From positions 1-30,051 of the IMG/VR virus record IMGVR_UViG_3300009684_000121: 30,051 nt of DNA. The stretch is one strand, 5' to 3'. This DNA is from a virus. The notes beneath the pieces are model-generated. The model had not been told where the DNA came from. It was given only the letters and a program-made list of their open reading frames with translations, and ran no database searches. This document shows, piece after piece, positions 1 through 30,051 of the stretch (positions are counted from its first letter, which is position 1; each line of letters starts with the position of its first letter). The position numbers and the translations under genes were made by a program.

Positions 1-1328
1 GCAGGTGCAGCCGCAGGCTGCGTTGCCTGACGCTGGGTAACCAGCGGTTTAATTAAGTCTTCGCGGTTTTTGTATTCTTCACGCAATGGCCGGAGAACAT
101 TCTCCATGTGGTCTGACGCTTCTTCGCGTGCGCCAGCCGTTTCCTCTTCCCACTTGGCGTACTCTTCAGGCTTTTTCTTTTTGCTGGGCGCCGCAGGTAT
201 CAGGTCCGTCAACCGCTTGGCTTCTTCTTTAGCAGCGGTGTAATCGTCAAACAGCTTAAGCAGATTCGTTGGCTGGGTAGCTTCAGCTTCTTGTGCGGCA
301 AGGGCAGCGTCTGATTCTTTTTGCTTACGTTCAACAATCTCGCTGCGTGCGCCGCCGCGCTCACTAATGCGACCAACGCCGCCCAACGGGGAAGTCAATA
401 CGGCCTGATAAGCAGCGTTCCCATAATCAGCCAACGCTTCGTCGTTCATTAGCGGCAGACCAGCCTGCGCGCGCTCAAGTATCTGCTGTGTAATCTCGGT
501 CGGTATCTCGACCGTACCCTTGGCCGTGCCTTTGAGCAAAGTGCCAGCGCTTACTTCGCCCCTGCTTAGCTTTGGCAACAGCCTTTCTGATGCTAGTTTC
601 TCTAGTTCTTGCGCAGACTTTTTAGCGACTTGCTCATCGGTGAAGCCCATCAAGCGGCCAACCACACCCTTGCCCAGCAACAGCCGATCCGTGAAAACAT
701 CAAGCGCTGCACCCGGAACAGCCGCACCATACGCAGCTAACGGGTTTACATCGACGGGTTTGCCTTCGGCTATCTGCGCGCGAGCTTGCGCTTCCAAGTT
801 TGCCCCGGCTGTTGGTACATACGAAGACAAGAATTGCCCTGCTAATGCGCCAACCCCAGCGCCAACCCCCGCACCAACAGGCCCAAGGAACCTACCAGCC
901 ATAGCCCCTGCGCGAGCACCAGCCCCCATCGAGGCTAGCTGCGGAACCTGCTCAGCGATTGCATACGGAATCTGACCTAGCGCTTCCCCAGCAGCAGACA
1001 GCACGCCGTCTTTTTCGTATGCCTGCTTGACCTTTTCCAGCGACACTTGGCTGGGTCTAGCCTTCTCAATCTCTTCCATGCGAGCAACGCCCGCCTCGGC
1101 TGCTTCGTTACCGCCGCCTAGACCTGTGCGGAACTGCGAACCGTATCTTTGCGCTCCACCAATAAGCGCAGACCCAAGGCCAGTCTTAGGTGTAACTTCG
1201 GGCGTCTGCGTCTTAGTGCCAAAGGCATCCGGGTACAACTGCGACGCGGCATAGAAGCCGTCCATCGCGTCCTGTCCGGGCTTTAGTTGAAAGTACGACC
1301 CGTCAGGCAGTTGAATGTAGCCGGCCAT
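1..1328 (-). CDS. Large internal-virion / polyvalent-type protein, N-terminal part (runs off left edge)
   Basis: The reading frame is open from an ATG at 1328 to the left edge, giving 442 visible residues with no stop. The N-terminus has a short module (IQLPDGSYF, then A..A..YPDAFG) of the kind that opens many very long phage virion proteins. Residues about 135-172 form a glycine zipper (repeated GAG/GVGAGVGALAG) suited to inserting into or crossing a membrane, and a second Gly/Leu-rich segment lies at about 209-231. Residues after about 330 are charged and helical. The gene starts 2 bases after the stop of the upstream 781-residue gene, so it is the last visible member of the ejection-protein run. 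By analogy with podoviral ejection proteins I infer a role in genome delivery or as a large polyvalent protein. Enzymatic domains, if any, lie outside the window. Function is inferred; the frame is certain. Confidence 0.75.
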   Translation of the reverse strand, partial: MAGYIQLPDGSYFQLKPGQDAMDGFYAASQLYPDAFGTKTQTPEVTPKTGLGSALIGGAQRYGSQFRTGLGGGNEAAEAGVARMEEIEKARPSQVSLEKVKQAYEKDGVLSAAGEALGQIPYAIAEQVPQLASMGAGARAGAMAGRFLGPVGAGVGAGVGALAGQFLSSYVPTAGANLEAQARAQIAEGKPVDVNPLAAYGAAVPGAALDVFTDRLLLGKGVVGRLMGFTDEQVAKKSAQELEKLASERLLPKLSRGEVSAGTLLKGTAKGTVEIPTEITQQILERAQAGLPLMNDEALADYGNAAYQAVLTSPLGGVGRISERGGARSEIVERKQKESDAALAAQEAEATQPTNLLKLFDDYTAAKEEAKRLTDLIPAAPSKKKKPEEYAKWEEETAGAREEASDHMENVLRPLREEYKNREDLIKPLVTQRQATQPAAAP

Positions 1329-1330
1329 AG

Positions 1331-3676
1331 TTATTGCGGGTTGCGGACAAGAGCGTTTGCGGGGAGTTTATCTACCACTTTACCTGCACCAAACATCGCC
1401 AAGTATTCGGGGTACGTGAGCATCCTCTCTTCTGGCTTCATTGGATTGGATTTCCATTCCGTCAGATACTTAGAGTAAGCAGCTTGCGGATTGAATTTTT
1501 CGCTGTTAATCAGTGTAAGCCCTGCTTTTATTTGCTCCGGCGTGCCCACTTCTCCGGGTTTAGCACCCCCCAATATAGCAGCAGCGCGCAGTGACTCTGG
1601 TGGCAACTGAGCCTTAAACAAATCGGACTGTCTTTGTGCGGCAATCTGTGCTTGCGTATTCGCTGCCTGCGCTGCTATACGCCGTTCATTATTGTATGCC
1701 TCGGTATCCGCACCAAACTGCGTAAGCTTGAACTGGTTGGCTACGTCTGCGGAATGATTAAATGCGGTCAGTCCGGCGGTTCCTTTTGCGTTAAAAAGCG
1801 CCTCTCCAATTCGCATCCTGTTGTTGTTTGCGGAGTCTTCAATCTGGTCAGCTCGTGTACGCAACGCAATCTCTCGATCAAAATCCCCACGCTCCGCTGC
1901 ATTTTGTGCGGCCTCGATGGTGGTGCGCATCTGCATACGTTTTTGTGCAAGCTCTTTGAACTCTTTGTTGGACTGCTGAAGTTCTTTAGCGCCAACAGTT
2001 GCACCCGCGCCCACGTTACGAAGGAAAGATCCCAACCCTTTGCCGCCGTATGGCGACTCCATCATTTTAAGACCTGCCATCATTATTGCCATGCCTTGAG
2101 CTTTTTCTTTTTCACCTGCTTCAGCAAATTCTTCAGTGTCAAGTTTTTCAGCCAACTTTTTAAATGGGGCGGCAGGTTTATTAAGTTTTACAAACTGCGC
2201 CGTTTCTTCCGCCCGTCCAAGCGCTTCTGCTTTAGCCCTGTCGGCTTGTGCGTAAAGATCTTTAGGATCAAAAAACTGACCCACATTTTGCATCGCTTTT
2301 TCGGGGGTAAGCGCATCAGGTGTTGTCAGCTTTGGTGGACCGCCCGCCCTTACTAAACCGGGTAAGCCAGCACCCCTACTTGGTGCCGGAGCGTTCCCCG
2401 CACCAACTGCTTTGTAAAGATCTGCATATGTTTGTGTAGGTGCCGCAGGTGCCGCAGGTGCCGCAGATATTCCAGCCTGATTAGCGGGTATTTCTACGCG
2501 GCCTTTCCCACGCCCCTCGTTGCTATAGTCGGACATTGGAAAAGTGCTGCGAATGTTTGCAGCTTCGGCTTCTCTTTGCTCGCGTTGCGTGGGCGTAAGC
2601 GGCTCAAAATATCCGGGGGCAACTGCAGCGGCTTTTTCTAATCTGCGTGCTTCAAGCTCGCGTGGGTTTTTAAGCGGATCACCAACGTCCCGAATAGACT
2701 GCACAGCGCTCTGTATTCCCCGTCCAATACCAGTCAGCCCTTGTCCAATGCTCTGTCCTGTGCTTTTAAGCATTTCTCCAAAAGGCGATGTTGCTTCTGG
2801 GTTTACGGGGTCCCCATACAGTTGCCGGATAGTTGGCGGGTTTTTAAACACGTCATAACCGGGGTCGCGGAACATCGAAGTGGTGTCTCTAGCCACCATG
2901 TTGTCTTTAGCCACGGCGCTAGTTTGTGCAGGAGTGTACGGTACTTGTGTTGGTTGTTGGGCGTTCTCTGCCGCCATCCGTTCACGCTGAACTATCACTT
3001 CGACCAACGGTGCAGGCGTGCCAAGCGAGCTAAGCTGCGCACGAATCGCATCTTCGTTAAAACCCCCACCAGCCATACGAATCGCACCACCATCGGCATA
3101 GCCAACAGCCTCGTCCGCATCCGCATACCCAGCGATCCCACCGTCAGCCATGTTCTGGATATTCCGAGCAGGCAAACCAGCTAGACCTTGCGGGGCCGCG
3201 CTGGGACCGGAAGGTGGGGGCATTTGCGGAGGCATACCCCGTGGGGGCATTTGTGGGGGCATTTGTGGAGGCATACCCTGCGCAGGCATCTGCGGAGCAG
3301 GAGGCGGACTTTGTGGAGTGGGCGGCATAGCCGGTGGCATCTGCATACCCGGTGGGGGCATCCCCATAGGCAGACCTTGCGGTGGCATTGGGCCTTGTGG
3401 TCCTCCGGGTGGTGGCATGGGCGCCCCGCCTTGCCCACCAATAGACTGCATAACTTGCTGCGCTACGGTCGGGGGGTGCTGCCCACTCAGCATTGCCAAC
3501 GCTTTGGAGTGCATCTCCTTGGCGTCATTGACCGCTTGGTTGGCAAGGCTCAACCGGATAGCGTCGTCTTGATGTATTTGCGCATATTGGCGCAGCATCT
3601 GTAGGGCTTGTGGCGAACCGACGCGCGCCAGTTTTTGAAGCTGCGCTTCTTCCCGTGCAATGTTTTCGTGCAGCAT
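1331..3676 (-). CDS. Putative internal virion protein, Pro/Met-rich with Gly-Gly motifs
   Basis: This is a 781-residue protein starting at an ATG with an AAGG ribosome-binding site 7 bases upstream. Residues 1-65 are helical and charged. Residues 84-170 are a low-complexity linker of repeated MPPQ/MPPPG units. Three Gly-Gly motifs follow (MADGG at 176, YADGG at 193, MAGGG at 201). The middle is poorly structured and Pro/Ala-rich. From about 520 the protein is helical: a GMAIMMAGLKMM-type amphipathic segment, a Gly-rich patch (YGGKGLGSFLRNVGAGATVG), then a long Ala/Gln-rich helix. No enzymatic motif is visible. It sits between the repeat-rich 1440-residue protein and the glycine-zipper protein, which suggests an ejection or internal-core component. 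That role is inferred from position and composition. A structural scaffold is an alternative. Confidence 0.7.
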   Translation of the reverse strand: MLHENIAREEAQLQKLARVGSPQALQMLRQYAQIHQDDAIRLSLANQAVNDAKEMHSKALAMLSGQHPPTVAQQVMQSIGGQGGAPMPPPGGPQGPMPPQGLPMGMPPPGMQMPPAMPPTPQSPPPAPQMPAQGMPPQMPPQMPPRGMPPQMPPPSGPSAAPQGLAGLPARNIQNMADGGIAGYADADEAVGYADGGAIRMAGGGFNEDAIRAQLSSLGTPAPLVEVIVQRERMAAENAQQPTQVPYTPAQTSAVAKDNMVARDTTSMFRDPGYDVFKNPPTIRQLYGDPVNPEATSPFGEMLKSTGQSIGQGLTGIGRGIQSAVQSIRDVGDPLKNPRELEARRLEKAAAVAPGYFEPLTPTQREQREAEAANIRSTFPMSDYSNEGRGKGRVEIPANQAGISAAPAAPAAPTQTYADLYKAVGAGNAPAPSRGAGLPGLVRAGGPPKLTTPDALTPEKAMQNVGQFFDPKDLYAQADRAKAEALGRAEETAQFVKLNKPAAPFKKLAEKLDTEEFAEAGEKEKAQGMAIMMAGLKMMESPYGGKGLGSFLRNVGAGATVGAKELQQSNKEFKELAQKRMQMRTTIEAAQNAAERGDFDREIALRTRADQIEDSANNNRMRIGEALFNAKGTAGLTAFNHSADVANQFKLTQFGADTEAYNNERRIAAQAANTQAQIAAQRQSDLFKAQLPPESLRAAAILGGAKPGEVGTPEQIKAGLTLINSEKFNPQAAYSKYLTEWKSNPMKPEERMLTYPEYLAMFGAGKVVDKLPANALVRNPQ

Positions 3677-3685
3677 GACAGTACC

Positions 3686-6600
3686 TTATTGCATTCTGGC
3701 AAGAATGAGTGAAGACAATCCACGCGGTTTACGAATAATACCGCCTTTTGCTTTAATCGGCGTAGACGAAAATAAGTTAGCCGCACCAATCGCAGCCGTA
3801 CCGAAACCTGCAAGCTGTGATGCCGTACTCGGCGCTTGTTGATAAACAGCCTGCGTTTGCTGGGTCAACGGCACTCCACGCAACACGTTTGAAAGTTGCC
3901 CAATCTGTTGGAATGGGAAGTTCTGCTGGTTGATGAAGTCGTTGTAGTTCTGCGTAAGCTGCTGCTGGTTATAGTTTTGCGCCTGCACGCCCATCTGATT
4001 CTGAGCGTTGGCAATATTCATCTGTTGCTGGTTATACATGCCACTCAAGTTACCGTAGTTCTGCATGCCCTGCATGCCGGCTTGAAGAGCTTGTAACCCG
4101 TAACCCGCGCCGTATTGATTGGCCTGCTCTTGCAACTGATTAGCAGCTTGACCGTATTGCGCCCTGTTTGCTGCCGCTGCCATGCTCTGACCATAGCCGT
4201 ACTGATTGGCTTGTTCTTGTTGTTGCTGCGTAGTAAGCCCTGCCTGCTGATTAGCCAACTGCGCCTGCAATGCCTGCTGGTTGTACATCTGCTGTACGCC
4301 CAGATTAGCTGCAAGATTCTGCTGCCCAACAGTAAGTCCGGCTTGTTGATTTGCAAGGTTTGCTTGTTGGCTAAGTTGCGCGTTTTGCAGATTTGACGCT
4401 TGGTTGAACTGCCCCTGCTGCAAACCGTACTGACCAGCAAGTGCTTGATTAGAGAGTGCGAATTGATTCGCGGCCTGTTGATTAGCGAGGTTAGCTGCTT
4501 GCCCAAACTGACCTTGCTGCAAACCGTACTGTCCGGCAAGTGCTTGATTAGAGAGCGCAAACTGGTTAGCTGCCTGCTGATTAGCGGCATTAGCTGCTTG
4601 GTTCATTGAGCCTTGCTGCAACCCATACTGCCCCGCAAGTGCTTGATTAGAGAGCGCAAACTGGTTAGCCGCTTGCTGATTAGCAGCATTAGCTGCTTGG
4701 TTCATTGAGCCTTGCTGCAACCCGTACTGCGCACCGTACTGCTGATTAGCCAATGCAATTTGATTAGCCGCTTGCTGATTAGCAGCATTAGCTGCTTGGT
4801 TCATTGAGCCTTGCTGCAACCCATATTGCGCGCCATACTGCTGATTAGCCAATGCAATTTGATTAGCTGCTTGCTGATTAGCAGCATTAGCTGCTTGGCT
4901 CATTGAGCCTTGCTGCAACCCGTATTGGCCAGAAAGTGCCTGATTAGCCAGTGCAATTTGGTTCGCTGCCTGTTGATTAGCAGCATTAGCTGCTTGGTTC
5001 ATTGAGCCTTGCTGCAACCCGTACTGCGCGCCGTATTGTTGATTAGCCAAAACCGCTTGTTGCTGATTAGCAAGATTGGCCAAGCCCATCTGTTGATTCA
5101 TTGAGCCTTGCTGCAACCCGTACTGAGCGCCATACTGCTGATTATTCGCCGCAGCCTGCTGCGCAAGTTGCGCATTTTGCAAAGCAAGCGCCTGATCCAT
5201 TGTGCCTTGCTGCAAACCGTACTGTCCTGCAAGCGCCTGATTAGCGAGCGCTGTCTGTTGTTGATTGGCAAGGCTGGCCAGCCCCATTTGCTGGTTCATC
5301 TGGCCTTGTTGTAGCCCGTACTGCGCACCGTATTGCTGGTTGTTAGCTGCGGCCTGTTGCGCAAGCTGAGCATTTTGAAGTGCCGTCGCTTGGTTCATCG
5401 TGCCCTGCTGCAAGCCATACTGGTTTAGTGCGGCTTGGTTAGCAGCGTTGGCTGCTTGGCTCATTGAGCCTTGCTGAAGACCGTATTGACCCTGCAACGA
5501 TTGGTTAGCCAGTGCAATTTGATTGGCTGACTGTTGGTTTGCTGCACTGGCTGATTGCTGCAACTGTGCGTTTTGAAGACCGTATTGTCCGGTCAGCGAT
5601 TGATTAGCCAGTGCAATCTGATTGGCCGATTGTTGATTTGCCGCATTAGCTGCTTGTTGTAGTTGCGCGTTTTGCAGACCGTATTGTCCGATCAACGCTT
5701 GATTAGCGAGCGCAGTCTGTTGGCGATTGGCGACGTTACCCATCGCCATCTGCTGTTCCATTGTCCCCTGCTGCAAACCGTATTGATTTGCTGCGGCTTG
5801 GTTTGCCGCACTGGCGGCTTGTTGCAACTGTGCGTTTTGGAGGCCGTACTGAGCGCCATACTGCTGATTATTAGCGGCGGCCTGCTGTTGCAGTTGTGCG
5901 TTTTGAAGCACTGTGGCCTGATCCATCTGCCCTTGGGACAGCCCGAATTGGTTTAATGCGTTTTGATTGGCCACCTTGGCAGCTTGCCGCATTGCAGCAT
6001 TTTGCAAATTTACTTCCTGATTAAGCTGGGCTTGCGTAATCCCGTATTGCCCCTGTAGCGACTGATTAGAAAGTTGTTGCTGTTGTAGAAGTTGTGCGTT
6101 TTGCAGCGCCGTATTGTACTGCTGCGTTTGATTAAATTTGCTTGTGTCAATACCAGCAGATTGATTAGCAAGCAATGCTTGCAATCCGGTTTGTTGGTTT
6201 AATTGCTGTGCAGTCAATCCAGTCTGTGCGCCAAGACCTTGGGTCTGAAGCAATGCGCTCAGATTTTGAACACCAGTTTGTTGCTGAACCTGTTGGTTAG
6301 CCAGCGCCGCTTGAAGCGCGGCTTGTTGTTCAGTATTAAACTGCCCTTGTGCTGATTGGAACGCTGATTGCAAACCTTGAGCTTGAATATCACCTTTCTG
6401 GGTAGCCAGATTGCGCGCCGCTTCAGCATTCTCAATAGCTTGGCGTGTGCCCCCAAAAGCCCCAGCTTGAGCAAAACCTGCGCCACGTTTAGTCGAGGCA
6501 ATATCTGCTTGGCGTTGTGCTTCACGTTGCTGAATATCCACCACACTTTGCATGTAGGGGGACATGTAGGCGTTGGCTGCTCCGGGCTGCGTAAACGAAC

Positions 6601-8008
6601 CTGTGCCTACATTTGCAGCCGCCTGCATCTGCAAACGCTCAAGCGGCAACGCTTGTACCCGTTCAGCAGCAGCACGCTCAAACCCAATATCTTGCGGCGT
6701 GTAATTGAGCTGTTGCCCTTGATAAAGAGGGACTTCGCCAAGCAGACTGTATTCCGCTTGCTCCGCTTGCATTTGAGCAACTTGACCAAGCTGCGTTTGC
6801 CGCGCTTGTGCAGCCGCCATCTCTGGCGAAGCACCAAGCTGCGCAGCATTCATGGTTGCCGCATTACCTAAACGTGCAGCCGTGCCCATTTGGGCTTCGC
6901 TTAGTGGGGCGTTGCCTAATTGCGCCGCTCGCATTTGAGCGGCGCGGGCTTGTGGAGACGCGCCAAGCTGCGCTGCTTGCATCTGAGCGGCACGGGCTTC
7001 TGGAGACATGCCAAGCTGCGCGGCGTTCATTGACGCCGCATTACCTAGCTGTGTTTGCGCAGCCTGCGCTGCCCGCATTTCTGGCGAAGCCGCAAGAAGA
7101 GACGCCACCCCTGTTTGTGCGGCTGAAGTTGGGGCGTTGCCTAGACCTGTACGCGCTGCTTGCGCAGCACGCATTTCAGGAGAAGCATTAAGAAGCGAAG
7201 CAACCCCGGTCTGGCCGCTAACAGTAGGCGCCATGCCCATCTGCGCAGCCTGCATTGCTTGAGCTATAGCTGTTGGGGAAGCCCCCATCTGCGCAGCCTG
7301 CATTGCTTGAGCTATAGCTGTTGGGGAAGCCCCCATCTGCGCAGCCTGCATTGCTTGCGCTATAGCTGTCGGAGAAAGCCCCATCTGCGCAGCCTGCATC
7401 GCTTGGGACGTAGCTGTCGGAGAAAGCCCCATCTGCGCGGCCTGCATCGCTTGGGACGTAGCTGTTGGAGAAAGCCCCATCTGCGCAGCCTGCATCGCTT
7501 GGGACGTAGCTGTCGGAGAAACCCCCATCTGCGCAGCATTTGCAGTAGCCCCCTGCACATTTTGGGGGCCTTGCATCTGGAAATATTGGGCGTTCTGCGG
7601 ACTTACCCCTTGGTAGCTAAACTGCCCCGGCTGATAAGCTCCCGGCGCTGTGTACTGGTTGCCATAAGCGGTTGGGTTGTACCGAGACTGCCCTGCCTGC
7701 GCAGCCAAGTTGTACATGTTCTGAAGCGAGTTACCTGCTTCAGCGCCAAGACCCATGTTCTGGATCGTGTTGTACGCCTGCTGACTAAGCACGTCCGGGC
7801 CAGCAATCCGTTGGCCTTGGTATGTCTGATAGGGTTTAAGTCCAGATACTTGCGGTTGACCATTAGAGTCAAGGAGTAACTGCCCGTTAGCATCGCGCTT
7901 ATAGTCGTAAATTGCCCCTTCAGTAGCGCCAAGCATGCGCTCAACCTGCGCACGTGCGTAGTCAGGGATCGACGTTTGCGTTTGAACAATTTGTTGTGGA
8001 TCTGCCAT
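3686..8008 (-). CDS. Giant Gln/Asn-rich repeat virion protein, putative ejection rod
   Basis: This is a 1440-residue protein with an ATG and an AAGGA site 6 bases upstream. Residues 1-157 are non-repetitive. Residues 158-253 hold six near-perfect 16-residue repeats (AAQMGLSPTATSQAMQ type). Residues 254-400 are degenerate relatives containing SPEMRAAQ. Around 440-560 is a conserved-looking helical block (AYMSPYMQSVVDIQQREAQR, then KRGAGFAQAGAFGGTRQAI) that I recognise from many phage internal proteins. Residues about 640-1230 are built from 11-residue units (N-Q-x4-Q-x2-L/A-x) grouped into 33-residue repeats such as GQYGLQQGSMN. The C-terminus has KAKGGIIRKPRG. The hendecad pattern suggests long alpha-helical right-handed coiled coil, which I infer could form a rod or tube for DNA ejection. 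Very low Cys/Trp and charge content in the repeats makes an enzyme unlikely. It could also be a tail fibre or scaffold. Confidence 0.75.
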   Translation of the reverse strand: MADPQQIVQTQTSIPDYARAQVERMLGATEGAIYDYKRDANGQLLLDSNGQPQVSGLKPYQTYQGQRIAGPDVLSQQAYNTIQNMGLGAEAGNSLQNMYNLAAQAGQSRYNPTAYGNQYTAPGAYQPGQFSYQGVSPQNAQYFQMQGPQNVQGATANAAQMGVSPTATSQAMQAAQMGLSPTATSQAMQAAQMGLSPTATSQAMQAAQMGLSPTAIAQAMQAAQMGASPTAIAQAMQAAQMGASPTAIAQAMQAAQMGMAPTVSGQTGVASLLNASPEMRAAQAARTGLGNAPTSAAQTGVASLLAASPEMRAAQAAQTQLGNAASMNAAQLGMSPEARAAQMQAAQLGASPQARAAQMRAAQLGNAPLSEAQMGTAARLGNAATMNAAQLGASPEMAAAQARQTQLGQVAQMQAEQAEYSLLGEVPLYQGQQLNYTPQDIGFERAAAERVQALPLERLQMQAAANVGTGSFTQPGAANAYMSPYMQSVVDIQQREAQRQADIASTKRGAGFAQAGAFGGTRQAIENAEAARNLATQKGDIQAQGLQSAFQSAQGQFNTEQQAALQAALANQQVQQQTGVQNLSALLQTQGLGAQTGLTAQQLNQQTGLQALLANQSAGIDTSKFNQTQQYNTALQNAQLLQQQQLSNQSLQGQYGITQAQLNQEVNLQNAAMRQAAKVANQNALNQFGLSQGQMDQATVLQNAQLQQQAAANNQQYGAQYGLQNAQLQQAASAANQAAANQYGLQQGTMEQQMAMGNVANRQQTALANQALIGQYGLQNAQLQQAANAANQQSANQIALANQSLTGQYGLQNAQLQQSASAANQQSANQIALANQSLQGQYGLQQGSMSQAANAANQAALNQYGLQQGTMNQATALQNAQLAQQAAANNQQYGAQYGLQQGQMNQQMGLASLANQQQTALANQALAGQYGLQQGTMDQALALQNAQLAQQAAANNQQYGAQYGLQQGSMNQQMGLANLANQQQAVLANQQYGAQYGLQQGSMNQAANAANQQAANQIALANQALSGQYGLQQGSMSQAANAANQQAANQIALANQQYGAQYGLQQGSMNQAANAANQQAANQIALANQQYGAQYGLQQGSMNQAANAANQQAANQFALSNQALAGQYGLQQGSMNQAANAANQQAANQFALSNQALAGQYGLQQGQFGQAANLANQQAANQFALSNQALAGQYGLQQGQFNQASNLQNAQLSQQANLANQQAGLTVGQQNLAANLGVQQMYNQQALQAQLANQQAGLTTQQQQEQANQYGYGQSMAAAANRAQYGQAANQLQEQANQYGAGYGLQALQAGMQGMQNYGNLSGMYNQQQMNIANAQNQMGVQAQNYNQQQLTQNYNDFINQQNFPFQQIGQLSNVLRGVPLTQQTQAVYQQAPSTASQLAGFGTAAIGAANLFSSTPIKAKGGIIRKPRGLSSLILARMQ
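4400..6080 (-). repeat. Imperfect 99-bp tandem repeats encoding hendecad units
   Basis: Within the giant repeat protein, units of about 99 bases (33 residues, three 11-residue subunits) recur, each marked by a QYGLQ block and an NQAANAANQQAAN-type block. Several adjacent units between about 4600 and 5100 are nearly identical at the DNA level; those further right are more diverged. The gradient suggests recent expansion near 4600-5100. Confidence 0.85.
7250..7537 (-). repeat. Six 48-bp tandem repeats encoding 16-residue units
   Basis: Six consecutive 48-base units encode AAQMG(L/A/V)SPTA(T/I)(S/A)QAMQ, residues 158-253 of the giant repeat protein. Two adjacent units are identical. They form two subtypes (TATSQ and TAIAQ), showing block duplication. 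Related but decayed copies continue towards about 6800. Confidence 0.9.
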
Positions 8009-8017
8009 GACTATTCC

Positions 8018-9184
8018 TTATGCGGGCAGCAGGCTTTCTGCATTTGTATCGGTAGCTACGCGGTGTTTGCCGGTTGTTTTGCTTCTTGCGCGCTGCACGC
8101 GGTCCATCATTGCGTATAGTTTACGCGCACCCGCTTCAGTTGAGCCATTGCCAATCTCAGACACGATGCGTGCCGGTACAACAAATTCCCCATCGGCTAG
8201 CCGCGCGGGTTGGCGATCCCCAATCATTGCCGGGATGTTGTCAGATACGCCATCACCGGGGCCGCGAAGTAAGCGCCCACCATCAGAGTAACCACCCAGC
8301 GTCCCTAAACCGCCTTGGTTAAAAGCCACAACGCCACCTGTCGCAGCTTTGTATGGCTCGGGCACATCATAGGTATCGTTGAAGTAGCGCGCTTCCCCTT
8401 GCCCAGTATATGGCGTTGGGTTTTGTTTGCGGTTGAGAATGATCGGGCGGATCATGGCTTGTGGAGTAACGCTGCCTAGCGTTGGCATCTTGGTCGTCTG
8501 ATTCGCTTGGATGCCCGCCATGATCGGAAGTGCCGTGGCTGCTAGCATACCCGCGCCTTTCATTGTGCTGCCACCACCAAGAGTGTTAAGCGCTGAACCG
8601 GGGTTGTTCATTGCAGACGTAAAGCCCCCGGTTAATTTGTCATACGGCGACATACCTGCGGCTGCGGCTCTGCCTTGTTGTGCTGCATACTCCGCAGCCA
8701 TTTGTGGACTTGCTGAACCTTCTGTTGCTAGTGCGGCATCGTATGCAGATTTTGTCGCAGCTTGTGACGCAGCGTCTGCTCCAATATTGGACAGCCCGCT
8801 ACTAAGACTTGCCCCACCGTACGCACCCAACCCGGCCATGAGTCCTTTCTGCAAGCTACCAGTAGCCAGAGCGCCAATCCCACCAGTAACTAGTCCAGCC
8901 GCAGCCGCGTTGGATATGCCGCCCATCATTGTCCCAAGTCCGGGCACAAAATAATCAAGAGCAAATCCGGCCAGCGGAGCGGCAATTGGTTTGATTGCTT
9001 TCCAAGCACTGCTGAAGATGTTCGCTTCCGGCAGACCCGTGTGTGGGTTAATTGTCAGCGAGCCGCCATGGGCCATGGCTAAGCGTTGGAGTCCGTGCAC
9101 CTCGTCTGGCGTTACGTGCATAAGCATCGAGTCGCCGTTGCGACCATAGCCAGCCATGTGATGGGCAAGATTTTGTAGGCTCAT
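8018..9184 (-). CDS. Conserved internal virion-like protein (GGSLTINPHTG / LADGEFVVPA motifs)
   Basis: This is a 388-residue protein. The N-terminus (residues 11-55: GDSMLMHVTPDEV.GLQ, then GGSLTINPHTGLPEA) is a signature I recognise from uncharacterised proteins of many environmental phages. Residues 56-135 are Gly/Ala-rich and hydrophobic (PLAGFALDYFVPGLGTMMGG and following), resembling membrane-active ejection proteins. Residues 305-371 carry a second recurrent signature (DGVSDNIPAMIG, LADGEFVVPARIV, GNGSTEAGARKLYAMMDRV) ending in a basic tail. Near the junction are Gly-Gly motifs (ATGGVV, NQGGLG, YSDGG). No enzyme motif is visible. It precedes the giant repeat protein by 9 bases in the same operon. 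I infer an internal virion or tail-tip role. The start lacks a clear Shine-Dalgarno sequence, so it probably relies on coupling with the gene just upstream. Confidence 0.72.
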   Translation of the reverse strand: MSLQNLAHHMAGYGRNGDSMLMHVTPDEVHGLQRLAMAHGGSLTINPHTGLPEANIFSSAWKAIKPIAAPLAGFALDYFVPGLGTMMGGISNAAAAGLVTGGIGALATGSLQKGLMAGLGAYGGASLSSGLSNIGADAASQAATKSAYDAALATEGSASPQMAAEYAAQQGRAAAAGMSPYDKLTGGFTSAMNNPGSALNTLGGGSTMKGAGMLAATALPIMAGIQANQTTKMPTLGSVTPQAMIRPIILNRKQNPTPYTGQGEARYFNDTYDVPEPYKAATGGVVAFNQGGLGTLGGYSDGGRLLRGPGDGVSDNIPAMIGDRQPARLADGEFVVPARIVSEIGNGSTEAGARKLYAMMDRVQRARSKTTGKHRVATDTNAESLLPA

Positions 9185-9186
9185 GA

Positions 9187-10113
9187 TTACGTCGCTGTGT
9201 TACTAATTAAAATGCCTTGCAAAATTAAACCAACAGAGTGTGTTCCTGATGCGGTTGAAAATTGCCATTGGATGTCTGTTTTTTGTGTGTATGGAAACGG
9301 GTTTACTCTAGGAACTTGATATCTTTGGTCCCAAGCTGTTTGCAATACTGTTAGAGTAACTGGGTTTGTTTGAGCGTTGTTTGTGCTTTTAACTTGGTAG
9401 TTAATTGCGTTTCCGGGCGCGGCATCTCCGTTAAACGCATTAATGGATATCAAGTACATTGTGTATCCATTTGGTACAGAGTACACGGCAGCTTGCGACC
9501 TTCCCACCCCTGTTGAAATTTGCGAGTAAGTAACCCCACCATTCTTGGCTGTAATTGTTCCTACGTTAGTAGTTTGACCAGTCCCTGTACTAGTCATAAT
9601 CATGTTGTTAATGCGGAGAAACTGATTGGTTGTAGTTACGCCTGTTACGCCGTTTAGCGTTACTGTTTCTGTTATGGCATCCCAACTTGAATTAAGTCCG
9701 CTAATAAGTATTGTTGCTCTAGTGTTGTCGGACGCTGAAGTGCTGGCAAGTGTCATTGTTACAGCAGATGCCGGGAAAGCATATTGAGTGGTCCCCGTTA
9801 ATTCCCACAATGTATAAAGGGTTGTCTTAACAGAATCAGAAAACGCAAAAATATTTACTTGGCTTGCACCAGTAACTTTTCCTCGGGCGACTTGCAGTGC
9901 CCAATCCGCAGATTGCGAAGATTCTGTACTGATAGGAACTGGGGATGATGTTGCCATTAGCTGCCCGAGTAAATTATCAATCTGGTTGAAATACAACCGC
10001 AGGACGTTGTTGAGTTGGTCAATATAACGCGGGTCATATTCTTTCGATGCATCCGGCAAGCGCGGGGCAACAATTCTATTAAGCTCGTAATCTGATGTAA
10101 TAACGTAGCTCAT
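9187..10113 (-). CDS. Putative virion-associated tail protein with helical N-terminus
   Basis: This is a 308-residue protein whose ATG overlaps the stop of the nozzle-like gene by one base (TGATG), indicating coupled translation. Residues 5-55 (LNRIVAPRLP, EYDPRYIDQLNNVLRLYF) form a predicted amphipathic helix region that I recognise from conserved hypothetical phage proteins placed next to nozzle genes. The remaining 250 residues are Ser/Thr-rich and beta-stranded with no Cys. The last 50 residues (QKTDIQWQFSTASGTHSVGL.LQGILI) look like a compact beta domain. A virion location is inferred from neighbours on both sides; a tail-needle or decoration role is possible. I cannot name a specific function. 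Confidence 0.65.
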   Translation of the reverse strand: MSYVITSDYELNRIVAPRLPDASKEYDPRYIDQLNNVLRLYFNQIDNLLGQLMATSSPVPISTESSQSADWALQVARGKVTGASQVNIFAFSDSVKTTLYTLWELTGTTQYAFPASAVTMTLASTSASDNTRATILISGLNSSWDAITETVTLNGVTGVTTTNQFLRINNMIMTSTGTGQTTNVGTITAKNGGVTYSQISTGVGRSQAAVYSVPNGYTMYLISINAFNGDAAPGNAINYQVKSTNNAQTNPVTLTVLQTAWDQRYQVPRVNPFPYTQKTDIQWQFSTASGTHSVGLILQGILISNTAT

Positions 10114-12194
10114 CAGCGCCTGCCATCATTTCTGATATCGATTCGGGGAGCGCCAAGCTGCCATTGCAGCCCAAGCTGGTTTCCTTCAATCTTAAACGCC
10201 ATCTGGCGTCCACGCACGCGGGTGTAGATCTGCCCAGTATACGCTTCAATTGGGTACGTAGATGTCCGGGTAGATGTGGCGTAAGCGTTGCCACCCACCG
10301 ATAATGGACTATTGTACCCGGAACCCGAGTTCTGCATAGGGTACAGCGTCATGGTTACTTGCGGGCTTGCCGCCGTAGACCCATCAAATTTAAGATCCGG
10401 CAGCATCCGCCACACAAACCCAAAGTTGTGCCCGTCGTCAATATCAAATTCGGACGACAGAATATAGGACGAAATGGGAAGACCCGTAACAGAATCAGTA
10501 CAGTCGTCTACGCCATTCTCATGCCAGACAAGATTTTTTGAATACGTAGCCGCAATTGGGTAATCGTTCAGGCCGCTATCAATCCAAGCCGTGCGCCCCA
10601 TAGTGCCGTAGTACCAGACGTTTTCCAGATAATTAAAAATAATATATCTGTCTACAACCGTGTTACTACCGGAACAGTAAAACCACCAGACTTCATTAAA
10701 GCCCTCGTTGGTGCTACAAAAAACTTGGTCAAACTGACTCTTATTTACACTCTCAAATACATACTGACGAAGATCGCAGCTAAGCGTCTGCACCCGGCCA
10801 TCATACTTGTAAAACTTGTCGACGCCCATCCAGTACGTAATACCGGAGGCAATAACGGCGGCATTTGGCCCGGCAATTGAGATGTTGTCGCCAAGAAGCT
10901 GTGAACTCCAAACGTATGGCGGTCCCAAATACTGCAAGGAATATACAGAACTGTCGGTAAACACAACGATTTCTTGACGGCTTTGTACAGTTGTAACGAT
11001 CTTAGAACCGTGCGACAACCGCACACTACCCGCTTGATTGGTAATTGCTGGATACCAAGTAATCAACGAATCTTGATCTGACCAACGAATCAGCATAGGA
11101 TCAAGCGTCGTGCTACCAATGTCGTTGGTGCCAAACACCAAAATAAACCGGCTAGTATCAGATACCGTAAACGTGTTCTGATACAGAGGGCAGTAGCCAT
11201 CAGTACCCGCCAAACTAGATAACAACACGCCGTTAGGTTTAATGTAGGCGGTTCCGCTACTACTGCCACTTGTATTGATTGCCGCACCACCAGCAGTCAG
11301 TGCAAGGTTAAATGTCGTGCCAGTAGAAGCAAGCGCGTAGTATGTAGTTCCGGGCGTAAGCCCAGTTGGTAGCGCCCCCGTTGTGGAAAACGTAATTGGG
11401 GTTCCCGTGACTACACTTATGGTTGACGTTACGACAGCAGGGGATGCAATCGTAATAGATACAGATGATGGATTGTACCCAATTGCAGCATCCCAATAGT
11501 ACAGAGGACCACCACGTGGTCCGTATAATAGGTTTTGGCCCCAATTCATTTGGTTCCAAAGACGGATAGGATCTGTAGTAGTGCCTCCGTTACCCCATGT
11601 TCCTGAACTCCATCCCCCCGCACCCCACCCAACATATGGGACCGCAATCGCAGGGCCAGTATTTATTTGGTATACAGCAATGACAGCGGAACCACCAGTT
11701 GCCCCAACAGCAACAGTTGAAGCAGTGGTAATAGTATATGAGTTAGCACTTACATACGTAATGCTATATTCTGTATTTAAAAGGGTAGCATAAGTACCCG
11801 TAACCCCACTAAACGTAACATAGTCACCAGTAATCGCCCCATGTGAAGTAGCGGTAACTGTGACCGTAGTAGTGCCATTCCCAGTAAATGGGTTGCTGCC
11901 AAGCGTTGCGCTGGCTCTAACTGGGGTGATGTCATAATATGACCCCCCGTTTTGGATGTAAAACTTGAGGTTTGTACCAACACCCAACAAGTTCTGCGAA
12001 GCAAGCGTCACCCAAGACCAAAGCGAACGGCATATACCCAAAAAGGTATTGGCCGAAATTTGCAGCCAACCACCAATTTTCTCGGGCGTACCCTGCCGAA
12101 AACGAATTTTTTCCGATTCGTAGTAGCCGCCCTCGTTGGTGTACCGCGTGTTTTCGCGGTTAACCCCGGGCTTGAACAGCAGCTTTTTTAGCAT
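10113..12194 (-). CDS. Tail nozzle / packaged-DNA stabilisation-like protein
   Basis: This is a 693-residue protein. The N-terminus (LLFKPGVNRENTRYTNEGGY, KIRFRQGTPEKIGGW) is a signature of phage proteins annotated as stabilisation or tail nozzle proteins, which form a beta-propeller ring closing the portal channel in short-tailed phages. WGQNLLYGPRGGPLYYWD and later WMGVDKFYKYDGRVQTL, DQVFCSTNEGFNEVWWFYC and ENVWYYGTMGRTAW look like successive propeller blades. Two Thr/Ser/Gly-rich segments (about 94-175 with TSHGAITGDYVTFSGVTG, and about 244-318 with ITFSTTGALPTGLTPGTTYY) interrupt the blades and look like inserted beta modules. The gene starts one base inside the holin stop codon (TAATG). 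The family assignment is from remembered signatures; a propeller fold is inferred. Confidence 0.75.
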   Translation of the reverse strand: MLKKLLFKPGVNRENTRYTNEGGYYESEKIRFRQGTPEKIGGWLQISANTFLGICRSLWSWVTLASQNLLGVGTNLKFYIQNGGSYYDITPVRASATLGSNPFTGNGTTTVTVTATSHGAITGDYVTFSGVTGTYATLLNTEYSITYVSANSYTITTASTVAVGATGGSAVIAVYQINTGPAIAVPYVGWGAGGWSSGTWGNGGTTTDPIRLWNQMNWGQNLLYGPRGGPLYYWDAAIGYNPSSVSITIASPAVVTSTISVVTGTPITFSTTGALPTGLTPGTTYYALASTGTTFNLALTAGGAAINTSGSSSGTAYIKPNGVLLSSLAGTDGYCPLYQNTFTVSDTSRFILVFGTNDIGSTTLDPMLIRWSDQDSLITWYPAITNQAGSVRLSHGSKIVTTVQSRQEIVVFTDSSVYSLQYLGPPYVWSSQLLGDNISIAGPNAAVIASGITYWMGVDKFYKYDGRVQTLSCDLRQYVFESVNKSQFDQVFCSTNEGFNEVWWFYCSGSNTVVDRYIIFNYLENVWYYGTMGRTAWIDSGLNDYPIAATYSKNLVWHENGVDDCTDSVTGLPISSYILSSEFDIDDGHNFGFVWRMLPDLKFDGSTAASPQVTMTLYPMQNSGSGYNSPLSVGGNAYATSTRTSTYPIEAYTGQIYTRVRGRQMAFKIEGNQLGLQWQLGAPRIDIRNDGRR

Positions 12195-12631
12195 TACTTG
12201 CTCGCTACGCCCTTACTCTTCTCAAAGCTGCGCATTCCACCAAACCCAAGAAGACCCGCGAGAAGCGTCATGAGTTGCTCGACATCAAGATCAGGAGGCG
12301 GGGCTAACCCTTTAGGGATTATGTCATAACCTTGACCAAAAGCCCAACACCACTGCATCAGCGGGTAGCCTAAGAATTGGTAAGCCAGACCCAAAACCCC
12401 AACCCAACCCACAGCAGGACGCCAACCAGAGACAAATGTGCTACTAGACGCCGCTTCAATTTTATTGACATCCACTTGCGCGAGGTCTGTAGTCTGGTCG
12501 ACCCTTTTTTCCTCAAGGTCCAGCTTGCGCTCCTCCAGCGCCATCTCCATGCGTTCTTTATCCGTTGTGATGAGGTCGCCCGCAACTTTGCCAACACCTT
12601 CAATTATCGACCCTATTCCAATCAAATCCAT
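12194..12631 (-). CDS. Holin, 3TM family
   Basis: This 145-residue protein matches the GTA-type 3TM holin family. It has a short N-terminal hydrophobic stretch (residues 2-20), a charged helical section (ERMEMALEERKLDLEEKRVD), the hallmark FVSGWRPAVGWVGVLGLAYQ leading into a membrane span at about 73-97, and a C-terminal hydrophobic LMTLLAGLLGFGGMRSFEK at 120-138. The usual family length is about 130-180 residues. Holins oligomerise in the inner membrane and release the endolysin. It follows the GH108 endolysin with a one-base stop/start overlap (TAATG) and has an AAGGA site, forming a classic lysis pair. Confidence 0.88.
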   Translation of the reverse strand: MDLIGIGSIIEGVGKVAGDLITTDKERMEMALEERKLDLEEKRVDQTTDLAQVDVNKIEAASSSTFVSGWRPAVGWVGVLGLAYQFLGYPLMQWCWAFGQGYDIIPKGLAPPPDLDVEQLMTLLAGLLGFGGMRSFEKSKGVASK

Positions 12632-13140
12632 TATTTGAGTCCTTGCAAGGTACGGTTGATCCAGCCGAGTAAGAACTTGGACTGAGACCTGTCTTTGTTG
12701 CAGATCTGCGCGTATCGGCTAATCTTGGCAAGGGCGTAGGCGGGGAGGAACTTTTCTGCCGTACAGATGTTCAACCGTTCAATGGTTTTTGGTCCGATTG
12801 CTCCGTCTGGGGTGACTCCAACGATGAGTTGGGCGAGTTTGATGGCAACTCCGGTTCCGGTATTGACGGCAAAGTTGAAGATGGTCTCGGCAATAGCTTG
12901 CTCCTTAAGATCATCACCTCGGACACGATCCCAGAAATTAGACTTGTAAAACTCACGAACCAAAGGAGTAGCCGATCCGAAATCCTTGCGATCAATGAAC
13001 TGCCATCCTGCCCAGTCTGGATTTGGTTTTCTTGCGATCCCTGCATATGTCATACCTCCCCGGTCGCCCGGAATATCAGTCAGTTGGTATCCACCTTCGT
13101 CATGGATCATTTTTTCAAAGGCGGGGTTGAAGTCGGCCAT
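12631..13140 (-). CDS. Endolysin, glycoside hydrolase family 108 with PG-binding C-terminus
   Basis: This 169-residue protein is a peptidoglycan muramidase of the GH108 (T4-independent lysozyme) type. The N-terminal FEKMIHDEGGY contains the catalytic Glu (E15), followed by DRGGMTYAGIA. The C-terminal half (ETIFNFAVNTGTGVAIKLAQ, then GVTPDGAIGPKTIERLN) matches the associated PG_binding_3 domain. The length is typical of the family. I chose the ATG at 13140 over a GTG three bases upstream because AGGTG lies 5 bases from the ATG but only 2 from the GTG; the ATG also overlaps the upstream stop in a TGATG arrangement. There is no signal peptide, so release depends on the holin directly downstream. 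Confidence 0.93.
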   Translation of the reverse strand: MADFNPAFEKMIHDEGGYQLTDIPGDRGGMTYAGIARKPNPDWAGWQFIDRKDFGSATPLVREFYKSNFWDRVRGDDLKEQAIAETIFNFAVNTGTGVAIKLAQLIVGVTPDGAIGPKTIERLNICTAEKFLPAYALAKISRYAQICNKDRSQSKFLLGWINRTLQGLK

Positions 13141-13445
13141 CACTTCACCTTTTGTTCAAGGATAACGATGCGCTCACGATTCAGATGGATGAGTTCCCGG
13201 TTCTCGTTAATCTGCTTTTCTAAATCCTGCCGCAACTTCTCCCGCGCTAGTTCAGCACCTGAGTTGGCGGCTTGCTTGTTGTCTGATGTGACCACCAGAC
13301 TGATTTTGGCGTTAAGTACCGTGACATCGTGCGTCAGTTTATCGAGTGCAGTCATTAGGTAGACCACGCAGGTAAAGAGAATTGGAAGCACAGCGAACGC
13401 CGTCTTCTCAATCAGTTGACTTTTGGCTTCAAGTTTCTCGGTCAT
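13140..13445 (-). CDS. Small membrane/coiled-coil protein, possible i-spanin-like
   Basis: This 101-residue protein has one predicted membrane span near the N-terminus (about 15-33, FAVLPILFTCVVYLMTAL), then a helical coiled-coil section rich in Lys/Glu/Arg (REKLRQDLEKQINENRELI, ending RIVILEQKVK). One N-terminal span followed by a long coiled coil is the topology of an inner-membrane spanin, which links inner and outer membranes at the last step of lysis. Position immediately before the endolysin supports a lysis role. It overlaps the upstream 52-codon gene by 4 bases (ATGA). No lipobox or partner o-spanin is visible nearby, so spanin function is an inference; a holin accessory is the alternative. 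Confidence 0.7.
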   Translation of the reverse strand: MTEKLEAKSQLIEKTAFAVLPILFTCVVYLMTALDKLTHDVTVLNAKISLVVTSDNKQAANSGAELAREKLRQDLEKQINENRELIHLNRERIVILEQKVK

Positions 13446-13600
13446 GCTTTATCCCTTAGCTTGTTGACGATCTCAAAAGCAGACTTCATCTTTTCTTCGA
13501 GGACTGCAACCCGTAGGTCCAGCTTAGACAGCACAACGATCAACGTCACAATACCAAGAAGTACCGGCCATGCTTTTAGAAAGAGTTCAACTATCTCCAT
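13442..13600 (-). CDS. Very small membrane/coiled-coil protein in lysis cassette
   Basis: This is a 52-residue ORF read directly from the sequence. It begins MEIVELFLKAWPVLLGIV, giving a hydrophobic span at about 5-24, and continues into an amphipathic helix (LRVAVLEEKMKSAFEIVNKL). An AAGGA site lies 9 bases before the ATG. It overlaps the end of the endonuclease VII-like gene by 14 bases and the next gene by 4 (ATGA). It has the same span-plus-helix design as the 101-residue neighbour (both contain VLEEK/ILEQK), so the two may act together or have arisen by divergence. Likely a lysis accessory or holin/antiholin; this is inferred from size and position. Confidence 0.6.
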   Translation of the reverse strand: MEIVELFLKAWPVLLGIVTLIVVLSKLDLRVAVLEEKMKSAFEIVNKLRDKA

Positions 13601-14027
13601 CGCCGTGCATCCTTATGTACTCATTCCGAAGAAACGTCACTTTTTTGCGTCCGTCATGCCGCTTAACGATACCCAAAGCTGGCGGGTTGTTCAGGTATTC
13701 TGCGGCCCGCAAGAGCAGATCAGGATCGTCTTCAAAAATACCGAGCGCTGTGTTACAGCGTTTACACAGCACCCCACGAACGTCATCCGAATCGTGGCAG
13801 TGGTCTACCGCAAATTTGTACTGTTTCAGTTTAAGCGCTTGTTGACAAACAGCGCAATTATACCCCTGAAGTTTTAAGAGTAGCTCAAAATCTGCGGGGG
13901 ACAGACCAAAACGAGAAAGCCGATTTACATCGGCTTTGCATCCACTACAGAGAAAGTAATCCCTGCGCCCGTGGATGATTAAGTCATCTCTAGCAAACTC
14001 ACCAGCACATACAGCGCAAGATGGCAT
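13587..14027 (-). CDS. Endonuclease VII-like HNH (recombination endonuclease VII family)
   Basis: This 146-residue protein has the T4 endonuclease VII-type His-Me finger core: C58-A-V-C61, then VDHCHDSDDVRGVLCKRCN with D75/H76 as metal/catalytic positions, C88 and C91 completing the zinc site, and N92 corresponding to the family's catalytic Asn. An additional CAVC (C4, C7) and CSGC (C27, C30) near the N-terminus look like a second zinc knuckle. The family resolves branched DNA such as Holliday junctions before packaging; members also occur as free-standing homing-like nucleases. It sits between a terminator-like hairpin and the lysis genes. All catalytic residues appear intact. Whether it serves DNA maturation or is a mobile nicking enzyme cannot be told from sequence. 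Confidence 0.88.
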   Translation of the reverse strand: MPSCAVCAGEFARDDLIIHGRRDYFLCSGCKADVNRLSRFGLSPADFELLLKLQGYNCAVCQQALKLKQYKFAVDHCHDSDDVRGVLCKRCNTALGIFEDDPDLLLRAAEYLNNPPALGIVKRHDGRKKVTFLRNEYIRMHGDGDS

Positions 14028-14029
14028 TT

Positions 14030-14057
14030 TGAAACCCCGGTGGGTCGCACCGGGGCC
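14030..14057 (-). terminator. GC-rich hairpin, weak terminator or translational lock
   Basis: CCCCGGTG (14035-14042) pairs perfectly with CACCGGGG (14048-14055) around a 5-base loop, extendable by two G-U pairs. On the minus-strand transcript it comes 8 bases after the stop of the acidic protein and is followed only by UUUC, a weak U-tract. Its last GGGG is the only candidate ribosome-binding site for the endonuclease gene, 7 bases from that ATG, so it might occlude translation instead of, or as well as, causing partial termination. Confidence 0.5.
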
Positions 14058-14062
14058 TGACC

Positions 14063-14329
14063 TCAGTTGTCAGTTTGCTCGTCGTCTTCTTCAGCTTCTT
14101 CAGCTTCTTCAGCTTCTTCAGCTTCTTCAGCTTCTTCAGCGTCGTCTTCTTCAGCAACTGCGTTAGCAGCAACTTCAAACTGCGCTTCGATGTGTGAAGA
14201 GAAGAGAGAAGACAGTGTGAACTCGTTGATGCCGCTTTCAATAGCGACAGCAAATGCAACAGAGAACAAACCGTTCAGCGCATCAATAGGCTCAGAACCA
14301 TCGATGGCGGCAATGATCAAGTCTTTCAT
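14063..14329 (-). CDS. Small protein with acidic repeat tail
   Basis: This 88-residue protein has a hydrophobic, probably helical N-terminal half (IIAAIDGSEPIDALNGLFSV) and, from residue about 59, a tail of EEA units ending DDEQTDN. The tail is encoded by six perfect 9-bp repeats and is strongly negative. The start has GGAG 6 bases upstream. Acidic tails of this type can mimic nucleic acid or bind basic proteins, but nothing specific is shown here. It lies between a conserved 58-residue basic protein and the endonuclease gene. I do not recognise the family; a small virion or regulatory protein is possible. Confidence 0.65.
   Translation of the reverse strand: MKDLIIAAIDGSEPIDALNGLFSVAFAVAIESGINEFTLSSLFSSHIEAQFEVAANAVAEEDDAEEAEEAEEAEEAEEAEEDDEQTDN
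14086..14139 (-). repeat. Six perfect tandem 9-bp repeats encoding Glu-Glu-Ala
   Basis: The plus strand shows CTTCTTCAG six times in a row without mismatch. On the coding strand these give the EEA repeats of the 88-residue protein. The unit is a multiple of three, so gain or loss of copies keeps the frame. Confidence 0.9.
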
Positions 14330-14349
14330 GTGAATCTCCGGGGTTGATG

Positions 14350-14363
14350 GGCGGGTGCCCGCC
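14350..14363 (-). other. Perfect short inverted repeat in intergenic gap
   Basis: GGCGGG (14350-14355) and CCCGCC (14358-14363) form a 6-bp inverted repeat with a 2-base centre. It sits in the 65-base gap between the 58-codon gene and the acidic-protein gene. There is no U-tract after it on the minus strand, so it is not a convincing terminator; it may structure the leader of the acidic-protein gene. Confidence 0.3.
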
Positions 14364-14394
14364 GCGATTTTACCGTGCGTGTAAGACAGGGAAG

Positions 14395-14571
14395 TTACTT
14401 CTTTAACCCCTTGAGCGTTTCCGCTAGCCGAGCGCGCTTGCCCAGAGTGCCGGGCTTCTTTGCCGCAGCAGCGAGCTTTTTCTCAGGGATAGGTTTGCCA
14501 GCTTTGGCACCAAGTTCAGCCCGAAGCGCACCCGGCTTCTTGATTGCGGATTGAATCCATTTCTCAGCCAT
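14395..14571 (-). CDS. Conserved small basic phage protein (MAEKWIQ family)
   Basis: This 58-residue ORF begins MAEKWIQSAIKKPGALR, contains GKPIPEKKLAAAAKKPGTLG and ends GKRARLAETLKGLKK. I recognise this pattern from short basic proteins in many phage genomes, where it is annotated as hypothetical. The ATG has a strong AAGGAG site 6 bases upstream and follows the chaperone-like gene by 9 bases. Net charge is strongly positive, with Lys/Arg throughout. A nucleic-acid-binding or virion-packed role is possible but unproven. The repeated KKPG (positions 11-14 and 38-41) suggests two related half-repeats. Confidence 0.78.
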   Translation of the reverse strand: MAEKWIQSAIKKPGALRAELGAKAGKPIPEKKLAAAAKKPGTLGKRARLAETLKGLKK

Positions 14572-14580
14572 GATTGCTCC

Positions 14581-14880
14581 TTATGGTTCGTTAGGCCAAG
14601 TTACTGACCAAGGGAAACCTGCTTGTGTTGGTACATCACGCAACGCTTGGCGGTAAGCCGCCCACTCAAACTCTTGAGGTATGTTGCTTTCCAACGCTTT
14701 GATGGCGCGCCAATCGCATTCCTTTAGTTTATTGTCACGAATCTGGCGAACAGATTTGGCCTGTCGTTCATCACGGGCTGTCGCTTCGGATTGCCATTCG
14801 GCAAACTCAGCATCATTCATTTCACGAACAATTTCTTCACTTGTAGCTAAGTTAACTGTTTTAACAAGTGGTCTGCTCAT
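14581..14880 (-). CDS. Tail fibre assembly chaperone-like protein
   Basis: This is a 99-residue protein from the ATG at 14880; an ATG five codons upstream (14895) is the alternative. The C-terminal half (RDNKLKECDWRAIKALESN, then FEWAAYRQALRDVPTQAGFP) matches the Phage_tail_APC type of tail-fibre assembly chaperones, which help fold or attach fibres. It comes directly after the 427-residue fibre gene, with ATG one base after the fibre stop (TAAAATG), the usual gene order for fibre plus chaperone. Neither start has a clear Shine-Dalgarno site, so re-initiation after the fibre gene is likely. The N-terminal part is charged and helical. Confidence 0.8.
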   Translation of the reverse strand: MSRPLVKTVNLATSEEIVREMNDAEFAEWQSEATARDERQAKSVRQIRDNKLKECDWRAIKALESNIPQEFEWAAYRQALRDVPTQAGFPWSVTWPNEP

Positions 14881-14881
14881 T

Positions 14882-16165
14882 TTAATTGAACCCATAAATT
14901 AAAAAGCTGCCTGAAGAAAACGCATAAAAATCACTGCTAATCTTAATAGCGTTTATTGCTCCGGAAATAGTATTATTTGTTACGGCCACCTGAGTGGTGC
15001 CACCGGACGGAGGCGACGCACTAATTTGAGGGCATATTGTATAACTACCACTAAAATTCGTATTGAATAATTGAGTCCATCCACTACTGATGTTAGTTAG
15101 TGTAAGATACCCCGCCGCTGTATAAGTTGAACCATTATTAGAACTTAAATAAATTCTTAAACCTGATATTCCAGCCAGAGTAACATTGGCAGTTATACAA
15201 ACAATTGATTTGTATGAAGCAATTCCGGTAAGCGAAACTTCTGATACTCCGGGCGTTGCAGTTAAATTTGAAATTAACGTCATTCCACCCGGCAAACTCC
15301 AAGACGGCGCACTGCCGGTCGTCGCAGTTAAGACCTGACCAGTCGTCCCCGCCGCAGTCGCTACCGGAGCAGCACCAGCCCCGCCACCATACACAACGCC
15401 GTATTGAGTCAGCGCAGCGCTAGATGCCCAAGTGGTTCCACTAGAGAAATAAGGAACACCACCGCTAGTTCCGGCAACCGACAATGCAAGGGTTCCAGAA
15501 GTTGTAACCGGCGAACCAGTAACCGATACAATTCCTCCAGTGAACGATTGGGCAACGCTGGCAACGCTTCCAAATGTAGGTGTTGTGCTTTGCCAAGTAG
15601 TACCGTTGGACGTTAGTAGATTGCCGTTTGTTCCGGGGGCCACGACTTGGAGCGCTGATGTCCCGTTTCCAAGTAATACGTTGTTGGCTGTAAAAGTAGC
15701 TGCGCCCGTACCGCCATTGCCAACAGGAAGCGTTCCTGTTACACCAGTTGTTAGGCTGACAACACTAGATGCAATTTTTACAAAGTCTGAACCATTCCAA
15801 GCAACGATTGCTTTTTCGTTAACAGCTAGAGTCACCCCAGTCGTGGGGCCAGCGCCGACAATCTTGACCGTGTACGTCCCTGACGTATTGTTGATGATGT
15901 AGGCTTTGCTTGATGCCGGGGCCGTTATGGTGATATTGGCGGAAGCAGGGGAAGCGATAATAATTGCATATTGAGATGAAGTAGATCCGAGGCTTGAGCC
16001 TGTAGTCTTAGTAAGCGTCGTATCCGCAGTAATAGTCACAGACCCAGCAACTGCTGAATCCAAATACGTTGAGATGTAGTTATTGACCGTATCGCCCCAA
16101 GTACCTGACAACTCCCCCGTAGCAGGGAGGGCAAGGCCCAAAAGCGAAGTATAGGAGGTTGCCAT
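14882..16165 (-). CDS. Tail fibre protein
   Basis: This is a 427-residue beta-rich protein. It begins MATSYTSLLGLALPATGELS followed by GTWGDTVNNYI, a signature opening many environmental phage tail fibres. The shaft has Thr/Ser/Gly/Ala-rich repeats including TGVTGTLPVGNGGTGA (about 140-156) and QVVAPGTNGNLLTSNGTTW. The last 140 residues (from MTLISNLTATPGVSEVSLTG) form a distinct C-terminal domain, probably the receptor-binding head. A good AAAGGA site lies 6 bases before the ATG. The fibre-chaperone-like gene follows directly. Fibre identity is well supported by composition and signature; receptor specificity cannot be inferred. Confidence 0.85.
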   Translation of the reverse strand: MATSYTSLLGLALPATGELSGTWGDTVNNYISTYLDSAVAGSVTITADTTLTKTTGSSLGSTSSQYAIIIASPASANITITAPASSKAYIINNTSGTYTVKIVGAGPTTGVTLAVNEKAIVAWNGSDFVKIASSVVSLTTGVTGTLPVGNGGTGAATFTANNVLLGNGTSALQVVAPGTNGNLLTSNGTTWQSTTPTFGSVASVAQSFTGGIVSVTGSPVTTSGTLALSVAGTSGGVPYFSSGTTWASSAALTQYGVVYGGGAGAAPVATAAGTTGQVLTATTGSAPSWSLPGGMTLISNLTATPGVSEVSLTGIASYKSIVCITANVTLAGISGLRIYLSSNNGSTYTAAGYLTLTNISSGWTQLFNTNFSGSYTICPQISASPPSGGTTQVAVTNNTISGAINAIKISSDFYAFSSGSFLIYGFN

Positions 16166-16175
16166 TTCAAGTCCT

Positions 16176-17090
16176 TTAAGCGTTTACTAACTCAGTCCAA
16201 TTAGCGTTTTCGGTGTTGGTAATAGCTGTCCAGTTAGCGTTTTCGGTGTTGGTAATAGCTGTCCAGTTAGCGTTTTCGGTGTTGGTAATAGCTGTCCAGT
16301 TAGCGTTTTCGGTGTTTGTAACATTTGTCCAATTTGGTGTTTGGCTATCGTCAATTACGCTCCAATACCTATAGCCAATATCACCAATTTTACCCATTGC
16401 TGGGCATCCAGTAATAGCAACTAGACGCGCTCCAACCGAAACCGATTGTATCGTCCCGGTAGCTAAAACGCCAGATACTGCCCGTTCGTATACAGCGCTA
16501 GCAGTTAGGTTGCCTACTTCACCAGCCGCCGATACGCCAGTTATTTTTACAGTGACATTAAGCCCAACACTGCCAACCAAGCCGGAAGCAATAGTTCCAG
16601 TCTCATCCGGATTTTCAAACGCCGCAACGGTTCCAACTAATCCAGATACAGCTACGCCAGTAAGCGCAACGGTTCGCTCTCCCATTGAGACCGAATCAAC
16701 TGAACCTGTTGCTGATACCCCGGTTGGGAAGGCGGGGATAGTAAATTCTGCGTTGCCAACATTACCAGTGGCAGAGGTTCCGGTAATGCCTACAGTTCTA
16801 TTGGCGGTAATTGTGCCGACTAGAGCATCAGCATGGACTTCTTGAATTTCAGGTAAAGGATAAGTGTCAACCCCACCAACTGTTGGCTGGGCCGATACCC
16901 CCGTAAGCGCAAAACTCTTTGTGGCTACTGTGGTGCCGACAAGTCCAGCGCCACTTACGCCGGTTAGCGCAACAGTTACATTTTTAGTGACGGACCCTAC
17001 AGAGCCAGACGCAGACGTACCAGTTAAGGCGGCTTGGGAACCGCCCCACGTATTACTGCTCCAAGTACTAGCGCCCCAGCTAGTAGCCAT
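16176..17090 (-). CDS. Repeat-built structural protein (LTGVSA.G.VG repeats)
   Basis: This is a 304-residue protein. It begins MATSWGASTWSSNTWGG, then carries roughly ten imperfect repeats of the form ALTGVSATGSVGSV about every 22-30 residues, indicating a beta-repeat fold. The C-terminus switches to four copies of an 11-residue unit (NTENANWTAIT). The protein has no Cys and few charges. Such proteins are common beside tail or head genes in environmental phages. The ATG comes one base after the upstream stop without a clear Shine-Dalgarno, so re-initiation is likely. It could be a fibre, a decoration or an adhesion protein; I infer a surface virion component. Confidence 0.65.
   Translation of the reverse strand: MATSWGASTWSSNTWGGSQAALTGTSASGSVGSVTKNVTVALTGVSGAGLVGTTVATKSFALTGVSAQPTVGGVDTYPLPEIQEVHADALVGTITANRTVGITGTSATGNVGNAEFTIPAFPTGVSATGSVDSVSMGERTVALTGVAVSGLVGTVAAFENPDETGTIASGLVGSVGLNVTVKITGVSAAGEVGNLTASAVYERAVSGVLATGTIQSVSVGARLVAITGCPAMGKIGDIGYRYWSVIDDSQTPNWTNVTNTENANWTAITNTENANWTAITNTENANWTAITNTENANWTELVNA
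16201..16319 (-). repeat. 33-bp tandem repeats encoding an NWT-containing 11-residue unit
   Basis: Copies start at 16201, 16234, 16267 and 16300. The first three are identical across the full 33 bases and the fourth is identical for about 20 bases before diverging. They encode successive NTENANWTAIT units at the C-terminus of the 304-residue protein. The near-identity of codons implies recent expansion or continual homogenisation. Confidence 0.9.
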
Positions 17091-17091
17091 T

Positions 17092-17568
17092 TTAGGTCGT
17101 TGCTAACCGCAGAAGTGCGGTGGTGGTCGTGTTGCTTGGCATTGTTAACGTAAAAGTACCCGCAGTAATGGTCTGTGAACCAAAAGTATGAACGCTGACT
17201 GCCTTGTTACTCTGCGAAGAGTTGTACACCAAGACCGTATCAAACGCCGTTGAAAGCGTGACGTTTGTATAAGTAATTGAAGCCGAAGGAGTCCAGTAAC
17301 CAACGCCCGCAGTCGTGGAAGAGTTGGTTGCAATTGGGGCCGTGCCGTTAGTGACTGTTACCCCACCCGCAGTGTAGTTGGTTCCAGTGACTTCACCAGT
17401 AGTTGAGTAAACGGTTGTGCTTGCATTTAACGTTGCGCTTGCTAGATACAGAGCGCCTTTAAACGTATCGGCGGTTGTTGCACCACGAGTTGGGGCTACG
17501 CCAAAATTGTGCGTAGCAGTCAGCAGTTCCCCAAGGAACGAAGTACACATGCTCTGAGTGTTTGCCAT
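17092..17568 (-). CDS. Beta-rich structural protein, paralogue of 17763-18200
   Basis: This 158-residue Thr/Ala/Ser-rich protein contains NFGVAP, ADTFKGALYLASATLNASTT and TGEVTGTNYTAGGVTV, closely paralleling TFKIALYTNAATLDATTT and TGEVVASGYTAGGQTLV of the protein two genes upstream. The second half has YWTPSASITYTNVTL and ends in TTTALLRLATT. The fold is probably an all-beta sandwich like a tail or head accessory protein. AGGA lies 6 bases before the ATG. The family is frequent in environmental phages with no proven function as far as I know. Likely a virion surface protein that arose by duplication. Confidence 0.65.
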   Translation of the reverse strand: MANTQSMCTSFLGELLTATHNFGVAPTRGATTADTFKGALYLASATLNASTTVYSTTGEVTGTNYTAGGVTVTNGTAPIATNSSTTAGVGYWTPSASITYTNVTLSTAFDTVLVYNSSQSNKAVSVHTFGSQTITAGTFTLTMPSNTTTTALLRLATT

Positions 17569-17571
17569 GAT

Positions 17572-17763
17572 TTATCCTATTTCCGCCGCTTCAGCAAACA
17601 GCGTGGGAGAGGTTCTTAATGTGACGTGAACAGAACGATGTACCAACTCGTCATCAAGCCAGTACTCAACCCATGTCGTGAACTCGTTATCATTATCTAC
17701 TGAACCTTCTTTTTTGGCTAGGAGGGAGTCGTCCATCTCGCCGTGAATTGTGTTGACTAGCAT
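17572..17763 (-). CDS. Small conserved-looking acidic protein
   Basis: This 63-residue protein (MLVNTIHGEMDDSLLAKKEG, then TTWVEYWLDDELVHRSVHV) is recognisable as a conserved hypothetical from phages with the same gene order. It lies between the two beta-rich paralogues. Its ATG overlaps the upstream stop by one base (TAATG) with AGGA 7 bases upstream. Its size and mixed alpha/beta pattern suit a small chaperone or virion accessory. No function is shown. Confidence 0.65.
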   Translation of the reverse strand: MLVNTIHGEMDDSLLAKKEGSVDNDNEFTTWVEYWLDDELVHRSVHVTLRTSPTLFAEAAEIG

Positions 17764-18200
17764 TACACGATCCTGATGATTGCTGATGTATTGGTCACTG
17801 CCGGGAACTGTACGGTAAATGTGGTGGCTGAAGTTTTATCTGCGCCAAAGTCCAGTACACAAATGGCGGGGTTTGTGGCCCCGTCCGCCAAATAAATCAA
17901 CGCCCCCCGCGCAGTAACCGCAGTAGTCCAGACGGCGTTATTAAATGACCAGTACGCAGTCGTGCCTGTATTACCAATAGTAGGTATTTGGCTGATAACG
18001 AGTGTCTGACCGCCAGCGGTATATCCCGAAGCAACAACTTCTCCGGTAGCGGTGTATCCCGTAGTTGTTGCATCTAACGTAGCCGCGTTGGTGTACAGCG
18101 CGATCTTGAACGTCTGCGTCGTGCCAGTGTTAAAGTTGAACGTCCCACTAGGAAGCCCAGTCTTAAACGTGTTGGTAGTGAAATTACCAGTAAAAGCCAT
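17763..18200 (-). CDS. Beta-rich structural protein, paralogue of 17092-17568
   Basis: This 145-residue protein starts MAFTGNFTTNTFKTGLPSG, followed by the TFKIALYTNAATLDATTT and YTATGEVVASGYTAGGQTLV blocks shared with its paralogue, then YWSFNNAVWTTAVTARGALIY and a C-terminal FTVQFPAVTNTSAIIRI. The all-beta composition suggests a jelly-roll or Ig-like virion protein. The ATG overlaps the adaptor gene stop by one base (TGATG), with AGAAGG 7 bases upstream. Coupling to the adaptor gene suggests a tail or connector accessory. Confidence 0.65.
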   Translation of the reverse strand: MAFTGNFTTNTFKTGLPSGTFNFNTGTTQTFKIALYTNAATLDATTTGYTATGEVVASGYTAGGQTLVISQIPTIGNTGTTAYWSFNNAVWTTAVTARGALIYLADGATNPAICVLDFGADKTSATTFTVQFPAVTNTSAIIRIV

Positions 18201-18850
18201 CAGGTAACCTTCTGCCGATACTGACCAGAACGATAAGCATCTTGACGCTCAAGGCCGTCACCCAGACGTTTAGCAAGACCCAACGCTTCCTTGTACTTGC
18301 CGTCGTACAGCGCCATCATGTCCTGCTCACCTTTCATGAACGTATAGGCTTCAACAAGCGTCCCGTACAACAGCACCGTATCAAAGTTATCGCCCAGCCA
18401 AGTTGTACCGGCAGTAACAATTGATGGCGGGTAGAAGAAGTAATGCAACTCCATTGTGTACGCCGCATCTGGAGTTGGGCCAAGGAGAAACGTCAATTCA
18501 GACGCATTGCTTGATTGCGGACCAAACAAAGCGTAGTACTTAGGGAACGCGGTATCGGTTGGCTGCGGGTATGCTTCGCGGATGAAGTTAACGTCTTTGT
18601 TTAGCAAAAATGTATAGCTACCTGTCGCGTCAATAACAGCCAAAGAGTACGAAGATAAGAAATCATCTGGGCAAGCAAGATACTTGTTTGCAGGGCTAGT
18701 TACCCCAGTCACGTTCTTGCGTAGCGACGGGAACTGAATCGTGTTGTAAATGCGCTGTTCCGCCTGCTCAATGAACGTGTTCATATCAGTCGTCTGGAAC
18801 GTGTTCTCCGTATAGTCGGAAACCGCAACTACAAGCTGAGCGTAGTTCAC
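18200..18850 (-). CDS. Head-tail connector / adaptor protein
   Basis: This is a 216-residue protein. The N-terminus (QLVVAVSDYTENTF, FIEQAEQRIYNTIQFPSLRK) is a helical signature of adaptor proteins that attach beneath the portal in short-tailed phages such as SU10 and T7. The middle (YLACPDDFLSSYSLAVID, YTFLLNKDVNFIREAYP, PKYYALFGP) is beta-rich and the C-terminus is helical (DGKYKEALGLAKRLGDGLER). Such adaptors form a dodecameric ring joining portal to nozzle. Translation starts at GTG (18850), overlapping the upstream stop as GTGA, with a GGGGG stretch about 8 bases upstream. The assignment is by remembered family signatures; the ring role is established for the family, not shown here. Confidence 0.8.
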   Translation of the reverse strand: MNYAQLVVAVSDYTENTFQTTDMNTFIEQAEQRIYNTIQFPSLRKNVTGVTSPANKYLACPDDFLSSYSLAVIDATGSYTFLLNKDVNFIREAYPQPTDTAFPKYYALFGPQSSNASELTFLLGPTPDAAYTMELHYFFYPPSIVTAGTTWLGDNFDTVLLYGTLVEAYTFMKGEQDMMALYDGKYKEALGLAKRLGDGLERQDAYRSGQYRQKVT

Positions 18851-19113
18851 GCCATTGGCCCCCGAGCCATCGTGCCTTTAGTCGCACAGCCAGTTCCGCG
18901 AATCTTAATGCCCGTTACTTTGACATCTGCGTATGGCTTAGACCGAAACTCACCAACACTCATGGCCAAGTCGTCTGGCTTGATCCGCTTGCTTGCGCCG
19001 TAGCCGTTGTTGCCCAAATCAACCCCGGCTTTGCCCGTCATGTCATGAGGTTCCGCGTAAACGGAAGCTGGACCGACTTCTTTGCCGCCTTGTTTCATGC
19101 TGAACTTAGCCAT
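18847..19113 (-). CDS. Small basic Gly-rich protein (GCATKGTMARGPMA tail)
   Basis: This 88-residue protein begins MAKFSMKQGGKEVGPASVY and ends in a distinctive IKIRGTGCATKGTMARGPMA tail. I have seen similar endings in small proteins of environmental phages. The ATG overlaps the upstream 58-codon gene's stop by one base (TAATG), and its own stop overlaps the GTG of the adaptor gene. It is positively charged and probably partly disordered. A connector accessory or virion-packed peptide is possible. Confidence 0.65.
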   Translation of the reverse strand: MAKFSMKQGGKEVGPASVYAEPHDMTGKAGVDLGNNGYGASKRIKPDDLAMSVGEFRSKPYADVKVTGIKIRGTGCATKGTMARGPMA

Positions 19114-19289
19114 TATTTGCTGCCTTGGTTCATGACGCGGGACATGTTTTTTCCATACTTCATACGGTCGTCCGTAGTTGGACCACCCGCTTTCATTTTT
19201 TTAGCGCCCTTGTGCATGCGGGCTTCGTGGCCCTTAACTTCTTTCTTGGCTTCGACATCTGCGATAGCCTTTACCATCTTCCTATCCAT
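19113..19289 (-). CDS. Small Lys-rich protein
   Basis: This 58-residue ORF starts MDRKMVKAIADVEAKKEVKG, contains GAKKMKAGGPTTDDRMKYG and ends MNQGSK. An AGGAG site lies 5 bases before the ATG, a strong start. It joins the next gene by a one-base TAATG overlap. The helical Lys/Glu N-terminus and MKAGG motif resemble other small proteins of this operon. A nucleic-acid-binding or scaffold-like role is possible; none is proven. Confidence 0.65.
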   Translation of the reverse strand: MDRKMVKAIADVEAKKEVKGHEARMHKGAKKMKAGGPTTDDRMKYGKNMSRVMNQGSK

Positions 19290-19297
19290 GATGACTC

Positions 19298-19687
19298 CTA
19301 TGTCGTCACAACCGTAACTGTACCTAATTGCACTTGTAAAACCAAGTTGTTTGGTGTAAGCGCAGTGTCAAAAAAACTCGCCCCACCCACTGGATTCCAT
19401 CCCCACTGAAACACCCTGCTACCACCACCTGCATACCCGTCCGCCAAAGGCCCAGAAACTTGATAGCTGTTATCTTTGCGTGGGTCCCGAACGCCTTGCG
19501 GGTCGTCCACCGGATACATACCAAGCTGCAATTGCGGCTGATCTGGGTCCCAGCAACTGGGACAAACCAGCAGATTATATACCTTAGTCTTGATTACTTC
19601 TTTCTTGAGCAGACTTAGCTTATACCCAAACCCGCATCTGTCACATATGGCAATCGAGTTCTTGCCAGATGAAAACCTGTTGCCCAT
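19298..19687 (-). CDS. Zinc-ribbon structural protein
   Basis: This 129-residue protein has C15-D-R-C18 and C42-P-S-C45, a classic four-Cys zinc ribbon, around a basic helix/strand (YKLSLLKKEVIKTKVYNLL). It continues with PDQPQLQLGMYPVDDPQGVR, a Gly-rich region and a beta-rich C-terminus (LVLQVQLGTVTVV). The pattern is recognisable from conserved hypothetical phage proteins beside adaptor genes. Its ATG follows the upstream stop with no gap (TAAATG). Position between two connector-like genes suggests a structural or connector-associated role rather than a transcription factor. Confidence 0.72.
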   Translation of the reverse strand: MGNRFSSGKNSIAICDRCGFGYKLSLLKKEVIKTKVYNLLVCPSCWDPDQPQLQLGMYPVDDPQGVRDPRKDNSYQVSGPLADGYAGGGSRVFQWGWNPVGGASFFDTALTPNNLVLQVQLGTVTVVTT

Positions 19688-20620
19688 TTACGGACCATAC
19701 CCGATAAACATCTGGCGTGGCACCAAGCGTAAAGATGCCTTTTCGTGATCTTCCTGTGCGGCCAACTCCCAAGTTTCGTCGTACTGCATCTTCAACACAT
19801 CCAAGCGCTGCATCCCATCCGGCACTTTCAACGCCACGTAGTATGCTAATCCCGCAGCCATACAGGGGATAAACCGAAACGGAACGTCCATGACGTTAAC
19901 ACCACCGCCAGCATCTTGCGTGCGACGCATACGCCAGTAAACAAACTGATATGTAGATGCGTTATCTGGCGTAGGCCAGACAGTAATCGCCGGGGTCTGT
20001 TGCCAATAAACGGTTGCGCCTGCTGTATGTGCCGCTGCCGTTGTGTCTTGTTGCGCACGGAAACAGTTGTACAGCGTGTTGCCTGTGATGTATCCGTAAT
20101 TGATAATCTCTGAGTCGATCTTTACAAACCCAGCAGCCGGCAGATTTGCCGCCGAACTCACCGTGATTGTCGTAGCTGTACTGCTGATTGTTGTGCTCAG
20201 CGTAGCTGAAACCGGCGTTGTTTGGCCGTTATAGCGCTGCACCCAGACTTGGATTGGCCGACCTTGCGACAGTTTGTTTGGCAGCGTAGCGTACGTTGAT
20301 ACGCTGATGCGCGTGATCGTCAGGTCAGACTGGTTAGATGTGCTGTTTGCGTTTGTGCGGATCACGTGCTCAAGCAAATCCACCGTGTCATTGGGCAACG
20401 GGTAAGTGTTCTGGCCTTGAACAAGATTGATGGTGCCCTGCTCAATAGTCCACAGATTGATACCTCGGTTTGCCCAGTCAGCAAACATGAGGTTGAGCGA
20501 CCGCCTAGCGGTGCGCAGATCGTACCCCGTACGTAACTCCGAGCCAGCGCGCTCAAAAGCTTCCTCGACCAGTTCAGACAGGTCGAGGTTAAACGTGGTC
20601 TGGCCGGAGGTGTTTGCCAT
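19688..20620 (-). CDS. Head-tail adaptor / tail accessory protein with inserted beta module
   Basis: This is a 310-residue protein. Residues 10-60 (FNLDLSELVEEAFERAGSEL, SLNLMFADWANRGINLWTIE) are a helical signature of phage connector/tail accessory proteins, followed by TYPLPNDTVDLLEHVIRT. Residues about 135-205 (TTISSTATTITVSSAANLPA, FVKIDSEIINYGYITGNTLY) look like an inserted beta module of a type common in phage virion proteins. The C-terminal helix (MQRLDVLKMQYDETWELAAQ) completes the adaptor-like frame. Comparison with the adaptor at 18200-18850 suggests the two form successive rings, in the manner of P22 gp4 or T7 gp11. That pairing is inferred. Confidence 0.72.
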   Translation of the reverse strand: MANTSGQTTFNLDLSELVEEAFERAGSELRTGYDLRTARRSLNLMFADWANRGINLWTIEQGTINLVQGQNTYPLPNDTVDLLEHVIRTNANSTSNQSDLTITRISVSTYATLPNKLSQGRPIQVWVQRYNGQTTPVSATLSTTISSTATTITVSSAANLPAAGFVKIDSEIINYGYITGNTLYNCFRAQQDTTAAAHTAGATVYWQQTPAITVWPTPDNASTYQFVYWRMRRTQDAGGGVNVMDVPFRFIPCMAAGLAYYVALKVPDGMQRLDVLKMQYDETWELAAQEDHEKASLRLVPRQMFIGYGP

Positions 20621-20622
20621 GA

Positions 20623-21228
20623 TTAAGGCGAGTTTCCATATTTGTTCTGCATTGCGCTGCGAAGTAACGCGGCGATACCATCAGCATCAGGCTGTCGTGG
20701 GGCTTGTGGTTGCTGTGAAATCTGCGTTGGCTGTTGCCCCATTGCACGGTATTGCTGCGGCGGTGTTTGTGGGCCATACGGATTTTGAAACTGCGGCATG
20801 AACCCCGAAGATCCGCCCGGACGCATAGACTGGAAAGCAGGTGTTTGTTGCGCCATGTTGGGACCACCCGGCATTTGGCCGTACGTGTTTCCCTGTTGAT
20901 TTATGTTTAATGGCGCAGAAGCCTGCTGCCCGAATTGCGTATGCGGCTGAAAAGTCATCCCCGGCGTCATAAACGGTGTGGGGGTAAATTGGCTACCGGG
21001 AGTTTGGGTTTGGGGTGCCAAAGATGCAGGTGGACCGTATGCAGAAAGAATCGGGTTTGCGCCACCAACGGGCATTCCGCCCGTACCTGTAATTGGTGGG
21101 TTAGATCCCGTGCCGCCTACATTTATTGGTCCCGGCGCAGGACGGGCGCCAGGATCGCCGTAGTCTACCCATTGCGGAGCAATCTCGTTTGAGTAGTCCC
21201 AGTAACCGGTGCTTGGTTCGTTAATCAT
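20623..21228 (-). CDS. Pro/Gln/Gly-rich disordered protein
   Basis: This 201-residue protein begins MINEPSTGYWDYSNEIAPQW and is otherwise dominated by Pro, Gln, Gly and Met (PQFQNPYGPQTPPQQYRAMG, PTQISQQPQAPRQPDADG) with little predicted structure. Only the last 20 residues (GIAALLRSAMQNKYGNSP) look helical. Its start overlaps the upstream gene's stop by 4 bases (ATGA) in a conserved operon position just before the adaptor gene. A scaffolding or linker-type virion protein is possible. No family is recognised. Confidence 0.6.
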   Translation of the reverse strand: MINEPSTGYWDYSNEIAPQWVDYGDPGARPAPGPINVGGTGSNPPITGTGGMPVGGANPILSAYGPPASLAPQTQTPGSQFTPTPFMTPGMTFQPHTQFGQQASAPLNINQQGNTYGQMPGGPNMAQQTPAFQSMRPGGSSGFMPQFQNPYGPQTPPQQYRAMGQQPTQISQQPQAPRQPDADGIAALLRSAMQNKYGNSP

Positions 21229-21461
21229 TGCTTCTTTGCCGTTTTCGCAGAGTCAATAAAAGCCTGTGCTGTCGGTGCGCCCGGGTCTCCGGGCTTGCGC
21301 ATTTTAGCGCCACGTTTACGCTTAGCATTGATGTTGGCGTATAGCCCAACAGGTCCGCCTTTCTTGTACTGCGTGAAGTCGGTGTCGTCGCGGCGCGCCT
21401 TAACCTTTGGTCCGGGCATCTTCTTGGGGTTGATGTCCCCCATACCGCGACTGGCTCTCAT
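21225..21461 (-). CDS. Small basic protein (MRASRGMGDINPKKMP type)
   Basis: This is a 78-residue protein. The opening MRASRGMGDINPKKMPGPK and the end (NAKRKRGAKMRKPGDPGAPT, AFIDSAKTAKK) are recognisable from small hypothetical proteins in many phage genomes. The centre has YKKGGPVGLY with a Lys-Gly-Gly motif. About a quarter of its residues are Lys or Arg, so nucleic-acid or virion packing is plausible. GGAG lies 10 bases before the ATG. Confidence 0.7.
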   Translation of the reverse strand: MRASRGMGDINPKKMPGPKVKARRDDTDFTQYKKGGPVGLYANINAKRKRGAKMRKPGDPGAPTAQAFIDSAKTAKKQ

Positions 21462-21463
21462 GA

Positions 21464-21661
21464 TTAACAGGCTCCGCCTTTGCTAAGCAGCTTACCCTTG
21501 GTCTTGCCTTTCTTGGCAACACCGTCCGCACGCGAAGAAGCAGAACCGCCCTTCTTCATGCCCTTTGCTTCGGCCATTTCATGTTTCATCATGGATGCTG
21601 GAGCGCCCTTCTTTTTCATGAAGGCCACTTCTTTACCAACCATTGCTTTTGACTCTTTCAT
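21464..21661 (-). CDS. Small basic protein with RADG..GKTKG tail
   Basis: This 65-residue protein has a Met/Lys-rich helical N-terminus (KESKAMVGKEVAFMKKKG, MMKHEMAEAKGMKKGG), then the tail ASSRADGVAKKGKTKGKLL found also in the next two genes upstream that carry it. Its ATG overlaps the upstream stop by 4 bases (ATGA), with AAAGGG 9 bases upstream. Strong positive charge and a Cys at the very C-terminus. A role in packing or as a virion tag is an inference. Confidence 0.7.
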   Translation of the reverse strand: MKESKAMVGKEVAFMKKKGAPASMMKHEMAEAKGMKKGGSASSRADGVAKKGKTKGKLLSKGGAC

Positions 21662-22167
21662 ACAATTTTCCCTTTAGTTTTGCCACGCTGTGCGCAGCCG
21701 TCTGCACGCGAAGAAACTGAACCCCCTTTTTTAAGCGCCGCAGCAGGAACCTTCCCGCGAGTTTCGCGGCGACCTTCATTCATTACTTCACGCTGCATAG
21801 CCTGTGCTTGCTTTGCGACAGTGGGGTTGTAGGGTGGGCCGTCTTTTCGCTTAACATAGTCTTTAATGTCGGTCTTTTCTGCTTCTTGGTTGTAGTGCCG
21901 TAATGCAGCGCGCCCCGACGGGGTGTAGTCTTCGTACCCATTATAGTATGGTTTTTTTCTATACTCTTCATTCTCTTTCATGTCTTTTTCAGACATCCCA
22001 CCATCAGCCATGCGTTTCATGTCACCACCTTTGGAAAATTTACGACCCTTATCAGCCGCTGAAAAGTCCTTGCCCACGGACTGAGGGACGCCAACTTTCT
22101 TGGCAAAGCTGGGGCTGTGGGCTACAGCCTCCATGAAATTGTGTTGTTTCTTTGATGAACTAGGCAT
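21658..22167 (-). CDS. Conserved small virion-type protein (MPSSSKKQHNFM family), RADG tail
   Basis: This is a 169-residue protein. The N-terminus (SSKKQHNFMEAVAHSPSFAK, KVGVPQSVGKDFSAADKGRK) is a pattern widely seen in small proteins of environmental phages. KGGDMKRMADGGMS brings Gly-Gly motifs, a charged middle follows, and the C-terminus is VSSRADGCAQRGKTKGKIV, shared with two neighbours. Its ATG overlaps the upstream membrane protein by 8 bases. Highly basic overall. The family is uncharacterised as far as I know; capsid-internal or DNA-binding functions are possible. Confidence 0.72.
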   Translation of the reverse strand: MPSSSKKQHNFMEAVAHSPSFAKKVGVPQSVGKDFSAADKGRKFSKGGDMKRMADGGMSEKDMKENEEYRKKPYYNGYEDYTPSGRAALRHYNQEAEKTDIKDYVKRKDGPPYNPTVAKQAQAMQREVMNEGRRETRGKVPAAALKKGGSVSSRADGCAQRGKTKGKIV

Positions 22168-22396
22168 GTTTTTCTACCAGTCGGTCAATCTTGGCTTCGA
22201 GTCTATCAAGCCGATCAAAGATGCGATTGATGTCTGCGTCTAATTGATTCTTGGTTACGTACTCTCTAGCAATTTCTTCGCGTGTTTTGTTGAGCAGTAC
22301 TTGAAGGCGTTTTACCTCGTCATACATGCTCTTGAGGAAGAACCCAACAACACTAACGCCTACCGAAAGAACTGCGTTCCAAATAGTATGTTCCAT
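22160..22396 (-). CDS. Small membrane-anchored coiled-coil protein
   Basis: This 78-residue protein starts at the ATG at 22396, overlapping the upstream stop as TGATG; a GTG three bases upstream is less likely because GGGGCGG is better spaced from the ATG. It has a hydrophobic N-terminus (WNAVLSVGVSVVGFFL, about residues 5-21), then KSMYDEVKRLQVLLNKTREE and a long coiled coil ending RLDRLEAKIDRLVEKHA. This N-in, helix-out design resembles the two lysis-cassette proteins. Possible spanin, holin accessory or virion anchor; it lies far from the lysis genes, which makes a structural role equally likely. Confidence 0.68.
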   Translation of the reverse strand: MEHTIWNAVLSVGVSVVGFFLKSMYDEVKRLQVLLNKTREEIAREYVTKNQLDADINRIFDRLDRLEAKIDRLVEKHA

Positions 22397-22821
22397 CACA
22401 CAAACCGCCCCTTGGTTTTGCCACGCTGAACACAGCCGTCTGCACGTTTGGAAGCGGAAGTAGTAGAGCCACCTTTAGCCATCTTCTTGACTGCGCCGCC
22501 TTTGGCGAGACCGGGCCTTAGAATACCCGTAGTAACACCGCCATTTAACGCTTTGTTTGCCCGCAAGTCCCGAAGAGCATTGGCTTCATACTCAGCGTCT
22601 TCCGGTTTTTGTACTGCCCATGCCGGACCACTATCAGATTTTGGTCCGCTACGAATTGTAGCGAACGGGTTAATTCCACCAGCATTTTCTAGCGCTTGCC
22701 GTCCAGCATCAATATAGCCACCACCTTGACTAACACCGCCGCCACCACCACCGCCGCCACCAGAATCATCTGGAGCTACGTCAACAACGTCGCCTTGTTT
22801 GTAACGTTTGACTTTTTTCAT
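22396..22821 (-). CDS. Gly-rich basic protein with RADG..GKTKG tail
   Basis: This 141-residue protein starts MKKVKRYKQGDVVDVAPDDS, has a run of nine Gly at about 21-29, a mid-section with NPFATIRSGPKSDSGPAW and DAEYEANALRDLRANKA, then AKGGAVKKMAKGGST and the C-terminus SKRADGCVQRGKTKGRFV. The tail matches the two downstream neighbours. GGAAG lies 7 bases before the ATG. No function is recognised; the repeated KGG and basic tail link it to the small-protein cluster here. Confidence 0.68.
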   Translation of the reverse strand: MKKVKRYKQGDVVDVAPDDSGGGGGGGGGVSQGGGYIDAGRQALENAGGINPFATIRSGPKSDSGPAWAVQKPEDAEYEANALRDLRANKALNGGVTTGILRPGLAKGGAVKKMAKGGSTTSASKRADGCVQRGKTKGRFV

Positions 22822-22822
22822 G

Positions 22823-23083
22823 CTAGCACTTCCATGCCCGAAGGCTTTTGTTAATCCGGGAGTCGGGGTCGTTGGCTGTTTTGGAGGAAGTAAGTTTCGA
22901 TTTCATGCCGCTCATTCGCGCACAAAAGCTCTTCTTTCTCCCGGCGTCTGCGGTCGTTTTTGGTTTCGGGGCGGGGGGCTTTAAGTTCATCCCTTGTGAT
23001 TTCGCGGACGCGCGTCCCTTTGCGTTCAGGCCCCCCTTGGGGTCCTTCCCTTCTGCTCTTTGCCATGCAGGAGATTTAGCCAT
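22823..23083 (-). CDS. DUF6321-like small protein
   Basis: This 86-residue protein (MAKSPAWQRAEGKDPKGGLN, AKGRASAKSQGMNLKPP, KKSFCARMSGMKSKLTSSKT, then DPDSRINKSLRAWKC) matches the uncharacterised DUF6321 pattern found in many phages: a WQR.EGK.P.GGLN.KG opening and a conserved SFCARM.GMK.KLTS.KTA.DPDSRINK.LR.W.C end. I chose the ATG at 23083; a frame extension to a TTG at 23122 lacks support. It is highly basic, with two conserved Cys (in SFCARM and at the C-terminus). Function is unknown; nucleic-acid binding is plausible. Confidence 0.85.
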   Translation of the reverse strand: MAKSPAWQRAEGKDPKGGLNAKGRASAKSQGMNLKPPAPKPKTTADAGRKKSFCARMSGMKSKLTSSKTANDPDSRINKSLRAWKC

Positions 23084-23122
23084 GATATTGCGTAGTTTAT
23101 ACGTTGCTAGACTGTAGTGCAA

Positions 23123-23368
23123 CTAGGGGTTAGCTAGTTGAGCCGCTTGGAATGCTGCTACAACTTCCGGTGTCCACGCTGCGTTACAGATAGCCTGTAC
23201 GTTTGCTGGTACTGCGCTGGTGTCTTGACCGGGAGTTAGGCTTGAACGATGGTAGGTCTTGCTTAGTTCCACGCCGTCCTCAAGGATGCGCGTTGCTTCG
23301 CGGTAGAGAACGATGCCGTTTTCGGTGACAGTGATTTGGTCTACAACGGTTAACTTACTGAGTGACAT
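23123..23368 (-). CDS. Small fibre-associated protein, duplicate A
   Basis: This 81-residue protein contains DQITVTENGIVLYREATRIL and EDGVELSKTYHRSSLTPGQD, identical over about 40 residues to the protein at 24742-24975. The end (NVQAICNAAWTPEVVAAFQA) is also similar. It follows the 275-residue fibre gene. Arrangement behind a fibre suggests a chaperone or fibre-cap role, but no family is proven. The ATG has only a weak AGG site, so re-initiation is likely. Confidence 0.7.
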   Translation of the reverse strand: MSLSKLTVVDQITVTENGIVLYREATRILEDGVELSKTYHRSSLTPGQDTSAVPANVQAICNAAWTPEVVAAFQAAQLANP

Positions 23369-23380
23369 TATAAAACCTAT

Positions 23381-24208
23381 TTAAACATTGTAAGTGATTG
23401 TTACGCCAACTTTTGTCCCTGTTGCACATAAAGTTGTTCCGGTTCCCGGTGAGACAGTTATGTTTGGTCCGGGAGTGTATACTTGGAAGATAACGGCGGT
23501 ATTTGTATTTTGATTTGACCCAGTGCCGAAAATATAAGTATTGTTTGAGTTGGGCAAAAATGGCAAAGCCGATACGTTCCAGCTACCCGCTGCCGTCCCA
23601 TTATTAACAACGCTTACATACAAAATTGCAGTTACTTGCCGACCAATTTTTGTATATTCTCCTGTAACCGTGATGGTTGTAAAAGAACCGCTAGAGCCGG
23701 GGGTTATAGTTGGAGTCCAAGTCCCTTCTTCGTAATCGTCTAGCGTATTAGCGTCTGATGATGCCGATTGAGTTGCGGGAAACGCAATTCCAGCGCCTGA
23801 TGCAGAAGGAGTTGTAGAACCAACACCTAAACTTGTTACAACAGGACCATTGGTAGCAAACGTCAAATTAGACGCACCAGCAAAAGAACCCGCATTGTTG
23901 TATTGGAACTGCGTTGTTGATCCACCGGGAGACGCACTCACAGAAGCCCAAGTACCGTCACCGCGCCAATATGTTGAACTTGATGCAGAAGTACCGCTGT
24001 TTAAATTGGCAACAGGCAAGTTTCCAGTCACGCCAGTAGCAAGCGAAACTTGACCCCAACTCATCGTGCCGCCAGTCGTGCTGGTTAGCGCGTAACCGTT
24101 TGCAGCAGGGACCGCCGTGGGCAAAGTATAGGACTGAGTGCCAGCAACCGCCGGAGCCGCTAGGGTGACCGTGCCCGACGTATCACCAGATAAGACGAGT
24201 GATGCCAT
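23381..24208 (-). CDS. Modular tail fibre / receptor-binding protein
   Basis: This 275-residue beta-rich protein has a shaft with [20 protein letters not shown] and [19 protein letters not shown], closely matching parts of the 583-residue fibre, then a linker [27 protein letters not shown] at about 141-176 and YTKIGR at 195. The last 75 residues are a distinct beta domain, presumably a receptor-binding tip. The linker recurs in two other proteins here with different tips. An AAAGG site lies 8 bases before the ATG. Fibre identity is well supported; binding target unknown. Confidence 0.8.
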
Positions 24209-24238
24209 TTATTTAGCCTTTAATTGAGAACATTGTTT

Positions 24239-24742
24239 TTATACGGTATACACAAGTGTGCAAATAATAAAAAATGTTGACAATTGCGCGTTTGTTATTG
24301 CCGCGTTTGTAGCCGCGTTAAGAACGGCAGCGGTTGTAGACCCACTTACAGTTCTCAATATAATCGCAGTACCAGATGACCCGCTTACTGCCGCCGGGCT
24401 AAATATTGCAGCAGTAAATGGAAGACCTCCAATTACAGCAGCGGCGGAAGATACTGTAGTTGGATAACTTAATTGGCAATGGGCTATAACAACCCGACCT
24501 ATTTTTGTATAATTTGCGGTGGTTACAGTAAACGATAATCCAGCACCACTAGCATCAGTTGGAGTCCATGTTGCTTCTTTGTAATCATCTAGCGTATTTG
24601 CGTCAGACGATGCGGACTGAGTAGCAGGGAACGTAATGCCAGCACCGCTTGCCGCAGGAGTAGCGCCACCGACCCCAACAACGTTCGTTACCGTGACTGG
24701 AGGAGTCGTTATCCCAGCGGTCCCGTCTAGCGTAATAGCCAT
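24239..24742 (-). CDS. Short modular fibre protein with linker and tip domain
   Basis: This 167-residue protein begins MAITLDGTAGITTPPVTVTN, then has the linker [18 protein letters not shown] (about 44-61) and YTKIGRVVIAHCQL (78-91) shared with two neighbours, followed by its own C-terminal beta domain. It lacks the long shaft, so it is essentially linker plus tip. Its ATG overlaps the stop of the 77-residue gene (TAATG). It may be an alternative tip or a separate short fibre. Confidence 0.75.
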   Translation of the reverse strand: MAITLDGTAGITTPPVTVTNVVGVGGATPAASGAGITFPATQSASSDANTLDDYKEATWTPTDASGAGLSFTVTTANYTKIGRVVIAHCQLSYPTTVSSAAAVIGGLPFTAAIFSPAAVSGSSGTAIILRTVSGSTTAAVLNAATNAAITNAQLSTFFIICTLVYTV

Positions 24743-24975
24743 TACTTCACCTGTGCTTGATAAGCCGCAACAACGTCAGCAGTCCATGCCGCATTGCAAA
24801 TAGCCACAACATTCTCCGGTACACCGGCCAAATCCTGACCCGGAGTCAGGCTTGAGCGGTGATACGTCTTGCTCAGTTCAACCCCATCCTCAAGAATGCG
24901 CGTTGCTTCACGGTAAAGAACGATGCCGTTCTCGGTGACTGTGATCTGGTCAATCTTGACTTCTTTAGTAAGCAT
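24742..24975 (-). CDS. Small fibre-associated protein, duplicate B
   Basis: This 77-residue protein contains the same DQITVTENGIVLYREATRIL and EDGVELSKTYHRSSLTPGQD blocks as the protein at 23123-23368; the DNA is also closely similar there. Its N- and C-termini differ (MLTKEVKI; ADVVAAYQAQVK). It has a good AAGGA site and precedes the 167-residue fibre by a one-base overlap. The duplicate pair brackets two fibre genes, suggesting tandem duplication of a fibre-plus-small-protein unit. Confidence 0.7.
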   Translation of the reverse strand: MLTKEVKIDQITVTENGIVLYREATRILEDGVELSKTYHRSSLTPGQDLAGVPENVVAICNAAWTADVVAAYQAQVK

Positions 24976-24994
24976 GATAATTCCTTGTGTCTGA

Positions 24995-25013
24995 CTACAC
25001 TAATCCGGTGTAG
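24995..25013 (-). other. Inverted repeat between fibre genes
   Basis: CTACAC (24995-25000) and GTGTAG (25008-25013) form a 6-bp stem with a 7-base loop in the 42-base gap between two fibre-module genes. No U-tract follows on the minus strand, so termination is not supported. It could be a processing site or a chance repeat. Confidence 0.3.
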
Positions 25014-25017
25014 TTAA

Positions 25018-25623
25018 TTAAACCGAATAAGTTCCGTTAATGTAAAATTGAGATCCGGACTGTGTATCAGCAGCGAGAGTATCGACGGCTGATCCGGCGG
25101 TAAATTTACGTATTGCAATTGTTGTGACTGCTGAAATTACAATTGCTTGTATTGCAGTTGTTGCCGTTGCCGCAAATCCAGATGCGTAAATGGAAAAACT
25201 TGATTCAGCAGCGGCGGCGTTCCCACAAGCAAAAGGCAAACCATTTAACGTTAAAGCGCCAGTTGGTGAAGAGACACTATTTACGTACAATCGCCCAGAT
25301 ATTGTTACCAATCTACCCACTTTTGTATAGCGAATGGTGTCAAACCCACCGAGCATTGCAATAGTGCCAGATGTCGCAGTCAATGTTATTGTGGCAGTTC
25401 CTTCCTCATAATCATCTAATGTGTTGGCATCCGTAGACGTTACCTGAGTAGCCGGAAAAGCAATACCGCATCCAGTTGTAGACGATGCGCCCTGAAGAGC
25501 CAGTGCCTTGCCAAGTTCCGCATTCAGAACCGTAGTATTCGCCGCTTGCAGTTGCAACACACCGCTAGTATCGGCAGTCGATACCAGCCCAGCGGACGTT
25601 GATGCGTTGATCGTAGTTGCCAT
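25018..25623 (-). CDS. Modular fibre protein with linker and tip domain
   Basis: This 201-residue protein starts MATTINASTSAGLVSTADTS, has [20 protein letters not shown] followed by EEGTATIT (linker at about 53-78) and YTKVGRLVTISGRLYV (99-114), then a C-terminal Ala/Ser/Thr-rich beta domain. The linker matches the 167- and 275-residue proteins while the tip differs. An AAGGA site is well placed. It lies directly downstream of the 583-residue fibre. A receptor-binding tip or decoy fibre is inferred. Confidence 0.75.
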   Translation of the reverse strand: MATTINASTSAGLVSTADTSGVLQLQAANTTVLNAELGKALALQGASSTTGCGIAFPATQVTSTDANTLDDYEEGTATITLTATSGTIAMLGGFDTIRYTKVGRLVTISGRLYVNSVSSPTGALTLNGLPFACGNAAAAESSFSIYASGFAATATTAIQAIVISAVTTIAIRKFTAGSAVDTLAADTQSGSQFYINGTYSV

Positions 25624-25632
25624 TATTCGTCC

Positions 25633-27384
25633 TTATGCGATGACGTAGCGTGAGCCACTGCTGACCGTCAAGGTAACACCAGAAGACACAGTAATCGGTC
25701 CAACACTGTGCGCCCCTTGGCTTGCAGCAATCGTGTAGTTAGCTGAAATCGTCAAGCTGTTCAGATAGATACAGCCGCTGGCTACCGTTGCAGCCCCAGA
25801 AGACGCCCATGAGAGCGTGCCAGAGCCATTTGTAGACAAAACTTGACTAGCAGAACCATCTGTTGCTGGCAACGTCCATGTGACGTTTGCAGACACAACT
25901 CCGGGTGATTTGAACGCTACATAATTGCTGCTGTCAGTGTCAGCAAACCGCAAAGCGCCAGTAGCACCAAGTTGGACATTTGTACCGTCCCACGTCAGAT
26001 TCGCAGATCCACCAAACGCACTAGAGTTATTAAACTGAATCTGTGTGTTTGAGCCGCCGGGAGTTCCACTACCAGATGCAGCCCATGACATAACCCCGCC
26101 AGTTGTACTGGTTAGTGCGTAACCACTAACAGCAGGAAGTGCCGTTGGAAGTGTGTAACTCTGTGTACCCGCTACGGTTGGAGCGGAAATCGTAACCGTT
26201 CCGCTAGTCGCACCTTTGTGTACAGTTGATGTATTAAAGGTTCCGGTTGTAAACGTACCCGCCGCTGCTGCTGTTCCGCCAATCGCAGGAGGGCTTGCTA
26301 GGTAAGTGCTAAACCCAGTACCGCTAACTGTTGAACTTGCAGACAGAGTGGTAAATGCACCAGTGCTAGCAGTGGTTGCCCCAACCGTACCGTTATGAGG
26401 ACCAGAAAAACCCGCCGCAGTCAGCGTAGTTCCATCAAATGTCAGGTTTGCAGAGCCAGCAAATGAACCGGAACTGTTGTATTGAACTTGAGTTGTGCTG
26501 CCGCCCGGACTCCCTCCACCACCTGAATACTGGGGGATATTAAGCGTGTTTCCTGCAAACGTAGCCGCACCAGAAGTTCCGGTTGTAGTCAGCGTAATTG
26601 GCGCTTGGTAATCTGTTCCGGCAACAGCAGCGGTGAATGCGCTAGTTCCATTACCTTTCAAGACACCCGTCAAGGTTGTTGCCCCGGTTCCACCTCTGCT
26701 TACCGTTACGGTTGCGCCGTTCCATGTTGCACTAGTGATTGAACCGGGATAATCAAGCGTGTTCGTTGACCAAGACGTATTTGATGGTGTTTGGTCGTGC
26801 CTGTCCCATGTTCCCGCAGAAGTCGCGTTAGATAACAAAACAACTGTTACATACGCGCCAGACGGAACAGAAACAACCAGCGTAGCCGAAGAATTATTTA
26901 CGGTAATTGCGCCGCTGGATTGGTTGTTGTTAAACGAAAAGATTGCGCCGTTTGACAGTGTCGTTGCATTGGGTAATTGTATGACCTGTCCGCCAGAACC
27001 CGTAATGCTGTAAACAGGGGTTGATGCTGCGGTCAGCGTAATCGTAGTGCCCGACGCAGCAACGCTTGTGAACCCGTTGAACGTGGCGTTAGTAGAGATG
27101 TTGCCGTTAGCATCACGCAAAACCACCGAACTTGCGCCAGAGGACGTTGTAACCCCGGTGCCACCGTTGGCCACAGCCAGAGTGCCTGTCACACCAGTAG
27201 TAAGCGGCAGCCCAGTGCCGTTTGTCAGCACAATTGCTGAAGGCGTTCCTAAGTCACCACCGCTAATAAGCAGAGTTCCAGTTGCGTCTGGTAAAGTAAC
27301 AACCGGCGTACCCGAGGTTGCCGCAGACTGTATCGTTTGCGTACCCGCTCCGCTTGCGTTACCCTGAACTTTAATATTTGCCAT
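25633..27384 (-). CDS. Long tail fibre protein
   Basis: This 583-residue Gly/Thr/Ser-rich protein has no Cys until the last 50 residues. Repeated beta-shaft motifs include [76 protein letters not shown] and TQIQFNNSSAFGGSANLTW. The C-terminal ~40 residues (LTISANYTIAASQGAHSVGP, then VTLTVSSGSRYVIA) form a terminal domain also present in the 134-residue upstream protein. GGAG lies 7 bases before the ATG, within the end of that gene. Long fibre identity is well supported; it may be the main shaft protein to which short modules attach. Confidence 0.82.
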   Translation of the reverse strand: MANIKVQGNASGAGTQTIQSAATSGTPVVTLPDATGTLLISGGDLGTPSAIVLTNGTGLPLTTGVTGTLAVANGGTGVTTSSGASSVVLRDANGNISTNATFNGFTSVAASGTTITLTAASTPVYSITGSGGQVIQLPNATTLSNGAIFSFNNNQSSGAITVNNSSATLVVSVPSGAYVTVVLLSNATSAGTWDRHDQTPSNTSWSTNTLDYPGSITSATWNGATVTVSRGGTGATTLTGVLKGNGTSAFTAAVAGTDYQAPITLTTTGTSGAATFAGNTLNIPQYSGGGGSPGGSTTQVQYNSSGSFAGSANLTFDGTTLTAAGFSGPHNGTVGATTASTGAFTTLSASSTVSGTGFSTYLASPPAIGGTAAAAGTFTTGTFNTSTVHKGATSGTVTISAPTVAGTQSYTLPTALPAVSGYALTSTTGGVMSWAASGSGTPGGSNTQIQFNNSSAFGGSANLTWDGTNVQLGATGALRFADTDSSNYVAFKSPGVVSANVTWTLPATDGSASQVLSTNGSGTLSWASSGAATVASGCIYLNSLTISANYTIAASQGAHSVGPITVSSGVTLTVSSGSRYVIA

Positions 27385-27789
27385 CTAGGTACTCCAAATT
27401 AACCAGACTTGCCCAGTTGGTACTGTCACTGCATAACCCGTAGCGACCGTAACTGGACTAATGCTCAAACCGTTTGTGTTGCTAGTTAACGTGTAGTTCT
27501 GGCTAATAATAATTTGAGATTCAAGGATTGGACCACCAGAAGCATTGATGGTCTGATTAGGCCACGTCCCAGTAATTGTGACGTTTGTTCCTGCTACTAA
27601 TCCCGGTGTGGCCGTGCCAGTACCACCATTTGCAACGGCAAGTATGCCAGCAAGCGTAATCGTTCCAGAGGTCGTTATCGGACCTCCGGATGTGGTTAGC
27701 CCGGTAGTACCCCCAGAGACATTAACTGAAGTTACTGTGCCCGAACCCGTGCCCCCAGAGAAAGGTTCTGTGAGCAGGACAACTGACAT
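27385..27789 (-). CDS. Short fibre-like protein sharing shaft and terminal domains
   Basis: This 134-residue protein contains GTVTSVNVSGGTTGLTTSGG, AGILAVANGGTGTATPGL and a terminal IIISQNYTLTSNTNGLSISP, VTVPTGQVWLIW matching the end of the 583-residue fibre. It looks like a minimal fibre: initiation peptide, one shaft repeat, terminal domain. GAAGGG lies 5 bases before the ATG, and the ATG overlaps the upstream stop (TAATG). It may be an accessory fibre or a truncated copy. Confidence 0.72.
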   Translation of the reverse strand: MSVVLLTEPFSGGTGSGTVTSVNVSGGTTGLTTSGGPITTSGTITLAGILAVANGGTGTATPGLVAGTNVTITGTWPNQTINASGGPILESQIIISQNYTLTSNTNGLSISPVTVATGYAVTVPTGQVWLIWST

Positions 27790-28334
27790 TACAACCCTTC
27801 AACGAAGGCTTTTGTCTTTGCCAATAGTGCTGCTTTGATACCTGCTACTTCTTCCTGTAACGCCTCTGTTGCCGCCTGCGCCGTTGCCAAACTTTGAGCT
27901 TGTGCGTTAGCCGCAGCAGTTGCTGCTTTGGCTTCTGACTCTGCCCGCTTAACATCGGCCAATGAAATTTCGGCTTGCGACAACACCGCAGTAGATTGGT
28001 CTTTCTGAGCTTTAGCTTGTGCTACCAGCGTATCGGCTTGACCTTGTGCGTCTGCAAGAATGGCCGCAGCATCTGCATGAGCGCCGCCAACAATACTGTC
28101 AGCTTCTACTTTTGCATCTGCTACAGCTTGCGCTGCTGCTGCGCGGTCTGCATCTGCCTGTGTCCGAATAGCCACAATCTCAGAGGCGGGGCCAACCAAC
28201 TCCACATACTTTTTGTTTTCAGCAGTGGCTTCGGTCAGCGCCTTGAGCTTATCAGCATAAACAGTCGGGTCAGCAAGCAGCGTAGACAGCAGGTCAAGCG
28301 TTGAGTTAGAACCGTCAATACTGTTAGCAATCAT
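27789..28334 (-). CDS. Ala-rich coiled-coil protein
   Basis: This is a 181-residue protein. Residues about 55-180 are one continuous helix rich in Ala, Asp, Glu, Gln and Lys (TQADADRAAAAQAVADAKVE, AILADAQGQADTLVAQAKAQ), a predicted coiled coil. The first 50 residues (LDLLSTLLADPTVYADKLKA) are also helical. No Cys, no membrane span. AGGTGG lies 6 bases before the ATG, overlapping the previous stop (ATGA). Located between decoration-like and fibre genes, it may be a fibre-base trimer, hinge or scaffolding-like protein. Function not recognised. Confidence 0.65.
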   Translation of the reverse strand: MIANSIDGSNSTLDLLSTLLADPTVYADKLKALTEATAENKKYVELVGPASEIVAIRTQADADRAAAAQAVADAKVEADSIVGGAHADAAAILADAQGQADTLVAQAKAQKDQSTAVLSQAEISLADVKRAESEAKAATAAANAQAQSLATAQAATEALQEEVAGIKAALLAKTKAFVEGL

Positions 28335-28681
28335 GCTAATCCACCTCCACCACCTTGGATGATGGTCAATCTTGCAGTGCCAGAAGACGATGGGGATGCG
28401 GGGGAAATAATCCTAATCCCCCGAACTGGATACGAGATGTTGGAATCTTTCGTAGTTGTCTGCGTCCCCAACGTGGGGTGATCAGTCCAATTGCCACTAG
28501 CAGGAGCGTATCCCGCAGCAAACACATCGTCAAACGTGTATTGCACCGTATATGTAATAGACCCCGTGACCACTACACTCAGGGCAATGTTTGCCGGAGA
28601 AATGTAGTAGTCAATGGGGCACACCTGCGATGCAACCTGCGTACCAGCCCCGCCGGTAATCGTGTAAACAATCGGGCGCAT
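28331..28681 (-). CDS. Small beta-rich structural protein
   Basis: This 116-residue protein (MRPIVYTITGGAGTQVASQ, ALSVVVTGSITYTVQYTFDD, RGIRIISPASPSSSGTARL) is predicted all-beta and ends in GGGGGLA. The pattern resembles small structural proteins I have seen downstream of decoration genes in environmental phages. GGGG lies 5 bases before the ATG. A head or tail accessory is likely; no finer function is recognised. Confidence 0.65.
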   Translation of the reverse strand: MRPIVYTITGGAGTQVASQVCPIDYYISPANIALSVVVTGSITYTVQYTFDDVFAAGYAPASGNWTDHPTLGTQTTTKDSNISYPVRGIRIISPASPSSSGTARLTIIQGGGGGLA

Positions 28682-28690
28682 ATCAGCCCC

Positions 28691-29182
28691 TTAGTTTTGC
28701 GTGCTAGTTGGGTACATTACGCCGTCAGAACCTTTAACGATGTACTGCACAGTGATTTGTGCTGCTCCGCCACTAGCCGTACCTGCACAAGCGTAGATAA
28801 CCTGAAGCACCAGATCGGTAGAACCGACGTTCAGGATCGTAGCCATGTTGGTGCCCGACAACGTGGTCGTTGCGCGACCAGTAGCCAAAGAAGTCGTAGT
28901 AGCACTACCAACCGTAGCTAGCGCGGTGCCGCCAGCCGTTTGAATCGTGATCGTATTACCCGTGGTTCCAGAGAACGCCGTGGTGATATCACAGAAGATG
29001 TTGGTGATCTGCGCACCAGCCGGGATTACCGCAATTGTGGTAGCCGTCGTGGTGCTAACCGTCATGGTTCCAGTCTGGCAAACTTGCGTAGCGCCCATGT
29101 TCTGGATCGTGCCAGCGGTCGTGCCGGTGGTGTACTTGTTAGTGCCAAGCAGCCAAGGGCCAAGGTGGGAAGCGAAACCCAT
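28691..29182 (-). CDS. Putative head decoration-like protein
   Basis: This is a 163-residue protein. The start MGFASHLGPWLLGTNKYTTG, then TTAGTIQNMGATQVCQTG and VIPAGAQITNIFCDITTAF, is a pattern from virion proteins encoded next to capsid genes. The rest is Thr/Ala/Ser-rich beta (TGNTITIQTAGGTALATVGS) ending YIVKGSDGVMYPTSTQN. It is the first gene after the capsid terminator and has its own candidate promoter about 80 bases upstream, with GAGG 8 bases before the ATG. Decoration of the capsid is inferred from position and composition. Confidence 0.68.
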   Translation of the reverse strand: MGFASHLGPWLLGTNKYTTGTTAGTIQNMGATQVCQTGTMTVSTTTATTIAVIPAGAQITNIFCDITTAFSGTTGNTITIQTAGGTALATVGSATTTSLATGRATTTLSGTNMATILNVGSTDLVLQVIYACAGTASGGAAQITVQYIVKGSDGVMYPTSTQN

Positions 29183-29202
29183 AATATATCCTCAAATCAA
29201 AA

Positions 29203-29244
29203 CTTGCTGTCTCTTGAGGGAAGTCTGCCTAGTCAGTCAGCAAG
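29203..29244 (-). promoter_or_regulatory. Leader inverted repeat ahead of decoration-like gene
   Basis: CTTGCTG (29203-29209) pairs with CAGCAAG (29238-29244) across a 28-base loop. It lies in the untranslated leader between the candidate promoter and the ribosome-binding site. It might shape the leader RNA; support is limited to the 7-bp match. Confidence 0.3.
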
Positions 29245-29266
29245 TCGGGTGGTCTAGGTATGTGCA

Positions 29267-29295
29267 TTTATATCACGTTGGTTTGTGGAATGCAA
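29267..29295 (-). promoter_or_regulatory. Candidate sigma-70 extended -10 promoter
   Basis: On the minus strand, TTGCAT (29295-29290) and TATAAA (29272-29267) are separated by exactly 17 bases, with TGA directly before the -10 box, giving the extended TGn motif. It lies about 85 bases upstream of the 163-residue gene and downstream of the capsid terminator, the expected place for restarting transcription. The -35 box matches only three of six consensus positions, so strength rests on the -10. Confidence 0.6.
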
Positions 29296-29359
29296 GCGGC
29301 TTTAAGACTTAGTAACAGGTAACAAAACGCGATGTGTTACGACACAGGTAATGTTAAAC

Positions 29360-29390
29360 AAAAAAGAAAAAGGCCCCTTGCGGGGCCTTC
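29360..29390 (-). terminator. Intrinsic terminator after major capsid gene
   Basis: AAGGCCCC (29370-29377) and GGGGCCTT (29382-29389) form an 8-bp stem with a 4-base loop. On the minus transcript the stem is followed by a long U-rich tract (from 29371 down to about 29360, T-rich with single C and G). It sits 25 bases beyond the capsid stop codon. This is a strong rho-independent terminator. Confidence 0.93.
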
Positions 29391-29414
29391 CAATCGAGCT
29401 AAGTGCTTGATTTA

Positions 29415-30051
29415 TCAGCTAGAACCGGGCGAACCGTAGACTCCGAGCGGGTCAGAAAATCCGAACGAATACCGCTCACGTGCCTTGTAACGTACGTTAC
29501 CGGTATCGAAATCACCGTCCATTGAGTTCGTCAATGGCGTACGCTCAAAGTGCTTCAGGCCGTTTGGAACATCGGTAGTCAAATACCAGCCGTTCGTGTC
29601 GGTCAAGAAGTGGTTAACGGTGTAACCCTCGGGGATTGCGCCGTTGTTCTTCAGAGCGTTGATGTCGTTGTCGGTTGTGCCAACACGCAGGCTGGTTTCC
29701 AACAGACGGGTAGCAACGAACATCAGTGATGGAGGAATGATCAGCTTACGTGGCTTTGCTGCGATTAGCAGGCCGCGCTCGTCCGTCCATGCAGCGATTT
29801 GAATGACCGCGTTTTCCAACGAAGTTTCATTCAAGTCCGCAGCCGTGGAAGGCGTGTTGCTGTTCGTGCCACCAGAGACTAGCGGGTGTGCTGTGTTAAA
29901 CAACGAAACTCCATCACCGCCGGGGTAGGCGCTGTTAAAGCCGTTATTAATAACCGCAGCAGCTTTGACCTGCTTGGTGTACGCCATTGCACGAGCCAGA
30001 CCCTTGGTGTAACGAGCAGACAGGCTGTCGTACAGGTTGTCCTCAATCGCC
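29415..30051 (-). CDS. Major capsid protein, C-terminal part (runs off right edge)
   Basis: The frame is open from the right edge to a stop at 29415, giving about 211 visible residues; the true start lies outside. Key blocks are LSARYTKGLARAMAYTKQV, LFNTAHPLVSGGTNSN, LLIAAKPRKLIIPPSLMFVA, LRVGTTDNDINALKNNGAIP, WYLTTDVPNGLKHFER and GDFDTGNVRYKARERYSFGF. I recognise these as the C-terminal two thirds of an HK97-fold major capsid protein of the kind annotated in many phages as Mu-like or environmental capsid. It forms the icosahedral shell. It is followed by a strong terminator, as expected for a very highly expressed gene. Confidence 0.92.
   Translation of the reverse strand, partial: AIEDNLYDSLSARYTKGLARAMAYTKQVKAAAVINNGFNSAYPGGDGVSLFNTAHPLVSGGTNSNTPSTAADLNETSLENAVIQIAAWTDERGLLIAAKPRKLIIPPSLMFVATRLLETSLRVGTTDNDINALKNNGAIPEGYTVNHFLTDTNGWYLTTDVPNGLKHFERTPLTNSMDGDFDTGNVRYKARERYSFGFSDPLGVYGSPGSS

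Follow-up and report, generated by a model that had tools for sequence, protein, structure and literature searches.

The tube formed by the H protein of phage phiX174 is a decameric, helical structure in which 121 residues span 170 angstrom and whose lining is mainly Gln, Asn and Arg; in sequence, H carries hendecads (QKELTKMQLDN, QKEIAEMQNET) followed by heptads (PMC7354561). Sf6 gp12, of the P22 gp20 class, is also a decamer, with a stem that fits the H tube and a channel of 25 angstrom (PMC4755594). Ejection proteins of podoviruses are essential, but little is understood about them and few of the tunnels that they form have been solved. Here we describe a protein with a very long Gln/Asn-rich repeat that is encoded in 30,051 nucleotides of viral DNA (positions 1 to 30,051 of IMG/VR record IMGVR_UViG_3300009684_000121, the whole of which is referred to here as the window), together with its relatives from other phage genomes.

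The rod gene, its neighbours and its relatives

The rod gene sits among tail and ejection genes, which are arranged as follows.

3..1328, minus strand: giant polyvalent protein, N-terminal 442 aa, truncated by the window end (compared with its L002 homologue)
1331..3676, minus strand: downstream neighbour, 781 aa
3686..8008, minus strand: whole rod-protein ORF, 1440 aa; a putative DNA ejection protein whose rod is greatly expanded (from BLASTP of its two ends to L056, and the match of L056 to PHROG 4287)
8018..9184, minus strand: upstream neighbour, 388 aa, Gly/Ala-rich; a homologue adjoins the family gene at 76 loci
10113..12194, minus strand: upstream tail gene, 693 aa, PHROG 3287; related to proteins annotated as P22-type stabilization or needle head protein

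A 308-aa gene is also present upstream of the rod gene, and a P22 gp10-like gene (in the window, the 693-aa tail gene) lies upstream of the family gene at every one of the 70 loci (70/70) that have at least 3 kb of upstream sequence. The Gly/Ala-rich 388-aa protein is likely, from its position, to be another virion or ejection component. The giant polyvalent protein lies downstream in several relatives and is complete in L002 (L002:10469-18268), where it has 2600+ aa with ADP-ribosyltransferase (ART-PolyVal) and LPD38 domains; a Gly-zipper stretch is found close to its N-terminus. Polyvalent proteins have been proposed to enter the cell along with the phage DNA (PMC5512222). Elsewhere in the window, three consecutive fibre-like genes (23381-24208, 24239-24742 and 25018-25623, minus strand) have one 25-residue segment in common, which possibly reflects exchangeable modules, and two near-identical small genes (23123-23368 and 24742-24975, minus strand; 81 and 77 aa, VDQITVTENGIVLYREATRILEDGVELSKTYHRSSLTPGQD) appear to be a duplication between tail-fibre-like genes.

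Four parts can be recognized within the rod protein, all of them on the minus strand.

3689..3940, minus strand: C-terminal conserved segment (C-side anchor), residues 1357-1440, motif P[YF]QQ[IL]..SN.LRG
4301..6214, minus strand: Q/N-rich rod, residues 599-1236, 58 in-register 11-residue units in blocks of 33 (from tandem repeats, unit parse and AlphaFold helix)
6329..6595, minus strand: conserved core (N-side anchor), residues ~472-560, a helix, a GAFGG turn and a second helix (from alignment and the AlphaFold model of homologue L087)
6740..7537, minus strand: second repeat, residues ~158-423, 16-residue Ala/Gln/Met units SPTAxxQAMQAAQMGx with one Pro each

The core reads REAQRQADIAxTKRGAxxAQAGAFGGxRQAIENAEAARN, and the GAFGG glycines with the flanking E and R are invariant in 36 sequences. 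Using the form REAQRQADIAxTxRGAxxxxAGAFGGxRQAIxxAEAARN to find relatives, one scan of uncultured-phage loci yielded 450, and two further, overlapping scans yielded 455 and 281. Homologues with different repeat numbers are among them; the close relatives L001, L002 and L003 (1061, 782 and 1287 aa), for example, have both ends in common with the window protein and fewer repeats. The much smaller L056 (415 aa) also aligns at both ends by BLASTP (63% over residues 464-607, E 5e-35; 48% over residues 1247-1439, E 3e-33), so that the rod is an insertion of ~660 residues relative to L056. L056 and L079 match PHROG 4287, 'DNA ejection protein' (E 1.5e-7 and 6.5e-24), a profile matched by 29/36 aligned members and to which the window protein and several other long-rod members give no match; the GAFGG core and the C-terminal P[YF]QQ..RG segment are common to the window protein and the matching members. 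By its sequence, the window protein is thus joined to the PHROG 4287 type through relatives, the name of that PHROG being an annotation rather than an experimental result. An ejection role, as suggested in the preliminary description of this DNA, is supported by both the family annotation (PHROG 4287, through those relatives) and the gene neighbourhood, and we consider the rod protein quite probably an ejection protein.

Full-length tblastn searches of named phages gave no match and the core alone gave one weak match, so the annotation of isolated phages is not directly usable. Pfam and NCBIfam returned nothing significant for the rod protein, and no relative was found in bacterial genomes, which were searched for host assignment. 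In L003 (L003:9956-13819) and L014 (L014:7284-11192), the place of the window's separate downstream gene is taken by a long non-repeat extension at the C-terminus of the rod protein. With L085 and L165, these form a set of rod proteins of 1160-1320 aa with a long C-terminal extension that is apparently a fusion with a downstream gene.

The repeat arrays

The rod is encoded in the ORF that runs from 8008 to 3686, of which positions 4400-6080, where a repeat array had initially been recognized, correspond to residues 643-1203. The array is real and slightly longer (residues 599-1236; 6214..4301), and consists of 58 consecutive 11-residue units, grouped by 33, with zero indels. Over residues 654-1222 the unit profile is Q1 [YA]2 [GA]3 L4 [AQ]5 N6 Q7 Q8 [LM]9 x Q11, with N or Q at position 6 in 98% of units. 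Identity between residues that lie 33 apart is 0.55 (0.17 expected), and in the DNA most of 4416-5724 is occupied by tandem repeats with a period of 99 bp or a multiple of it. Between residues 640 and 1270, Q and N together make up ~41%, Ala, Gln, Leu and Met are abundant and beta-branched residues are scarce, and the very low charge that had been remarked upon is confirmed, with 8 of 631 residues (~1%) being charged. Comparison of the five most alike rod units gives a pS of 0.44 and a pN of 0.077, and since their differences are mainly synonymous the units correspond to a selected protein and not to slippage noise; purifying selection acts on them.

If the rod were one straight helix, its 638 residues at 1.5 angstrom each would extend for 96 nm, in keeping with the earlier arithmetic of about 600 residues and 90 nm. 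The periplasm of a Gram-negative cell and the head of a podovirus are both shorter than this, the periplasm by far. The suggestion that the rod crosses the envelope therefore cannot fully explain the window member, and a straight rod of this length must bend, fold back or act otherwise.

The second repeat is also evident in the DNA, as 48 bp x 6.3 at 7236-7537 and 48 bp x 2.1 at 6921-7021, and its copy number in L001 and L002 differs from that in the window. The only phmmer hit is a designed protein (8v2d), whose match to the 16-residue Ala/Gln repeats we take as similarity of composition. Repeats are also present in two other genes of the window. A 304-aa protein (16176-17090, minus strand) contains a C-terminal 11-residue repeat, NWTAITNTENA, in nearly 4 copies that are 97% identical as DNA (16195-16321) and whose sequence is unrelated to the rod, and a small ORF (14063-14329, minus strand) ends in a perfect 9-bp tandem repeat (14086-14140) that encodes a highly acidic (EEA)n tract.

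Anchor-to-anchor length and the fold of the rod

The length of the segment that joins the two anchors was taken as the number of residues from the GAFGG turn to the C-terminal PYQQL..RG segment, the latter being located by a motif rule. Among 141 unique sequences this distance varies nine-fold, between 95 and 849 residues; the window protein has the longest, and 113, 120 and 127 residues are the commonest values. When periods from 2.05 to 15 are scanned, the best is 3.66 (R=0.71 for the 141 unique sequences), and the 57 distinct lengths are clustered at this period (R=0.62, p~3e-10; this and the other length p-values are approximate, because residual tree structure is ignored and the C anchor comes from a motif rule). 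The distinct lengths show no clustering at periods of 5.5, 7 or 11, and weak clustering at 2.2 (R=0.27, p=0.016). The mod-11 classes 5, 9, 2, 6, 10 and 3 fall into one hump in helical phase, and length increments of, for example, 4, 7, 11, 18, 22 and 29 correspond to whole turns. Disjoint sister pairs provide 40 length differences, for which the best period is again 3.66 (R=0.64, p~7e-8), and whole turns are still preferred when multiples of 11 are set aside (P=0.008). These figures come from repeating a smaller first length test on a larger sample with controls; the N-terminal spacer of the same proteins, which served as a control with a comparable spread (83-457 residues, 40 distinct lengths), has no periodicity (R=0.15, p=0.39), and this together with the sister pairs makes an artefact unlikely. 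The quantization of length at whole helical turns is the strongest result of the analysis and is new, and it indicates a helix or helices whose two ends must hold rotational register. We note that whole-turn changes in length between fixed anchors are a signature that can be read from sequences alone, and one that speaks for a continuous helix which keeps its register.

Could the rod be a tolerant linker that has grown neutrally, by unequal recombination between units of 33 bp and 99 bp, neither its length nor its phase being under functional demand? Such growth would account for the presence of DNA tandem repeats and for the excess of sister-pair differences that are multiples of 11 (16/40, with 3.6 expected), and recombination at helical offsets could contribute, since such offsets carry sequence similarity. 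However, differences of 4, 7, 25 and 29 are whole turns and not whole units, and the phase has a single mode over 24 clusters whose cores are <70% identical (R=0.67, p~2e-5). Moreover, the rod units are under purifying selection, and the N-terminal spacer, which bears repeats in some members, is without the pattern; we therefore regard neutral growth as an improbable explanation.

Hydrophobic autocorrelation in 51 other members of the family has peaks at lags of 4, 7, 9, 11, 15, 18, 22, 29, 33 and 40, nearly all of which are helical turns. For the compact homologue L087 (347 aa, 45 sequences), AlphaFold2 places three helices about the GAFGG turn (residues 114-144, 150-204 and 215-284), with pLDDT mostly of 55-80. 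The monomer model of window residues 430-1440 has a low mean pLDDT of 57; in it the rod is 92% helix with zero strand, and the long helix has several breaks, mostly in Gly-rich QYG stretches (GQYG/QYGAQYG). Foldseek comparisons of the L087 and window models with the PDB gave no match at E<0.001, and those with viral models gave matches mostly to uncharacterised uncultured-phage proteins; profile searches of all PDB sequences, including the solved phiX174 H domain, were empty. The helicity that had been suspected is supported by the 3.66-residue quantization and by the predicted helix content, and we think it very probable that the rod is helical.

The type of helix is a different matter. The 11-residue periodicity first proposed holds throughout, with 58 units in register, and a classical right-handed coiled coil with a single hydrophobic stripe is not supported: the hydrophobic residues of the window unit occupy positions 2 and 9 (~180 degrees on the wheel) and position 4 (33 degrees), with a spacing of 2-5-4, and so form two nearly opposite faces ~147 degrees apart. 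The one-face helical hydrophobic moment of the 11-residue profile is not above that of random permutations of positions (P=0.73). Positions 1, 5 and 8, which are mostly Gln and Ala, are located between the two faces, and the glycines of the unit align on one face (P=0.007). Two faces at this angle would suit helices lying side by side, in a sheet, a bundle or a wide ring, although this is suggestive only.

In the hydrophobic spectrum of the window rod it is 2.2 and 5.5, not 3.66, that are the strongest periods, which raised the possibility of beta structure. This was rejected, because the lengths are quantized at 3.66 and a period of 2.2 in an 11-residue repeat is the alias of the second harmonic of the helical period, as given by a helix with two faces. 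The same spectrum and the ~41% content of Q and N might also be read as the mark of a prion-like, aggregating beta domain, a Q/N-rich aggregating domain being the alternative offered in the preliminary description. The rod lengths follow 3.66 strongly and 2.2 weakly, the low-pLDDT AlphaFold model of the rod is without strand, and a composition rich in Ala, Gln, Leu and Met with few beta-branched residues is a poor match to such a domain, so that we consider aggregation very improbable.

Proposed role and comparison with known systems

The best explanation, to which we would assign a probability of roughly 0.6, is that this is an ejection protein of the PHROG 4287 type in which a Q/N/Ala-rich helix joins the core to the C-terminal segment and forms an ejected bundle or tube. 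The joining helix would have grown to ~640 in-register residues through duplication of 11- and 33-residue units, its length being free to evolve by whole helical turns because its two ends must keep rotational register. The protein would be packaged in the head and would leave by threading through the tail in a flexible form, which its near-zero charge and lack of a rigid globular core may ease. After exit it could refold as helices packed side by side, two faces per helix, giving a tube or bundle by which the short tail would be prolonged into the envelope of the cell; the DNA and the giant polyvalent protein would then enter through the lengthened tail. Long versions such as that of the window may bend, fold back or have another role. 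By analogy, the rod may form a tube like that of H, at somewhat less than even odds.

A helical assembly other than a tube is a less probable arrangement that deserves to be weighed, in which the protein acts as an intravirion spacer or as a folded-back antiparallel bundle, filling the head or tethering the core to other ejected proteins, and the phase of packing matters more than length. The nine-fold range of lengths is difficult to reconcile with an envelope of fixed thickness, the long helix is interrupted at the GQYG/QYGAQYG places in the AlphaFold model, the compact homologue has two long helices that could pair, and the rod protein of some relatives has a long C-terminal extension, all of which would accord with a spacer or bundle; by itself, however, this arrangement leaves the strong Gln/Asn bias unexplained.

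The ejected bundle or tube may be taken a step further, to a conduit for DNA of adjustable length, in which nearly uncharged, Gln/Asn-lined 11-residue helices form a barrel like the H tube in a podovirus, and growth by whole turns over a nine-fold range matches the geometry of host or virion. We offer this as a tentative and rather doubtful proposal; if true, such a conduit would resemble an internal, extendable tail. The natural series of lengths, from 95 to 849 residues, lets one ask what determines the length of a conduit, and bears on how very long rods exit the head and refold.

The nearest counterpart for the proposed action is phiX174 H with its tube, and the Sf6 gp12 class is comparable; sequence homology was detected neither to P22 gp20 nor to any solved structure. 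The family points to a parallel in function between the H tube and tailed phages. Profile searches of the PDB detected no sequence homology between phiX174 H and the rod family. The likeness is in the units, which have Q1, L4, A5 and Q8 in common and are Q-rich in both, and in length, since the 121-residue H helix is near the commonest anchor distances of the family (113-127). The 11- and 7-residue make-up of H also recurs in the family, in the increments of 7 and 11, in the autocorrelation at 7, 11, 18 and 29 and in the Q at unit positions 1, 7, 8 and 11. The H protein belongs to a different virus class, has charged units and is about five times shorter, whereas the window rod is nearly uncharged; and the H tube is a solved decamer, whereas the window rod is known from its sequence and a monomer prediction. 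Hendecad right-handed coiled coils resemble the rod in being helical with a strict 11-residue register, but have one stripe (a/d/e/h) where the almost uncharged window rod has two faces (positions 2, 4 and 9).

The genes for P22 gp20 and Sf6 gp12 lie, as the window gene does, among ejection genes after a gp10-type tail gene. They belong to PHROGs 917/2534 and the rod family to PHROG 4287, and an hhalign comparison of profiles found no homology to P22 gp20 (probability 0.1%). A further likeness is to the PHROG 4287 members themselves, such as HTVC023P_gp81 (of a Pelagibacter phage, and a distant member) and the 294-aa protein of Phage DSL-LC04 (L004:18414-19298), which have the GAFGG core, the C-terminal PYQQL segment and a Q/A-rich helix joining these anchors, and whose genes also follow a gp10-like tail gene. 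These compact members are of ~290-420 aa with anchors 95-170 residues apart, whereas in the window protein the anchors are separated by 849 residues and a second, 16-residue repeat is present in the N-terminal part.
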